NCBI RefSeq assembly: GCF_001939115.1
Contig: NZ_MQTZ01000041.1
Location: 374,816-438,815, forward strand
Length of the DNA stretch: 64,000 nucleotides
Direction: 5' to 3'
Origin: Leptolyngbya sp. 'hensonii'
Lineage (GTDB): Bacteria > Cyanobacteriota > Cyanobacteriia > GCF-001939115
Part shown: piece by piece, positions 1 through 64,000 of the stretch
How positions within the stretch are numbered: the first letter of the stretch is position 1
How the letters are laid out: every line of letters begins with the position of its first letter
Made by a program: the position numbers and the translations under genes
The notes under the pieces: generated by a model
The model's database searches: none
Told to the model about the DNA's origin: nothing
Seen by the model: only the letters and a program-made list of their open reading frames with translations

Positions 1-761
1 AGAAAGAATTTAAACTTCATTATCAGCCCATTATTTCCCTGGAATCCTCCTCGATTGTGGGGTTTGAAGCGCTGCTCCGATGGCAACATCCCTATCTTGG
101 GCTGATCCCACCGGATGAATTTATTCCGCTGGCAGAAGCCAGCGGCTCCATCATTGAGATTGGAGCCTGGGTTTTATGGGAAGCCTGTCGCCAACTGCGA
201 AGCTGGCAGCAGCGTTTTCCCGAAGCCTTTCGCTCCCTTACCGTCAGTGTTAACCTGTCCAGCAAACAACTGGCCCTGCCGGATCTGGTGGAACACATCG
301 GACAGGTTTTGCAAGAAACAGGGCTGAGTTCCCAGAGCCTCGTTCTGGAAATCACTGAAAGTGCCGTCGTAGAGAATTCCAAAACGGCCAAGCAGGCTTT
401 GGAACGGATTCAAAATCTGGGGGTACGGGTTTATATCGATGACTTTGGGACAGGCTATTCCTCCCTGAGCCGATTATATGAATTGCCCCTGGATGTCTTG
501 AAGATTGATCGCTCCTTTGTCCAGCAATTGAACTCCCAGAGTGGCGAGCATCTGGTGCGGGCGATCGTGAACCTGGCGCACAATCTAGGAATGGAGGTCA
601 TTGCTGAAGGGGTGGAAATGGTTGAACAGGTGATGAAACTGCGATTGTTAGGGTGTAATCGGGTTCAAGGTTATTTCTTTGCCAAACCCCTCTCCCAGGA
701 TGACCTGGCTGAACTTGTTTGTGAATTACCCTCTAACACTTTGTGGCAGCCGGTTTCATAA
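1..761 (+). CDS. EAL-domain cyclic-di-GMP phosphodiesterase (5' end outside window)
   Basis: The frame is open from base 3, so the gene starts before the window. The 252 visible residues are a nearly complete EAL domain, the family that hydrolyses cyclic-di-GMP to pGpG. Seen in order: the EALLRW signature, the Asn of SVNLSS, the Glu of LEITES, the metal-binding loop DDFGTGYSSL (from nt 438), the Lys of LKIDRSF, the Glu of IAEGVE and a closing QGYFFAKPL. All the usual catalytic positions look intact, so an active enzyme is expected. In cyanobacteria such a C-terminal EAL usually follows REC, PAS or GGDEF domains, which cannot be seen here. It ends 21 bp before a sensor kinase on the same strand, so cotranscription is plausible. 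Confidence 0.9.
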   Translation, partial: KEFKLHYQPIISLESSSIVGFEALLRWQHPYLGLIPPDEFIPLAEASGSIIEIGAWVLWEACRQLRSWQQRFPEAFRSLTVSVNLSSKQLALPDLVEHIGQVLQETGLSSQSLVLEITESAVVENSKTAKQALERIQNLGVRVYIDDFGTGYSSLSRLYELPLDVLKIDRSFVQQLNSQSGEHLVRAIVNLAHNLGMEVIAEGVEMVEQVMKLRLLGCNRVQGYFFAKPLSQDDLAELVCELPSNTLWQPVS

Positions 762-782
762 ACTTTTACTGATAAGCCAGCG

Positions 783-3680
783 ATGAGGAAGAGGCGGCTT
801 TGGCTTAGGTTATCTCCTGGCAAAACGCCCAGTCTGCCATTAAGGGTTGCACTGGTTGTTCCGTTTGTGTTTCAGATCTCGATCGCTGTGGGGCTGACCG
901 GATATTTATCTCTCCGCAATGGGCAGAAGGCGGTTGATGATGTCACCATTCAGCTCCGGAATGAAATCAGCAATCGGGTTCAAAAGCATCTGGATACCTA
1001 TCTAGCTACCCCTCACCAGATCAATCAGATCAACCTGGCTGCGGCTGAAATGGGGCTGCTTAATCTGGATGATTTTCAGAAAACAGGTCAATACTTCTGG
1101 AAACAGATGCAGATCTTTCAGGTGGGGTACAACAACTTTGCCACAACCACCGGTGAATTTATTGGGGTAGAACGAACGGATAAGGGGGAACTCCTGATCA
1201 ACGAAGTCTCCCAGCGGGCTACCAGGGGCAAGTTATATGTCTATCAGACAAATTCCCAGGGCGATCGGGTCCAGCGGCAGGCTGTCAAGGACTACGATCC
1301 TCGTCAGGAAGCCTGGTATGCCGATGCTGTGGAGGTTAGGCGTCCCGTCTGGAGCAAGATTTACCAGTGGGAAGATAAACCGGAAGTACTTTCTCTTTCA
1401 GCCAGCTATCCGGTTTACGGGAAGAACCATACCCTGATTGGGGTCATTGGGGTGGATTTAATTTTGTCCCAGATCAGTGAATTTTTGAATGGTTTGGATG
1501 TGGGTCAGTCGGGGAAAATCCTGATCCTGGAACGGGATGGCCTACTCGTGGCCAGTTCTGAAATCGATCGGCCCTTTGTGCTGGTCGATCGACAGGCCAG
1601 GCGACTCAGGGCGGTAAAAAGTAGTGATCCGCTGATCCAGGCAACGGCACTATCCCTGACCGAAAAATTTGCCGATTTGAGGCAGATCCGGAGCAGTCAG
1701 CAATGGGAGTTCAGAACAGCAGAAGGGGCGCGGCAGTTCGTCCAGGTGACGCCATGGCGGGATTCCTTCGGGCTGAACTGGTTGATCGTTGTCATGCTTC
1801 CAGAAGCAAACTTCATGGAACAAATTCATGCCAGCACCCGCACCACTATTCTGCTTTGTCTGCTGGCGTCCCTGGTGGCTTTCTTGATGAGCTTAAAAAC
1901 AGCCCAATGGATTACAACCCGGATCGTTCAGTTGATTACCGCCAGTCAGAAGATTGCCAGCGGGGACTATGATCAAAAAGTTGCCATCAGCGGGCTGCAA
2001 GAGCTGGAGGCTCTGGCCTGTTCATTTAACCAGATGAGTCAGGAGATTCGGCAGTCCCATGCGCAACTGGCGGACTACTCCCGATCCTTAGAGCAGAAAG
2101 TAAAGCGGCGCACCCAGCGACTGGAGCAGGAGGTGCGTAAAAGTACCCTGGCCTATCGGGATCTCCAGAAAACGGAACGGGCGTTACGACGGAGCGAAGC
2201 TCACCTGGTGGCAGCTCAACGGGTTGCCCATATTGGTAGTTGGGAGTTTGATGTGATCAAGGGAAAGATGAGCTGGTCCCAGGAGCTCTTCCACATTTTT
2301 GGCCTAGACCCCGACCAGCCAGAACCGACCTATCTTGAATTTCTCCGTCGCATCCTTCCGGAGGATCGATCGCTCTTCCATCGGGCCATTCGGCAAATCT
2401 ATGCTTCCAGAACCAGTGTTCGTCTGGAATACCGGATTGTGCGACCAGATGGCTCAATTCGACACCTGGAAGGACGGGGTAAAGTGGTTCTGAATGCGCA
2501 GCAAAAGGTAGCCAAACTTTTTGGTACGGGGTTGGATATTACAGCGCTGAAGCAAACCGAGCGGGAGTTACAACAGGCTAAAGAAGCTGCCGAGGCGGCC
2601 AGCCGTGCTAAAGGAGCTTTTTTGGCCCACATGAGTCATGAACTGCGAACACCGCTCACCGCTATTCTTGGCTTCTGCGATCTGATGGCGATTCCCCAGG
2701 TTAGCCCCGCCCTCCAAAAGGAATATCTTACAATCATCAAGCGTAGTGGGGAACATCTGCTGGAACTGATCAACTACGTGCTGGACATGTCCAAGATTGA
2801 GGCAGGGCGAATTACCTTCAATGCCTGTGTGTTTAGTCTGCACCAATTGTTATGGGATCTGCAGGGACTGTTTAGTTTCAAGGCTAGCAATAAAAAAATT
2901 AACCTGGTGATTGACTACGCACCCAGTCTTCCAGACCTGATTTATACGGATGAACTGAAGCTCAGGCAGGTTTTGATCAATCTACTCAGTAATGGCATTA
3001 AATTTACTCAGCAAGGGTGGGTGATTCTGCGGGTATCTGTTATAGGTCATCTGTCCCCCGTCAATAGTCATTCGTCATTTGTTAATAGGTTTGAACCCAA
3101 TCCAGATCAAACGACCCATGACCAAGAACAAATGGCCAATGACCAATTAACCATTTCCTTTGCGGTAGAAGATACGGGTCCAGGAATTTCATTAGAGGAT
3201 TGCGATCGTCTGTTTGAACCCTTTACCCAGGCGACAGTAGGTAAGTTTTCTCAAGAGGGGACGGGGTTGGGGCTGGCCATCAGTCGTCAGTTTGTGCGTT
3301 GCCTGGGGGGAGAGATCAGGGTTGGCAGTGAAGTGAATCGAGGGAGCCGATTTTACTTTGAAATTCCCGTTCAATTGGGCAATGTAACGCAGTCCTTAAT
3401 TTTGGCAGAGGGTGCTCTCAAACATCAGACGCTGGAGCAGGATATCCATTCAGCAGGTCTTGAGGCTTTTGATTTTCCAAGTTCCGTATCAATGCTGGCT
3501 GAATGGCAGGTCAATTTTCGGCAGGCAATCCTGGAAGGGGATTTAGAGACCATCCTGGATCTGATTCAGCAGATTGAGGAACAACATTCAGGTCTGGCTC
3601 AGCAATTAACCCAGCTGGCTAACCAGTTTCAATATGATCAGCTATTGGCCTTAATGCAACAGGTGGAGGGGAGAGGATGA
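783..3680 (+). CDS. Membrane sensor histidine kinase, Cache-HAMP-PAS-HisKA-HATPase
   Basis: 965 residues. A transmembrane helix at about 20-45 is followed by a large extracytoplasmic Cache-type sensor (about 50-340), a second helix (about 350-372), HAMP (to about 425), a coiled coil, one PAS fold (about 470-590), HisKA with the phospho-accepting His619 in MSHELRTP, and HATPase (about 720-865) with N box [11 protein letters not shown] and G boxes DTGPGIS and GTGLGLA. It should autophosphorylate in response to an external small ligand, which cannot be named. It has no receiver domain. The next gene starts inside its stop codon (ATGA overlap) and begins with a receiver, which suggests direct phosphotransfer. 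An unusual loop at about 757-795 is encoded by repeat-like DNA. An alpha-helical tail of about 95 residues follows the ATPase domain. Confidence 0.9.
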   Translation: MRKRRLWLRLSPGKTPSLPLRVALVVPFVFQISIAVGLTGYLSLRNGQKAVDDVTIQLRNEISNRVQKHLDTYLATPHQINQINLAAAEMGLLNLDDFQKTGQYFWKQMQIFQVGYNNFATTTGEFIGVERTDKGELLINEVSQRATRGKLYVYQTNSQGDRVQRQAVKDYDPRQEAWYADAVEVRRPVWSKIYQWEDKPEVLSLSASYPVYGKNHTLIGVIGVDLILSQISEFLNGLDVGQSGKILILERDGLLVASSEIDRPFVLVDRQARRLRAVKSSDPLIQATALSLTEKFADLRQIRSSQQWEFRTAEGARQFVQVTPWRDSFGLNWLIVVMLPEANFMEQIHASTRTTILLCLLASLVAFLMSLKTAQWITTRIVQLITASQKIASGDYDQKVAISGLQELEALACSFNQMSQEIRQSHAQLADYSRSLEQKVKRRTQRLEQEVRKSTLAYRDLQKTERALRRSEAHLVAAQRVAHIGSWEFDVIKGKMSWSQELFHIFGLDPDQPEPTYLEFLRRILPEDRSLFHRAIRQIYASRTSVRLEYRIVRPDGSIRHLEGRGKVVLNAQQKVAKLFGTGLDITALKQTERELQQAKEAAEAASRAKGAFLAHMSHELRTPLTAILGFCDLMAIPQVSPALQKEYLTIIKRSGEHLLELINYVLDMSKIEAGRITFNACVFSLHQLLWDLQGLFSFKASNKKINLVIDYAPSLPDLIYTDELKLRQVLINLLSNGIKFTQQGWVILRVSVIGHLSPVNSHSSFVNRFEPNPDQTTHDQEQMANDQLTISFAVEDTGPGISLEDCDRLFEPFTQATVGKFSQEGTGLGLAISRQFVRCLGGEIRVGSEVNRGSRFYFEIPVQLGNVTQSLILAEGALKHQTLEQDIHSAGLEAFDFPSSVSMLAEWQVNFRQAILEGDLETILDLIQQIEEQHSGLAQQLTQLANQFQYDQLLALMQQVEGRG

Positions 3681-6600
3681 GCCAGACGCAAACCCTACGA
3701 TCACAGGAAAATATTCTGGTGGTTGATGATAACCCCACCAATTTAAAGCTCCTGTCTAAAATGCTCTCCAGTCGGGGATATAAAGTGCGGTTTGCACCTG
3801 GTGGGGAGTTTGCCCTCAATTCGATTCAGGCGAAGCAACCTGATCTGATTTTGCTGGATATTATGATGCCGGGTCTGGATGGCTATGAATTGTGCCAGCG
3901 ACTGAAAGCGGATGCTCTGACCCAGGAGATCCCGGTCATTTTTATCAGTGCCATGGATGAGCCGTTAGATAAGTTAAAAGCCTTTTCAGTGGGAGGAGTA
4001 GATTACATTACCAAACCCTTTCAAGCCCAGGAAGTGGTGATTCGCATTGAAAACCAGCTTCGGATTCAACGATTGCAACGCCAGTTGATCGAGCAAAATC
4101 AGCAACTGATTCAGGGAATTCAGGTTCGCGATCGGGCGCTGCGTGACCGTCAAAAGGCAGAGGAAAGCCTCCACAAAACCTCATCCCGCCTGGCCACATT
4201 GATCGGAAATCTGCAGGCAGCGGTTTTGGTAGAAGATGAGACCCGCCGGATTGCCCTGGTGAACCAGGACTTTTGCACCTTATTTGGGATTCCCGTTCCA
4301 CCCCAGGCCCTCCTGGGGACAGACTGTTCCGATGTCGCGCAACAGTACAAGTATTTATTCCTTGAACCCAACCAGTTTGTACAACGGATTGATCAGGTTC
4401 TGGAGCAGAGACAACCCATCGTAGCGGAGGAAATCCGTCTGGCCGATGGCCGTTACGTTGAACGGGATTACATTCCCATTTTTGAACATCAGCATTACCA
4501 GGGGCATCTGTGGCAGTATCGGGATATTACCCCCCGGAAAACGGCTGAAGCTGAACTCTTGAAAAAATCTACTGCCCTGGCGGAGTTCAGTGCTAGTTTG
4601 CAGCAGCTCCACCGAATTAACATGGCAGATTTCAATACCTTGGAATCGTTGTTTGCAGACTATTTGCAGACAGGCTGTCATGTACTTCAGTTCTCGGCTG
4701 GGGCCATTGGTCAGGTGGAGGGGCAAACCTATTCCTTCCTGGCTCTGCAGTCTGAGTTAGAGTCCTTAGTTCCTGGGCTCAAAATCCAACTTGCTGATGC
4801 CTACTGTGGCAAGGTGGTGGAGCAGGGGCGCACCCTCTCTTTCCACCATATTGCTCAACACCCGGAAATGAGCTGCCATCCCCTTTATGTCAGCTTGAAG
4901 CTGGAATCTTACATTGGGACGCCAATCTGGGTCGATGGAAACATTTATGGCACCCTCTGTTTTTTCTCAACTCAGGTTCGTGAACAGGGCTTTGAAGGCC
5001 ATGAAAGAGAGATTATTGAGCTGATGGCCCAGAGCATGGGCAAATTTATCAGTGCCCGGCAGGCTGAGATCAAGCGGCAAGAGGCAGAAGAAAATTTAAG
5101 GAAAAGTGAAGAACGCTGGCAACTGGCGATCCAGGCCAGTAAAGATGGAATTTATGATGTCAATTTCCAGACGGGAGAAGTCTTTTATTCCACCCGCTGG
5201 AAGGAAATGCTGGGATATGAGGAACAAGAGATTACCAGTGCCCATCAGGAGTGGATCACGCGCATCCATCCGGATGATGTGGCCTGGGTCATGCAGGCCG
5301 ATCGGGCGCACCTGGATCGGAAAACCCCCTACTTTATGGAGGAATATCGCCTGCGCTGTAAGGACGGCAGCTATAAATGGGTCCTTGATCGGGGGCAGGT
5401 GCTCTGGGATGAACAGGGAAAGCCAATTCGCTTTTTGGGTTCTCATACGGATATCAGCGATCGCAAACAGCAAGAAGAGGCCATCCGACAGGCCCAGTTA
5501 TTTCTGGATTCGATCATCGATAATATTCCAGACATGATCTTTGTGAAAGACGCGGCTGATCTACGGTTTGTGCGCTTCAATAAAGCCGGTGAAGAACTTC
5601 TGGGTTACAGCCGCGATACCTTAATGGGTAAGAATGACTACGACTTTTTCCCGCCGGAGGAGGCGGATTTTTTTGTTGCCAAAGATCGGGATGTTTTGGC
5701 TACCAAAAAGCTCTGTGATGTTGCGGAAGAACCGATTCAAACCCGGCATCAGGGAGTCAGAATTCTGCATACGAAGAAACTACCGATTCTGAATAGCCTG
5801 GGGAGCCCTCAATACTTGCTGGGGATTTCTGAGGACATCACCGAGCGCAAACGGGCAGAGGAGGCACTGGCAAAACGGGAGAGATATCTGGCGGCTCTGG
5901 TAGAGATCCAGCGTCACTTATTGGCTTATCACAATATTACCCAATCCTACCGGGACATTCTGACCTTGTTGGGGCAGGCATCAGAGGCTTCCCGGGTTTA
6001 TTTGTTTAAGAATCATCGGGATAGTGCGGGCAACCTGCACATGAGCCAGCAAGCTGAGTGGTGTGCAGAGGGAATTCATCCCGAAATCCATAATCCCGTG
6101 ATGCAAAATCTTGCCTACGATCGGTTTTTCCCGCGCTGGGCAGAAATTCTGGGCAAGGGACAGAAGATTAGTGGCTTGGTGGCGGACTTTCCCGAGTCGG
6201 AGCGGCTGATTTTAGAGCCCCAGAATATTTTGTCACTCCTGGTCCTGCCGCTGATTGTGAACGGTGAGTTTTGGGGCTTTATCGGGTTCGACAATTGTGT
6301 GGAGGCCCGACTTTGGGATGGGTCAGAAACCAGTCTTCTGGTGGCCGCAGCTTGGGCTATTTCCCTGCATCAGGAGCGGTGTCAGGCTGAAAAGGCCCTC
6401 TCCCAGTCCCGCCAGTTTCTCAACAGCATTGTGGAAAATATTCCCTTGGCGCTATTTGTGAAAGATGTCAGGGATGATTTTCGCTATGTGCTTTGGAATC
6501 GGGCAGCGGAAGACATGTATGGCATTTCTCGGGAACAGGCGATCGGCTACAACAGCTATAACTGGCTGGATCTAGAATCGGCTCAGCGATATGAACGGGA

Positions 6601-9322
6601 AGATCGGGCGGTGATTGCCGGGGGCGTCCCGATCTTTATTGAGGATGTGTTTGCCAAGCCTCGGGAACGAGCCATTCATCAACGCATGATTAAGGTGCCC
6701 CTGGTTTCAGAACAGGAGCAGACTACCCATATCGTTTGTATTGGGGAAGATATCACTGAAAGCAATCGCCAGATGGCGGCTCTGCGATTGATTGTGGAAG
6801 GGACTGCTGCCAAGACCGGGACTGAATTTTTCCGCTGCCTGGTGCGCTATCTGGCTCAGGTTCTGGAAGTTCGTTATGCTTTGGTGACCCGGTTTGTGGA
6901 TGCGGCTAAAACCCGGGTGCGGACCCTGGCCTTCTGGCAAGGGGAGGATTTTGGTCAGGACTTTGACTATGACCTGGTGGGCACTCCCTGTGAACAGGTT
7001 CTAACGGGAGATGTCATCTTTTACTCCGATCATATCCAGACCCAGTTTCCCAATTATGAGCATCTGGTTGAATTGGGGGTCGAAAGCTATCTGGGCATCC
7101 CGTTAATGGACTCGACGGGAGAAATTCTGGGGCACTTAAAGGTTCTAGACACCAAGCCCATGGTTAAAGATCAGACAACAGAACTGATCTTCAGGATTTT
7201 TGCCGCCCGAGCTGGTGCTGAACTGGAACGTAAACTATTCGAAGATGCCCTGTTGGAGAGCGCAGAACGGGAGCGGGCAACCCTGCGCGTGGTGGAGCGA
7301 ATGCGCCAGACTTTGGATCTTGAGCAGATTTTTACTGCAACAACCGAGGAACTGCGACAACTTTTGAAATGCGATCGGGTGGCCATTTACCGTTTCAATT
7401 CTGATTGGACCGGGGAATTTGTCGCAGAAGCGATCGGAGAGAGCTGGTGCTCTGTCCTGGAGGCTCAGTACTGTGATCCCATCTTGAACCCCAGTGTTAG
7501 AAGTTGCCTGGCTGGTCAATTTGAACAGGTCTTCCAGATGAACAGTGGCTCACAACAGATGCAACCCGACCTCAGCTCCCCCCCAATGAGTTTTGTTGTC
7601 GAAGATACCCATCAGGCTGAATTTACCAACTGTGCTGTGGATGTGGCGCAGCATCTTAGAATCCAGGCTTACACGATCGTCCCCATCTTTAAGTCAGAAG
7701 TGCTGTGGGGGTTACTGGCCGTTTACCAGAACTCTGGACCCCGACAGTGGAAAACCAATGAGGTCAATCTGGTCACCCACGTCAGTCACCAGCTCGGGAT
7801 TGCCCTCCATCAAGCTCAGTTATTTGCCCAAGTTCGCAAACAATCCCTAGAACTGGAGCAGGCCAGAGATGCAGCGGAAGCGGCTAGTCGGGCTAAGAGT
7901 GAGTTTCTGGCCAATATGAGCCACGAACTTCGGACCCCGCTGAATGCCATCCTGGGATTTACACAGGTGATGAGCCGGGATCACGGGCTGTTGCAACAAC
8001 ATCAGGAGCATCTCAGTATTATTAACCGCAGTGGACAGCACTTACTGGAACTCATTAATGATGTACTGGAAATGTCAAAGATCGAGGCAGGCAGAATCAA
8101 GCTCAATCAAACAGACTTTGACCTCTATTATTTGCTGAACATGCTAGAAGATTTGCTCCGGCCTAGGGCAACGGCAAAGCAACTGAACTTCATTTTCGAT
8201 CGAGCCGCCGATGTTCCTCAATACATTGTCACTGATGAGGTGAAACTGCGGCAGGTATTGCTCAATCTCTTGTCTAATGGGATTAAGTTTACGCAGGCAG
8301 GTACGGTCGCGCTGCAGGTGTCATGGGTCAATCGTTCTGAATCCGATCTAAAACAGAGGACCCAGGGTAGCCCGGTGACCCTTACCTTTGAAGTGAGAGA
8401 TACGGGCTCTGGTATTGCGCGGGAAGATATGCAGCGGTTGTTCAGACCCTTTGAACAAACTCGTTTGGGGCAACAGATCCATGAGGGAACAGGGTTAGGG
8501 CTGGCTATCAGTCATAAGTTCATCCACCTGATGGGGGGAAAGATCGAGGTTGAGAGTACCCTTGGAGAAGGCAGTTGCTTCCGATTCACTATCCAGGCTC
8601 ACTTAGCCGGGGCCAGAGAACCGTCGGCCCTCTCATCACCGGATCGAGTTTTGCGGTTGGCTCCTGATCAGCCACCCTATCGGCTTTTGGTGGTGGAAAA
8701 CCGCTGGGAGAATCAGAAGCTTCTGATGGAACTGTTGCTTCCCCTTGGCTTTGAAGTGTATGAGGCCCGAAATGGGCTGGAAGGAATTGTGGCCTGGGAG
8801 CAGCATGACCCTCACCTGATTTTGATGGACATTCAAATGCCGGTGATGGATGGGTATGAGGCTACCAAGCGGATTAAAGCAACTGCCAAAGGGAAGGATA
8901 CGATCGTGATTGCGGTTACTGGGAGTGCTTTTGAGGAAGACTGTGCTGCAGTTATGGCTGCAGGCTGCGATGATATTATTCGAAAGCCTTTTCAGGAAGA
9001 TGTCCTTCTGGCCAAAATCGCTGAACATTTGGGCGTTCGTTACCTTTACGCAGAAAAGTCTGGCATTGAGGTGAATCGGACTGATGCCATACAACCGCTG
9101 GTTCTGAATTCTGAATCCTTGAGAGTTATGCCCGATTCGTGGATTAATCAACTCTATAGAGCGTCTAGTGGATGCAGTAAGCGGCAGGTTTCCCAGTTAA
9201 TTGCTCAGATTCCAACCGCCCATGTTGATCTCGCTCACGCCCTGGGAGACTTAATGAATAACTTTAACTTTGAAGAAATTATGCAATTGTGTACCCATTG
9301 TTTGGGAATACAGATTAAGTGA
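3677..9322 (+). CDS. Giant cytoplasmic hybrid histidine kinase, REC-PAS/GAF array-HisKA-HATPase-REC
   Basis: 1881 residues with no transmembrane segment. Approximate order: receiver 13-130 (phospho-acceptor D61 in LLDIMMP), PAS 170-290, GAF 320-458, PAS 476-600, PAS 606-730, GAF 737-900, PAS 913-1030, GAF 1036-1180, GAF 1208-1373, HisKA (H1416 in MSHELRTP), HATPase 1515-1640, receiver 1668-1790 (D1718 in LMDIQMP), then a helical tail. It overlaps the preceding kinase by 4 bp, so the two are almost certainly translated from one mRNA, and the N-terminal receiver is a likely target of that kinase. The last GAF resembles phytochrome-type GAFs and has a Cys (C1319) at the bilin-attachment position, but the next residue is Ala, not His. 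The ligands of the other sensor domains are unknown. Confidence 0.9.
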   Translation: MSQTQTLRSQENILVVDDNPTNLKLLSKMLSSRGYKVRFAPGGEFALNSIQAKQPDLILLDIMMPGLDGYELCQRLKADALTQEIPVIFISAMDEPLDKLKAFSVGGVDYITKPFQAQEVVIRIENQLRIQRLQRQLIEQNQQLIQGIQVRDRALRDRQKAEESLHKTSSRLATLIGNLQAAVLVEDETRRIALVNQDFCTLFGIPVPPQALLGTDCSDVAQQYKYLFLEPNQFVQRIDQVLEQRQPIVAEEIRLADGRYVERDYIPIFEHQHYQGHLWQYRDITPRKTAEAELLKKSTALAEFSASLQQLHRINMADFNTLESLFADYLQTGCHVLQFSAGAIGQVEGQTYSFLALQSELESLVPGLKIQLADAYCGKVVEQGRTLSFHHIAQHPEMSCHPLYVSLKLESYIGTPIWVDGNIYGTLCFFSTQVREQGFEGHEREIIELMAQSMGKFISARQAEIKRQEAEENLRKSEERWQLAIQASKDGIYDVNFQTGEVFYSTRWKEMLGYEEQEITSAHQEWITRIHPDDVAWVMQADRAHLDRKTPYFMEEYRLRCKDGSYKWVLDRGQVLWDEQGKPIRFLGSHTDISDRKQQEEAIRQAQLFLDSIIDNIPDMIFVKDAADLRFVRFNKAGEELLGYSRDTLMGKNDYDFFPPEEADFFVAKDRDVLATKKLCDVAEEPIQTRHQGVRILHTKKLPILNSLGSPQYLLGISEDITERKRAEEALAKRERYLAALVEIQRHLLAYHNITQSYRDILTLLGQASEASRVYLFKNHRDSAGNLHMSQQAEWCAEGIHPEIHNPVMQNLAYDRFFPRWAEILGKGQKISGLVADFPESERLILEPQNILSLLVLPLIVNGEFWGFIGFDNCVEARLWDGSETSLLVAAAWAISLHQERCQAEKALSQSRQFLNSIVENIPLALFVKDVRDDFRYVLWNRAAEDMYGISREQAIGYNSYNWLDLESAQRYEREDRAVIAGGVPIFIEDVFAKPRERAIHQRMIKVPLVSEQEQTTHIVCIGEDITESNRQMAALRLIVEGTAAKTGTEFFRCLVRYLAQVLEVRYALVTRFVDAAKTRVRTLAFWQGEDFGQDFDYDLVGTPCEQVLTGDVIFYSDHIQTQFPNYEHLVELGVESYLGIPLMDSTGEILGHLKVLDTKPMVKDQTTELIFRIFAARAGAELERKLFEDALLESAERERATLRVVERMRQTLDLEQIFTATTEELRQLLKCDRVAIYRFNSDWTGEFVAEAIGESWCSVLEAQYCDPILNPSVRSCLAGQFEQVFQMNSGSQQMQPDLSSPPMSFVVEDTHQAEFTNCAVDVAQHLRIQAYTIVPIFKSEVLWGLLAVYQNSGPRQWKTNEVNLVTHVSHQLGIALHQAQLFAQVRKQSLELEQARDAAEAASRAKSEFLANMSHELRTPLNAILGFTQVMSRDHGLLQQHQEHLSIINRSGQHLLELINDVLEMSKIEAGRIKLNQTDFDLYYLLNMLEDLLRPRATAKQLNFIFDRAADVPQYIVTDEVKLRQVLLNLLSNGIKFTQAGTVALQVSWVNRSESDLKQRTQGSPVTLTFEVRDTGSGIAREDMQRLFRPFEQTRLGQQIHEGTGLGLAISHKFIHLMGGKIEVESTLGEGSCFRFTIQAHLAGAREPSALSSPDRVLRLAPDQPPYRLLVVENRWENQKLLMELLLPLGFEVYEARNGLEGIVAWEQHDPHLILMDIQMPVMDGYEATKRIKATAKGKDTIVIAVTGSAFEEDCAAVMAAGCDDIIRKPFQEDVLLAKIAEHLGVRYLYAEKSGIEVNRTDAIQPLVLNSESLRVMPDSWINQLYRASSGCSKRQVSQLIAQIPTAHVDLAHALGDLMNNFNFEEIMQLCTHCLGIQIK

Positions 9323-9354
9323 CATGCTCCGATTAATCTTACTTTCTGGCTCAT

Positions 9355-12300
9355 GTGATGAATCACCTTTTCCAGAAAATTCCTCTCCCTTGGGTGCTGG
9401 TGCTTTTTTTTACGCCACAGCTCATCGGTGCTATCGGAGTCATGGGATATCTCTCTTACCAGAATGGGCGACAGTCTGGTGGGGGTGAGCTGGGTCTGGA
9501 GGCGAAAACAGTCTGGTGGGGGTTGGGGGTGTCCGGGTTGACGATCGCCCTCAATAGCGTTCTAGCTTATCAACTGGCCCGATCGATCCGCAAAGTCAAC
9601 CAGACCTCTCAAAAGATGGCCACAGACGCCATCCGGCAGCGGGAAGAACAAAACCAGGCCATTTTGGCGGCAGTCCCCGATTTAATGGTGCGGATTAATC
9701 GGGAGGGACTCTATCAGGGCTACATTCGCACCAATCATATGATTGATCTGATCCCGGAGGAGAGTAATCCGGTTGGTCGGCATATTGCCGAATTTTTAAG
9801 CCCTGCACAGGCAGAACGGCAAGTAAAGGCGATTCAGGAGGCTTTTGCAACAGGGCAGATTCAAATCTATGAGCAACAACAGGTGATTCGGAATCGAGTG
9901 CAGTATGAAGAAGTGCGTGTCGTCACCTGTGGGGCAGATGATTGCCTGTTCATCATTCGAGACATCACCGATCGCAAGCAGGCGGAACTGGCTCTGGCAA
10001 AAAGTGAAACCCTGCTGAATGCCTATCAGCGGCTGAGCAAAATTGGCGGTTGGTCCATCAATCTGGAAACAGGGGAACGATCGTGGACCGAAGAAGTTTA
10101 CCGGATTCATGACTTGCCGCTTGACTTGGACCAAAGTTCGATCTCTGATCCAGATTTTTTTGTCAACTTTTATGCGCCGGAAGCCCGTGCGGTGATTCGG
10201 CAGGCCCTGGCTCAGGCGATGATGCAAGGAAAAGCTTACGATCTGGAGCTGCCTTTTATTACCGCTGCCGGTCGCCATCTCTGGGTGCGAACAACCGCCC
10301 AGGCCATTCAGGTAGAAGGGCGGGTGGTGCAGGTGATTGGCTACATCATGGATATTACGGAGCGAAAACAGGCCGAAGAAGCCCTCCGGCAGAGTGAACG
10401 TAAACACCGAGCCCTGATCGATGCCCTGCCCGATCTGATCATGCGGATGACTGGCGAGGGGATCTACCTCGACTTTTTTCCGACTAAGGCTTTTAAGGTA
10501 TTTGGAGATAGCAACCTGGTCGGTTCAGGGATCTATCAGGGTGGCTTACCCCAGGAGTTGGCGGAACTGCGAATGAAATACATCCAGCAAGCTCTGAAAA
10601 CTGGGGAACTCCAGGTCTATGAACATCAACTCTGGGTCGAGCAACGGCTCCGGACTGAAGAAGTCCGGATTGTAGTTTGTGGGGATCAGGAAGTGCTGGC
10701 GATCGTGCGCGATATCACCGATCGTAAACAGGTGGAAGAACAACTGCGCCAGAGTGAAGCAGCCCTGCTGGAGGCGCAACGGGTAGCCCACATCGGCAAC
10801 TGGGATTTTGATCTGCAAACGCAAAAGATCTCCTGGTCGCAAGAACTCTATCGCATGTTTGGCCTTGATCCGACCCAGCCAGAACCCTCCTATGCAGAAT
10901 ATTTGCAGTTGATCCATCCTGACGATCGACCTCTGCTACAGGAACTGGTCCAGCGAGCAATGACAAAGGGACTGGCCTATACGATCGACTATCGGGCGAT
11001 TCTTCCGGATGGTTCCATCCGGTATCACGAAGGGCGGGGAGAAGTGAGCCGAGATCCCCAGGGACAGGTTTTCCGGTTATTTGGTGCAGCCCTTGATATT
11101 ACGGAGCGCAAGCAAACGGAGCAGGAACTCCAACAGGCTAAAGAAGCAGCAGAAGCAGCGAATGAGGCGAAAAGCATTTTTCTGGCTAATATGAGCCATG
11201 AATTACGAACACCTCTCAATGTGATTTTGGGGTTTGCCCAACTGATGAGTCGGGATGTAACCCTGAATCCGGATCAGCAAGAAAATCTGCAAACGATTCA
11301 TCGGAGTGGCGATCACCTGCTGAACTTGATTAATGACATCCTGGATCTGTCTAAGATTGAAGCGGGTCAGATTACCCTGAATGAAATCACATTTGAATTG
11401 ATGGATTGGCTGAGTCTGCTCCAGGAAATGTTTTACAAGCGGGCAGAGTATAAAGGGCTGCAATTCAGCCTGGAAATTGAGCCGGATCTGCCTCAATTCG
11501 TTGCAACTGATGCCAATAAACTGCGCCAGATCTTGATTAATCTATTGGGGAATGCAATTAAATTTACCCAGCAAGGAAGGGTGACGTTACGGGTCACCAC
11601 GGGTCATGCACCATCTGTCCATCCCTCGGAACTGAATCCAGAAGCAGTGACCCATGGCAAAGAACCAGTGATGCTCTGCTTTGAAGTGGAAGACACCGGG
11701 CCTGGTATTGCTCCAGAAGAAATCACCACGATCTTTAATGCTTTTGCCCAGGCCCAGGTAGGGCGAGCTGCAATGGAGGGAACTGGCCTCGGATTAACCA
11801 TCAGCCGCAGGTTTGTTCGCCTGATGGGAGGGGAACTGGAGGTCGATAGCCTGGTGGGAGAAGGCAGTCGATTCCGGTTTCAGATTCCGGTTCGTTTGGC
11901 CGAGCCGCAGGATGTTCCTGCCAAAATGCCCGATCGTCGGGTCACGGGTTTAGCGCCAGGGCAACCCGCCTGCCGCATTCTGATCGTGGATGATCAACGA
12001 CAAAATCGCCAATTCCTGGTTAAGTTGTTGTCGCAAATTGGCCTGAAAGTCCGGCAGGCGGCGGATGGCAAAACAGCGCTGAGTTTGTGGCAGGAATGGC
12101 AGCCTCATCTGATCTGGATGGATCTACGCATCCCTGATCTGGGGGGCTGTGACGTGACTCGGCAGATTCGGGAACTGGAAAGACAACGGACATTGGACTG
12201 GGGCACCGGGACAACCTCTGCTTCAGATTCCCTCTCTTTGGGCTGCGCCAAAACGATTATCATTGCCCTAACGGCTCAGGCATCTATGGATGATCTCAAA

Positions 12301-12669
12301 GCGTCTCTGGCTGCTGGTTGTGATGATTTTGTCAGTAAGCCCGTGCGGGAAGCGGTGCTGTTCAGCAAGATGGCAGATTATCTGAACTTACAGTATGTCT
12401 ATGCCGAGGATCGGTCGATCGCACCCTCATCTCCCCGATCGCAGCCATCCGTTACCCTGACGCCAGAATCCCTGCAAGTGATGCCCAGGGAATGGATTGC
12501 CTCTCTGGAGCAAATGGCCATGTTTTGTGATGAGCAGGCAGTCCGGCATCTGATTCGACAAATTCCGGCAGAGTACGCCACGCTGATTATGGGTCTCAAT
12601 CACCTGATTTATGACTATGGCTTTGAGCAAATTGTGTTCCTCACCCAGGCTGACGGGCTCTCAGGCTAA
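9355..12669 (+). CDS. Membrane hybrid histidine kinase, PAS4-HisKA-HATPase-REC
   Basis: 1104 residues from GTG at 9355. An ATG directly after it (9358) is an equally good start. Two transmembrane helices (about 9-33 and 52-75) frame a short periplasmic loop. Four PAS-like folds follow (about 95-215, 218-340, 348-460, 465-590). The first and third are paralogous: both contain a VPDLMVRI- or LPDLIMRM-type strand and an E-E-VRIVVCG-like strand. HisKA carries H615, HATPase spans about 715-865, and the receiver (about 868-1025) has D923 in WMDLRIP. A helical tail ends the protein. It begins 32 bp after the preceding hybrid kinase and probably belongs to the same transcript. Its last 9 bp overlap the convergent CLC gene. 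Confidence 0.88.
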
Positions 12670-15378
12670 GGCTTTTCGCACCAGAATCACAGTACAGTCA
12701 CAGTGATGGGAGATCGCCTCAGGAATATTGCCCTGAATGACTTGCTGGAGCAAGCCTTCCCGGCTGGCTCCCAGGACGATGACATCACACTGGTCTTTCT
12801 GCGCCATGTCAATCACAGCATCGGAGACGGATTTCGCACAAAGTGGAATGGTAATTACGGGACTGGCGAGTTGTTGGCGGAGAAACTGAGCATTGGTCTC
12901 CAGCGTGGAAATATCGTAAGCTGTCTCAGATGGTGGAAAGACCTGACAGAGACGGACTTCGGCCTTCCGACTCAGGGAGGTCAGAGCGGGCATCAGGGTG
13001 ATGGCATACTGGGCATTGGGTCCTCCGGCAGTTGGAACCAACCAGCGATTCAGGGTCACGAGGCGGAGCAGCGCATCATAGGCGGATTCGCGGGTGAGCA
13101 GTTCTCCGGCAGGGAGATGGAGCTTCAGTCGATCGCTCAGCTTGACCAGGATGACATCGCAGGCTGCCTGCCGAATTGCCGTATCGACCGCATTGCCAAA
13201 AATCCGTCCGGGTGTCGTTGTGCTCCCTTTCCAGCCCATAAGCAGCAAATCGATATGTCGCTCCTTAATCGTTTCTAACACGGCCTGGGCCACATCATGG
13301 GCCACCCGCACCTGGGTATGAACTGGAATTTTCCAGGTCTGTCCTTGTTGCACGGCATGATCCATCAAATAACGACTGGCGGTGATATCGACTGGTGTTT
13401 CTGAGGGGGCCTTGTGGCGGGGCACCAGCACCACCTGCAGGCACTCCAATTCATAATGACGCTGTTTGGCGATCGTGGCAGCGAGTCGGAGCAATGCATC
13501 TGCTGTTTCAGGATTACTCAGGGGCACCAGTAAGCGGCCCTGTCCCGTTGCTGGAGCTTGAGTCTGGTAGACCACGTAGGAGGGTTCTGGCTTAGGACCC
13601 AGGGGATTGGTTTCACCACTCACCTGATCTGATTCCGCCCGGATAATATCGGCTCGGGTGATAATGCCAATGAGCTTGCGCCCTTCGGTGACGGGCAGGC
13701 GACTAACCTGATAGTGGTTCAGAAGATACAGAACATGGGCCAGGGAATCTGTTGGGCCGACCGTGACCAGCCGGTGTGACATGATCAGGCTGAGGGGAAG
13801 ATGGCCTGCCATCTGGCGCTGCACTGCTTTCCCCAGATCAGATTGGGACAGGATACCGACCAGTTTGCCTGCCTCCACCACTGGAAAGCCCCGGTGATGG
13901 GAGCGGGCAAAGGCTTGTCTGGCCTCCTCGATCGTCATCTGACTGCTTAAGGTTTCAACCCGGCGCTGCATAATATCGGCTGCGGTCAGGGTTTGCCAGC
14001 GTTGATCGGCAGGGGCTTTTTGCTCCAGATGAATGCCCCGTAACTCTAAGAGATGTTTGTAGATGGATCCTTGAAAAAGGCGCTCTGCCACCAGATAGGA
14101 GGCGACAGAACCAATCATCAGCGGCAGCACCACGTTGAAATCGGCGGTCATTTCAAACACGATCACGATCGCGGTGATGGGTCCCCGGGTGACGGCACTA
14201 AAAAATGCCCCCATCCCAGTCAGGGCGTAGATTGTAGGGGAGCTGATGAAGAAGTGGGCACCACTGATGTGCTGGAAGCCCTGGACGGCTATTTCCATCA
14301 AGCCTCCCAGGGCTGATCCCAGGAGCAGGGAGGGGGCAAAAAGCCCTCCCGGTGCCCCCGAACCGTAGGCAACCAGGATCAGAAAACAACGGGCTAAGAA
14401 GGCGATCGCGACCATCTGCCAGGTCGTGTTGCCGACGACCAGGAAATCCTGGGACTCCGTGCTACTCCGCAGAATCGGGGGGAGCAGGGCCAGCACAATT
14501 CCAGTCACCCCTCCGGCCAGAGCCATGCGCCAGGACAGGGCCCAGGGGCGGAACCAGTTGCGGTAGAAGGCAAGACTGGCCAGAATGCCCTGGCAAAAAA
14601 GACCCCCCAGAACCCCCGCGATCGCCCCCAGAATCAGGAGGAAAGGGATCTCCTGAAGAGAAAAACTGGTATCAATGCCATTGAGTTCGGGAATAAGCCC
14701 CCGTCCTCCCAGTAAGCGGGACACCACACCACCGACAAATGCAGCCAGAATGGCGGTTCCCAGAGTCAGATCCGAGAGATCCTGAAGTAACTCTTCAATC
14801 ACAAACAGCACGCCTGCGATCGGGGCATTGAACCCTGCTGCTAATCCGGCGGCGGCCCCGGCGGCAACGAGTTGTCGCTGGTAAGTAGGAGAAGGGGCGA
14901 TCCAGCGACTGGATTGGGCGGCCAGAGCGGCTCCGATCTGTACAGTTGGCCCTTGTCGGCCCAAGGATAAGCCAGAGCCCAGGGCCAGAGTCGTGCTCAC
15001 CAATTTCACCAGGGCCACCCGCAGATCTAAGGCAATGGGAACGTAGGCCAGGGCTGCCTTCACCTGGGGAATACCGCTTCCGGAAGCTTCCGGGGCTAGC
15101 CGCTCAATCAAGATGCCACTCAGCAGCCCACCCAGGATCCCCATCAGGGGTAGAGCCAACCAGATGGGGAGAGGCCCACTGATCGATCCCTGCCAGTTTT
15201 CCAACCAGGCGATCGACTGCTTGAGTAACACAGCAGCCAAAGCTGAGATGAGACCAATCAGGCAGGCTTCGAAAATGGCCAGGGATTTAGGTCGAAGCAG
15301 GCGCTGCAGAGAAGAAGAGAGGAAGGACGCCAGGGGCATTGACAAAATTAACCAGGCTTTGCTTTCAGATCGTGACAT
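12661..15378 (-). CDS. CLC-family chloride transporter with CBS pair and tandem Usp domains
   Basis: 905 residues from ATG 15378. A GTG at 15396 would add 6 residues, and neither start has a clear Shine-Dalgarno. The N-terminal half (about 35-430) is a CLC anion channel/antiporter core: GSGIP at 100-104, the second selectivity motif GRQGPTVQ at 140-147 and the helix-H pair E195/E196. The gating glutamate of canonical GREGP (E148 in the E. coli protein) is glutamine here (Q142, CAA at 14953-14955), which in studied CLCs favours a permanently open, uncoupled state. Two CBS repeats (about 450-570) and two universal-stress-protein folds (about 595-735 and 770-905, with LLLMGWKG and [10 protein letters not shown]) suggest control by adenine nucleotides. 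It is convergent with the kinase upstream. Confidence 0.9.
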
Positions 15379-15413
15379 ATCTTGGCCAGCAGGCACAGCC
15401 CGAAGCCAATGGA

Positions 15414-15437
15414 AGAGGCGTTGCGTGCAATGCCTCT
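15414..15437. repeat. Palindromic repeat between the CLC gene and ileS
   Basis: AGAGGCGTTGCG / TGCAATGCCTCT, two 12-base arms with two mismatches (both G-T compatible in RNA). It has the same core as 34912-34933. It lies in the divergent gap of the CLC gene and ileS. Confidence 0.65.
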
Positions 15438-15488
15438 GCTCACCGATAATGATTCAAACAACCCTTAGCCCCTGAGACTCGATTGACT

Positions 15489-18383
15489 GTGACAGAAGCT
15501 GGAGCCTACAAAGATACCGTCAACCTGCCCAAAACTGACTTTGACATGCGTGCTAACGCTGTCAAGCGGGAACCGGAATTGCAATCCTTCTGGGCAGATC
15601 AGAAGATTTATGAGCACCTGTCGCAGAACAATCCAGGTGATGTGTTTATCCTGCATGACGGGCCGCCCTATGCCAACGGGGCGCTGCACATGGGGCATGC
15701 ACTGAACAAAACCCTGAAGGACATTATCAATAAGTACCAACTGCTCCAGGGCCGCAAGGTTCGTTATGTCCCCGGATGGGATTGTCACGGGCTGCCGATC
15801 GAACTCCAGGTTCTGAAGGACATGAAACAGGAGGAACGGCAGCGGCTCTCTCCCCTGCAACTGCGCCACAAAGCCAGAGATTTTGCCCTCAAAACCGTAG
15901 AGACTCAGCGAGAGAGCTTTAAGCGATTTGGGATTTGGGGAGATTGGGATCACCCTTACCTGACCCTGAAGCCCAGCTATGAGGCCGCCCAGATTGGGGT
16001 CTTTGGGCAGATGGTCCTGAAGGGTCACATCTACCGGGGTTTGAAGCCGGTCCACTGGAGCCCCAGTTCCAAAACAGCCCTGGCGGAAGCTGAGCTGGAG
16101 TATCCGGAGGGGCACGTCTCGGCCAGTATCTACGTGGCCTTCCCCATGACCACCCTGGCTCCAGCCATTCGCCTGCCCCTCGACCCCTATTTGCCAACCC
16201 TGAAGGTAGCCATCTGGACCACCACCCCCTGGACGATTCCGGCCAACCTGGCGGTGAGCGTGAATCCGGAACTGGTGTACGCGATCGTGCGGCGGGCTAG
16301 GGATCTGGAGGGCGAACCGGAATACCTGCTGGTGGCCAAGGATCTGGTGGAGCGGCTGGCAACTCTCCTGGGGGAGGATCTGACCGTGGAAGCGACGGTG
16401 ATGGGGAAGGTGCTGGAGCACTCCACCTATCGCCATCCCCTCTACGATCGCCAGAGTCCGATCGTCCTTGGTGGGGACTGGATCACCACTGACTCTGGTA
16501 CGGGGCTGGTCCACACCGCTCCCGGTCATGGTCAAGATGACTACCTGGTGGGTCAGCACTATGGGTTGCCGATTCTTTCCCCGGTGGATGGGGATGGCAA
16601 CTTTACAGAAGAGGCGGGGCCTTTTGCTGGGCTGAATGTTCTGGGAGAAGGGAATCGAGCGGTGATTAATGCTCTGGCTGAAGCCGGAGCTCTGCTGAAG
16701 GAAGAACCCTATCCGCACAAGTATCCCTACGACTGGCGGACCAAAAAACCGACAATCTATCGGGCCACAGAACAGTGGTTCGCCTCGGTGGCCGGGTTTC
16801 GGGAGGAAGCCCTGCAAGCGATCGCCTCGGTTCGCTGGGTTCCGGCCCAGGGCGAGAACCGGATCACCCCTATGGTGGCAGAACGATCGGACTGGTGTAT
16901 TTCCCGCCAGCGGAATTGGGGCGTTCCCATTCCCGTGTTCTACGACGAGGAGACGGGGGAACCCCTGCTGAATGAAGCGACGATCGCCCATGTCCAGGCC
17001 CTGTTTGCCGAGAAAGGCTCGGACACCTGGTGGGAACTGCCTCTGGAAGACTTGCTACCAGAGCCTTACCGCCACAATGGGCGTACCTACCGCCGGGGTA
17101 CGGACACGATGGATGTCTGGTTCGACTCCGGTTCTTCCTGGGCTGCCGTTTTACAGGCCGAACCGGACGATCGGGCTCCTTTACAATATCCGGCGGATAT
17201 CTACCTGGAGGGATCGGACCAGCACCGGGGCTGGTTTCAGTCCAGCCTGTTGACCAGTGTGGCGGCCAATGGCTGTGCCCCCTACAAGATGGTCTTGACC
17301 CACGGCTTTGCCCTGGATGAGCAGGGCCGCAAGATGAGTAAATCCCTGGGCAATGTGGTGGACCCGATGATGATCATCAATGGGGGCAAAAACCAGAAGG
17401 AGGATCCTCCCTATGGGGCAGATGTGCTGCGCCTCTGGGTGTCTTCGGTGGATTATTCGGCGGATGTGTTGATCGGGAAGACCATTATCAAGCAACTGGC
17501 CGATGTTTACCGCAAAATCCGCAATACGGCCCGCTTTCTGTTGGGGAATTTGCATGACTTTGTGCCGGAGCGGGATGCGGTTCCCTATGACCAGATGTCC
17601 AACCTGGACCATTACATGCTGCACCGGATGGGTGAAGTGTTCACCGAAGTGACGGATGCTTTTGAGAGTTTCCAGTTTTTCCGCTTTTTCCAGACGGTGC
17701 AGAATTTTTGTGTTGTCGATTTATCCAATTTCTACCTGGATATTGCCAAGGACCGGCTCTACATCAGTGCGGCGGATACCCCCCGTCGCCGCAGTTGTCA
17801 GACAGTGCTGCACCTGGCCGTAGAAAATCTGGCCCGATCGATCGCCCCTGTCCTCTCCCATATGGCTGAGGATATCTGGCAATTTCTGCCCTATCCCACC
17901 CTGTACCCATCGGTGTTTGAGTCCGGCTGGGTGAAACTGGAAAAACAATGGCAGAATCCTGCTCTGGCAGAAACCTGGTCCACCCTGCGGCAATTGCGAT
18001 CGGAGGTAAACAAAGTGCTGGAGCGGGCCAGGGCAGACAAGGCGATCGGGGCTCCCCTGGAAGCGAAGGTGTTGCTGTATGTGCCGGATCAGTCCCTGCG
18101 CCAGACGCTCCAAGCCATGAATCCAGAGGATAGCCTGAGAGGCAATCGGGTGGATGAACTGCGCTACCTGTTGATTGTCTCCCAGGTGGAGGTGCTGGAG
18201 TCGCCAGAGGTGTTGCAGGATCTCCCCTACCGGGCTGAATCGGAGCTGGTTAGTGTGGGGGTGGTGAACGCCTCTGGCGAGAAGTGCGATCGCTGCTGGA
18301 ACTATTCCACCCAGGTGGGCCAATCCGCCGATCATCCCCTGCTCTGTGAGCGCTGCGTTCCGGCTATTGTCGGCGACTTCTAA
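15489..18383 (+). CDS. ileS: Isoleucyl-tRNA synthetase
   Basis: 964 residues from GTG 15489. The longer TTG start at 15483 is less likely because cyanobacterial IleS proteins typically begin MTEAG-YKDTVNLPKT, which this GTG reproduces. It charges tRNA-Ile with isoleucine and edits valine. Seen: the class-I HIGH-like motif in PPYANGALHMGHALNK, the inserted CP1 editing domain (about 170-430) with TTTPWTIPANLAV and GTGLVHTAPGHG, the tryptophan-rich TDTMDVWFDSG strand, KMSKSLGN in the catalytic loop, an anticodon-binding helical domain, and a C-terminal zinc-binding region CDRCWNYS...LCERC. Length is normal for the family. Its stop overlaps the convergent SH3-protein gene by 4 bp. Confidence 0.96.
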   Translation: MTEAGAYKDTVNLPKTDFDMRANAVKREPELQSFWADQKIYEHLSQNNPGDVFILHDGPPYANGALHMGHALNKTLKDIINKYQLLQGRKVRYVPGWDCHGLPIELQVLKDMKQEERQRLSPLQLRHKARDFALKTVETQRESFKRFGIWGDWDHPYLTLKPSYEAAQIGVFGQMVLKGHIYRGLKPVHWSPSSKTALAEAELEYPEGHVSASIYVAFPMTTLAPAIRLPLDPYLPTLKVAIWTTTPWTIPANLAVSVNPELVYAIVRRARDLEGEPEYLLVAKDLVERLATLLGEDLTVEATVMGKVLEHSTYRHPLYDRQSPIVLGGDWITTDSGTGLVHTAPGHGQDDYLVGQHYGLPILSPVDGDGNFTEEAGPFAGLNVLGEGNRAVINALAEAGALLKEEPYPHKYPYDWRTKKPTIYRATEQWFASVAGFREEALQAIASVRWVPAQGENRITPMVAERSDWCISRQRNWGVPIPVFYDEETGEPLLNEATIAHVQALFAEKGSDTWWELPLEDLLPEPYRHNGRTYRRGTDTMDVWFDSGSSWAAVLQAEPDDRAPLQYPADIYLEGSDQHRGWFQSSLLTSVAANGCAPYKMVLTHGFALDEQGRKMSKSLGNVVDPMMIINGGKNQKEDPPYGADVLRLWVSSVDYSADVLIGKTIIKQLADVYRKIRNTARFLLGNLHDFVPERDAVPYDQMSNLDHYMLHRMGEVFTEVTDAFESFQFFRFFQTVQNFCVVDLSNFYLDIAKDRLYISAADTPRRRSCQTVLHLAVENLARSIAPVLSHMAEDIWQFLPYPTLYPSVFESGWVKLEKQWQNPALAETWSTLRQLRSEVNKVLERARADKAIGAPLEAKVLLYVPDQSLRQTLQAMNPEDSLRGNRVDELRYLLIVSQVEVLESPEVLQDLPYRAESELVSVGVVNASGEKCDRCWNYSTQVGQSADHPLLCERCVPAIVGDF

Positions 18384-19198
18384 GGAGCCACCTCCTGAAC
18401 GATCGGTTGACCAGTCTGCCCTACTTCGAGGGTCGGCTGCCCAGACTGTTTGACCCGGATAGTATAGGTTCGGTTTCCGGCGGTGGTCTGATAGGTGGTT
18501 ATTTCTCCGATCACGACTGTAGAAACTCGGGCATTATTGACGACCATCCGACCCACTTTTTTGTCGTACAGGTTCATGTAGTGGAGGCCTGCCGTCTGCC
18601 AAATCCGCACACTATAACGGGCTGTCTGAAAAGTAGCCAGGGTTTGGGTCTGATTCGCAGGCAGGCGATTTTCTCTCTGCTGTTCAAAGGCGACGATCGT
18701 GCCGTCGCTGAAGACCCGGCAGAGGCCAGAGAGCCCCCGGCTGCGGGAGCGCAGAATCACTGTGCGGATGGCACTGCGATCGAGCCGCACCTCTACCACA
18801 TCCAAGACTACGGATGGACCAAAGACCCGTTCAGCTTCTTGCTGACAAGCTGCCAGGGCGATCGATGACACCGTGCCCTGGCGAGGTGGAGCGGTCAGGG
18901 AAAACGTGAGCCGATCTTCCCGCACCCAGCCTTCCAGCCCGGAGCTGTTGAAGCGGACATAGTACCAGACGTACCCATCCTTACCCTCGATCTCCCGCAG
19001 GGTTTCCACCCGATCGCCCATCAAGCCGGTGGAAATCACCTCATCCTCGATTGACGGCCCGGATCGCACATTAATCCGGGAACTGGGGTCAGGGGCAAAC
19101 AGCATGGCCGATCGGGCCTGCACTGGTAGACTGCTCCCCAGAGAAACTGTCACCACCAGTACACCCATCCAGAAAGTTTTGCTCATCCTCATAATCAC
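18380..19198 (-). CDS. Secreted SH3-domain protein
   Basis: 272 residues from GTG 19198, which overlaps the stop of the upstream peptidase gene (GTGA). ATGs at 19192 or 19186 are possible alternatives. A signal peptide is evident: a positive start, a hydrophobic stretch WMGVLVVTVSLGSSLP, and a likely cut after VQARS or nearby. Residues about 30-100 form a bacterial SH3 domain (INVRSGPS, then VETLREIEGKDGYVWYYVR), which usually binds peptidoglycan or other wall ligands. The remainder (about 110-272) is an uncharacterised beta-rich region with no catalytic motif I recognise. The coupled start points to coexpression with the zinc metallopeptidase, perhaps as an envelope pair. Confidence 0.75.
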   Translation of the reverse strand: MIMRMSKTFWMGVLVVTVSLGSSLPVQARSAMLFAPDPSSRINVRSGPSIEDEVISTGLMGDRVETLREIEGKDGYVWYYVRFNSSGLEGWVREDRLTFSLTAPPRQGTVSSIALAACQQEAERVFGPSVVLDVVEVRLDRSAIRTVILRSRSRGLSGLCRVFSDGTIVAFEQQRENRLPANQTQTLATFQTARYSVRIWQTAGLHYMNLYDKKVGRMVVNNARVSTVVIGEITTYQTTAGNRTYTIRVKQSGQPTLEVGQTGQPIVQEVAP

Positions 19199-20058
19199 AA
19201 ATTCTTGGCTGCGAAAGTATTACATTGCTTTGGATCACCCGTCTCCAACCCCCGCTTAAACCAGCGCACGCGCTGGGCAGAGCTACCGTGGGTGAAGGAT
19301 TCAGGCACCACGTATCCCTGGGCCTGCCGCTGTAGCCGATCGTCCCCAATGCTGCTGGCAGCCCGCAGGGCTTCCTCAATATCCCCTTTTTGCAGAATCT
19401 GCCGCGATCGGTTGGCATGGTTGCCCCAGACCCCCGCAAAACAATCGGCCTGTAGCTCCAACCGCACCGATAACTGATTGGCCTCCTCTGGATTGGTCCG
19501 CCGTTGCAGCACCGTCACCTGATCCGAGATGCCCAGCAGATTCTGAACGTGGTGGCCAATTTCATGGGCCACCACATAGGCCTGGGCGAAGTCTCCTGGG
19601 GCCTGAAATTTCTCTTGTAAATCGCGATAAAAACTGAGGTCAATGTAGACTTTCTGATCCGCTGGACAATAGAAGGGGCCAACTGTCGATCGGGCAAAGC
19701 CGCAGGCCGATTTGACCGCATCGCTGTAGAGCACCAGTTTGGGTTCGACGTAAGTTTGGCCATTCTGGCGAAAAATATCGCGCCAGGTGTCTTCCGTGTC
19801 GGCCAGAACAACAGAAACAAAGTCAGCCATCTGGTCATTACTGGAGGATCGGGATGCCCCCGATCGGGGCTCTCCCTGGGTGGGAGCAGTCCTGGACGGA
19901 TTTGCCTGGTTCAGAATGATGGTGGGGTCACCCCCCAGCACAGCCACCAGGAGAGCCAACAGCACAGTTCCAATGCCCCCCCCAACCAATGGAGCTGATA
20001 CCCGCATGCCCCGACGATCTTCAACATTCGTACTCCGACGACCTTTTTCCCAATCCAT
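19195..20058 (-). CDS. Neutral zinc metallopeptidase (YpfJ-like), membrane anchored
   Basis: 287 residues from ATG 20058. This start is preferred over the upstream ATG at 20076 because GAGGGAG lies about 8 nt before it and because family members usually begin with a WEKGRRS-NVEDRRG segment. One transmembrane helix (about 20-42, GGGIGTVLLALLVAVLGG) anchors the protein, and the catalytic region faces the periplasm. The zinc motif HEIGHH is in VVAHEIGHHVQN, and the third ligand is probably in the ELQADCFAG segment. The physiological substrate is unknown for the family. It is the first gene of a two-gene unit with the SH3 protein. A MITE-like element lies 62 bp upstream of its start. Confidence 0.85.
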   Translation of the reverse strand: MDWEKGRRSTNVEDRRGMRVSAPLVGGGIGTVLLALLVAVLGGDPTIILNQANPSRTAPTQGEPRSGASRSSSNDQMADFVSVVLADTEDTWRDIFRQNGQTYVEPKLVLYSDAVKSACGFARSTVGPFYCPADQKVYIDLSFYRDLQEKFQAPGDFAQAYVVAHEIGHHVQNLLGISDQVTVLQRRTNPEEANQLSVRLELQADCFAGVWGNHANRSRQILQKGDIEEALRAASSIGDDRLQRQAQGYVVPESFTHGSSAQRVRWFKRGLETGDPKQCNTFAAKNL

Positions 20059-20119
20059 GGTTACCGTCTCCCTCATGCGATGGCTATTCTGCGTTCATTC
20101 CCCGATCGTGCTGTCCTGA

Positions 20120-20217
20120 TAAGTAATCGGGTGAGATTAATTATAAGAAGGGGGGTCTGGGGGCACGCCCCCTTCACCCCGACTCTCATCCTTAATTTAA
20201 TTGTGCCGACCTACTTA
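20120..20217. mobile_element. 98-bp MITE-like element, copy 1
   Basis: A non-coding element matching positions 59744-59841 over all 98 bp with only two differences. The ends are imperfect inverted repeats (TAAGTAATCGGGTGAG and, read inward from the right, TAAGTAGGTCGGCACA). If TA is the target duplication, the mobile unit runs AGTAATCGG to CCGACCTACT, which would fit Tc1/IS630-type transposition. The centre is a G/C hairpin, GGGGGCACGCCCCC. No transposase is present in the window, so any mobility must be supplied in trans. Confidence 0.75.
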
Positions 20218-20330
20218 CCCAGGGTCTGTTTAGAGATGAGTTAGAGCCATTGTAGTCAATCGTCAACCACACACTCCCCCATGGAAAGTACACAATTTCT
20301 TCATTTTTACTGCTTAGTCTAAAAGCATCA

Positions 20331-22955
20331 GTGCTAATCCAAGGTCCTGCTTTAGCAAATTTTATGCAAACCCCAACTCAATCATTATTAACGTCGATTC
20401 CTTTAAAAAATTGTTTAAAGATTCCCCGGCAGGCGGAACAACTGGACATGCCCCAGCAGCCGGTCCTGCCTCGAAACGTTTTAATTCGCCTGATTTTGGG
20501 TGGTACCACCTTACTTGTAGGAGTGGGGGCTTATTACAGTTACCAGGGGGTCAGGAATCTATTTCTCGATCGGCTCAAACAAACTGCTTTTGCCCAGGTT
20601 CAGCAGGGTACTAATCAGATTGATGCCTGGTTAGCCAGTCTCAAAACCCGTATGGACATGCTGGCCAGCACACCGACGGTTCGTTCCATGGATTGGTCCC
20701 TGGTGGAACCCTATTTCAAAACGGAGGTGAAACGGCATCAGGACATCTCGATCCTGTTTCTGGGGCGACCCGATGGTCTGCGGTATAGCCCTGAAGGGTC
20801 ACCGAAACAGGTCAAGGATCGCAAGTACTTCCAACTGGCCATGGCCGGACGCACCAATGTCAGCGATCCCTTTATCAGTCGGGCAACGGGACTGCCCGCA
20901 ATCGCAGTGGCGGCACCGGTTTGGGGCAACTCCAAAACGAAATCTCCCATTGGGGAAGTCCACAACAACGTCAACATTGACTACATCAATCAGGTCTTGA
21001 GCCAGTTGCACTATGGCAATAACAGTTATGCCTTTGCCCTCAACTCAGCCGGGGAAGCCATCGTGCATCCCAACCTGGCCCTCATGTCCACCGCTGAAAA
21101 GCCTGCTCCCAGCTTGCTGAAATCGGAGGTTCCCGGCTTAGCAACGATCGCACAACGGATGGTGAATCGGGAACAGGGCATTCAACTGATGTCGATCGAG
21201 GGCACTCAAAAGTATGTCGCCTATTTGCCTTTGGGAGAAGCAGGCTGGTCGATCGCGCTGGTTATCCCTCGGGAGAATATTGAATCCCAGCTCCGTTCTC
21301 TGGATGTTCTGGCCCTGATTGTCGTCGGTCTGGCGGGCACCCTGATCGGCGTGCTCTGGCGAGTCCAGCGGTTTGAGCAGGCCCAACTCCGGCAGTCTAA
21401 AATTGCTGCCGATGCCGCCAAGGAAGCCGCTGATGCCGCCAACCAGGCCAAAAGCGAGTTTCTGGCTAACATGAGCCATGAACTCCGTACACCTCTTAAT
21501 GGCATTTTGGGGTATGCCCAAATTCTGCATCGCTCCCAAAGCTGGGGAGACAAGGAACGACAGGGAATTACTATCATTCATCAATGCGGCACCCATCTCC
21601 TGACCCTGATTAATGATGTTCTCGATCTCTCCAAAATTGAAGCCCGCAAGCTGGAGCTAAACCCCTCTCCGTTCTGTTTTTCTGCCTTCTTGCAAGGTAT
21701 TGTTGAAATCATTCGGATTCGGAGTGAGCAAAAGGGAATTGACTTTATCTATCTGCCCGATCCGGCGTTACCGGAAGGGGTCGAGGCGGATGAAAAGCGG
21801 CTGCGCCAGGTTTTGATTAACCTTCTGGGCAATGCGGTCAAATTTACAGACCAGGGCAGCGTCACCTTTAAAGTTACAGTGTTGCATCCCCCAGATGCTC
21901 CCCCAGCCGTTGCAGTGGATGAATCGGACCTCTGGGAGGGAACTGAGCCCCATTCCCCTGCCATGGCACCAGCCGTAAGCCTCTGTTTCCAGATTATCGA
22001 TACTGGCGTTGGCATCGGAACAGCCGCGATCGCCAACATCTTTCTGCCGTTTGAGCAGGTTGGAGAGACGCGCCGTCAGGCGGAAGGAACTGGCCTGGGG
22101 CTGGCCATCAGTCAGAGAATTGTCAACCTGATGGGAAGTCAAATCCAGGTTCAGAGCCAGTTAGGCCAGGGAAGTACCTTTGCCTTTGAGGTGACGTTAC
22201 CCATTTCAACAGAATGGCAGCAATTGGCAATGATCCGGGCTGGGAAACGGATGATTGGGCATGGGGGAGCCCAGAAAACAATCCTCGTTGTGGACGATAA
22301 ATGGGAAAATCGATCGGTCCTAGTCCACCTGCTTGACCCCCTCGGCTTCAGGGTAATTGAGGCTGAAAACGGTGCTACAGCTCTGACCCAAGTTACTCAG
22401 GAGCAACCCAACCTAATCATTACGGACTTACTGATGCCTGTGATGGATGGGTATACCCTTTTGCAACAATTACAGAATTCAGATGCTTTCAGAGATATTC
22501 CTGTGATTGTTTCTTCAGCATCCGTTTCTGAGCTAGAACAACAACAAAGTTTGGATGCAGGTGGGGATGATTTTTTGTCTAAACCAGTGCAAGCTGAGGA
22601 ACTGTTTCAGATGATAGAGAAGCACCTGAAAGTTGTATGGCAATATGAAGAAAATTTACCTGGTCCTGCAACCTGCTTAGAAAATAACTCTGTCCTATCT
22701 GATGCGGATGATTCAGGTGTCATTGCTCTCCCGTTTGAAGAGTTGGTGCAATTGCTCAGTCTGGCTGAACAGGGGCGATTGAAAAAATTGACTGAAGCAG
22801 TGAAACGGATTGAGCAATCTAATAGCAGCTATACTCCGTTTGTACAACAGATTCTGAAATTAGCTCAGGAATTTCAGATTGGGAGAATAGAACAGTTGCT
22901 GCAGGATCAAATCCGTCATTACTGGGGAAAGGGAGAAAGCCGTGATCACGTCTGA
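20331..22955 (+). CDS. Membrane hybrid histidine kinase, Cache-HisKA-HATPase-REC
   Basis: 874 residues from GTG 20331. ATG 20364 and ATG 20448 (which gives [15 protein letters not shown]) are realistic shorter starts, and no ribosome site clearly decides. A transmembrane helix (about 50-70), a periplasmic double-Cache sensor (about 75-320), a second helix (about 326-346), then HisKA with H383 in [11 protein letters not shown], HATPase (about 480-635) and a receiver (about 650-770) with D699 in ITDLLMP. A helical tail (about 800-874) follows. Cache folds bind small external metabolites such as amino or carboxylic acids, and the ligand cannot be inferred here. The last 14 bp overlap the next gene, so both kinases are very probably made together and may form one phosphorelay. 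Confidence 0.87.
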
Positions 22956-24273
22956 TTTGATTCTGGTGGTTGACGATACCCCGGCAAACCTGTCCGTTAT
23001 CTCTGAGGTGCTGGCAGAGGCTGGTTTTGAGGTTGCAATTGCAACAGATGGGGATATGGCGCTCAAAAAAGTGCAGCATGTCTCTCCCAGTCTGATTTTA
23101 CTGGATGTCATGATGCCTAAGATGGATGGCTTTGAAGCCTGCCGTCACCTGAAAGCTGCAGAAACCACCCGAAATATTCCAGTCATTTTTATGACTGCTC
23201 TGTCCGAGGCTGCAGATAAGGTCCGAGGATTTGAGCTGGGGGCTGTAGACTATATTACAAAACCATTTCAGGAAGAAGAGGTCTTAGCCCGAGTTAAAAC
23301 CCATTTGAAGTTGCGTCATCTGAATCAAGCCCTGGAACAGCGAACCACAGAGTTGATGGCCACCCTGGAACAGCTCCAGCAGTCTCAGATGCAAGTGGTG
23401 CAAAACGAAAAGATGTCCAGTCTGGGACAAATGGTGGCCGGAATAGCCCATGAAATCAATAATCCGATTAACTTCATTCATGGCAATCTCAACTATATCC
23501 AGGACTATATGCAAAGCCTGTTACAGCATGTGCAATTGTATCAAACGCACTATCCCAATCCAGTGCTTGAGATTCAACAGCAGGCAGCGGCGATCGATCT
23601 GGAGTTTTTGCAAGAAGATTCGATCAAAATCCTGAAGTCCATGCATATAGGGAGTGATCGAATTCGCCAGATTGTTTTATCCTTACGCAACTTCTCCCGC
23701 ATTGATGAGGCCGAATTTAAAGCTGTAGATCTGCATGAGGGCATTGAAAGTACCCTATTGATTTTGCAACATCGCTTGAAAGATCGACCCGATCATCCCC
23801 GAATTGAAATTATCAGAGACTATCATCCCTTACCCCTGGTAGCCTGCTATCCCGGACATCTGAATCAGGTGTTTATGAATATTCTGGTCAATGCCCTTGA
23901 TGCGATCGAAGAGGCCCATGCCCAGGGATTGAAACTAGGGTGTCAGCATGGCTCTGGACAGATCACCATTCGCACCGCTGTGGAACAGGAGTGGGTGAAA
24001 ATTGCCATTGCAGACAATGGCTTAGGGATGCCTGAAAAGGTTTGTCAACAGCTTTTTAACCCATTTTTTACCACGAAACCGATCGGCAAAGGAACGGGCT
24101 TGGGCCTGTCGATCAGTTATCAAATCATCACTAAAAAACATCAAGGTAAGCTGGAGTGCTTTTCGCAACCGGGAAAAGGAACTGAGTTTGTGATTCAAAT
24201 TCCAATTCGGCAAGTTGGTCATAACGGAAGTAAATCAGATGTTTCTCTACTGGAACAAAGTTTATTGATGTAA
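22942..24273 (+). CDS. Receiver-histidine kinase (REC-HisKA-HATPase)
   Basis: 443 residues from GTG 22942, preceded by GGGAGA at a good spacing. The N-terminal receiver (about 7-120) has D55 in LLDVMMP and the switch residues T and K in FMTALSE and ITKPFQ. A coiled coil (about 125-160) leads to a kinase of the HEINNP class (H170), distinct from the HELRTP class of its neighbours. The ATPase part has N box [13 protein letters not shown]1 DNGLGM and G2 GKGTGLGLS. No sensor domain is present, so input must come through the receiver. The gene overlaps the preceding hybrid kinase by 14 bp, which makes that kinase the likely donor. Phosphotransfer on to a further regulator is inferred. Confidence 0.88.
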
Positions 24274-24358
24274 CGAAAATTCAAGGTGAGATCTTTAATA
24301 GTTTTTTGGGCAAGATAAAGGAGATTGTGATATGTAAGGTTGCCTAGAGACATGAATT

Positions 24359-27300
24359 ATGAATGCAGTCAATCATCTGTCCGGATATCGAATTGTCGAA
24401 CAACTTTATGCAGGCTCTCGCACGTTAGTTTATCGGGGTGTTTGCGATCAGGATCAAACTCCGGTGGTCATCAAGCTGTTGCGGAATCCCTTTCCCAGCT
24501 TTAATGACCTAATTTTATTTCGTAATCAGTATACAATTGCCAGGAATCTTGATCTGCCTGGTGTGGTCAAACCGCTGGCCCTGGAACCTCACAAAAATTC
24601 CTATGCTTTGATTATGGAAGATTTCGGGGGCATTTCGCTGAAGACAATGCTCTCTCAACTCGGCAACTTAGGTGGACAATCACAGAATCTCCTCACTTTT
24701 TTAAATATTTCTCTGCAAATTGCAACTATATTAGATGGACTTTATCATCAACGGGTTATCCACAAAGATATCAAGCCAGCTAATCTTCTCATCCATCCAG
24801 TTACCCACCAGGTCAAACTGATTGACTTCAGTATTTCATCCCTGCTGTCCCGTGAAACCCAGGAGGTTCAAACAGCCAATGCGCTGGAAGGAACCCTGGC
24901 TTATCTATCCCCTGAACAGACGGGACGGATGAATCGGGGGATTGATTACCGGAGCGATTTTTATTCGTTGGGCGTGACCTTTTATGAGCTGCTGACCGGG
25001 CAGTTGCCGTTCACCTCCCATGACCCGATGGAGCTGGTCCATTGTCATCTGGCCAGACAACCGATGCCTGTGGAGCATCTGAATCCGGCATTGCCCACAG
25101 CACTGGCTGAAATCATCCGCAGGTTGATGGCGAAGAATGCCGAAGATCGCTATCAAAGCGCCTCAGGATTACACCATGATTTAGAGCAATGCCTGATCCA
25201 ATTACAGACGACTGGCCAGATTGCGCCCTTTGAGCTGGGCCAGCAAGACCTCTGTGATCGGTTCCTGATTCCCGAAAAGCTCTACGGTCGGCAGACAGAA
25301 GTGGCCGGGTTACTGCAGGCCTTCGATCGGGTCAGCCTGGGTGCCACGGAAATGGTCCTGGTGGCGGGCTTTTCTGGGATTGGCAAAACTGCGGTGGTAA
25401 ATGAAGTCCATAAGCCGATCGTCAAACAGCGGGGCTATTTTATCAAGGGCAAGTATGACCAGTTCCAACGGGATATTCCCTTTAGTGCCTGCTTGCAGGC
25501 GTTTCGGGATTTAATCGGACAGTTGCTGGCTGAATCTGATGCCCAACTGCAATGCTGGAAAACCAAAATTTTGGATGCGGTGGGAGATAATGGCCAGGTC
25601 CTGGTTGAGGTAATTCCAGAATTAGAACGGATTATCGGCCCCCAAGCAGCTACCCCAGAACTGACCGGGATAGCCTCCGAGAATCGCTTCAATCTCTTGC
25701 TCCAGAAATTTGTCCAGGTCTTTACCACTGCCGACCATCCCCTGGTTCTATTTCTAGATGACTTGCAGTGGGCTGATTCTGCGTCTCTGAAGTTGCTGCA
25801 ATTGTTGATGCAGGATGCAGGCTATCTGCTGGTCATTGGGGCCTATCGGGATAATGAGGTCTCTCCAGCCCATCCCCTCATGTTGACCCTGGATGGGATT
25901 CAGAAGTCTGGTGCAACGGTGCAGACGATCGTGCTGCAAGCCTTAGCACCAGAAGATATGAATTACCTGGTGGCGGATACATTGAACTGCGATCGCGCTC
26001 TGGCCCAGCCATTGACCGAATTAGTCCGGCAAAAGACCCAGGGCAATCCCTTCTTTGCGACCCAATTTCTCAAAGCGTTGCATGAGGATGGACTGATCAC
26101 CTTTAACTGGGAAGTGCGGCACTGGCAGTGTGATATTGCCGAGGTCAGAACCCTGGCCCTAACGGATGATGTGGTGGAGTTTATGGCCCGCCAGTTGCAG
26201 AAATTGCCTGCAGCTACCCAGGATGCTCTGAAACTAGCAGCCTGCATCGGGGCGCAGTTTGATCTGCAGACCCTGGGAATTGTTAGTGAAACATCCCCAG
26301 AGCAAACCGCATCCGCCCTCTGGAGAGCCCTGCAGGAGGGGTTGATCCTGCCGCTGACAGATGTCTACAAATTTTTCACTCAGATGGATACGCCATCTGC
26401 CACCCCATCTACCGTGAATGTGACCTATCGGTTTCTGCACGATCGGGTGCAACAGGCGGCTTATTCGCTGATTCCAGAGGAGCAGAAACAGGCCACCCAT
26501 TTAAAGATCGGGCAACTGCTGCTGGAGAATACTTCCGTCACAGAACGGGAAGAAACCCTCTTTGCAATTGTGAATCAGTTGAACATGGGCCGTCGTTTAT
26601 TGCCCGCAACCTCAGAACCGGATCAACTGGTGCAATTGAATCTGGCGGCAGCCCGTAAGGCTAAAGCTGCCACGGCCTACCGGGCTGCCATTCAGTATCT
26701 CGATATTTGCCTGGAGCGGCTGCCGAAAGGGAGCTGGCAGTTGCAGCCGGAGTTAACTCGGAGCATTTATGAGGAAGCGGCGGAGGCGGCCTATCTGAGC
26801 ACGGACTATGAACGGATGGAGCAACTGGCGGCGATCGTCCTGGCCCATACGAATGACTTACTGGATAAGGTCCGAATTTATGAAATCAAGATGCTGGCGG
26901 CTAAAGGCCAGGGTCAGTTACGGACATCGATTCAGATTGGGCTGCAATTGCTCGAACTTCTGGGGGTGACCTTTCCGGCTGAGCCCACCCTGGCCGATGT
27001 GGGTCAGGCTCTGGACACAACCCTGCAAGCCTGGAAAGATCGTCCCATTGCCAGCCTGTTGGACGGACCAGTGATGACGGATCCTATCAAGCTGGCAGCA
27101 ATGCGAATTCTGACTCAGTTGATTGCACCGGCCTATCAATCTATGCCCATGTTGATGCCCTTATTCATCTTCGAGCAGATTAATTTGTCCATCGCCTACG
27201 GTAATTGTGCCATTTCAGCTTTCTCCTATGCGGATTATGGTTTGGTGCTCTGTGGCATTGTGGGGGATCTGGAAGCAGGCTATCAGTTTGGCCAACTGGC

Positions 27301-29794
27301 CCTGAATATTCTCGATCGCTTCCAGTCCAAAGCAACCCGTTGCCGCACGTTCTTTATTGTGTATAGCTATATCAGCCACTGGAAAGAGCCGCTCCGCAAT
27401 CATCTGTCCGAACTCCAGGATGCCTATCAGGTGGGGTTGGAAACGGGCGATCTGGAGAGCAGTGCCTTAAATGCTCAGATGTACTGCGCCTATGCCTACT
27501 TTGCGGGTCATGAGCTGTCCACCCTGGCAACGGAGATGGCCGCCTACCGTCAGGGGCTGCTGCAACTGAAGCAGGAAGGACCCCTGAATTTTCAGGCCAT
27601 TTATCATCAAACGGTTTTGAACTTACTGGGGCAGGCCGCTGATGATCCCTGTCGGTTAGAGGGAGAGGTGTTCGCTGAAACCCAGGCCGTGCCAGTGCTC
27701 CAGGCAGCCAATATTCGAGCAGCCCTTTACTATCTGTACTACAACAAAATGGTGCTTTGTTACCTATTGGGAGACTCTCCGCAGGCTGCTGCAAACGCTC
27801 CTCTGGTAGAATCCTACGCCGATAGCATGGTGGGCATGTTTGCTATTCCCCTCTTTTGTTTCTACCGATCGCTGGTTGACCTGGCTCTGCTGCCAGCCAT
27901 GGCTGAACCAGAGCGGACCCAGGCCCTGGAACGGGTAGCCCACCATCAGGAGAAACTGCAACAATGGGCCGATCACGTCCCCGCGAACCATTTGCATCGG
28001 TTCCATCTGGTGGAAGCAGAACGGCAACGGGTGCTAGGTAATAAAGCCGCCACGATCGACCACTACGATCGAGCCATTCAACTGGCCCAGACCTACGGAT
28101 ATATTCAGGATGAAGCCCTGGCCTATGAATTGGCGGCTCAATTCTATTTAGCCTGGGACAAGGAACAACTCGCCCAATCCTATATGACCCAGGCTTATTA
28201 TGCCTATAGCCGCTGGGGAGCTAAAGTTAAAGTCGAGAATTTAGAACAGCGCTACCCCCAATTACTGGCCCCGATGCTGCAAAAACAGCAACAGGCTTTC
28301 AACGTCACTGAGACGATTCTGGCCACCTCTTCCCACACGAGTAAAGCCTCTACTTCCGGCAGCAGTGGAGCCTTGGAGGTGCTGGATCTGAATACCATTC
28401 TGAAGGTATTTCAAATGATTTCCAGTGAAATTGAGCTGGAGAAGCTGCTCTCGACCCTGTTACAGGTGGTGTTGGAAAATGCCGGGGCAGACCAGTGTGC
28501 ATTGTTGATGCCCAGGGACGGAAGCTGGGTGATTGAGGCCCTGGCCCAGTTTGAACAGCCTGATCGGATTCTGCAATCTTTGCCGATGGAATCCAGTCAG
28601 GCCGTGCCCGTTTCTCTCATTAACACGGTTAAACATACCCTCAAGCCCTCTGTGATCTGGAATGTGGTGGCCCATCCGACCCTGGCGGCTGATCCCTATA
28701 TTTTGCGCCACACGCCGAAGAGCCTTCTCTGCATGCCGATCTTGCACCAGGGGCAGTTAATTGGGATTTTATATCTGGAAAATAATCTGACGATCGGAGC
28801 CTTTACAGACGATCGGATAGAACTACTTAATCTCATCTGTACCCAGACTGCCATTTCCCTTGAAAATGCCCGCCTTTATCAAAAAACACAGCAGGCATTC
28901 ACAGACCTGAAACAGGCTCAGCTCCAGATGATTCAGAGTGAAAAGATGTCTGCCCTGGGCAATCTGGTGGCTGGGGTGGCCCACGAAATTAATAACCCGG
29001 TTGGGTTTTTGAGTGGCAATATTCAACCCGCTTTAGATTACATCCAGGATATTTTTGGCTTGCTGGATCTGTACCAGCAGAAGTATCCCCAGGCTGATGC
29101 GGACATTGACGCAGAAATCGAAACGATTGACCTCGATTACATTCGGGAAGACTTACCCAAACTGGTAGGGTCCATGCGGGAGGGGGTGAAACGCATTCGG
29201 GACATCAGCACGAGCCTCCGAACCTTCTCCCGTGCCGATAGTGATCGGCCCATCCCCTACGACCTGCGGGATGGGATCGACAGCACGATTTTGATTCTCA
29301 AACATCGCTTGAAGGCCAATGAGCATCGGCCAGAGATTCAAGTCATGACAGACTATGGTCCCCTGCCTGCGGTAGAGTGCTTTGCTGGACAATTGAACCA
29401 GGTGTTCATGAATCTGCTGGCCAATGCGATCGATGCGCTGGAAGAGGCCAGTCACGGACGCAGCTTCGAAGATATTCAGGCCCAGCCCAACCAGATCATC
29501 GTGCAGACCCATCTCTCGGAGGATGGGCAGCAGGCGGTGATTCGGATTAAGGATAATGGAATTGGCATCCCGGATGAGGTGAAACAGCGGATTTTTGACC
29601 ATCTGTTTACCACTAAAGGAGTGGAGCGGGGAACGGGTCTGGGTCTGACGATCGCCCGTCAAATCGTGGTCGAAAAGCATGGGGGAATGCTGGAGGTTAC
29701 CTCTAAGCCAGGAGAGGGAACGGAGTTTTTGATTGCGATTCCAGTCAGGGTCAGCCTTACAAAAGAGGCTCAGCCAGTTGTGATGGCTCAATGA
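24359..29794 (+). CDS. HstK-type fusion: Ser/Thr kinase-AAA ATPase-GAF-histidine kinase
   Basis: 1811 residues. Residues about 9-275 are an eukaryotic-type protein kinase with catalytic loop HKDIKPANLL and metal loop DFS (DFG is the usual form; DFS is common in this fusion family). A STAND-like ATPase follows (about 305-600) with Walker A GFSGIGKTA and Walker B LFLDDLQWAD, then a long helical repeat region (about 640-1310), a GAF domain (about 1370-1515), and a histidine kinase of the HEINNP class (H1542) with a HATPase domain (about 1665-1795, DNGIGIP, GTGLGLT). It is thus a soluble protein able in principle to phosphorylate Ser/Thr and His, a type known in multicellular cyanobacteria as HstK. 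It lies 85 bp after the receiver-kinase, with no obvious terminator between. Confidence 0.9.
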   Translation: MNAVNHLSGYRIVEQLYAGSRTLVYRGVCDQDQTPVVIKLLRNPFPSFNDLILFRNQYTIARNLDLPGVVKPLALEPHKNSYALIMEDFGGISLKTMLSQLGNLGGQSQNLLTFLNISLQIATILDGLYHQRVIHKDIKPANLLIHPVTHQVKLIDFSISSLLSRETQEVQTANALEGTLAYLSPEQTGRMNRGIDYRSDFYSLGVTFYELLTGQLPFTSHDPMELVHCHLARQPMPVEHLNPALPTALAEIIRRLMAKNAEDRYQSASGLHHDLEQCLIQLQTTGQIAPFELGQQDLCDRFLIPEKLYGRQTEVAGLLQAFDRVSLGATEMVLVAGFSGIGKTAVVNEVHKPIVKQRGYFIKGKYDQFQRDIPFSACLQAFRDLIGQLLAESDAQLQCWKTKILDAVGDNGQVLVEVIPELERIIGPQAATPELTGIASENRFNLLLQKFVQVFTTADHPLVLFLDDLQWADSASLKLLQLLMQDAGYLLVIGAYRDNEVSPAHPLMLTLDGIQKSGATVQTIVLQALAPEDMNYLVADTLNCDRALAQPLTELVRQKTQGNPFFATQFLKALHEDGLITFNWEVRHWQCDIAEVRTLALTDDVVEFMARQLQKLPAATQDALKLAACIGAQFDLQTLGIVSETSPEQTASALWRALQEGLILPLTDVYKFFTQMDTPSATPSTVNVTYRFLHDRVQQAAYSLIPEEQKQATHLKIGQLLLENTSVTEREETLFAIVNQLNMGRRLLPATSEPDQLVQLNLAAARKAKAATAYRAAIQYLDICLERLPKGSWQLQPELTRSIYEEAAEAAYLSTDYERMEQLAAIVLAHTNDLLDKVRIYEIKMLAAKGQGQLRTSIQIGLQLLELLGVTFPAEPTLADVGQALDTTLQAWKDRPIASLLDGPVMTDPIKLAAMRILTQLIAPAYQSMPMLMPLFIFEQINLSIAYGNCAISAFSYADYGLVLCGIVGDLEAGYQFGQLALNILDRFQSKATRCRTFFIVYSYISHWKEPLRNHLSELQDAYQVGLETGDLESSALNAQMYCAYAYFAGHELSTLATEMAAYRQGLLQLKQEGPLNFQAIYHQTVLNLLGQAADDPCRLEGEVFAETQAVPVLQAANIRAALYYLYYNKMVLCYLLGDSPQAAANAPLVESYADSMVGMFAIPLFCFYRSLVDLALLPAMAEPERTQALERVAHHQEKLQQWADHVPANHLHRFHLVEAERQRVLGNKAATIDHYDRAIQLAQTYGYIQDEALAYELAAQFYLAWDKEQLAQSYMTQAYYAYSRWGAKVKVENLEQRYPQLLAPMLQKQQQAFNVTETILATSSHTSKASTSGSSGALEVLDLNTILKVFQMISSEIELEKLLSTLLQVVLENAGADQCALLMPRDGSWVIEALAQFEQPDRILQSLPMESSQAVPVSLINTVKHTLKPSVIWNVVAHPTLAADPYILRHTPKSLLCMPILHQGQLIGILYLENNLTIGAFTDDRIELLNLICTQTAISLENARLYQKTQQAFTDLKQAQLQMIQSEKMSALGNLVAGVAHEINNPVGFLSGNIQPALDYIQDIFGLLDLYQQKYPQADADIDAEIETIDLDYIREDLPKLVGSMREGVKRIRDISTSLRTFSRADSDRPIPYDLRDGIDSTILILKHRLKANEHRPEIQVMTDYGPLPAVECFAGQLNQVFMNLLANAIDALEEASHGRSFEDIQAQPNQIIVQTHLSEDGQQAVIRIKDNGIGIPDEVKQRIFDHLFTTKGVERGTGLGLTIARQIVVEKHGGMLEVTSKPGEGTEFLIAIPVRVSLTKEAQPVVMAQ

Positions 29795-29849
29795 AGCTGA
29801 TCTGGGAGATCGATCGTAATTGGAGTTAAATCGGCTCCGAACAGGATTT

Positions 29850-31568
29850 ATGATCTTGTTATCGGAACCAGTTATCCCCTCCGGTCCTGCTATGGCTTCA
29901 TCTCGATTGCCAGTTTCCACCTTCGCTGAAGTAGATGTGGCAATCGCCCTTCTCTGCGATCGCAAAATGGCCTGGGCCAGGCTCAGTATTCCCGATCGCA
30001 TCACCTATCTGCAGCGCTGCATTGAAGGTGTGCTGGCTGTGGCCGAGGACTGGGTGGAGGCCAGTTGCCAGTTGAAAGCCATTGACCCGGCCTCTCCACT
30101 GGCTGGAGAAGAGTGGATTGCTGGACCCTGTTCCACGGTTTCCAACCTGCGGTTGCTGATGCAGACATTGCAGGCCCAGGGCCAGCCCCAGCCTGTCCGT
30201 TGGACCACCCGCCCTGATGGACAATCCGTGGCGCAGGTATTTCCCGACAACCTGATGGATCAGGTTTTGTGGTTAGGCTTTCAGGGAGAGGTCTGGAGTG
30301 AACCCGGCCAACCGGCCACCCAGGGCCAGATTTATCGGGAATCTTCTCCGGTGGGTCGGGTCGCTTTGGTCCTGGGAGCTGGGAATATTTCCTCGATCGC
30401 CCCGATGGATAGCCTCTACAAGCTGTTTGTGGAAAATCAGGTGGTGTTGCTCAAGATGAATCCGGTGAACCAGTATATGGGACCGATTCTGGAGCAGGCG
30501 TTTCAAAGTTTGCGGGCCGATGGTTTCTTTGAAGTGGTCTATGGGGCAGCAGATCTGGGCCATTATCTTTGCCACCATCCCCAGATCGAGACCGTTCATA
30601 TCACGGGGTCTCACCATACCCACGATGCGATCGTCTGGGGCAGCACTCCTGAAGAGAGGCAGGAGCGGCAGGCGAGCCAGCGACCCCTACTCACTAAACC
30701 CATCACCTCAGAACTGGGCAACATCACTCCGATTCTGGTGGTGCCTGGTTCCTGGTCTGGGGCAGATCTTGCCTTCCAGGCCCGCCATGTAGCTGCCATG
30801 GTAGCCCACAACGCCAGTTTCAACTGTGTTGCCGGAAAAGTGCTGGTGGTCGCAGCAGGCTGGCCCCAGCGGGAGGCTTTTCTGACCCGGTTGCGGCAGG
30901 AACTGGCTCGAACTCCAGCCCGCAAGGCGTACTATCCTGGTGCCCAACAGCGTTACCAGGCATTTTTGGATCGCTATCCCCAGGCCGAGGCGATCGGCAA
31001 CCGGATAGCCGACAGCGTGCCCTGGACCCTGATTCCTGATGTTGTACCTGTTGCTGGAGAATATGCCCTGCAGGAAGAACCCTTCTGCGGGGTGCTGGCC
31101 CAGGTGACCCTACCCGCCACCACAGCCGCAGAATTTTTGCACCAGGCTACCGAATTTGCCAATGGGCAAATCTGGGGCTCCCTGGCCTGTGCGCTGCTGA
31201 TCCATCCCCGCACCCAAAAACAATATGCTGATGAGCTGGAACAGGCGATCGCCAAGCTGCGCTATGGCAGCGTGGCCGTGAATGTCTGGCCAGGCATGAT
31301 CTACTATTTCAGTGTCCATAGCTGGGGGGCATTCCCAGGCAACAGTCTGGGTGCGATCAGCTCCGGTCGAGGGGTGGTCCATAACGCCTATCTCTTCGAT
31401 CATCCTCAGAAATCTGTGATGTGGGCTCCGTTTCGGATCTGGCCCACTCCAGCCTGGTTTGCTGACAACCGTAACTTGAAGCAACTGGCCCAGCGATATC
31501 TGCAGTATGAAGCCAAACCTACCTGGGACAATGTGTTGCGAGTGGTTCTGGCTGCGGTACGGGGGTAA
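29850..31568 (+). CDS. Aldehyde dehydrogenase family protein
   Basis: 572 residues from ATG 29850, which has AGGA four bases upstream. A TTG at 29820 would add ten residues, and ATG 29892 would remove fourteen. The protein shows the ALDH fold: a cofactor-binding GRVALVLGAGNISSI stretch, HITGSHHTHDAIVWG in place of the usual FTGS motif, the general-base Glu in SELGNITP, and the candidate catalytic Cys in NASFNCVAGK. The C-terminal half ends with a VNVWPG- and SWGAFPGN-containing segment. It would oxidise an aldehyde with NAD(P), but the substrate is unknown and the sequence is far from the well-studied classes. It is convergent with the nitrate cluster, 11 bp from narM, and appears unrelated to it. 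Confidence 0.8.
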   Translation: MILLSEPVIPSGPAMASSRLPVSTFAEVDVAIALLCDRKMAWARLSIPDRITYLQRCIEGVLAVAEDWVEASCQLKAIDPASPLAGEEWIAGPCSTVSNLRLLMQTLQAQGQPQPVRWTTRPDGQSVAQVFPDNLMDQVLWLGFQGEVWSEPGQPATQGQIYRESSPVGRVALVLGAGNISSIAPMDSLYKLFVENQVVLLKMNPVNQYMGPILEQAFQSLRADGFFEVVYGAADLGHYLCHHPQIETVHITGSHHTHDAIVWGSTPEERQERQASQRPLLTKPITSELGNITPILVVPGSWSGADLAFQARHVAAMVAHNASFNCVAGKVLVVAAGWPQREAFLTRLRQELARTPARKAYYPGAQQRYQAFLDRYPQAEAIGNRIADSVPWTLIPDVVPVAGEYALQEEPFCGVLAQVTLPATTAAEFLHQATEFANGQIWGSLACALLIHPRTQKQYADELEQAIAKLRYGSVAVNVWPGMIYYFSVHSWGAFPGNSLGAISSGRGVVHNAYLFDHPQKSVMWAPFRIWPTPAWFADNRNLKQLAQRYLQYEAKPTWDNVLRVVLAAVRG

Positions 31569-31579
31569 TTTTCAGGGAA

Positions 31580-32029
31580 TTACAACCCAAACTCTCGCAA
31601 GGCTGGTCTGAAGTTGCCACCTTCATGGCTCGATTGACTCAACTTGATCAGGGCAAATCGCTGCAGGGGAGTCAGGGCAGCCCATTGTTCTAGGGTAATG
31701 GTGACGCTGGCCGCCTGGGCTTTCGCTTGGACTTCCTGTGGAATCTGGCTCCTGTTCTGCCAGGGGGGATGGGGATCGATCGGGAGTTCAGTGGCGGTTT
31801 CCCCGGTACGCTCCTGGATTAACTGCTGTAAGGAAGTCTGAAAAACCTGTACCTCTGACTCTGTATTGCAGGGCCGATCGAGCAGGCTTTGGCGATCGGC
31901 TGGAGTGAATTGGTTCCACTGCTGCAACTTCAGCTTGATACCGGCTGTATCCAGCTTGTAGCGCACCATCATGGGGATGCAGCGTAAGGAATCAACAAAA
32001 TCTGCTTCAAATTGAAAAAATTGGGTCAT
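31580..32029 (-). CDS. narM: Nitrate reductase-associated protein NarM
   Basis: 149 residues. It matches the small cyanobacterial family found beside nitrate reductase genes: FEADFVDSLRCIPMMVRYKLD near the start, a GIKLKLQQWNQF segment, and a closing VTITLEQWAALTPLQRFALIKLS. In Synechococcus elongatus the family member NarM is needed for nitrate reductase activity although it is not catalytic. It may act on cofactor insertion or electron transfer, and its exact step is unresolved. It has no membrane segment or metal motif. It is the last gene of the nitrate cluster, 7 bp after the PsiE-like gene, and so probably belongs to the same transcript as narB. Assignment is by remembered family motifs. 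Confidence 0.8.
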   Translation of the reverse strand: MTQFFQFEADFVDSLRCIPMMVRYKLDTAGIKLKLQQWNQFTPADRQSLLDRPCNTESEVQVFQTSLQQLIQERTGETATELPIDPHPPWQNRSQIPQEVQAKAQAASVTITLEQWAALTPLQRFALIKLSQSSHEGGNFRPALREFGL

Positions 32030-32036
32030 GGATCCA

Positions 32037-32495
32037 TTATGACTGCCGGTTGGTTCGATGAATTAGCCAGTAACTGAAAGCAAGGGAGGCAATGGCGATC
32101 GCCAACCCAATTAACTCAATGCCGGTGGTTTTCTGGAAATCCAGAATAATAATTTTTCGGGCGACCGCAATCAGGGAGGTCACAATCACCAGCTCTACCT
32201 GAATTACCTGCTCTTTTAAATAGCCGGTAATGTTTTCCAGAATTTCCAGGGCAATCAAAATATTCAGAAACAGCCCAAAGATTTCAATCAGGGTGATGCT
32301 GTTGAACCCAAAGGGAGGAGTTGCAATTTCTTGAACCAGAAAATACCCTAAGTCGTAGAGTGCTACCAGAATCACCACAATCATGCCGATCGAAAGCAAT
32401 CTGGACACTAACTTTTCAAATTGAGACAGTAACTTGATAAAACTGTCGTCACAGGTTAATTTGCCCCAGAAATTGATCAGCTTGTTCAGCCACAT
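32037..32495 (-). CDS. PsiE-family membrane protein
   Basis: 152 residues with four predicted transmembrane helices (about 30-52, 67-90, 100-120, 128-146). It resembles the PsiE family (named after the phosphate-starvation-induced E. coli protein): a first helix ending VALYDLGYF, the ITLIEIFGLFLNILIALEI segment, VQVELVIVTSLIAVARKIIIL, and a final helix. Biochemical function is unknown for the family. Its position between narB and narM, with only 7 bp to narM, suggests coexpression with nitrate reduction rather than phosphate stress. The 133 bp before it contain only a weak 5-bp hairpin (32504-32519) and no recognised promoter. Confidence 0.75.
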   Translation of the reverse strand: MWLNKLINFWGKLTCDDSFIKLLSQFEKLVSRLLSIGMIVVILVALYDLGYFLVQEIATPPFGFNSITLIEIFGLFLNILIALEILENITGYLKEQVIQVELVIVTSLIAVARKIIILDFQKTTGIELIGLAIAIASLAFSYWLIHRTNRQS

Positions 32496-32628
32496 GGTTC
32501 TAGCCCTCTGGTTCGAGGGATTGAAGATCTACCTCTTTTAGTTAACAACAATCAGGGGTACATCACGCCTCAGGGAGCAATCAGGAAATGACAGGAAGAG
32601 GATTGATTGGGCCTGATGGAAAATATCG

Positions 32629-34839
32629 CTAAGTCACAGCACCTGTGATCTGTCGGGCAGGTTCAACTTCAACATCCAGATCCACAGAGGTAGGGGTTAT
32701 GGGAATCAGTTGCACTGCGCAGGCTTTCAACTCCGGTTGATGGGAATCGGGACAGGCTTCTGGATGAGTCAGGGCATTGGCTTCAGCCCGATCGGCCCAG
32801 AGCGATCCCCAATGCATGGGCACGAAAACCGTACCAGGAGAAATGCCACGGGTAACGACAACGGGGAAACGGGCCATGCCCCGCCGCGATCGCACCTCCA
32901 GCAGATCCCCATCCTGAACACCCAGTTCCAAGGCATCCCGGGGATGCACCTCAATGAATGGACTAGGATGCATCTGGCAGATTTTTTCGGTTCGCCCAGT
33001 GCGGGTCTGGGTGTGCCAGTGGCCGTATAAACGTCCTGTAGTCAGGACATAGGGATAATTGGGGTCCGGGGGTTCTGCCAATCCGCGCGGATGATAAGCC
33101 AAAAATCGAGCCCGGCCATCCGGGGTCGGAAAGTGGAGATCGGTATAAAGGCGTTGGCTCTGCCGGGTTGCCTCTAGTTCATCCGGACAGGGCCACTGTA
33201 AGGGGCCTGACTGCTGCAAGCGATCGTGGCTGATGCCACTCATATCGCAAACTCGACCCCGAGTCAGTTGCACGAATTCGGCGTGAATCTCAGCGGCACT
33301 CTGGAAGGGGAATTGCTCAGTAAAACCCAGACGACGACCCACTTCACAAAAGATGGCCCAATCCTCCCGGGCTTCCCCCAGGGGCTTCTGGAAAGCGGGA
33401 CAAAGACTGACCCGGCGTTCGGAATTGGTCATGGTGCCGGACTTCTCACTCCACTGAGCTGCAGGGAGCAGGAGATGGGCATAGGCTGCCGTTTCTGTTG
33501 GATAGTAAGCTTCCTGGTACACTGTGAAGGGCGATCGCTGTAAAGCGGCTCTGGTCCGTTCCAGATCCGGCAGACTGACCAGAGGATTGGTGGCTGCAAT
33601 CCAGAGAAGACTCACCTCATCCGCTTCTAAGCCAGTGATCATATCCCAGACGGTACGGCCTCGCTGGGGGGAAATCTGCCTGGATGGGAGCCCCCAGAAT
33701 TGCTCGACCTCAGCCCGGTGCTGGGGATTGCTGACAAACCGATACCCCGGTAACAGATGGGACAGTCCTCCAGCCTCCCGTCCCCCCATGGCATTCGGTT
33801 GGCCCGTCAGGGAGAAAGGACCAGCACCTGGTTTGCCAATTTGACCCGTCATCAGGTGCAGGTTGATCAGGCAGCGGACCTTGGCTGTGCCCTCGCTGGA
33901 CTGGTTCATGCCCATGGACCAGAGAGACAGGACCCGTTTGGATTCCCCCCACCAGCGAGCCGCCATTTCCAGGTCCCTGACCGAGATACCGCAACGATCG
34001 GCCACTTTACCAGGTTGATAATGACGAATCAACTGGGCAAAGGCTGGAAAATTCACGGTGCAATCGTCAATGAAGCCAAAATCCAGGTAGGGATAGTTGT
34101 AGGGAGCATCAATACTCCAGTGCAGTAGGAGATAGGCAATACCATTCAGCAGATCAATATCGGTGCCAGGCCGAATTGCCAGGTGGAGATCGGCAGCCTC
34201 AGCCGTAGGGGTACGGCGCGGGTCAACCACGATCAGCTTTACATCTGGATTCTGCTTATGATGTTTACGGAGGCGATTAAACACGATCGGATGGCATTCC
34301 GCTGCGTTACTGCCAATCACGAAAGCGCAATCCGTCAGCTCCACATCATCGTAACAACAGGGAGGACCATCAGACCCCAGACTCTGGACATATCCGGAAA
34401 CTGCTGAAGACATGCACAACCGAGAATTGGCATCAAAATTGTTCGTTCCCAGACAGCCCTTCATTAGTTTTTGGGCTGTGTAATAATCTTCTGTGACAAA
34501 CTGACCGGAGCCATACATACAAAGAGCATCTGCTCCTTGAGTTGCCTGCACCTGCCGAATTTTCTGGACGAGGCGATCGAAGGCTTCATCCCAACTGATG
34601 CGGCGAAACGGTTCCCTCAGAGAGTCTCGCCACATCGGGTAGAGCAGGCGATCGATCTGGATGGATTCAGCAACAGTCGCACCCTTGACACAGACCATAC
34701 CCTGGCTGGAGGGATGGCTGCGATCGCCTCTGACTTTCCAATTCGGGGTTCCATTGGTCGCTGGGGCCATGGGCAGGACTTCCAGGCCACAGCCCACCCC
34801 ACAATAAGGGCAGAGGGTCTTGATTGCATCGTTAGTCAT
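32629..34839 (-). CDS. narB: Ferredoxin-dependent assimilatory nitrate reductase
   Basis: 736 residues. It reduces nitrate to nitrite in the cytoplasm with electrons from reduced ferredoxin, using one 4Fe-4S cluster and Mo-bis-MGD. Cluster ligands are C10, C13 and C17 in CPYCGVGC and C50 in GMVCVKG; the Lys two residues later is the conserved electron-relay position. The Mo ligand is the Cys of RLCMSSAV. Further molybdopterin-binding motifs include [26 protein letters not shown] and the C-terminal [16 protein letters not shown]. Length is normal. It lies 128 bp after nrtD on the same strand, in the usual cyanobacterial order, so it is expected to be driven from the NtcA promoter before nirA. 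The gap before it carries a palindromic repeat. Confidence 0.95.
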
Positions 34840-34967
34840 GAGTCATTGGTCATTGGGTTCATCCCCTCTGGGGAGGGGTGGCCCGCAGGGCCGGGGTGGG
34901 TTTAGATGGGTGAGGCGTTGCATGCAATGCCTTTACGGGTGGTTATGGCTACACAGCCATCAAATGA
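34840..34967. repeat. Repeat-filled gap between nrtD and narB
   Basis: 128 bp without a gene. It starts with GTCATT-type units (GAGTCATTGGTCATTGGG), continues with a G/C-rich palindrome around GGCCCGCAGGGCC, then a near-perfect hairpin at 34912-34933 (GAGGCGTTGCA / TGCAATGCCTT) followed by TTACGG, and ends with TTATGGCTACACAGCCATC. The last segment resembles sequence at 60013-60046. It is a mosaic of dispersed cyanobacterial repeats inside the operon. Confidence 0.7.
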
Positions 34968-35816
34968 CTAATCCACATCATGGGCAAAACGGCGGAACAG
35001 GAAATCCATAGCGTGGTTTCGCAATTCGTAGTAATGGGGATCCTCCATGACCCGACTGCGGTTGCGGGGACGGGCAAAGGGGATTTGCAAAACCTCCCCA
35101 ATTTTCGCCGCAGGGCCATTCGTCATCATGACCAGACGATCAGACAGCAGCAGAGCCTCATCCACATCATGGGTCACCATCAGTACCGTCACCTGATGCT
35201 CAGTCCAGATTTTCAGCAACTCTTCCTGCAATTCTTCCCGCGTGATCGGGTCCAAAGCCCCAAAAGGTTCATCCAAAATCAACACCTTAGGACGCAGAGC
35301 CAGAGCACGGGCGATCGACACCCGTTGCTTCATCCCACCCGAAAGCTGCTTCGGTTTTTTGTTCGCTGCATCATTGAGCCCAACGAGAGCCAGATGCTCC
35401 CGCACGATCGCCACCTTCTCAGCCCTGGGCTTTTCAGGCCAGACCGAATCCACAGCCAGATAGATATTATCGAAAGCACTCATCCAGGGCAGTAGCGAGT
35501 AATTCTGGAAAACGACCATGCGATCGGGGCCTGGCTTAGTGATGCGCTTGTTTTCCAGGCGCACTTCCCCATGGGTAGGACGGTTGAACCCAGAAACCAT
35601 ATTCAGCAGAGTCGATTTACCACAACCAGAGTGGCCAATAATGCTGATAAATTCTCCCTCATAGACGGTTAGATCGATCCCGTCCAGAACGATATACGGA
35701 CCTTGAGGAGTCGGATATACCTTGGAGACATTTTCAATCACCAGGTAAGGATCCCGATTGATAGCGGTTGGCGGGTACAGGTTGAGGGTGTTCAGGGTTT
35801 GCATAGGATCAGTCAT
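34968..35816 (-). CDS. nrtD: Nitrate ABC transporter ATPase NrtD
   Basis: 282 residues. It is one of the two ATP-binding subunits of the nitrate/nitrite importer NrtABCD, on the cytoplasmic face of NrtB. Seen: Walker [10 protein letters not shown] (about 57-65), Q loop [11 protein letters not shown], signature [15 protein letters not shown], Walker [13 protein letters not shown] and the switch His in VTHDVDEAL. Unlike NrtC it ends soon after the ATPase domain. ATG 35816 is used, and ATG 35804 is an alternative; neither has a clear Shine-Dalgarno. It follows nrtC with a 155-bp gap full of palindromic and tandem repeats. Confidence 0.94.
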
Positions 35817-35971
35817 AAAGTAAATTCGGTAGAGACGCGATTCATCGTGTCTCCTGCATCGGTTGAAGGGTAATAGGGATATAGGGACAGACCGCCACGA
35901 TAGACAAGTTACAGAGATGCGATAGACAAGTTACAGAGATGCGATAAATCGCGTCTTTACGGCAGCAGAGA
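35817..35971. repeat. Palindromic and tandem repeats between nrtC and nrtD
   Basis: 155 bp without a gene. Two tandem copies of a 22-bp unit (GATAGACAAGTTACAGAGATGC) occupy 35899-35920 and 35921-35942. A partial palindrome (GATGCGAT-AA-ATCGCGTC) follows at 35938-35955 and ends in CTTTACGG. A second palindrome lies at 35831-35855, AGAGACGCGAT-TC-ATCGTGTCTCCT. The palindromes belong to the RGACGYGAT/GCATGCAA-type hairpin repeats common in cyanobacterial intergenic DNA. Confidence 0.75.
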
Positions 35972-37984
35972 TCAGGAGCGAGTGGCAGCAAGAGGTTGAG
36001 GATCCAGGTCGATCTCTGTAATGTGGACTTCCCGTTTGATGTCCAGGGACTTGAGATAACCGATCGGATCATCAGGGTCAAAGCTGACCCCATCAAAGAA
36101 GCGGATTGGACCCCGATTGGGTTCAATATCCGGAAATCCGAGGTCACGGGCTGCAGCTCCAAACACATCTAGGCGACGCACCCGCTCCAGCACTTCTACC
36201 CAGTTGCGGGGGAAGGGGGTAATGTCCCAACGAGCAAGCTGGGTCATCGTCCAAAGGGCCTCTACCCGATCGGGGAAGTTGGTTTTATCGACAAAGAACT
36301 GGTTGAACCGCAACAAATATTCGGGAGGGGCATCCGTGCCCCGATCGTAGGGATCGATCAGCCCGGGCCGAATCTGCGCCAGACTGGAGCCGACATATTC
36401 GGGGCGGGAGAGCAGTTCGGCCACTTCTTCCCGATTGCGCCGATCATCGCAATATTCGCAGGCTTCCAGCATGGCTTTGACCAGGGCCAGATGGGTTTCC
36501 GGATACTCGTTGGCCCAGTCTTCCCTCACGCCTAGAACTTTTTCTGGATGTCCAGCCCAGAGATCTAAATCGGTTGCAATGACAAATCCGGCCTGGTCCT
36601 GGATCGCGTGGGTGTTCCAGGGTTCACCAGCGCAGAACCCATCGATACTACCTGCTTTCAGGGTGGCCACCATCTGGGGCGGGGGAATGATGGTCAGGCT
36701 GACATCTTCGTCAGGGTCAATGCCACCGGATGCCAGCCAGTAGCGTAGTAGGAGGTTCTGCATGGCAGCCGGGTGAACCGCTGCCAGGGTATGGATTTTG
36801 TCGGGGGTACGGATCAGCAGGGATTTGAAGTCGGCCAGAGTCCGGACCCCAGATTCAAATAGATGGCGGGCAAAGGTGATCGCATTCCCGTTACGACTGA
36901 GGACCAGGGCAGAGGTAATGGGAACGGGGGCATTGCCTTTCATGCCCAGAGTGAGGGCGATCGGCATGCCAGCGACCATCTGGGCTGCATCCAGGCGTCC
37001 ACTCACAACGCCTTCTGCAATTGCTTTCCAACTCGGTTCCCGAGAAAGATGCACATCCTCTAACCCATGCTGCTGAAAGAATCCCTTTTCCTTGGCGATG
37101 ACCAGGGGAGCGCAGTCTGACAGGGGCACAAATCCAATTTCCAGGTTGATTTTCTCTAACCCATTGCGGGCGATCGCCCCTGTGGGTTTAATCTGCCGTT
37201 GCTTGGATTTCTTCTGCTGGTTGAGGAAGTAGTTGATTTCGGCCCGCAGACTGTAATAGTTGGGATGGTTCACCACTTCCATGCGCGCCCGAGGCCGAGC
37301 GAAGGGAACCTCAATGATCTGGCCGATGCGGGCTTCTGGACCGTTGGTTAACAGGATAATTCGATCGGATAAGAGGAGCGCCTCATCCACATCATGGGTC
37401 ACCATGACACAGGTGAGCTGGCCTTCCTCAGCAATGCGGATTAGTTGATCCTGGAGACCACTGCGGGTGAGGGCATCCAGGGCTCCGAAGGGTTCGTCCA
37501 GTAGCAAAACCTTGGGGCGAATGGCCAGGGCGCGGGCGATCGAAACCCGCTGTTTCATCCCTCCCGATAACTGGCTGGGCCGTTTGTCGGCGGCGTGGCG
37601 TAACTTCACCATATCGATGTGGTGCTCCACAATTCCCCGCCGCTCTCCCCGAGGCAGGTTGCTCATCACCTCATCCACGGCTAGAGCAATATTCTCTCGC
37701 ACGGTGAGCCAGGGGAGGAGGGAGTAGTTCTGAAACACCACCATGCGATCGGGGCCTGGTGTGGTCACCTGCCTGCCTTCCAGAACAACTCCACCCCGGG
37801 AAGGCTTGTCGAGTCCCGCGATGATGTTGAGTAGAGTAGACTTGCCGCAACCGGAGTGGCCGACCAGGGAAATAAATTCCCCTTTCTGGATCTTGAAATC
37901 AATATTTCTCAGCGCAACGTAACTCCCCCCATTAGGCAGGGAAAAAATCCGGGAAATGTTGTCTACTTCAACAAAGGAAGACAT
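35972..37984 (-). CDS. nrtC: Nitrate ABC transporter ATPase with regulatory substrate-binding domain, NrtC
   Basis: 670 residues. Residues about 1-255 are an ABC ATPase (Walker [10 protein letters not shown], signature [15 protein letters not shown], Walker [22 protein letters not shown]). Residues about 275-670 form an NrtA-like domain without signal peptide (FVPLSDCAPLVIAKEKGFF, FCAGEPWNTHAIQ). In studied cyanobacteria this cytosolic domain mediates inhibition of nitrate uptake when ammonium is present, so the architecture predicts post-translational control here too. ATG 37984 is the start. It lies 98 bp after nrtB, and that gap carries a small hairpin (38067-38083). Confidence 0.95.
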   Translation of the reverse strand: MSSFVEVDNISRIFSLPNGGSYVALRNIDFKIQKGEFISLVGHSGCGKSTLLNIIAGLDKPSRGGVVLEGRQVTTPGPDRMVVFQNYSLLPWLTVRENIALAVDEVMSNLPRGERRGIVEHHIDMVKLRHAADKRPSQLSGGMKQRVSIARALAIRPKVLLLDEPFGALDALTRSGLQDQLIRIAEEGQLTCVMVTHDVDEALLLSDRIILLTNGPEARIGQIIEVPFARPRARMEVVNHPNYYSLRAEINYFLNQQKKSKQRQIKPTGAIARNGLEKINLEIGFVPLSDCAPLVIAKEKGFFQQHGLEDVHLSREPSWKAIAEGVVSGRLDAAQMVAGMPIALTLGMKGNAPVPITSALVLSRNGNAITFARHLFESGVRTLADFKSLLIRTPDKIHTLAAVHPAAMQNLLLRYWLASGGIDPDEDVSLTIIPPPQMVATLKAGSIDGFCAGEPWNTHAIQDQAGFVIATDLDLWAGHPEKVLGVREDWANEYPETHLALVKAMLEACEYCDDRRNREEVAELLSRPEYVGSSLAQIRPGLIDPYDRGTDAPPEYLLRFNQFFVDKTNFPDRVEALWTMTQLARWDITPFPRNWVEVLERVRRLDVFGAAARDLGFPDIEPNRGPIRFFDGVSFDPDDPIGYLKSLDIKREVHITEIDLDPQPLAATRS

Positions 37985-38066
37985 AGCTTAATGAAAGGTA
38001 AGAGTTGGGTATGGAGGAAATAAAGATCTTTCTGGATGTGGGTATTCAGGCCGAATTTTATGCCTG

Positions 38067-38083
38067 GGGGATGACGCATCCCC
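38067..38083. repeat. Hairpin at the nrtB stop
   Basis: A perfect 7-bp inverted repeat GGGGATG-ACG-CATCCCC, touching the last base of nrtB and lying in the nrtB-nrtC gap. There is no U-run after it on the - strand, so it looks like an RNA-stability or pausing hairpin rather than a terminator. Confidence 0.55.
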
Positions 38084-38922
38084 TACTTCTGCTCGTCCTG
38101 CACCACCAGGGTGGCAATAAAGCCAACCACTTTATCTAGCAGTAGGCCGACAATCCCGACATAAACCAGGGCAATGATGATCTCACTCAGGCGAGAGCTG
38201 TTCCAGGCATCCCAGATGAAGAACCCGATGCCAACCCCTCCAGTCAACATCTCAGCCGCCACGATCGCCAGCCAGGAGAGGCCAATACCAATTCGTAGTC
38301 CGGTAAAAATGTAGGGAACGGTAGCCGGAAACAGGACTTTGAAAAAGTATTTTGGACTGGATAGTTGCAGAACTCGGGCTACATTGTTGTAATCCTGGGG
38401 AATCTGCTTGACACCAACCGTGGTGTTGATGATGATCGGCCAGATTGCTGTAATGAAAATAACGAAGATGGCTGAAGGGTTGGCCTGTCGAAAGGCCGCC
38501 AGGGAAATGGGTAACCAGGCCAAGGGTGGTACTGTGCGTAAGATTTGGAAAATGGGGTCTAAGGCCCAAAACATAAACTTGTTCAGGCCAATGAGAATTC
38601 CCAGGCAAATCCCCACGATCGCAGCCAGGGAGAACCCGATCGCGACCCGCTGTAAACTAGCAAAGATTTGCAGCCCCAGGCCCTTGTCCGTATCTCCATT
38701 ATCAAAAAAGGGATCTCGAATCAGATCCCAGGTTTCCGTGAGAACCGTCAAAGGAGCTGGTAGGGGAGCTTTCGGTCCAGAGCAAAGAATTTGCCAGATG
38801 ACCAGGAAGAGGGTGACGGCAATAATGGGTGGAATGACATACTTGGCTTGCTTCTGAAACCAGGTCAGGATGAGTTTTGGTAAAGCGGAATTGGTTAAGG
38901 GTTTTGCCAGGCTGGTTGTCAT
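38083..38922 (-). CDS. nrtB: Nitrate ABC transporter permease NrtB
   Basis: 279 residues, the inner-membrane subunit of the nitrate/nitrite importer, working with periplasmic NrtA and the ATPases NrtC and NrtD. About six transmembrane helices, the first at about 30-48 (VIPPIIAVTLFLVIWQIL). The cytoplasmic EAA-type loop that contacts the ATPases is visible as the stretch around INTTVGVKQIPQDYNNVARV. The C-terminus GLLLDKVVGFIATLVV is typical. It lies 151 bp after nrtA, with a strong hairpin between them that may lower its expression relative to nrtA. Confidence 0.94.
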   Translation of the reverse strand: MTTSLAKPLTNSALPKLILTWFQKQAKYVIPPIIAVTLFLVIWQILCSGPKAPLPAPLTVLTETWDLIRDPFFDNGDTDKGLGLQIFASLQRVAIGFSLAAIVGICLGILIGLNKFMFWALDPIFQILRTVPPLAWLPISLAAFRQANPSAIFVIFITAIWPIIINTTVGVKQIPQDYNNVARVLQLSSPKYFFKVLFPATVPYIFTGLRIGIGLSWLAIVAAEMLTGGVGIGFFIWDAWNSSRLSEIIIALVYVGIVGLLLDKVVGFIATLVVQDEQK

Positions 38923-39018
38923 CCTCTGGATCTCCTATGTGTGTCGAACTCAAGGGGGGATTCGCAAAAATGGGGGGTATTCAGGTACTTTGTCAGGTGT
39001 AATTGCAGAAATTTGTTC

Positions 39019-39056
39019 GGAGCGGACAGTTCTAACGGGGGTAACTGGTCCGCTCC
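39019..39056 (-). promoter_or_regulatory. Strong stem-loop between nrtA and nrtB
   Basis: Arms GGAGCGGACAGTT (39019-39031) and AACTGGTCCGCTCC (39043-39056) pair over 13 bp with a single bulged base around an 11-nt loop. It starts 17 nt after the nrtA stop in the direction of transcription. No U-tract follows, so it is more likely a 3'-end stabiliser or attenuator that lets the binding protein be made in excess over the membrane subunits. Confidence 0.6.
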
Positions 39057-39073
39057 TTTACGGTGGATGCTGA

Positions 39074-40405
39074 TTAGGCTTTGACCTTCTTGATCTTGAG
39101 GCTCTTGAGATAGGCTTCAGGGTTCTCCGGATCAAACTTCACCCCATCAAAGAAGGTTTCAATCCCTCGTGAGGTGCTCTTGGGAATAGCGGCTTCTTGG
39201 CCGATCGCTTTGGCGGCATCCTTCCAGAGGTCTTCACGGTTGACGGCTTTAACCAGCGCTTTGCTATCGGTATCGGCAGGCAAATACCCCCAGCGAATAT
39301 CCTCGGTCAGGAACCACAAATCGTGGCTCGCGTAGGGGTAGGAGGCACTGTCAGACCAGAATTTCATCAGGTAAGGACTGTTTTCTTCCACCCGTCCATC
39401 CCCATAGTCAAACTTCCCTTTAGCCCGCTCCACAATGTCTTTGGCTGGCACCTTAAACCATTCCCGCTTCGAGAGGATATTGCACATCTCCTCTTTGTTT
39501 TCCATCTTGTCACACCACATCTGAGCTTCCAAAACAGCCATCAGCAGGGCTTTAGCTGCTTTGGGATGCTTGTCCACGTAATCTGCTCGCATAGAAAAGG
39601 CTTTCTCTGGATGGTCTTTCCACAATTCCCCAGTGGTGAAGGCGGTGTAACCCAGTCCCTGGTTGACAAGCTGAGCATTCCAGGGCTCACCGACGCAAAA
39701 TGCTTCCATGTTTCCAACTTTCATGTTGGCGACCATTTGCGGGGGAGGAACGACGATCGTTGAGGCATCCTTATCCGGGTCAATTCCACCGGCTGAAAGC
39801 CAGTAGCGCATCCACAGATCATGAGTGCCGCCAGGGAAAGTAACCGCGCACTTGGTGTCTTTTCCAGCCGCTTTAGCTTTAGCAAAAGCATCTTTCAGGG
39901 GCGTACTCTGGAGATTGACTTTTAAGTCTTTGTAAGTATTGGCCACTGAAATGCACTGTCCGTTGGTATTCAACCGAGCCAGGATGTACATGGGAACTTT
40001 CTTCCCATTCGTCACGGCTCCCGTGGAAATCAGGTAAGGCATGGGGGTCAGGATGTGAGCCCCATCAATACCACCCCCGTCGGAACCCAGTACGATATTG
40101 TCCCGAGTTGCCGCCCAGGAAGCCTGCTTGGCAACTTCGACATCTTTCATCCCATACTTATCGAAAAAGCCCTTCTCTTTGGCAATGATCAGGGGAGCAG
40201 AATCGGTCAAAGCAATAAAGCCTAATCTAGCTTTTGTGGTCTCTGGGGCATCTGCTGCACTGACACTGGCGGGTGCAGCACTGGGAGAACTAGCGCCAGA
40301 AGAGGGTTGATCCCCGGAAGAACCACCGCAGCCATGTAGAATAACGGTGCCAGCGGCTGCAGTTCCAGCAGTGATAATAAATTTTCTTCTGGACAGATCA
40401 GACAT
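39074..40405 (-). CDS. nrtA: Nitrate/nitrite-binding lipoprotein NrtA
   Basis: 443 residues, the extracytoplasmic substrate-binding subunit of the nitrate/nitrite ABC importer. The N-terminus MSDLSRRKFIITAG carries a twin-arginine motif, followed by a hydrophobic stretch and a lipobox-like LHGC, so export by Tat and lipid anchoring at that Cys are predicted. A Ser/Pro/Ala-rich linker precedes the binding domain, which shows the family's LGFIALTDSAPLIIAKEKGFFDKYG, GGTHDLWMRYWL and FCVGEPWNAQLV segments, closely matching the NrtC C-terminal domain. It is the second gene of the operon, 92 bp after nirA, with a hairpin repeat in between. Confidence 0.95.
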   Translation of the reverse strand: MSDLSRRKFIITAGTAAAGTVILHGCGGSSGDQPSSGASSPSAAPASVSAADAPETTKARLGFIALTDSAPLIIAKEKGFFDKYGMKDVEVAKQASWAATRDNIVLGSDGGGIDGAHILTPMPYLISTGAVTNGKKVPMYILARLNTNGQCISVANTYKDLKVNLQSTPLKDAFAKAKAAGKDTKCAVTFPGGTHDLWMRYWLSAGGIDPDKDASTIVVPPPQMVANMKVGNMEAFCVGEPWNAQLVNQGLGYTAFTTGELWKDHPEKAFSMRADYVDKHPKAAKALLMAVLEAQMWCDKMENKEEMCNILSKREWFKVPAKDIVERAKGKFDYGDGRVEENSPYLMKFWSDSASYPYASHDLWFLTEDIRWGYLPADTDSKALVKAVNREDLWKDAAKAIGQEAAIPKSTSRGIETFFDGVKFDPENPEAYLKSLKIKKVKA

Positions 40406-40455
40406 GAATTCAGCTCCTCAGGTATTCGCTTGCAAGTAAAAAGTTCATTAAGGGA

Positions 40456-40475
40456 AGACGTTGCAGGTAACGTCT
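40456..40475. repeat. Palindromic repeat between nirA and nrtA
   Basis: Inverted repeat AGACGTT-GCAGGT-AACGTCT, 7 bp per arm, in the nirA-nrtA gap. It resembles the hairpins at 15414-15437, 34912-34933 and 35831-35855 (core RGRCGTTGCATGCAAYGYCT). No U-run follows. Confidence 0.65.
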
Positions 40476-40497
40476 GTATTACATCTCGATCGCAGGG

Positions 40498-42039
40498 CTA
40501 TCCTGCCAATTCCCTGGGTTGGGCCTGAAAATGCTCAATCAGCACCTCTCGCAGCACTGGCTTCAGATCCTCACAGGGAATCCCCTTGCGAACACAGGTG
40601 CCCAGATGCGCCTCTTTGCCCACTTTGCCCCCCATGTAAAGGTCTACCCCTTCCAGCGTCTGACCGTCTTTACGGACCTTGGTACCCATCAGCCCGATGT
40701 CAGCCACCTGGGGCTGCCCACAGGAATTGGGGCAACCCGTCCAGTGAATCCGAACGGGACGTGGGGTAGAGAGTTCTGCCCCTAGTTCCCGCACCATCTG
40801 CAAGGCTCGCTGCTTCGTTTCAATCAGGGCAAAGTTGCAAAACTGGCTGCCGGTACAAGACACCAGTGCCCGCTCCAGATTATCCGGATTCACAGAGAAC
40901 AATTGCAGCAGGGGCTCCTTCAAGAATGGCCCCAATCGCGAATCGGGAATGTTCGGGATGATGACGTTCTGTTCTACAGTCAGGCGGATTTCTCCACTGC
41001 CGTAGACCTCTGAAAGGCGGGCCAAGTCAAACATTTCCTGGGCTTGCAGACGGCCCACGGGCACATGCAGACCCACATAGTTAAGGCCAGGTTGCTTCTG
41101 GGCATGGATGCCAATGTGATCCCGTTTATCCCAGACAATTTCATCTTGAGGGGCAGCCGTTGGTAGGGAATAGCCGAGTTGCCGTTCCACCTCCGATCGA
41201 AACTTTTCCATTCCCCACTCATCCAGTAGCCACATGAGGCGCGCTTTTTGCCGGTTGGCCCGCAATCCATGATTGCGGTAAACCATCAAGATGGCCTCAC
41301 AGAGGGCAACCACATCCCGGGGATCAACCCAGACATTCATCGGCACAGCCGCTTCGCAGCGCTTGGCGGAGAAAAAGCCCCCTACGAGAACGTTAAAGCC
41401 CAGAATGCCATTCTTGAACGCTGGGACGAAGGCAATATCGTTGATTTCGGCATGGACAGAGTTATCCCGGCAGCCTGCGATCGCAATATTGAATTTGCGT
41501 GGCAGATTGGTAAATGACGGATTGCCATCCCCGTTATTGGTAATCATGTCCTGCACCTTGCGGATCAGGCCACGGGTGTCAATCAACTCATCGGCATCAA
41601 TGCCTGCCACAGGCGATCCGGTAATATTCCGCACGTTGTCCATGCCAGACTGAATGCTAGTTAACCCGGCGGCCTCGAACTTGCGAAAGATCTCTGGCGC
41701 ATCCTCCAAACGAACCCCCCGTAACTGGAGGTTCTGGCGGGTGGTGATGTCGGCACTGCCGTCGTCGCCATACCGCTGAACAATCTCTGCCAGTACCCGC
41801 ATCTGTCCGCTGGTGAGAATCCCGTTGGGGGTTCGCATGCGTAACATAAACTTGCCGGGGGTGACGGGACGGAAGAATAGCCCCAACCATTTCAGTCGAT
41901 GGTCTCGATCCGTCTCATCCATCGCTTCCCAACCAATCTGGGCAAAGCGTCCGATCTCTGCCTTGACGAGTAGGCCATCCTTTTCCGCCTTAAATTTCTC
42001 AAACTTATTGGCAGTGACTGCCGGTAATGTACCTGTCAT
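40498..42039 (-). CDS. nirA: Ferredoxin-nitrite reductase
   Basis: 513 residues from ATG 42039, chosen because GAGGG lies 5 nt upstream and because the family begins near NKFEKFKAEKDGL. A frame extension to 42111 lacks both. It reduces nitrite to ammonium with six electrons from ferredoxin, using siroheme and a 4Fe-4S cluster in the cytoplasm. Cluster/siroheme ligands are the four Cys in CTGSQFC and CPNSC. Other motifs: TPNGILTSGQMR, GDDGSADITTRQNLQLRG (substrate side) and FNIAIAGCRDNS. No C-terminal ferredoxin domain is fused. It heads the nitrate operon, with an NtcA site and -10 box 143-184 bp upstream. Confidence 0.96.
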   Translation of the reverse strand: MTGTLPAVTANKFEKFKAEKDGLLVKAEIGRFAQIGWEAMDETDRDHRLKWLGLFFRPVTPGKFMLRMRTPNGILTSGQMRVLAEIVQRYGDDGSADITTRQNLQLRGVRLEDAPEIFRKFEAAGLTSIQSGMDNVRNITGSPVAGIDADELIDTRGLIRKVQDMITNNGDGNPSFTNLPRKFNIAIAGCRDNSVHAEINDIAFVPAFKNGILGFNVLVGGFFSAKRCEAAVPMNVWVDPRDVVALCEAILMVYRNHGLRANRQKARLMWLLDEWGMEKFRSEVERQLGYSLPTAAPQDEIVWDKRDHIGIHAQKQPGLNYVGLHVPVGRLQAQEMFDLARLSEVYGSGEIRLTVEQNVIIPNIPDSRLGPFLKEPLLQLFSVNPDNLERALVSCTGSQFCNFALIETKQRALQMVRELGAELSTPRPVRIHWTGCPNSCGQPQVADIGLMGTKVRKDGQTLEGVDLYMGGKVGKEAHLGTCVRKGIPCEDLKPVLREVLIEHFQAQPRELAG

Positions 42040-42044
42040 AAAAA

Positions 42045-42049
42045 CCCTC
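42045..42049 (-). promoter_or_regulatory. Ribosome-binding site of nirA
   Basis: GAGGG read on the - strand, 5 nt before ATG 42039. It decides the start against the 24-residue longer frame. Confidence 0.75.
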
Positions 42050-42181
42050 ACGACGATCGAGCCCACAAGGCCATTCCCCTGCCGGTCGAACATTGCCGAT
42101 AAATTTGCCAAAATCCGTTACAAACCTCTGACAGAGCCGATATTATTTCGCCCTGCCCACAGTTGATTCCTGTTGTTTGAT

Positions 42182-42223
42182 ACGTTAAGCTGTCGCAAGA
42201 TGCAAGTTCGTATCACCAGTTAC
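42182..42223 (-). promoter_or_regulatory. NtcA-activated promoter of the nirA operon
   Basis: Exact NtcA box GTA-N8-TAC at 42210-42223. Read on the - strand, the -10 hexamer TAACGT (form TAN3T) follows after 22 nt, at 42187-42182. This is the class-II NtcA layout known from cyanobacterial nitrogen genes, in which NtcA with 2-oxoglutarate replaces the -35 box. Transcription should start around 42175 and give a leader of about 135 nt. No comparable -10 is placed for the divergent mobA. Confidence 0.85.
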
Positions 42224-42247
42224 AAAATATTTCAGATTATGAACTTT

Positions 42248-42266
42248 TTGCATCCACCTGATGCAA
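42248..42266. promoter_or_regulatory. Inverted repeat upstream of the NtcA box, possible LysR-type (NtcB) site
   Basis: Perfect 7-bp inverted repeat TTGCATC-CACCT-GATGCAA centred about 40 bp upstream of the NtcA box centre as seen from nirA, and just before the mobA start. The position suits a second activator such as the LysR-family NtcB, which boosts nitrate genes in several cyanobacteria. That identity is inferred only from position and symmetry. It could equally affect mobA. Confidence 0.4.
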
Positions 42267-42282
42267 TTTTTTCTTGAGGGCA

Positions 42283-42867
42283 ATGGCGCTGGCAGCGATC
42301 GTTCTGGCTGGAGGTCGCAGCTCTCGCATGGGACGAGACAAGGCCCTCATTGCCGTCGCTGGAATGACGCTGCTGGAGCGTGTCTGTCGGGTTGCGGCCC
42401 AGTGCAGTTCCCAGGTTGTTGTCGTCACCCCCTGGCCCGATCGTTATCGCGCTCTTCCCGGTCTTCAGAGCTGCCAATTTGTCCAGGAACAGTCCCCCGA
42501 AGCTCAGGGGCCTCTGGTGGGGTTTGCCCAGGGGCTAGCGCAGGTCAGGGCAGATTGGGTGCTCCTGCTGGCCTGCGATCTGCCCCGGTTAGAGGGCAGC
42601 CTGTTGCAGCAATGGGGTCAACAGTTGGAGCGCGTCCCACCAGCGGCGATCGCCCTGCTGCCCCGTCATCCTAAAGGCTGGGAACCTCTCTGTGGTTTCT
42701 ATCGCCATCGTTGTCTACCGGATTTGCAGGAATTTATCGAGGAAGGAGGACGATCGTTTCAGGACTGGCTGGCCACCCAAGTGATCCAGGAACTATCCCT
42801 GACCTGTCCCCAGATGTTATTCAATTGCAATACGCCAGAGGATTTGACTACGATCGGGCTGGTCTGA
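42283..42867 (+). CDS. mobA: Molybdenum cofactor guanylyltransferase
   Basis: 194 residues from ATG 42283, with GAGG just upstream; TTG 42274 is a less likely start. MobA adds GMP to molybdopterin to form the MGD cofactor that NarB needs. Seen: the nucleotidyltransferase signature LAGGRSSRMGRDKALI at the N-terminus, the LLLACDLPRL metal/GTP motif, GWEPLCGFY, and the C-terminal FNCNTPEDL that MobA proteins share. It is divergent from nirA across a 243-bp region containing the NtcA box and an inverted repeat, so shared nitrogen control is plausible. Confidence 0.9.
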   Translation: MALAAIVLAGGRSSRMGRDKALIAVAGMTLLERVCRVAAQCSSQVVVVTPWPDRYRALPGLQSCQFVQEQSPEAQGPLVGFAQGLAQVRADWVLLLACDLPRLEGSLLQQWGQQLERVPPAAIALLPRHPKGWEPLCGFYRHRCLPDLQEFIEEGGRSFQDWLATQVIQELSLTCPQMLFNCNTPEDLTTIGLV

Positions 42868-42875
42868 TTCAGACC
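42861..42875 (+). terminator. Weak stem-loop at the end of mobA
   Basis: GGTCTG-ATT-CAGACC, a 6-bp perfect hairpin with a 3-nt loop overlapping the mobA stop, followed by CCTTTAG. The U-rich tail is poor, so termination is only possible. Confidence 0.35.
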
Positions 42876-43051
42876 CCTTTAGCAGGATAGAATAAACTTA
42901 GAAACATTTTGAAACGTATGCTAACGTTCACCCAGGGAACTATTTGACTGATTCATGGGGATACACCGCTCTGTGTCCTTAACAGTCAGGGGCTCCCTTT
43001 CAATGGGTAAAAGTAGTGATAGGCTGAAATACTTGCGGAGATTCAGGATTC

Positions 43052-45268
43052 ATGGGAAAGGTAGTCGGCATTGACCTGGGTACGACAAACTCGGTAGTTG
43101 CCGTCATGGAGGGGGGGAAACCGGTCGTTATTGCCAATGCGGAAGGAGTCAGAACCACACCCTCAGTGGTCGGGTTCAGTAAAGATGGAGAGCGCCTTGT
43201 GGGGCAAATGGCGCGGCGGCAGACGGTCCTGAATCCGCAAAATACTTTTTATGGGGTCAAGCGCTACATTGGCCGAAAATATTCTGAACTGAGTCCAGAA
43301 TCGAAGCGGGTGCCCTACACTATCCGCAAAGATGAAGTCGGGAATATCAAGATCAAGTGTCCGCGTTTAGATAAAGAATTTGCGCCGGAAGAAATTTCTG
43401 CTATGGTGCTGCGGAAGCTGGTGGATGATGCCAGTCGCTACCTGGGGGAAAAGGTGACCCGTGCAGTGATTACGGTGCCAGCCTATTTTAATGACTCCCA
43501 GCGACAGGCAACTCGGGATGCCGGTCGGATCGCCGGTCTGGACGTGCTACGGATTCTTAATGAGCCCACAGCAGCTTCCCTTGCCTATGGTCTGGAAAAA
43601 CGGGATCAGCAGACCATCCTGGTGTTTGATCTGGGAGGGGGCACTTTCGATGTGTCCATCCTGGATGTGGGGGATGGGGTGTTTGAAGTCAAGGCCACCA
43701 GTGGTGACACTCAGTTGGGGGGGACAGACTTCGATCGCCGCATTGTCGATTGGTTGGCAGAACAGTTTCTGGAGGCAGAAGGGGTGGATCTGCGTCGTGA
43801 TCGGCAATCCCTCCAGCGACTGACGGAAGCTGCCGAGAAAGCCAAAATCGAACTTTCTGGGGTCACGATTACAGACATTAATTTGCCGTTTATTACTGCC
43901 ACGGAGGATGGTCCGAAACACCTGGAGACGCGGTTGGCCCGCACCCAGTTTGAGGAACTCTGTGGCGATCTCCTCGATCGCTTGCGGGGACCTGTGAAGC
44001 GAGCTTTGAGTGATGCCGATCTAACTGCAGCGGATATCGATGAGGTGGTGCTCGTAGGAGGTTCAACTCGAATTCCTGCCGTGCAAAAACTGGTGCGGAA
44101 GATTATCAATTTAGAACCGAATCAGAATGTCAATCCAGATGAAGTCGTGGCGGTGGGAGCAGCAGTTCAGGCTGGCATCATGGCTGGGGAAGTGAAGGAT
44201 ATTCTGCTCCTGGATGTCACCCCTCTGTCCCTGGGCCTGGAGACGATCGGAGGGGTTACCCGTAAGCTCATCCCCCGCAATACGACAATTCCTGTCCGTC
44301 GATCGGACATTTTCTCTACCTCCGAAAATAACCAGACCGTGGTGGAAGTCCATGTGGTGCAGGGGGAACGGGAAATGGCGGCCAACAACAAATCCCTGGG
44401 GCGGTTTAAGCTGACGGGTGTGCCTCCGGCTCCTCGCGGTGTGGCTCAGATTCTCGTGTCATTTGATATTGATGCTAATGGCATTCTGCAGGTGATGGCC
44501 CTCGATCGCACCACAGGGCGAGAACAGAGTATTACGGTGCAGGAAGCCTCTACCCTGACGGAAGAAGAGATCAAGAAAATGCTGCGGGAGGCAGAGGAGT
44601 TCGCAGATCAGGATCGGGAAAAGCGGGAGCGGATTGAGAAACGCACCCTGGCTGAAGACCTGATCCGGCAGGCCGAAAAATTGCTGCGAGATGTCGCCAT
44701 GGATTACGGCATGTATTTTGCCAGCGACCTGCGCCGTCGTATTGAAACCTTGCTGCGGGAACTGCGGGATAGCCTGGACAATAATGACGAGCGGGGTATC
44801 GATGTGACGCAGGTTGATCTGCGGGATGCCGTCTATGATCTCCGGCGAGAATATTACCGGCGCGATCAGGATGATGAGGAGGATGAGGGCATCCTCGGGT
44901 CGATTCGCCGCATCTTCAAGGGGGATGATGACGAAGAGTACGAGTATGACTCCTGGAATCGAGATCGGCGGGACTATCGAGATGATTATCGCAATGAGGA
45001 CTATCGGAACGATAATTACCGATCGGGGGGGTACCGGAATGACGATTATCGCAATGAGGACTATCGCTCCGATCGCATTCGAGGGTCTCGATCGGGGGGA
45101 TCTCGGAATGAGGAGTATCGCTCCGATCGTGCTGGCGGCTATCGCAACGACGCCAATGCTCGGGATGAGGAGTCCCGTCGTCCGGCCTATGGTGGGGGCA
45201 CAAGCAGCCGACCGGGCCGATATTCTCAAAATGACGATTTTGATGAAGACGATGATGAATGGCTCTAG
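43052..45268 (+). CDS. dnaK: Hsp70 chaperone DnaK with repetitive C-terminal tail
   Basis: 738 residues. ATP-dependent Hsp70 chaperone. The nucleotide-binding domain (about 1-380) shows [16 protein letters not shown], the phosphate loop [14 protein letters not shown] and [14 protein letters not shown]; the substrate domain (about 390-510) has [14 protein letters not shown]. After the helical lid, residues about 630-738 are an acidic then Arg/Tyr/Asp/Asn-rich tail with repeated YRN-D/E-DYR units, ending in DDDEWL instead of the EEVD-like end of bacterial DnaK. Long C-terminal extensions characterise cyanobacterial DnaK1-type paralogues, so this is probably not the essential DnaK2. A dnaJ gene follows 195 bp downstream. 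No CIRCE operator is visible upstream. Confidence 0.93.
44953..45160 (+). repeat. Degenerate tandem repeat encoding the DnaK tail
   Basis: Short units of the type GACTATCG-AAYGA and ATTAYCGMAATGAGGACTAT recur within the dnaK coding sequence and encode [15 protein letters not shown]-like runs. GATCG-containing pieces are frequent. The region gives a long antisense open frame that is not a gene. Confidence 0.65.
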
Positions 45269-45463
45269 ATTGACAGCGCTTTACCCCTGGATGGTGACAG
45301 CCACCCAAGCCTCAAACCCAAATCAGGTAATTGTTCTTAAGAGGTGGCCTGTAATCTATACAAATTCAACCGGTTATGGTTATGGGTTTTGAGGTAGAAG
45401 TTTTGAATTGGATAGCGATCAATCGAAACTGAACGCTTAAACCTTGTAACTATTGATACTTGT

Positions 45464-46441
45464 ATGCAGAACTTTCGGAATTACTACGAAATCCTTGGGA
45501 TTCCCAGGGAGGCGTCAACCGAGGAAATTAAGCAGTCGTACCGGAAACTGGCACGGCAATATCACCCTGACTTGAATCCGGGCAACAAGGAAGCGGAGGA
45601 AAAATTCAAGGATATTGGTGAAGCCTATGAGGTTCTTTCTGACCCGGACAAACGGGCTCAATACGACCAGTTCAGCCGTTATTGGAAGCAAACCGGGTTC
45701 CAGGCAGGTACAACAGCCACTAAGGGGAATGCCTGGGACAGCGATCGGGGGGGAGGCAGTGGGGTCAACTTTGGGGACTTTTCAGACTTCAATAGCTTTA
45801 TTGACACCCTGATCGGCAACCGTTCCACCCGGGTCACCACTGGAACCCAAAATCGCACCACAACTTCAACCAATCCCTTCCGTCCGGGAACCACCAAGAC
45901 CGCTTATACCGTTAACTCCCGGGCCGCTCGTAAGGATGCAGAGGCTCGCCTCAGCCTGCCCCTAGACAAAGCCTACCTAGGGGGTCAGGAGCGGGTGCGG
46001 CTGGAGGATGGCCGATCGCTGGAGGTCAATATGCCCCCTGGTATGGTCACGGGCCAGCGGATTCGCCTGCGGGGTCAGGGGGTTGCCGGTGGCGACCTGT
46101 ATTTGAAAATTGAGGTGCAACCCCATGGATTTTTCCGGTTAGAAGGCGCAGATATTTACTGTGAACTGCCGATCACGCCCAGCGAGGCCGTCCTGGGAGC
46201 CCAGGTCGAGGTACCGACCCTGGATGGTGCTGTCAAGATGACCATTCGCTCCGGAGCCAAGTCAGGGCAGCGATTGCGGCTGGCCAATAAGGGCTATCTG
46301 ACGGACGATGGCAAGCGGGGCGATCAGATTGTGGAGTTGCAAATTGTGGTTCCTAAAGACCCTGATCCCCAGGAACGGGAGCTATACGAGAAACTGCGCC
46401 ATCTTGAAACGTTCGATCCGAGAGCAAATTTGCCGGTGTAG
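45464..46441 (+). CDS. DnaJ-type cochaperone without zinc finger
   Basis: 325 residues. An N-terminal J domain (about 5-70) with the HPD triad in QYHPDLNPG stimulates Hsp70 ATPase. A Gly/Thr/Ser-rich linker (about 75-155) follows, then the two beta-barrel substrate domains (about 160-310; [21 protein letters not shown] and the [17 protein letters not shown] strand). The cysteine-rich zinc domain of classical DnaJ is absent, so it is a CbpA-like (class B) protein. It lies downstream of dnaK on the same strand and is a natural partner of that DnaK. The 195-bp gap holds no recognised feature. Confidence 0.9.
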
Positions 46442-46580
46442 TTATGGGTCATTGGTTGAACAGGCTTCTTGATTGCGAGTAAGGTGTCATAAATGGTCCC
46501 ATTTATACCGTGTCACCAGTATCAGTTCGCTGATCCTGATGACCAGTGACCAATGACCAATGCCTTGCTAAAGTGGTCCC
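46442..46580. repeat. Inverted GTCATTGG-type repeats between dnaJ and DUF58 gene
   Basis: 139 bp without a gene. GGGTCATTGGTTG near 46447 and the opposite-strand form GACCAGTGACCAATGACCAATG near 46540-46561 face each other, with a short palindromic centre around 46482-46510. The same units occur at 34840-34860 and inside the kinase gene at 3060-3150. Confidence 0.5.
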
Positions 46581-47747
46581 ATGAGCATTCATAAGCAAAT
46601 CGCGGACTGGTTAGAAAGCCGATGGATCAGCCCTTCTTACAGTGGTTGGTTGCTCATTGGGCTGTCGATATTTTTCTTTGCATCGGCAACCAATACCCTA
46701 TCCGGCTGGCTGTATGTCATGAGTGGGACGATCTTTGCCCTGCTGGTGGTCGCAGCGATTCTGTCTGAGCGGACTCTGCGCCGGGTCCAGGTGGCCCGAT
46801 TCCCGATCGCCCCGGTCAGTGCAGGCCAGGATCTGACCGTAGAACTGCTACTGGAGAATCCCACTCCCCAGGTTAAGACCTTGCTCCAGGTGGAAGATGG
46901 CATTCCGCAACGCTTAGGTAACCCTGTTCAACAAGCCTTTGAACTGATCTCGGCTCGCTCTGACCAGCGCTGGATTTATCATCAACCGACTCAACAGCGG
47001 GGAATTTATCGCTGGGAGACGGTTCGCATCCGCACCGCTTCTCCCCTGGGCCTGTTCTGGTGCCGTCGATCGTGGGCGGCTAGGGCCAAGGCGATCGTCT
47101 ATCCTCCCATTTTGCCTCTGACCCACTGCCCTCTGGTAGACGAAATTGGGCGAGAAGAAGATCTGCGCTTCCTCAGCAGTAATCGCCCAGAGTCAGCCAC
47201 CGAAGGGTTGACGCGCTCTCTGCGCCCTTACCGCTGGGGAGACTCAACCCGGTTCATCCACTGGCGCACCAGTGCTCGCTATGGGGAGTTGCGAGTCCGA
47301 GAACTGGAAGTCGTCACGGGGGGGCAGGAGATTGTTGTCTGCCTGGATAGCGCTGCCCTCTGGAGATCGGAGGACTTTGAACAGGCCGTGATTGCTGCGA
47401 TCTCCCTGTTCTGCTACGCTGCTCGCCACCATCAGACGATTCGCCTCTGGACATCTGGGACAGGTTTGTTGAAAGGGGAACGGGTTGTCCTGGAGGCTCT
47501 GGCTGCAATTATGGCTGGTGAACCGTCGCAAGCGGATGACCCGCCGACCCAGCCGTTGATCTGGTTAACGCAAAATGTGGCTAGTCTGACGGGGCTTCCT
47601 CCTGGAAGCCGCTGGCTGTTGTGGTCTGCTGATCCCAGGGAGGGTCTGGAGAGTGGTGAGTTGGTTTCCTCCAGAGGGCTGGTGATCGAATCTAACTCAG
47701 CGCTGCAGACCCAGTTGCAAATGCCGTTGCAAACCAGAGTGGTGTGA
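46581..47747 (+). CDS. DUF58 domain protein
   Basis: 388 residues. Two transmembrane helices near the N-terminus (about 22-40 and 45-65) are followed by a cytoplasmic or periplasmic DUF58 region, recognised by SLRPYRWGDSTRFIHWRTSARYGELRVRE, the family's hallmark. Family members often sit beside MoxR AAA ATPases and vWA proteins as part of chaperone-like assemblies. No moxR is in this window, so the partner is unknown. It ends about 120 bp before ftrC. Confidence 0.85.
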   Translation: MSIHKQIADWLESRWISPSYSGWLLIGLSIFFFASATNTLSGWLYVMSGTIFALLVVAAILSERTLRRVQVARFPIAPVSAGQDLTVELLLENPTPQVKTLLQVEDGIPQRLGNPVQQAFELISARSDQRWIYHQPTQQRGIYRWETVRIRTASPLGLFWCRRSWAARAKAIVYPPILPLTHCPLVDEIGREEDLRFLSSNRPESATEGLTRSLRPYRWGDSTRFIHWRTSARYGELRVRELEVVTGGQEIVVCLDSAALWRSEDFEQAVIAAISLFCYAARHHQTIRLWTSGTGLLKGERVVLEALAAIMAGEPSQADDPPTQPLIWLTQNVASLTGLPPGSRWLLWSADPREGLESGELVSSRGLVIESNSALQTQLQMPLQTRVV

Positions 47748-47870
47748 GACAATATAAGCCCTAATCCCTTGCCACTGTGAAGGCTAGAGCAGGGTAACAT
47801 TACTCCTGCAGCCAGATGGATTCGAGAGAAACCTGCTGTAAACTGAGTAGATCGTCCGGAGGTTTTGGCT

Positions 47871-48239
47871 ATGACCACCTTACAGCAGCAGAAATGGGCC
47901 AGCAGTAAGAATCTGGAAATGATGCGGAGTTTTTCTGAAACCTATGCCAAACGGACAGGTACTTACTTTTGTTCCGATTTAATGATAACGGCTGCAGTTA
48001 TTGAAGGGTTGGCCCAGCATAAAGATGCCCTCGGTTCTCCCCTTTGCCCCTGTCGTCACTACGAAGACAAAGAAGCAGAGGCCAACGCCACTTACTGGAA
48101 TTGTCCCTGTGTACCGATGCGCGAACGGCACGAATGCCATTGCTTGTTGTTCTTACCGCCCGACAACTACCTGGCTGGTCACAGTCAAGATATTTCGATG
48201 GAGCAGGTGCTGGCTGCTAGAGCCAGCATGGAGGCATAA
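47871..48239 (+). CDS. ftrC: Ferredoxin-thioredoxin reductase catalytic chain
   Basis: 122 residues from ATG 47871; GGAGG lies 8 nt upstream, which favours it over TTG 47865. It is the 4Fe-4S subunit that passes ferredoxin electrons to thioredoxin and thereby links light to enzyme activation. All seven key cysteines are present: the Cys in TYFCSD, CPC in SPLCPCRHY, CPC in WNCPCVPM and CHC in HECHCLLF. They include the redox-active disulfide pair and the cluster ligands. The variable (alpha) chain is not in the window, as usual. A DUF309 gene starts 4 bp downstream. Confidence 0.95.
   Translation: MTTLQQQKWASSKNLEMMRSFSETYAKRTGTYFCSDLMITAAVIEGLAQHKDALGSPLCPCRHYEDKEAEANATYWNCPCVPMRERHECHCLLFLPPDNYLAGHSQDISMEQVLAARASMEA
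48230..48234 (+). promoter_or_regulatory. Ribosome-binding site for the DUF309 gene
   Basis: GGAGG inside the last codons of ftrC, 9 nt before TTG 48244. It is the reason for choosing a TTG start and a translationally close ftrC-DUF309 unit. Confidence 0.65.
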
Positions 48240-48243
48240 GTCT

Positions 48244-48651
48244 TTGTCTGTTGAATCGGCATTACCTCCGGAGTTCTGGCAGGGAATTGACCTGTTTAAC
48301 CAAGGCGACTATTACCCCTGCCACGACATCCTGGAAGCCTTATGGATGGAAGCTGGTAACCCAGATAAGACCTTTTATCAGGGGATTTTGCAAATTGCGG
48401 TGGCTTTGTATCACCTGGGCAATGGGAATCAGCGGGGAGCCATGATCCTGCTGGGAGAAGGGATAAACCGATTAAAACGCTATCAACCGACCTATGGGGG
48501 AATTGATGTAGCCCAATTGGTCATGGATGCCGGAGAGATCTTGGGGCAATTACAGCAGGCCAAGGCGCTGATCTGTGATTTTGAACGGCCTTTTATCCGT
48601 CAGATTTTGGCTGGCCCTGAAACTTCTTGTGCCGATCGTCCGTCCAGTTAG
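48244..48651 (+). CDS. DUF309 protein
   Basis: 135 residues from TTG 48244 (MSVESALPPEFWQGIDLFN). The frame stays open upstream through ftrC, but that part does not look like protein, and the GGAGG 9 nt before the TTG fixes the start. The hallmark of the family is here: FNQGDYYPCHDILEALWMEA followed by YQGILQIAVALYHLGNGNQRGAMILL. It is an all-helical protein of unknown function, usually about 130-170 residues. The conserved His and acidic residues in CHDILEALW hint at a metal site (inference). Coupling to ftrC suggests cotranscription, not necessarily a shared job. Confidence 0.8.
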   Translation: MSVESALPPEFWQGIDLFNQGDYYPCHDILEALWMEAGNPDKTFYQGILQIAVALYHLGNGNQRGAMILLGEGINRLKRYQPTYGGIDVAQLVMDAGEILGQLQQAKALICDFERPFIRQILAGPETSCADRPSS

Positions 48652-48725
48652 TCAGGAATACCGGGTATCATAAAAGTTCAAGGTCATCACCATTTTTTAT
48701 TGCAGGAACCTGCGTCTGAAGTATC

Positions 48726-49253
48726 ATGCCACACTTGCAATTTCAAGCCCTGGTTCGTCGTGCTGGATTGCTCCTGTTGCTACCAGCTATCCTGGGATTC
48801 GTCCTTGCGGTTTCCAGCCAGACTCGGGTCGCCAAAGCCCAGGCTGGTGGTGCTAGCCGTTCCCTGACCCTCCGGTCAGACATCCAGGAGGCTAACGCGA
48901 AGACAGGGGTGATTACGGCCAGAGGGAATGTTCAGATTAACTATCCGGCCAGGCAAATTCAGGCAACGGCAGCTCAGGCCCAGTATTTTAGTCGGGAGCG
49001 ACGGATTGTCCTGACTGGAAATGTGTATGTGCTGCAGCAGGGTAATAGTCTGCGGGGTGAAGTCATCACGTATCTGATTGATGAAGGCCGATTTGTGGCT
49101 GTTCCGGCTACAGAGCAGCAAGTTGAGGCAACCTACATTGTGATTGATCCGGAGCCAACCGCTTCTCCTGCCCCAGCTCCGGTTCCCCTTGAACCCATAT
49201 CCCCAGCTTCGGATAGCCCTGCTTCTACTCCATCACGCTCTACCCAACCTTGA
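48726..49253 (+). CDS. lptA: LptA/OstA-like lipopolysaccharide transport protein
   Basis: 175 residues. An N-terminal hydrophobic segment (about 14-38) acts as signal or anchor. The body is an OstA/LptA beta-jellyroll: SLTLRSDIQEANAKTG-VITARGNVQI, ATAAQAQYFSRERRIVLTGNVYVLQ and GEVITYLIDEGRF are the repeated strand patterns. LptA bridges inner and outer membranes for LPS export. A Pro/Ser/Thr-rich tail (from about 145) is extra. Its stop overlaps the next start (TGATG), and the next two genes are lptB and lptF/G, which strongly supports the role. Confidence 0.82.
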   Translation: MPHLQFQALVRRAGLLLLLPAILGFVLAVSSQTRVAKAQAGGASRSLTLRSDIQEANAKTGVITARGNVQINYPARQIQATAAQAQYFSRERRIVLTGNVYVLQQGNSLRGEVITYLIDEGRFVAVPATEQQVEATYIVIDPEPTASPAPAPVPLEPISPASDSPASTPSRSTQP

Positions 49254-50050
49254 TGCTGCGTCCTCTGGTAAGATTAAGGCCAACCTCTCCTCCTATTCCT
49301 ACCTCCAGTGAGAGTGGCTTGTTGAAGATATCTCTAAACAATGTTTATAAGTCCTATGGTCGGCGCGTCGTTGTAGATGGCGTTAGCCTCTCCGTTTCTC
49401 AGGGAGAGGTGGTTGGGCTGTTGGGGCCGAATGGGGCTGGTAAGACAACCACCTTCTATATTGCGACTGGCCTGGAAAAGCCCAACCATGGCAGTATCTG
49501 CTTGAACGAGCTGGATATTACCGCTATGCCGATGCATCAGCGGGCTAGGCTGGGCATTGGTTATCTGGCCCAGGAACCCAGTATTTTTCGCCACTTGAGT
49601 GTGAAGGATAATATTCGGCTGGTTTTGGAACAGGCTGGTGTCCCCTCTTACGAGCGGGAAAAGCGGTTAAACTTGCTGCTGCGGGAATTTCGTCTGGAAC
49701 GGGTGGCGTCCACCCTGGGGATTCGGGTTTCCGGTGGGGAACGACGACGAACTGAACTGGCTCGTGCCCTGGCTTCTGGACGGGATGGTCCCCGGTTTCT
49801 GCTGCTGGATGAGCCTTTTGCTGGTGTGGACCCGATCGCGGTCTCTGAAATTCAGGACATTGTGGGGCAATTGCGGGGGCGCAACATGGGCATTCTGATT
49901 ACGGATCACAACGTGCGGGAAACCCTGGCCATTACCGATCGCGCCTATATCATGCGAGATGGCCGTATCTTTGCTTCTGGCAGCGGGGAAGAACTCTATA
50001 ACAATCCCCAGGTTCGGCAGTTCTACTTAGGGGATGGTTTCCAGCGGTGA
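49253..50050 (+). CDS. lptB: LPS export ABC transporter ATPase LptB
   Basis: 265 residues from ATG 49253, overlapping the lptA stop (TGATG). A later TTG near 49322 would give the more usual short N-terminus. Cytoplasmic ATPase of the LPS extractor: Walker A GPNGAGKTTT, Q loop YLAQEPSIFRHLSV, signature RVSGGERRRTELARAL, Walker B FLLLDEPFAGVDP and switch His in ITDHNVRETL. The motif LAQEPSIFR is specific to LptB-type ATPases. About 20 residues before the ATPase domain are not typical. It is coupled to lptF/G downstream. Confidence 0.92.
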   Translation: MLRPLVRLRPTSPPIPTSSESGLLKISLNNVYKSYGRRVVVDGVSLSVSQGEVVGLLGPNGAGKTTTFYIATGLEKPNHGSICLNELDITAMPMHQRARLGIGYLAQEPSIFRHLSVKDNIRLVLEQAGVPSYEREKRLNLLLREFRLERVASTLGIRVSGGERRRTELARALASGRDGPRFLLLDEPFAGVDPIAVSEIQDIVGQLRGRNMGILITDHNVRETLAITDRAYIMRDGRIFASGSGEELYNNPQVRQFYLGDGFQR

Positions 50051-51234
50051 TGGATTCTGGAACGTACAGGTCAATGCCTTCTGCGCCCTATCAATCAGAA
50101 GGGCCGTTTCGGCTGTCGATCATGGACCGCTACATCATCACCGAGTTGATTCCGGTGTTTTTGTTTGGGGTGGCTGCGTTTTCTTCGATTGGCGTGGCGA
50201 TCGGGGCTCTGTTTGACCTGGTGCGGAAAGTCACAGAGTCGGGGGTACCGGTTTCTCTGGCCGTGCAGATTTTGCTACTGAAGATGCCAGAGTTCATCGG
50301 CTACTCTTTCCCCATGTCCACCTTGCTGGCTGCCCTGATGACCTACAGCCGATTTTCCAGCGATAGTGAACTGGTGGCCTTACGCAGTTGTGGCATCAGT
50401 GTTTATCGTCTGGTTGTCCCTGCAGTGATGGTCAGTTTTTTGGTGACGGGTATGACCTTTGCCTTTAATGAGGTCGTGGTTCCTGGGGCCAATTACCAGG
50501 CGTCGGTCACCCTGGAACGAGCCTTAAAGCAGGAAAAGCCCGACTTTCAGGAAAAGAATATCCTCTATCAGGATTTTCGGGAGATCAAACTCGCTGATGG
50601 GGGTAGCGCTCAGGAACTCGATCGCCTGTTTTTTGCCCAGGAATTTGATGGGCAACGGATGAAAAATCTGAGTATTCTGGATTACTCTCAGAAGGGGTTG
50701 AACCAAATTGTTGTCGCTGAATCAGCAACCTGGAATTTTGCCAAAAACACCTGGGATTTCAGTAACGGCACTATTTACATCATTGCCCCGGATGGGTCTT
50801 ACCGGAATATCATTCGGTTTGAAAAGCAAGAATTGCAATTGCCCCGTGCCCCATTGGATTTGGCGACCCGTGGTCGAGATTACGGGGAGATGAACATTGC
50901 TGATTCTCAATCGTACCTTGCGCTGTTGCGTCAGAGCGGCGATCTGCAGAAGGTCCGGAAACTGGAAGTTGTGATCCAGAAAAAATATGCCCTACCGTTT
51001 GTCTGTGTGGTGTTTGGGTTGATTGGGTCTGTTCTGGGAACCAGGCCGCAGCGCACCAGCAGAGCTAAAGGTTTTGGCCTCAGTATTTTAATCATCTTTG
51101 GTTATTATCTCTTTGGGGTGATCTGCGAAGCCCTGGGGTATACCGGGTTGTTTAACCCCTTCATGGCGGGATGGTTTCCCAATATGCTCGGCTTATCTGT
51201 GGGTATCCTGCTCCTATCCCGGGCGTCTCGCTAG
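50050..51234 (+). CDS. LptF/LptG-family LPS export permease
   Basis: 394 residues from ATG 50050, which overlaps the lptB stop (TGATG). LptF/G fold: three N-terminal helices (about 27-130, with IMDRYIITELIPVFLFG and LLKMPEFIGYSFPMSTLLAAL), a periplasmic beta-jellyroll (about 150-290) that hands LPS to LptC/LptA, and three C-terminal helices (about 310-393). Gram-negatives such as E. coli use an LptF-LptG heterodimer. Only one permease is in this cluster, so either a homodimer or a second distant gene is implied. The last 4 bp overlap the convergent NB-ARC gene. Confidence 0.88.
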   Translation: MDSGTYRSMPSAPYQSEGPFRLSIMDRYIITELIPVFLFGVAAFSSIGVAIGALFDLVRKVTESGVPVSLAVQILLLKMPEFIGYSFPMSTLLAALMTYSRFSSDSELVALRSCGISVYRLVVPAVMVSFLVTGMTFAFNEVVVPGANYQASVTLERALKQEKPDFQEKNILYQDFREIKLADGGSAQELDRLFFAQEFDGQRMKNLSILDYSQKGLNQIVVAESATWNFAKNTWDFSNGTIYIIAPDGSYRNIIRFEKQELQLPRAPLDLATRGRDYGEMNIADSQSYLALLRQSGDLQKVRKLEVVIQKKYALPFVCVVFGLIGSVLGTRPQRTSRAKGFGLSILIIFGYYLFGVICEALGYTGLFNPFMAGWFPNMLGLSVGILLLSRASR

Positions 51235-53597
51235 TGTGGTAATCCCCTGCTGGACTGTTTTACCTTTTCGACCTGTTTGGGGGCCTTGATCTTCTCAAAA
51301 ATGCGGATAGCGATCGCAAACTTCTCTTGCGCTAACTCCAGATTGGCCATTTCCAGATAGGTGAGGCCAAGCTGATAATAAGCCTCAGCCAGATCGCACT
51401 TGGCTCCGATCTGATCCAGCAGACTGATAGCCTCCGCATGTTTGGGCAAGGCCGTGGCAAAATCCTGCCGGTGCCGATGCACTTGAGCCAGACCACAAAG
51501 GGCTTTCGCTTTTACTTGAGTGTGGTAAGTTGCCTGAGCATAGAAAATAGCTTTTTCATAGGTCAGACGTGCTTTTTCTATATCCCCCAGGTTATACAGA
51601 GTTTGCCCTAAAAATACCAGGCGGTATTCGGTGATCCAGCGAGGCTTTTCCAAACTCTCCAGTTCATGAAACATCCGCTCTGCAAAAGTACGAGCTTCCT
51701 CGGTCAATCCCAGGCAGGACTTTAAAAACGAATAGTAAAAATCAGTGGAAGATCGATAATATTCCAGATCTTTGGAGAGAGATTTTAGTCGTTCAAAAAC
51801 CTGGGCTGCTTCTTGTAATTCCCAGAGTTCCAGCTTACACAAGCCGATGTTTAATAGGGCTCCAGTTTGCCAGCTATTTAAACTGGATTTAACATCCTTT
51901 TTTTCATCCATCTGAAATGAGGATTCCAGACAAATATGGGCAATTCGGGCTGATTCTTCATGGCACTCAATCGCCCGATGAATATTACCGGAGAGTCGAT
52001 ATAACACCCCTAAAATGCTGTATAAGCCCCCTAAATAATATTCAGAATAAATATGGGAAATGAGTAAATTAATGGCTGCAATCATTTGGCGGAGGAGACC
52101 TAATTTATAAAAAGATCGGCCCAACCGATCGGCCCCCGCCAGTTTAGAATCCCGCTTTTTCAAAATTACATCGGCAGCTCGCTCAAAATCCTCGATGTTC
52201 ACATAGTGGTAGTAGGCTTCAAAGGCCCGCACCGCATCCTCTATGGTTTCTACCCGCTGCACGCTTTCAGTCCAAAAGGTGGCGGCCCGCTGGTTCACGA
52301 TCGCCCAGTCAGAGCTTGACTGCAAGCGTGCCCTGGCTTCCGCTTGAATCACAGGATGGAGCCAATATTTCCCTTTTCGGGCTTCAATCAGAAAGCGATC
52401 CTGCAAGGATTTAATCACTCGTCGGCGTTGGGCTTCAGGCACATCCCAGAGCAGACAGAACAGGCCCTCGATCGGCAGGGAGGGAATATCCTGATAGCGG
52501 TAGCACCCCAGACGGCAGAGGAGCTCGTAGGCATCTGGATCCAGTTGTTGCAGACGGTTGAACTGGCTGGCCACCAGATCGCTCAACTCCCGCTCGATCA
52601 GCAAATCGCTGTGATTATCCTGCCAGTAAGCCTCAATTTCACCCTCATAATCAGCCTGGATCACCCCAATCAGAATTTGCATGGCCTTGGCATTCCCGGC
52701 ATGGGCTTTCCACAGGGCCTGGAGCGCTGGGGTCTCGGTAGCAATCCCCCGATTGGCAAAAAATTTCTGCCAGGCAGGTTCATCCAGCCCTTCCAGCACA
52801 TAGGACTGCAGGCCAACCCCCGATTCCCCCAGGCGCTCCCGGCTGGTGATCAGGGTGATGGATTGCCCCCCTGGATCCGCCAGCATCCGGAACAGATCCA
52901 GGTAAGGACGATGGTTGTCGAGAAACTTACCGTTACGATCGAGGGCCGGTTCCAGGTTGTCAATTAAAATGCAAACGCGGCGACTCTGTAAAATCCGGCG
53001 CAATCGCTCCAGGTTGACACCAAATTCCCGACCCGGATCTTCATTAAAGTCCCGACGCAGCCATTCTTCTACCACACTTTCGGCAGGGGAGAGATTGCGA
53101 ACTTCCATGGCCATCCACAGCTCCAGACAGACCTCACAGGGTTGCATATCCAGATATCGATGGGCCAGGGTTGTTTTGCCCACACCCCCTTCCCCCTGAA
53201 TCAGAATCATACGGGCTCCTTGCCGAACCAGAAGTTCCAGGTCCGCGATCGCTTTTTCCCGCCCGACAAAGTTGGTGTCTGCGGTAGGAGGAATGGCAAC
53301 GGGTTCCGAAAGAATCTGGACCCTTTCCAGGTGCTGTTGGGCACATCGTTCTAGAGCCGAACGAAAATTCGTCTTACTGACCTCTTCTCCCAGAGCCTCA
53401 GAGAGCGATCGCCAGAGTTTCGGTCCGACATCTTGTCTGAGATACCGGGCTGAATAGTTGGAAGCCTTAGCCAGTTCGTCATAACTCTGGTCCTGCCAGG
53501 AGCCCTGAAGAACAACTGTTTCAGCGTCAGTTAGATGTTTTCCAGTTCTGGCAAAGATTGCAGCGTCTGCAACTTTGAATGCTTCTTCAAAGTTCAT
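51231..53597 (-). CDS. NB-ARC (STAND) ATPase with N-terminal HTH-like domain and TPR repeats
   Basis: 788 residues from ATG 53597, the family's usual MNFEEA-FKVAD beginning; a GTG at 53618 is possible. Residues about 1-90 are the helical, HTH-like domain that cyanobacterial NB-ARC proteins often carry (TDAETVVLQGSWQDQSYDEL, GPKLWRSLSEALGE). The NB-ARC ATPase follows: P-loop GEGGVGKTT at 135-143, Walker B CILIDNLEPAL, then ITSRERLG and a winged-helix part to about 420. The C-terminal third (about 480-780) is TPR-like. By analogy with STAND proteins it would oligomerise after its TPR part senses a trigger. Nothing enzymatic is fused, so an effector in trans is expected. A caspase-like gene lies 730 bp away on the same strand. 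Confidence 0.87.
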   Translation of the reverse strand: MNFEEAFKVADAAIFARTGKHLTDAETVVLQGSWQDQSYDELAKASNYSARYLRQDVGPKLWRSLSEALGEEVSKTNFRSALERCAQQHLERVQILSEPVAIPPTADTNFVGREKAIADLELLVRQGARMILIQGEGGVGKTTLAHRYLDMQPCEVCLELWMAMEVRNLSPAESVVEEWLRRDFNEDPGREFGVNLERLRRILQSRRVCILIDNLEPALDRNGKFLDNHRPYLDLFRMLADPGGQSITLITSRERLGESGVGLQSYVLEGLDEPAWQKFFANRGIATETPALQALWKAHAGNAKAMQILIGVIQADYEGEIEAYWQDNHSDLLIERELSDLVASQFNRLQQLDPDAYELLCRLGCYRYQDIPSLPIEGLFCLLWDVPEAQRRRVIKSLQDRFLIEARKGKYWLHPVIQAEARARLQSSSDWAIVNQRAATFWTESVQRVETIEDAVRAFEAYYHYVNIEDFERAADVILKKRDSKLAGADRLGRSFYKLGLLRQMIAAINLLISHIYSEYYLGGLYSILGVLYRLSGNIHRAIECHEESARIAHICLESSFQMDEKKDVKSSLNSWQTGALLNIGLCKLELWELQEAAQVFERLKSLSKDLEYYRSSTDFYYSFLKSCLGLTEEARTFAERMFHELESLEKPRWITEYRLVFLGQTLYNLGDIEKARLTYEKAIFYAQATYHTQVKAKALCGLAQVHRHRQDFATALPKHAEAISLLDQIGAKCDLAEAYYQLGLTYLEMANLELAQEKFAIAIRIFEKIKAPKQVEKVKQSSRGLPH

Positions 53598-53805
53598 GAA
53601 CAGTGGTTGGAAGTTCACCCTGAACCTGTATTCAGTCTAACCTGAATTTTTCTGTACTTTTTCTGAGGTTAACCGACTTAACCGGTCCTTTACAGGGGAT
53701 TTACTGAAATTAATCTCCCGATCTTATCCGCCTCGACACTTGCATAACCCTGAACGAAGCTAGAGGTATGAAAGGACAGTATTTGCTTTCAGGGGGTCGC
53801 TCAAG

Positions 53806-54057
53806 ATGCAAGTTAACCTAATTCAGACCTTCTACAACTTACTTAAATCTAGCGATAGGGATTTTACTGATCCCCGGTTAAATAACTGGCAGGGTGAAGC
53901 CATGGTGGAGGAAGCCATTTTACCCGGTCACGTGGGCCGAGTCCGATTCCAGGGAAGTTGGTGGCCAGCCCGATGTGAACATAATCTGATCCTGGGGTGT
54001 GGAGGCGTTGTTCGAGTGATTGGGATTGAAAATATCACCTTGTTGGTAGAACCCTAG
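53806..54057 (+). CDS. Small NfeD-like OB-fold protein
   Basis: 83 residues. The second half (HVGRVRFQGSWWPARC ... VVRVIGIENITLLVEP) matches the pattern of the NfeD C-terminal OB-fold, where GxVRFxGxxWxA and a closing V-x-V-x-x-x-x-x-x-x-L-x-V strand recur. The N-terminal 30 residues are unlike NfeD, and there is no membrane helix. In cyanobacteria such short stand-alone proteins exist, with unknown role. It lies between the NB-ARC and caspase genes but on the opposite strand. The 208 bp before it carry only A/T-rich sequence with two TTAACCG copies near 53672. Confidence 0.55.
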   Translation: MQVNLIQTFYNLLKSSDRDFTDPRLNNWQGEAMVEEAILPGHVGRVRFQGSWWPARCEHNLILGCGGVVRVIGIENITLLVEP

Positions 54058-54133
54058 AGGACGGTCACAGAAGACCTGTTGATGTAAAGGCTGGAGTTGG
54101 GTTTGTGGATATTTAGTGTAGTACTAGCAACCC

Positions 54134-54337
54134 ATGTTGAGATTAGCCTTCCGATTGTTTAGATATCTCTTACTGATGGCGTTTGGTATTGTAATGGTCT
54201 GTCTGTTATCTGCCGGTTTTGGCTTTTTTCATATGATGACACCCGTCTTACCCACAATCGGTGAATGGCTAATGCGGATGGCGATCGTGGCTTGTTGCGC
54301 TGCATTTACAGGCATCATTGTGGAATCAATCCGGTAG
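54134..54337 (+). CDS. Small two-helix membrane protein, unknown
   Basis: 67 residues with a basic N-terminus and two hydrophobic helices (about 10-32 and 45-63). I do not recognise a family. The composition and the helix arrangement look like real protein, but the ribosome site is weak. Its last 12 bp overlap the 3' end of the convergent caspase gene. A function beside the caspase, which also has a C-terminal membrane anchor, is possible but unsupported. Confidence 0.45.
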   Translation: MLRLAFRLFRYLLLMAFGIVMVCLLSAGFGFFHMMTPVLPTIGEWLMRMAIVACCAAFTGIIVESIR

Positions 54338-56482
54338 TTCACCCACCGATCGTGGTTGGCCTGGGCTTGTAGGAGTGGGTGGGGTCGGAGATCCCGGAGC
54401 AGCAGCAGGGGGCACCAGATTGATGATTAAGAGACAACCCACTCCACCCAGGAGCACCCCCAGCAGAATTCCCAAAAGCACAGCCGTTCCCATATTGGTT
54501 CGGACATTATCAGAAATGGCCCCATAAATTTCCGGAAAAGAGGGAGTTGAGCCCTCCGGATAGGGGTCAGGTGCGATTGGGGGTGGGGTAACTGGAGTTT
54601 GGGGTATCGGAGGTGGGGCAATTGGAGTTTGGGGTATCGGAGGTGGGGCAACTGGAGGAGGAATTACAGTCGCCATATCGAATTGGATCAGGGTCGGCGA
54701 TCCGGTGGCATTGGGTTCTGTGGACCCGCGATTCATTGCAGTTGCGTTGGTAGAGCCGCGATTTGTTGGGGTTGCGTTGAATGCAGAGTCGCTATCGATC
54801 CCAGTGGTATGGGATGCAGAGTCGCTATCGATCGCAGTGGTATGGGATTTAGATCCGGGATCGATCGCAGTGGTATGGGATGCAGAGCCGGGATTCATTG
54901 CGGCTGTACCGCTGTTGCTGGAGTTAGATTCCGGGAGAGGAGCCAGAGGAGCCTGGGGCAGATTCAGAATAGAGCGCCAAAAAGGAAAGCCGTCAGTACC
55001 AGGAGGGTGGGGCGGAGTAGCCCAGGGTAATTCAGCCAGTTCTAATTGATACTGATAGAGTCGTTGCTTATAGTTTTCCACGCGCTGGGCGATCGACACT
55101 ACATCCTCATCCGTCAATTCCAGCATCTGCTGCAATCGCTGAAGCTGCTCCCGATTCTCTGGGCTGAGAGGATATTCCTGTTGTAGGGTTTCGATTAGGG
55201 CCTGCTCATAGTGGTGCAAACGCCGACGATACTCCTCAACCCGACTGTTGATGCTGCCCGTATCCAGATCGGTCAAACCCAAAACTTTCTGGAGCCGTTG
55301 CATTTCTTGATTGGCATACTGGTCGAGGGGATATTCTCGCTGCACCATATCGATCATAGCCTGCTGATAGCGTTGCAGACATCTGCCATACTCTTCAATC
55401 TGGTCCGTGACGATCGCCACGTTTTCTTCCGAAAGACCCAAAACCTGGCGCAACCGTTCCAGGCGATGCTGATTTTCTTCACTGAGCAGATACTCCCGCT
55501 GGATGGCTTCTAGCAACACCTGTTCGTAACGCTGCAAGCGCTGCTGATGTTCCTGATAGGGCCGCAGGACAGCGGCCTCGATCGCTTCTGCGATCGGCCC
55601 TGAGAGTTGTAAATCCTGTCGCCTTAATTCCAGGGCCTGCCGACCTGCTGGGGAAATTTTGCCCCGGTTAATCCAGTGAGTCACTTCCCGCCGATACAAC
55701 TGCTCCGGTCCCCGTACTGGGGCTCTGGCCAGCTTGATCTGGCTACCCTGTTCACTGGCATAGAGTTTTGGTTGCATGGCTGGAGCTGCCATCTGAACGC
55801 GCCTGCAGGTGTATTCATGCAGCTCAGAGATCGAAATCCTGCCGTCTCCATCTTCATCAGCGGCTCCTGTCTTGATTCCCTCTGCCAGATAATAGCTATA
55901 GGTGGAGAGATCCAGGCCCACCTGTTTGTAGGAATATTGCATGGAGGTGAGGGAATACTGAGCTGAGGTAGAGGCGGTCAGGATGACCCGCTCCCGTTGC
56001 GGCAGGTCCAGCAGAGTTTCGACCGAGAGGGGCGCAGATTCCAGGGAGAGGCTGTTGGCAAAGGCTCCGCTGAAACAGCAGTCAATGATGATCACTTGCT
56101 GCTGGGCCGGACTCTCATTGAGCAGCTCATGGACCTGTCGAACTGGAACGGCGGTGGACTTAACCAGTTGCCCCCGATCGTTCTTCTCCGTTAACCGGGT
56201 GCCAAAATAGAGGGCACCCGTTTCATCCTTGAACCCATGGCCTGAAAAGTACAGGAGAATTAAATCTTCTGAGCGGGCATTGGTAAAAGTTTTCTCAATA
56301 GCATTCAACAGTTGAAAGGGGTCAGGGTCAATTAACGGTTCAGCCAGGGCCAGGGAAAATCCTCCGATTTCTGGATCTTCCAGAACCTGCCTGATTGCGT
56401 CTACATCGCCTGGAGTTTCAGGGAGTGCCTGAAAGCCGTGCCCATAATTACTGACTCCGATTAAAAGTGCCACCCTGGCCAT
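54326..56482 (-). CDS. Membrane-anchored caspase-fold protease (metacaspase-like) with EF-hand
   Basis: 718 residues. Residues about 1-230 are a C14 caspase fold with catalytic His82 in YFSGHGF and Cys136 in IIDCCFSGA. The loop D209-E220 (DEDGDGRISISE) is a perfect EF-hand pattern, so calcium activation is likely. Three exact-length 53-residue repeats follow (318-370, 371-423, 424-476; each starts -Y-Q- and contains EYPLS-like and LGLTDED-like stretches and ends in VEEY--RL). Then come a Ser/Thr/Asp-rich repetitive linker (about 540-610), a Pro-rich stretch, one transmembrane helix (about 668-690) and a short Pro-rich end. The protease is thus probably tethered to a membrane by its C-terminus. 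Substrate is unknown; metacaspases usually cut after Arg or Lys. Confidence 0.9.
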   Translation of the reverse strand: MARVALLIGVSNYGHGFQALPETPGDVDAIRQVLEDPEIGGFSLALAEPLIDPDPFQLLNAIEKTFTNARSEDLILLYFSGHGFKDETGALYFGTRLTEKNDRGQLVKSTAVPVRQVHELLNESPAQQQVIIIDCCFSGAFANSLSLESAPLSVETLLDLPQRERVILTASTSAQYSLTSMQYSYKQVGLDLSTYSYYLAEGIKTGAADEDGDGRISISELHEYTCRRVQMAAPAMQPKLYASEQGSQIKLARAPVRGPEQLYRREVTHWINRGKISPAGRQALELRRQDLQLSGPIAEAIEAAVLRPYQEHQQRLQRYEQVLLEAIQREYLLSEENQHRLERLRQVLGLSEENVAIVTDQIEEYGRCLQRYQQAMIDMVQREYPLDQYANQEMQRLQKVLGLTDLDTGSINSRVEEYRRRLHHYEQALIETLQQEYPLSPENREQLQRLQQMLELTDEDVVSIAQRVENYKQRLYQYQLELAELPWATPPHPPGTDGFPFWRSILNLPQAPLAPLPESNSSNSGTAAMNPGSASHTTAIDPGSKSHTTAIDSDSASHTTGIDSDSAFNATPTNRGSTNATAMNRGSTEPNATGSPTLIQFDMATVIPPPVAPPPIPQTPIAPPPIPQTPVTPPPIAPDPYPEGSTPSFPEIYGAISDNVRTNMGTAVLLGILLGVLLGGVGCLLIINLVPPAAAPGSPTPPTPTSPGQPRSVGELPD
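54781..54912 (-). repeat. 33-bp tandem repeats in the caspase linker
   Basis: Units begin at 54781, 54814, 54847 and 54880. The first two differ at one base, the third is close in its second half, and the fourth is diverged. Each contains a HIP1-like TCGATC-GCAGTGGTATGGG segment and encodes SHTTAID-D/P-SA. The period is a multiple of three, so length changes keep the frame. Confidence 0.8.
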
Positions 56483-56762
56483 TTGCAGCTTCCTGCCTTA
56501 ATGCTTCGGATTATGCAAATTGGATTGCAATAGGGTCCATAAACTTCAGTAAACGAACTGTAAAGGGTAAAGATTGGGTTGAATATAGCTGCTTTTTTCT
56601 CAATTGGGTACTGCTAATCCCGTAATAAAACGATCAGGCCCTACTTTCCATCAATGGGCTGTCAGCCAAAAATTGAACGTACCCATATTTACACGAATTT
56701 GCCGTGATTAGAGTAATTTTTCTGGGACTTCTATCATTTAATAAGCTCTTAGCAAGAATTCC

Positions 56763-57818
56763 TTAAATTCCTTTGAAACCTACCCGGCTTTCAAGGGTCT
56801 GTCCTGTCTCCAGAACTGTAACCTTCGTTAAGGTGGCACTGGCCTGCGCCTTCTGACCAGTGCCAAGCTGACCCAAGAGGATCCCCAATAAGATCACGGC
56901 CCCGCCAATGTACTGGGCTCTCAGCGGGGCTTCTCCCAAAATGAGATAGGCAGACAAAATGCCAGCGATCGGAGTAAAGGATCCGACGATTGAAACGGTT
57001 GAGACGGTCGAAACCCGCAAGCCAGTGACCCAGAAGGATTGACCAACGACTACAATCAGTGCCCCATACAGCAGCATCCATTGCCACAGAAAAGGGGAGA
57101 AAGCTTCAGCAAAATGATCAGGGCCATACAGAACTAGGGCAAAAATAAAGAACACGATCGTCCCGATCGCAGTTCGGAAAACACTGTAGATTCCCAGAGG
57201 CACCTGGGAAAGTTGGGCTTTACCAAGGATGGTGGAGAGGGCTAGGGCGATGGCTGCGATGGCTGCCAACCCTTCACCGCGACCCATATGGATGGGACCC
57301 ATATCCATATGGGCCGGGGAAACCGGTTGTAGGAGGATGGTCAGAGCGACTCCAATAAAGGCTGCGATCGCCCCCAGGATTTCCCAGCGATTAACCCGTT
57401 CTCGCAGAAACCAGACGGATAGGGTCAGGGTCAGGGGAGGTTCCAAACGCCCAATCAAGACCACATTGTTGACGCCGGTCAGGGTCAGGGCTTGGAAAAT
57501 CAAAGCGGGGGCGAGGGCTCCCGAAAGCACAGCCACGATAGAGAGTGCAAGCCATTGTCGTCGGGAAATCTGCTTTAGGGTGAGCCATCGCCATTGCTGC
57601 TGATAAATCAGCAACAGCACGATCAGAGCACAGAGATTACCCACAAACAGGACGTTACAGAGGGAGATGGGGTTGTGGCCCCCCGTGAAGTTCTGAGCCC
57701 CAATCTCGGTGAGTTTGCGGGTAATAGCGCTGGAGGCCCCAAAAATTAGAACGGCCAGCCAGAGGTAGATGGGTCCCGGAATTTTTTGAGAGAGAGATTG
57801 TAATCGTTGCAGGATCAC
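56763..57818 (-). CDS. EamA/DMT-family transporter
   Basis: 351 residues with about ten transmembrane helices arranged as two EamA repeats (about 18-155 and 185-315). Segments LIGRLEPPLTLTLSVWFLRERVNRWEILGAIAAFIGV and IVGSFTPIAGILSAYLILGEA are typical of the drug/metabolite exporter family. Substrate cannot be assigned from sequence. A C-terminal extension of about 30 residues is polar. It stands alone on the - strand; the 280 bp between it and the caspase gene hold no feature I can name. Confidence 0.85.
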   Translation of the reverse strand: MILQRLQSLSQKIPGPIYLWLAVLIFGASSAITRKLTEIGAQNFTGGHNPISLCNVLFVGNLCALIVLLLIYQQQWRWLTLKQISRRQWLALSIVAVLSGALAPALIFQALTLTGVNNVVLIGRLEPPLTLTLSVWFLRERVNRWEILGAIAAFIGVALTILLQPVSPAHMDMGPIHMGRGEGLAAIAAIALALSTILGKAQLSQVPLGIYSVFRTAIGTIVFFIFALVLYGPDHFAEAFSPFLWQWMLLYGALIVVVGQSFWVTGLRVSTVSTVSIVGSFTPIAGILSAYLILGEAPLRAQYIGGAVILLGILLGQLGTGQKAQASATLTKVTVLETGQTLESRVGFKGI

Positions 57819-58215
57819 CGGTTTTCTGGGAATGTGATCCTGATCCTACTGGGAGACGGGTCATTCTGGAGCATGCTTTTCAATTGGCATTAATATACTT
57901 CATGCACCAACACTGCCCTCACCGCCGGTTCCTCTCCCAGAGCGGGAGAGGGGAGAAATTAAGCGTTAATGCCCCTTCTCCCCATTGTGGGAGAAGGGGG
58001 TGGGGGATGAGGGGAAAGGGATTGGTGCGCCAAGTATATTGTTGCTTTTCGATTGACGTGCAGGTAATGCCTCTAAGTAGCACCCGATCGGTCCAAGAAA
58101 ATTATGATCCTCAGCAAAAACTAATCTTCTGGTTAGAACGGCATCATTCCAATAAAACAGGAGCTGATTACAGTAGAAGTAGCATCTGCCTTGGAGGGCA
58201 GGGAGCAGGTTTCAA
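57819..58215. other. Gene-free region before the ManS-like kinase
   Basis: 397 bp. It contains the 149-bp terminal-inverted-repeat element (57892-58040) and about 170 bp of A/T-richer DNA that should hold the promoter of the downstream kinase. A 114-codon open frame across it is mostly a translation of the repeat and is not a gene. Confidence 0.7.
57892..58040. mobile_element. 149-bp element with terminal inverted repeats
   Basis: Left end AATATACTTCATGCACCAA (57892-57910), right end TTGGTGCGCCAAGTATATT (58022-58040); the ends pair at 16 of 19 positions. The interior is a stack of C/G-rich palindromes such as CCTTCTCCC-ATTGT-GGGAGAAGG and CTCTCCC-AGAGC-GGGAGAG. It has no coding capacity, so a MITE-like or folded repeat element is likely. 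No second copy is in the window. Confidence 0.6.
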
Positions 58216-59658
58216 ATGCAACGGATGAACAAATTCAGACAAGTCATCAACCAGTTTGGGCTCAAGCATTGTGACCCGACTTCCCTGCAATTTCGTCTGA
58301 CAGCCGAAATCGCTGTGTTGTCTGTCCTGAGCCTGAGTACGGTGGCGGTTTGGATGGGATGGCAGATGCAGCAGATTCTGATGATTACCCATAAGCAGAA
58401 TATTGAGCAGATTGCCGATCGCTTTCCTCGGGATGTGGAACTCTATGGAGAAATGTTCCCCCTGGAAATCGGGCTGGAGAAGGCGGTCGATAATGTTTCT
58501 ACCTCGGGGGTGCAAGTCTGGGTTAAAAGTCCAGAGGGTAAAGTGTTAGCCCAATCTGCCAGATTACAGATGGCACCAGCAATGGCCAATCAGTTAATGG
58601 CTTTGACGACAATGCCCTTGCAACCCCAAGTTTACCGGATCGGAGAACGCTATATCGTTTTGTGTGAGGCTCCGGTTATCGTTAAGGGAATGTCCCTGGG
58701 CAGAGTCTATCTGGTTCAGGATGTCACCCGGGATCAATTACAACTACACCTGGCTTTGCAACAGTTGACGCTCGTCTGTATCCTGGTGACGACAGGGGGC
58801 ATCGTGATCATTGGGCTGCGGGTCAGGCGATTGTTACAGCCCCTGCAAGATATGAACCGGATGGCTGGAGCTATTTCAGTCGAAGATTTGAAAGAAGCGA
58901 AGTTGCAACTGAACCATGCCCCGCGTGAAGTCAGAGAACTGGCCCAGACCTTCAATATGATGTTGTCTCGCTTGGCAGATGCCTGGGAGCAGCAACGGCA
59001 GTTTGTCAGCAATGTTTCGCATGAACTGCGAACTCCCTTAACCGTGGTATCCGGTTATTTGCAGAGTTTATTGCGTCGGGGCACTAACCTGAACGATTAT
59101 CAGCGGGAGGCTCTGCAAACCGCCGCATCAGAAGCAGATCACACGATCCGGCTGCTGCAAGACCTCCTGGATTTGGCCCGGGCTGACAGCGGGTATATGT
59201 ACTATCGGTTAGAGTCTATTCTGCTGAATGATCTGGTGCTGGAAGTGGCGGATATGGGGGAGCGGTTCAGCGATCGTTCTATTACAACAGTAGCGCCGAT
59301 TGAAGTTCGAGCAACGGTCGATCGCGATCGCCTGAAACAGGTCCTGATTAACTTGATTGATAATGCGGTGAAATATTCAGGGCCTGACCAGCCCATTCTT
59401 CTGAAGCTGGGGCAAGCAGAAGGGCAGGCCACAATTCAGGTCTGTGATCAGGGGGTTGGTATGGCTCTGCCAGACCAGAGTCGGATCTTTGAGCGCTTCT
59501 ACCGGGTCGATGAAGCCCGTTCCCAGCAGATTGGGGGGCATGGTTTGGGGTTAGCGATCGTCAAGACTCTAGTTGAGGGTATGGGAGGTAGTATTACGGT
59601 ACGCTCCAGGCCCAGTGAGGGGAGCACGTTTACGATCGCTTTTCCTTCTGACCCATAG
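58216..59658 (+). CDS. Sensor histidine kinase, ManS-like
   Basis: 480 residues from ATG 58216. Transmembrane helices at about 30-52 and 180-202 flank a periplasmic sensor (about 55-178) with acidic stretches such as RDVELYGEMFP. HAMP (about 203-255) leads to HisKA with H269 in [21 protein letters not shown] and a HATPase domain (DQGVGMA, GGHGLGLAIV). The sensor and the HisKA region resemble the cyanobacterial manganese sensor ManS, and a ManR-like regulator lies convergently downstream. That pairing is inferred. If right, it would control manganese uptake genes, none of which are in the window. Confidence 0.85.
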   Translation: MQRMNKFRQVINQFGLKHCDPTSLQFRLTAEIAVLSVLSLSTVAVWMGWQMQQILMITHKQNIEQIADRFPRDVELYGEMFPLEIGLEKAVDNVSTSGVQVWVKSPEGKVLAQSARLQMAPAMANQLMALTTMPLQPQVYRIGERYIVLCEAPVIVKGMSLGRVYLVQDVTRDQLQLHLALQQLTLVCILVTTGGIVIIGLRVRRLLQPLQDMNRMAGAISVEDLKEAKLQLNHAPREVRELAQTFNMMLSRLADAWEQQRQFVSNVSHELRTPLTVVSGYLQSLLRRGTNLNDYQREALQTAASEADHTIRLLQDLLDLARADSGYMYYRLESILLNDLVLEVADMGERFSDRSITTVAPIEVRATVDRDRLKQVLINLIDNAVKYSGPDQPILLKLGQAEGQATIQVCDQGVGMALPDQSRIFERFYRVDEARSQQIGGHGLGLAIVKTLVEGMGGSITVRSRPSEGSTFTIAFPSDP

Positions 59659-59743
59659 GAAAAAAAGGGCATTAAGGGTAATGCGGGGATTTCACGGGAG
59701 TCTGCTTACTTGAGCCAAACTTTTCAGAGATCTGTATACGCGG

Positions 59744-59841
59744 TAAGTAATCGGGTGAGATTAATTATAAGAAGGGGGGTCTGGGGGCGTGCCCCCTTCA
59801 CCCCGACTCTCATCCTTAATTTAATTGTGCCGACCTACTTA
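59744..59841. mobile_element. 98-bp MITE-like element, copy 2
   Basis: Matches 20120-20217 at 96 of 98 positions in the same orientation. The only differences are the two central bases of the hairpin (GGGGGC-GT-GCCCCC here, AC in copy 1), which is exactly what inverting the hairpin would give. TA lies at both ends as a possible target duplication. Confidence 0.75.
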
Positions 59842-59849
59842 GGAATGAG

Positions 59850-59971
59850 AATTAAATAACACCGATAAACTTCTGCTTGCCCTCACCCCCCTGCCCCCTC
59901 TCCCGCCGGGAGAGGGGGAGGGGTTGGGGGTTGGGGGTGAGGGCTGAAAATCTCGGAGTTATTAAATCCAC
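59850..59971. repeat. Palindromic element with a perfect 12-bp stem
   Basis: Arms GCCCTCACCCCC (59879-59890) and GGGGGTGAGGGC (59933-59944) are perfect complements. Inside is a second stem around CTCTCCCG/CGGGAGAG. Outer A/T-rich flanks (ATTAAATAACACCGA and TCGGAGTTATTAAAT) are also imperfectly inverted, so it may be a small folded element like its neighbour. Confidence 0.6.
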
Positions 59972-60064
59972 GATCCTTAGCTCAAAGAGAGAGGGATTTA
60001 GGGTGAGGGCTGCTATGGCTACAACCGTAGTAAATGACCCACCCATGTTCTCCAACTGGTTTTT

Positions 60065-60742
60065 CTAAGGCTCCCGCAGAGCGTAGCCCACCCCTCGGAT
60101 AGTATGGATCAACCGTTTTTCGTTCTGCTCCTCTAATTTCAGGCGCAGGTAACGGATATAGACCTCAATAATATTAGAGTCTCCCATAAAGTCATATCCC
60201 CAGACCTTTTCCAGGATTTGATCTCGGGTAAAGACCTGTCGGGGATGGCTCAACAGATATTCCAGTAAGTCAAATTCTTTGGCAGTAAGTTCGATCGATC
60301 GCTTGCCCCGAAACACTTCACGAGTCCGCCGATTCAGACTCAGATCCTCAAATTTCAGGATGTCGGTGTCGCTCTCCTGAGTGCGGCGAAGATGGGCGCG
60401 AATTCGGGCCAGTAGTTCTTCAATGCTGAAGGGCTTAACGACATAATCATCGGCTCCAGCATCTAGCCCTGTGACCCGATCGCCCACCTCATCTCTGGCT
60501 GTAAGCAGAATCACAGGTACCTTGCTGCCGGTTGTGCGGAGGCGGCGACAAAGTTCCACCCCGGTCAATCCTGGTAGCATCCAGTCCAGAATGACCAGAT
60601 CAGGGGTGGATTCTCGTGCCAAGGTCAGGCCAGTCATCCCATCGTTAGCCACACTGACACGATAACCTTCACTGCTTAATTCCAGCTCGACAAATCGAGC
60701 CAGTTTCGCTTCGTCTTCTACCAGAAGGATATGGGTTGCCAT
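60065..60742 (-). CDS. OmpR-family response regulator, ManR-like
   Basis: 225 residues from ATG 60742 ([17 protein letters not shown]), with AGGA 8 nt upstream; the frame extends ten codons further without support. The receiver (about 4-118) has the D53 acceptor in VILDWMLPG and K in VVKPFS. A winged-helix DNA-binding domain (about 128-223; [48 protein letters not shown]) follows. The N-terminus and the [19 protein letters not shown] stretch closely resemble cyanobacterial ManR-type regulators, as I remember them. It is likely phosphorylated by the convergent ManS-like kinase. A search is needed to separate ManR from close paralogues. Confidence 0.87.
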
Positions 60743-60856
60743 GGATCGTATCCTATGCCTACATGCTCTCAACTCTAATGGAGATGCTTTCTAAAAGAAT
60801 GAGTTTCTCCTGAGTGGAGCAAGAGCCCTTCCTTAAAACTATCCCTCAGGAGAGTT

Positions 60857-60904
60857 CAGGTCAATTCTCAAACTCTTCTTAGTTTTTCATCAGGTCATTC
60901 TCAG
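60857..60904 (+). promoter_or_regulatory. Direct repeats between the regulator and DUF2808 genes
   Basis: CAGGTCAATTCTCA (60857-60870) and CAGGTCATTCTCAG (60891-60904) are near-identical direct repeats 34 bp apart, about three helix turns, in the divergent intergenic region. OmpR-type regulators bind such repeats, so control by the adjacent regulator is a reasonable guess. No exact consensus is known to me. Confidence 0.35.
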
Positions 60905-60990
60905 GGGTAAGCAGCAATCTGTTAGTCAAAGGCGCTGAGTTGATCAGGCCAGGTTGAATGAATGATTTCTGCTTATTACGAGGAACTCAA

Positions 60991-61500
60991 ATGAAAGGCT
61001 TTATCCACGCTGGTTTGTCCGCTTTGTTGTTGGCTACAGGAGTAGGGATGATGGCAGTGTCTGCCCCTCAGGCCAAAGCTGACGCTGATTCTGCACCGAT
61101 CGCTGAGTCTGCTATGGTGTTTAACTTCAATACCCCAACCATCACCAACTCGGGCGTCCGCAACAACACCCACTTTATCCGAATCATGGTGATCGGGATG
61201 TCTCTCAAGGATGTGATGGTGTCCCTGCCAGCCCAAATGGAGCGATTTGAAAAAGTTCGTGTGGTTGATCAATCCGGGCGGGAGGTAGCTGGGAAAATCG
61301 TGACTACTAAGAACCGGGTCTCTGTCGTCTTCGATCGGTCTGTTGCGCCTGGTGGATACCTGGATATTGAATTTCTAGGGGTGAGGATGAATATTGCTGA
61401 TGGCGATATCCTGCTTTACCAGATCACCGCTCAGCGGGAAGGCTTGCGGGGTGAAATCCCAATTGGTACTGCCCGCGTCCAACTGCCCAATCGCGGCTAA
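60991..61500 (+). CDS. Secreted DUF2808 protein
   Basis: 169 residues from ATG 60991, chosen because GAGGA lies 6 nt upstream; a frame from 60958 lacks this. A clear signal peptide (LSALLLATGVGMMAVSAPQAKA) is followed by a beta-rich domain of the cyanobacterial DUF2808 type (IRIMVIGMSLKDVMVSLPAQ ... VVFDRSVAPGGYLDIEF ... LLYQITAQREG). Function is unknown; the protein should be periplasmic or surface-bound. It is divergent from the ManR-like regulator, and its promoter region holds two direct repeats. Confidence 0.75.
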   Translation: MKGFIHAGLSALLLATGVGMMAVSAPQAKADADSAPIAESAMVFNFNTPTITNSGVRNNTHFIRIMVIGMSLKDVMVSLPAQMERFEKVRVVDQSGREVAGKIVTTKNRVSVVFDRSVAPGGYLDIEFLGVRMNIADGDILLYQITAQREGLRGEIPIGTARVQLPNRG

Positions 61501-61529
61501 ACGCCATCTCACAATCCAATTGCTTGTTT

Positions 61530-61566
61530 CTGCAGGAATGTTGGATGGAATGTTCCTGCAGTTTTT
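61530..61566 (+). terminator. Rho-independent terminator after the DUF2808 gene
   Basis: Perfect 9-bp stem CTGCAGGAA / TTCCTGCAG with a 14-nt loop, directly followed by TTTTT, 30 nt after the stop. It lies between convergent genes. Confidence 0.8.
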
Positions 61567-61579
61567 GATCTTTCTGGGC

Positions 61580-63190
61580 CTATCGGGCACCACTCCCCAG
61601 AATATACAGACTTAACAGGGTGCCGCTGTTCCAGAGGCTGTGGAGCAGCATCGGAGCCAGCAGATTGCGCGATCGGGTGTACACCACTCCCAGAATCATG
61701 CCCAGGGTTGCCAGCGGCAGGATTTCGGAGAGGCTCAGATGGGCGATGGCAAACAGAAGGCTGCTGGCTACGATCGCTCCTCTGACCGAGAGATAACGGG
61801 TCAGGGAGGGGAGCAAAAATCCCCGAAACATGAATTCCTCAAACAGGGGAGCGGCCACAGAAGCGGTCAGAAAAAAGATCAGCAGGGCTGTTCCGTCACG
61901 ACCCTCTAGGGCGATCGGCAGGATGGGATTACTTCCACCCTGCCCCTGCCAGATCAGTTGATTCAACAGAGACACCAGGATCACTAGGGGGAGCGCAACC
62001 AAATAACCCCCCAGGCCCCACCAGAACCAGTTTTCCCGGACCTTGAATCGAAACCAGCCTTCTGGCAGCGGTAGGAAGGGTTGTAGAGACCAGTAGAGGA
62101 CGGCGATTCCACCTAGAGCCAGCAGGGCATAGCTGAGCAAGATCGAGAAGGCACGGGTCCGCTCATCAAAGGTGGCCGGTTCCAGATTGAGCAATTTCAG
62201 TACGATCGGCAGAATGAGATAGGGAACCAGAATTTGCCCGGTCAGGAAGAACCCCACAATGAAAACCTGCCAGATGGTTTCCCCGCTCCAGGGTGTTGTC
62301 CAGGGTTGATCCCCATAACGCCCCAACAGAGATTCCTTGCCCTGGGTAACCCATTGGATCAGCAGAAAAATCAACAAGCCTACTCCAATCAGAAATCCCA
62401 GAGCTGGGATACTGCCCACGATCGTGAGTTTGGAAATTGCCTGACGGGCCATGACCTGCTCTGTAGCCAGGAGAGTAATCAGGCTATCTTCACGTTGGCT
62501 CAAATCATAAAGTCGAAACAGCGCCTTATGGCGAAACCAGCTATCCAAATTCTGTTTTAGCAGGGGTTCTGCATCGGGTAGCAGTTGGGGGGGATTTTGC
62601 CAGAGGCCCTTGAGAATTTCTGCGGTATGGGTGAGAGTCAGGAGCTGGGGCTGATTCTGAAAGCGACTGATCACCCCATCCCAGGTTTTTAAAGCTGCTG
62701 CCACCTGTTTCTGCTCAATCTGCAAAAGACCCAGGCGCAGGTCCAGTTCCGCAATTAGCTTTTCCAGGCGGTTCAGGGTCTGCTGTAATTCCTGAAGTTC
62801 GGTTTTGACCTGACGATCGGGCGCAATGGAAGGTGCTGTTTGGCTGGTGGCCTGCTGGTGTAATTTTTCCAGACGGACCTCTGTTTTCGCCAGATTTTTC
62901 TGGGCTGATGCCCGCACCTCCTGATATTCCTCCAGCCCATTTTTAATGGGATCAGAGCCCAGAAGTGCAGTACGCAGGGGATTCACAACGGTTGTTTCAG
63001 AGGTCTGGGGAGATCGGGAAATCTCAACTTCCTCACCCCGCCATTCCGAGGCTTGGAGCAGTAAATTGGTCTGATAGAGTTCCAGGCGGCTTTGAATCTG
63101 GGGTTGATTCCAACTCTCAGCCAGGGAGAGTGCAAGAATGGCAATGGCTACGATCGTTAAAAATCCCAGAAAAATCCGCTTTGGCGTCAT
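61580..63190 (-). CDS. CPBP-family intramembrane metalloprotease
   Basis: 536 residues. An N-terminal helix (about 8-26) and a long Glu/Gln-rich coiled coil (about 80-170) precede a helical membrane domain (about 255-536). The glutamate motif EEFMFRGF, a FAIAHLSL motif and LHSLWNS give the three catalytic motifs of CAAX-protease/bacteriocin-processing (CPBP) enzymes, so it is probably active in the membrane. The extracytoplasmic coiled coil before it is larger than in the short family members but is seen in cyanobacterial homologues. Substrate is unknown. The start ATG 63190 has a GGGGGG tract just upstream. Confidence 0.88.
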   Translation of the reverse strand: MTPKRIFLGFLTIVAIAILALSLAESWNQPQIQSRLELYQTNLLLQASEWRGEEVEISRSPQTSETTVVNPLRTALLGSDPIKNGLEEYQEVRASAQKNLAKTEVRLEKLHQQATSQTAPSIAPDRQVKTELQELQQTLNRLEKLIAELDLRLGLLQIEQKQVAAALKTWDGVISRFQNQPQLLTLTHTAEILKGLWQNPPQLLPDAEPLLKQNLDSWFRHKALFRLYDLSQREDSLITLLATEQVMARQAISKLTIVGSIPALGFLIGVGLLIFLLIQWVTQGKESLLGRYGDQPWTTPWSGETIWQVFIVGFFLTGQILVPYLILPIVLKLLNLEPATFDERTRAFSILLSYALLALGGIAVLYWSLQPFLPLPEGWFRFKVRENWFWWGLGGYLVALPLVILVSLLNQLIWQGQGGSNPILPIALEGRDGTALLIFFLTASVAAPLFEEFMFRGFLLPSLTRYLSVRGAIVASSLLFAIAHLSLSEILPLATLGMILGVVYTRSRNLLAPMLLHSLWNSGTLLSLYILGSGAR

Positions 63191-63285
63191 GACCCCCCCA
63201 AAAAATATGGCCTGAATCGCATTATCGCACTGCTGTTCAGTTCATTTGACTCCAAGGTAGAATGCTTCTGCCAGGTTTGTGTAAA

Positions 63286-63291
63286 AGGAGG
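63286..63291 (+). promoter_or_regulatory. Ribosome-binding site before a CTG start
   Basis: AGGAGG, 8 nt before CTG 63300. An in-frame TAA at 63282-63284 closes the frame upstream, and no ATG, GTG or TTG lies between it and the conserved TTRVILVRHGQ segment. Confidence 0.7.
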
Positions 63292-63299
63292 ACAAGACC

Positions 63300-64000
63300 C
63301 TGACTACCCGTGTAATTCTCGTACGCCACGGCCAGAGCAGCTACAACGTTGAACGTCGTGTCCAGGGCCACTGTGACGAATCGACCCTGACGGAAGCAGG
63401 GCAGAAAACAGCGCGGCAGGTGGGTGAAGCGCTGCGGGGTCTTCCCTTTGATGCGATGTATTCCAGTCCCTTGCAACGGGCCAAAGATACGGCAGAGTTG
63501 ATTCGCGCTTGCCTGCTAGCAGAGCATGTGCCGGAACTGCAATTTACAGATAATCTCAAAGAAATCAACCTGGTGACCTGGGAAGGGGTGCTGTTTAGCG
63601 AGGTGGAAGCCACCGATCCGGAAGGATTCCAGGCATGGCAGCGACGGCCCCATGAATTGAAGATGATGGTTTCAAATCCCGATGGGACTGTGACCGAATA
63701 CTATCCGGTGCCAGCCTTATACGAGCAGGCAACCCAGCTCTGGCAGGATATTCTGCCCCGTCATATCGGTCAGACCATTTTGCTGGTTGCCCACAGTGGG
63801 ATTAATCGAGCCCTGATTGGCACTGCGATCGGCCTCACTCCGGCGGATTATCAGAATGTCCACCAGTCCAACTGTGGTATCAGTGTGCTCAACTTCCCGG
63901 ATGATTGGAGTCTGGCAGACCGTAACCGATCGCCAGTTCAGGTAGAATCCACCAATCAGACGGCCCATCTGGGCAAGCCCTTACCCGAGATCCGCAATCA
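63300..64000 (+). CDS. Histidine phosphatase (phosphoglycerate mutase-like), 3' end outside window
   Basis: The frame is open to the window end (233 codons visible). Histidine phosphatase fold: the phospho-acceptor His in LVRHGQSSYN, the Arg in SPLQRAKDTAE, the Glu of WEGVLF, and the second His in LLVAHSGINRAL. The typical cyanobacterial protein has about 450 residues with two such domains and begins M-TTRVI-VRHGQS. Here that first codon is CTG (63300) with AGGAGG at ideal spacing, so an uncommon CTG start (or a sequencing error for ATG) is implied. Substrates of relatives include 3-phosphoglycerate and sugar phosphates; the assignment here is only to the family. Confidence 0.85.
   Translation, partial: MTTRVILVRHGQSSYNVERRVQGHCDESTLTEAGQKTARQVGEALRGLPFDAMYSSPLQRAKDTAELIRACLLAEHVPELQFTDNLKEINLVTWEGVLFSEVEATDPEGFQAWQRRPHELKMMVSNPDGTVTEYYPVPALYEQATQLWQDILPRHIGQTILLVAHSGINRALIGTAIGLTPADYQNVHQSNCGISVLNFPDDWSLADRNRSPVQVESTNQTAHLGKPLPEIRN

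Follow-up and report, generated by a model that had tools for sequence, protein, structure and literature searches.

The DNA analysed here, a 64,000-nucleotide stretch of Leptolyngbya sp. 'hensonii' (the window), is part of contig C41 in a genome of 5.94 Mb and 77 contigs, and contains two copies of a short repeat of 98 bp (Table 1). Copy 1 lies between divergent open reading frames (ORFs), 43 bases from the first codon of the minus-strand ORF at 19195-20076 and 113 bases from another ORF called from 20331 on the plus strand. Copy 2 is in the interval between two converging ORFs, 58216-59658 (+) and 60065-60772 (-), whose 3' ends face it. The surroundings of the two window copies gave no hint of a function for the element. 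Rfam returned two matches, both under their gathering scores and neither overlapping the element, and the fold shows a hairpin whose energy is not unusual (z about -0.7 to -1.2). With no Rfam family on the element and an ordinary fold energy, a reading as functional RNA was rejected.

Table 1. Coordinates of the two repeat copies and their parts, as positions in the window
Feature	Position	Strand	Basis
98-bp MITE copy 1, centre AC	20120..20217	+	sequence comparison
Left terminal inverted repeat TAAGTAATCGGGTGAGATTAATTA	20120..20143	+	14/24 positions shared with the inward-read right end
Right terminal inverted repeat TAAGTAGGTCGGCACAATTAAATT	20194..20217	-	first 12 bases equal the left end of IS630-type L064:1647-2772
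Inverting hairpin GGGGGC-AC-GCCCCC, 6-bp arms, 2-nt loop	20159..20172	.	fold and flip comparison
98-bp MITE copy 2, centre GT	59744..59841	+	sequence comparison
Inverting hairpin GGGGGC-GT-GCCCCC	59783..59796	.	flip comparison

Direct comparison bore out how the first-pass annotation had described the pair: the copies agree at 96 of 98 positions, and the only mismatches, at element positions 46-47 (window 20165-20166 and 59789-59790), are the central AC and GT. Its claim that one copy equals the other with the hairpin flipped proved exact, since inversion of the 14-bp hairpin of copy 1 yields copy 2 letter for letter, and the TA that it saw at both ends is present within TAAGTA and TACTTA. The perfect hairpin arms of the 98-bp form measure only 6 bp. 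The terminal sequences of the two copies are identical, and the flip sits in the centre of the element. The chance that two random substitutions hit both bases and give the exact reverse complement is about 2.3e-5, a figure that assumes equal likelihood of all substitutions, while the change from AC to GT in fact consists of two transitions. The right-end 21-mer occurs twice in the window and in none of 100 shuffles, and the sequence of copy 2 is identical to that of a further copy, L004, at G000:C48:88338-88435.

The repeat family and its element type

BLAST with the element gave 30 matches in its own genome, corresponding to 21 complete copies of 89-141 bp and three partial or degenerate ones (L016, L029 and L030). 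The complete copies comprise 13 recovered in one piece, six split in two by a longer centre and the two of group C. They run from TAAGTA to TACTTA, the outermost six bases being TAAGTA at both ends, and occur in both orientations, even within one contig (C58); this multi-copy family with its shared ends supports the MITE-like nature first proposed. The family copies sort into three groups. Group A (n = 11; L001-L008, L011, L012 and L015) includes both window copies, group B (n = 8; L009, L010, L014, L019-L022 and L024) is set apart by several linked substitutions, and group C (n = 2; L026 and L027) has 80-81% identity to the window copy over the matched part. Copy sizes are 89, 97-99, 118-119 and 141 bp. 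A scan of genome contigs with a 30-base left-end pattern, which may omit the window's own genome, gave no match.

The family is likely, if not proven, to be a non-autonomous MITE of the IS630/Tc1 type, judging from its sequence. At 89-141 bp the element has no room for a transposase, there are many copies in the genome, and the terminal inverted repeats are imperfect. TA stands at both ends of the 21 complete copies, which were selected by their ends, and the outer flanks differ; no clean empty site for the MITE was found. This placement of TA agrees with the target duplication, also TA, that is described for Tc1/mariner/IS630 elements (PMC2170065).

DDE_3 (IS630-type) matches were found at 29 places in the same genome, 28 of them over the family cut-off. 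The locus L064:1647-2772 is bounded by TAAGTA and carries HTH and DDE_3 in two overlapping frames with some undetermined bases, and both Pfam families (HTH_23 and DDE_3) score over cut-off. Against the NCBIfam IS630 model its halves score 49 and 81 bits, each under the whole-protein cut-off of 100. The ends of L064:1647-2772 and of the MITE share 15-18 of 24 positions, including 12 of 12 terminal bases when the L064 left end is paired with the MITE right end. An IS630/Tc1-type element with the same ends, as suggested in the first-pass annotation, was thus found in part: the TAAGTA ends are there, but the ends are similar rather than the same (15-18 of 24) and the NCBIfam scores stay under cut-off. 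We infer that the MITE would be mobilised in trans by an IS630-type transposase.

Several further repeat features were also observed. The 141-bp copies (L015, L019, L020, L021, L022 and L024) have a long loop (TTTTGCTGGCGCAACGCTTCGCGAAC) in hairpin 1, common to groups A and B. In L016 (G000:C45:29623 onwards) the MITE is present as its left half, which continues into another repeat with TAAGTA ends (TAAGTAGTTGGGTGAAATTAAAG ...); the arrangement is nested or chimeric, and this second repeat is also present at C41:213529. A second small repeat (GGAATGAGAATTAAATAACACCG ... CACGATCC) was found at window positions 59842-59990 and in L005, L010, L030, L037 and L047; it adjoins the MITE in L005 and L010, is apparently bordered by TTA/TTA or TAA/TAA where both sides are visible, and has the appearance of a further MITE, one with a duplication of 3 bp (TWA). 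At its hairpin centre L005 has CCCGCCGGG, and L010, L030 and L037 have CCCGGCGGG; either the flip of a one-base loop or a simple transversion could account for this. In addition, five other genomes of the class (L074, L077, L079, L080 and L081) have the end motif TAAGTAGGNNGGCANAATTAA in sequences that are otherwise unalike, suggesting a widespread end type.

Hairpin centres across copies and in a related family

Variation between AC and GT was traced within the window's own genome, the only one that searches at the level of genus, family and order covered. Seven of the 11 group A copies have AC (L001, L002, L003, L007, L008, L012 and L015), three have GT (L004, L005 and L011), and one (L006) reads GGGGG-TACG-CCCCC; the intermediates AT and GC were seen in none of the 11. 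The 98-bp and 89-bp size classes each contain AC and GT copies, and AC is the centre of all three group A copies that possess both hairpins (L008, L012 and L015). The expectation that AC and GT variants segregate while the rest of the element is constant held in its first half (7 against 3 in group A); the rest is not constant, and the non-loop part varies among the genomic copies by length changes and substitutions. Group B centres are AT in seven of eight copies and GT in one (L021).

A further pair is in group C, where L026 and L027 differ only by AAA versus TTT over 99 bp, the 96 other bases being identical. Inversion of the hairpin of L026, which has 6-bp arms, gives L027 exactly. The difference amounts to three adjacent transversions, for which the chance is about 2.4e-7, and the pair can hardly have arisen by independent substitutions.

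In a search of 388 genomes of the class, with the best two candidates scored per genome, matches with E of at most 0.001 came from 14, one of them the window's own; a named relative holding a related element is a leptolyngbyacean. A large family of related 118-bp elements, built with two hairpins (hp1 and hp2), occurs in another cyanobacterium, G121. For G121 the best 40 of 255 candidates were scored, two pattern searches were added, and the family alignment was built with BLAST and MAFFT. G121 and JAIMBL rows, which probably come from the same assembly, were merged only if the sequence and the 8-base flanks agreed, and five of the 115 merged rows, shorter than 55 nt, were left out; copies cut by contig ends are possibly counted twice. 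The orientation of hp2 was set by its non-palindromic flanks. In an exact-pattern survey of G121 alone, which required perfect 5-bp arms and exact flanks, five of 49 hp2 copies were inverted (four TGAAA and one TGAA with an extended C-run). In the alignment, 10 of 110 rows were dropped for a gap at hp2; the 100 complete rows comprised 73 with TTTCA, six inverted (five TGAAA and the TGAA form) and 21 others, mostly with one change or a longer G-run.

Partial flips were absent from these loops: for TTTCA/TGAAA and for AAA/TTT, no copy showed one or two of the changes on an otherwise unchanged loop. None of the 97 rows scored as not inverted by loop columns alone has A at hp2 loop position 3 or 4. 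Three of these 97 have G at position 2 (GGTCA in two, GGGCA in one), a change that also belongs to the three making up the flip; these loops look like G-run extensions. Outside the loops, G121 rows depart from the consensus at 481 of 10257 positions. The scattered substitutions that the first-pass annotation had set against its reading are thus present, but not without an excess at the loop, where exact flips occur as well.

Five of the six inverted hp2 rows (L156, L231, L209, L234 and L148) are closer to a non-inverted row than to any other inverted row. For L209 and L234 the margins are small, the overlaps in these comparisons are short, and L209 and L231 have one change in common. The closest row to L229 is inverted (L148), with a common hp1 change. 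Several independent hp2 flips in G121 are likely from these comparisons, their number being uncertain.

At hp1, 16 of 110 alignment rows were dropped for a gap. In an exact-pattern survey of this hairpin, 52 copies comprised 42 with GTT, one with AAC, the inversion of GTT, and nine others (TTC 3, ATT 2, and ACC, AAA, GTA and GT one each). AAC was found in L070, a copy of a shorter, single-hairpin form. Loops that are not inversions and lie two to three bases off GTT (TTC 3, ACC 1, AAA 1) are as common as AAC or commoner, and four of these five loci (L238, L240, L252 and L257) are absent from the family alignment and may be other repeats. The hp1 loops of G121 lend little support to loop inversion. 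In a further G121 repeat type (L181 compared with L137, L152 and L252), five oriented hairpins read TGGAA in three cases, TTCCA in one and GGGAA in one.

How the loop may have been inverted

Exact loop inversion between natural copies was found for three loop types, AC/GT in 10 of 11 group A copies, the AAA/TTT pair and the TTTCA/TGAAA flips in G121, in support of the hairpin inversion first proposed. Based on these comparisons, an in-place loop inversion in an IS630-type MITE is likely, and template switching is the probable route. The AC/GT difference would then be one event. By way of the short inverted arms, the nascent strand would jump to the opposite template, DNA polymerase would copy the loop as its reverse complement, and the strand would jump back. 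The G-runs would double as direct repeats, at which slippage could remove whole arms, shortening the element from 118 to 98 and 89 bp. A template-switching origin fits the full flips, the mostly intact arms, the lack of partial flips and the slippage deletions at the same runs.

The length classes are simply related. Removing one 20-bp stretch flanked by GGGGGC repeats from the 118-bp L008 gives the 98-bp copy. The 89-bp L007 is in turn the 98-bp copy without 9 bp between G-runs, or L008 without 29 bp; deletions between the same G-runs would explain the 118-, 98- and 89-bp forms. L006 corresponds to L008 minus 21 bp plus two substitutions; through one of these, A to C, a perfect 13-bp arm is completed. 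This hairpin (GGGGGGAAGGGGG-TACG-CCCCCTTCCCCCC) could represent an arm-homogenisation event, which, resting on one substitution, is only suggestive; arm homogenisation is reported to accompany template switching (PMC8604942). Against template switching, spacer inversion in that yeast study was limited to arms of more than 9 bp, and the arms here range from 6 bp (98-bp form and group C) to 9 bp (118-bp form and L007). Perfect arms of 9 bp exist in L008 and L007, and the flip may have happened in such a longer-armed form; the 89-bp GT copy (L011) today lacks any perfect arm of at least 6 bp. Since the copies with both hairpins carry AC, the presence of GT in the 98-bp and 89-bp classes would call for conversion, for two flips, or for a single flip in a long form that is missing from the copies found.

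The same product could arise from the same arms if an extruded cruciform or hairpin were cut at both stems, or opened by an SbcCD-type nuclease, and rejoined in the inverted direction. G+C-rich arms favour hairpins, as the fold shows, but 6 bp is a very small arm length for a cruciform to extrude from duplex DNA. We consider this route unlikely, and the sequence cannot tell it apart from template switching.

Two ordinary transitions in an exposed loop, from AC through AT (or GC) to GT, would make the reverse complement a coincidence. AC/GT taken alone could be explained in this manner, because the palindromic AT that is common in group B (7/8, with GT in 1/8) is one transition from both states, and the hp1 loops of G121 vary at several bases without inversion. 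The claim of the first-pass annotation that AC/GT is not the expected pattern of random mutation is weakened for this one pair. AT and GC are absent from the 11 group A copies, and AAA/TTT and TTTCA/TGAAA, which speak for their own loops, require three adjacent changes each with no partial loops seen; we consider the coincidence improbable.

Gene conversion or recombination among copies, including copies in opposite orientation, might spread or create a flipped centre. Both orientations do occur, even on contig C58, and GT is found in both the 98-bp and 89-bp forms. Creation of the flip would need pairing through the 6-9 bp arms alone with unchanged flanks on both sides, so that conversion would account for the spread of an existing flip and not easily for its origin; as the source of the flips it has a low probability.

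An assembly or sequencing artefact at palindromes is very improbable. The genomes are drafts, G+C-rich hairpins are difficult to sequence and several G121 copies lie at contig edges: L229 begins at a contig end and L156 is apparently near one. The arms of 6-9 bp are below the usual assembly k-mers, so the flanks should fix the orientation; furthermore, the AC, GT, AAA and TTT copies of the window's own genome are contig-internal with differing flanks, as are in position four of the six inverted G121 rows (L148, L209, L231 and L234).

To our knowledge, IS200/IS605-type single-strand elements have no TA-flanked terminal inverted repeats, unlike this element. The hairpin-based transposition proposed in the first-pass annotation, by which the flip would be the trace of a transposase-made hairpin, suits a transposon-like element but was rejected as scarcely credible, because cleavage at Tc1/mariner ends involves no hairpin intermediate (PMC2170065) and the flip is central, with identical ends.

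Returning to template switching, flipping could be frequent and tied to movement of the element or to a hairpin-stalled fork, with flips and G-run deletions accumulating mainly at transposition or repair. We regard this extension as doubtful; if true, every MITE family would be a built-in recorder of bacterial template switching.

Comparison with known systems

Kelchner and Wendel are said to have described minute inversions at chloroplast hairpins in 1996. For the chloroplast trnH-psbA spacer, PMC2903610 reports hairpin loops that flip within species. As in our copies, the loop flips between two states with inverted repeats on both sides; unlike them, that spacer is plastid DNA with arms of at least 18 bp and loops of 25-27 bp. 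Loop inversions in rRNA hairpins, rare according to the authors and including bacterial examples, are described in PMC8794818. They share with the MITE an inversion of the loop only, in a set that includes bacterial sequences, and differ in affecting a conserved functional RNA, in contrast to an intergenic repeat that is presumed neutral. In Saccharomyces, inversion of the spacer of inverted repeats by template switching was found only with arms of more than 9 bp (PMC8604942). The likeness is close, in that a short loop between short perfect arms is turned into its reverse complement recurrently while arms and flanks stay unchanged. The yeast cases concern coding genes; the present ones are paralogous copies, within one genome, of a mobile bacterial repeat whose arms measure 6-9 bp.

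The element itself resembles ISY100 of the IS630/Tc1-mariner group in its TA at both ends and imperfect terminal repeats of about 24 bp (PMC2170065), and, going by the title of its description, Nezha in being a MITE in cyanobacteria. Among the matches listed in a search of the open-access literature, no title concerned loop inversion in bacterial MITEs, which is not proof that it is unpublished. The finding most likely adds a clean case to a known mutational process, in a MITE family whose kind is also known, and the many-copy bacterial setting is its useful novelty. In dating or classifying MITE copies, differences clustered in a loop should count as a single event and not as several substitutions. 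The published examples compared here come from plastids, yeast and rRNA genes; multi-copy MITEs offer dozens of paralogous copies of one short hairpin per genome, and with them a natural and probably neutral system in which to assay bacterial loop inversion.
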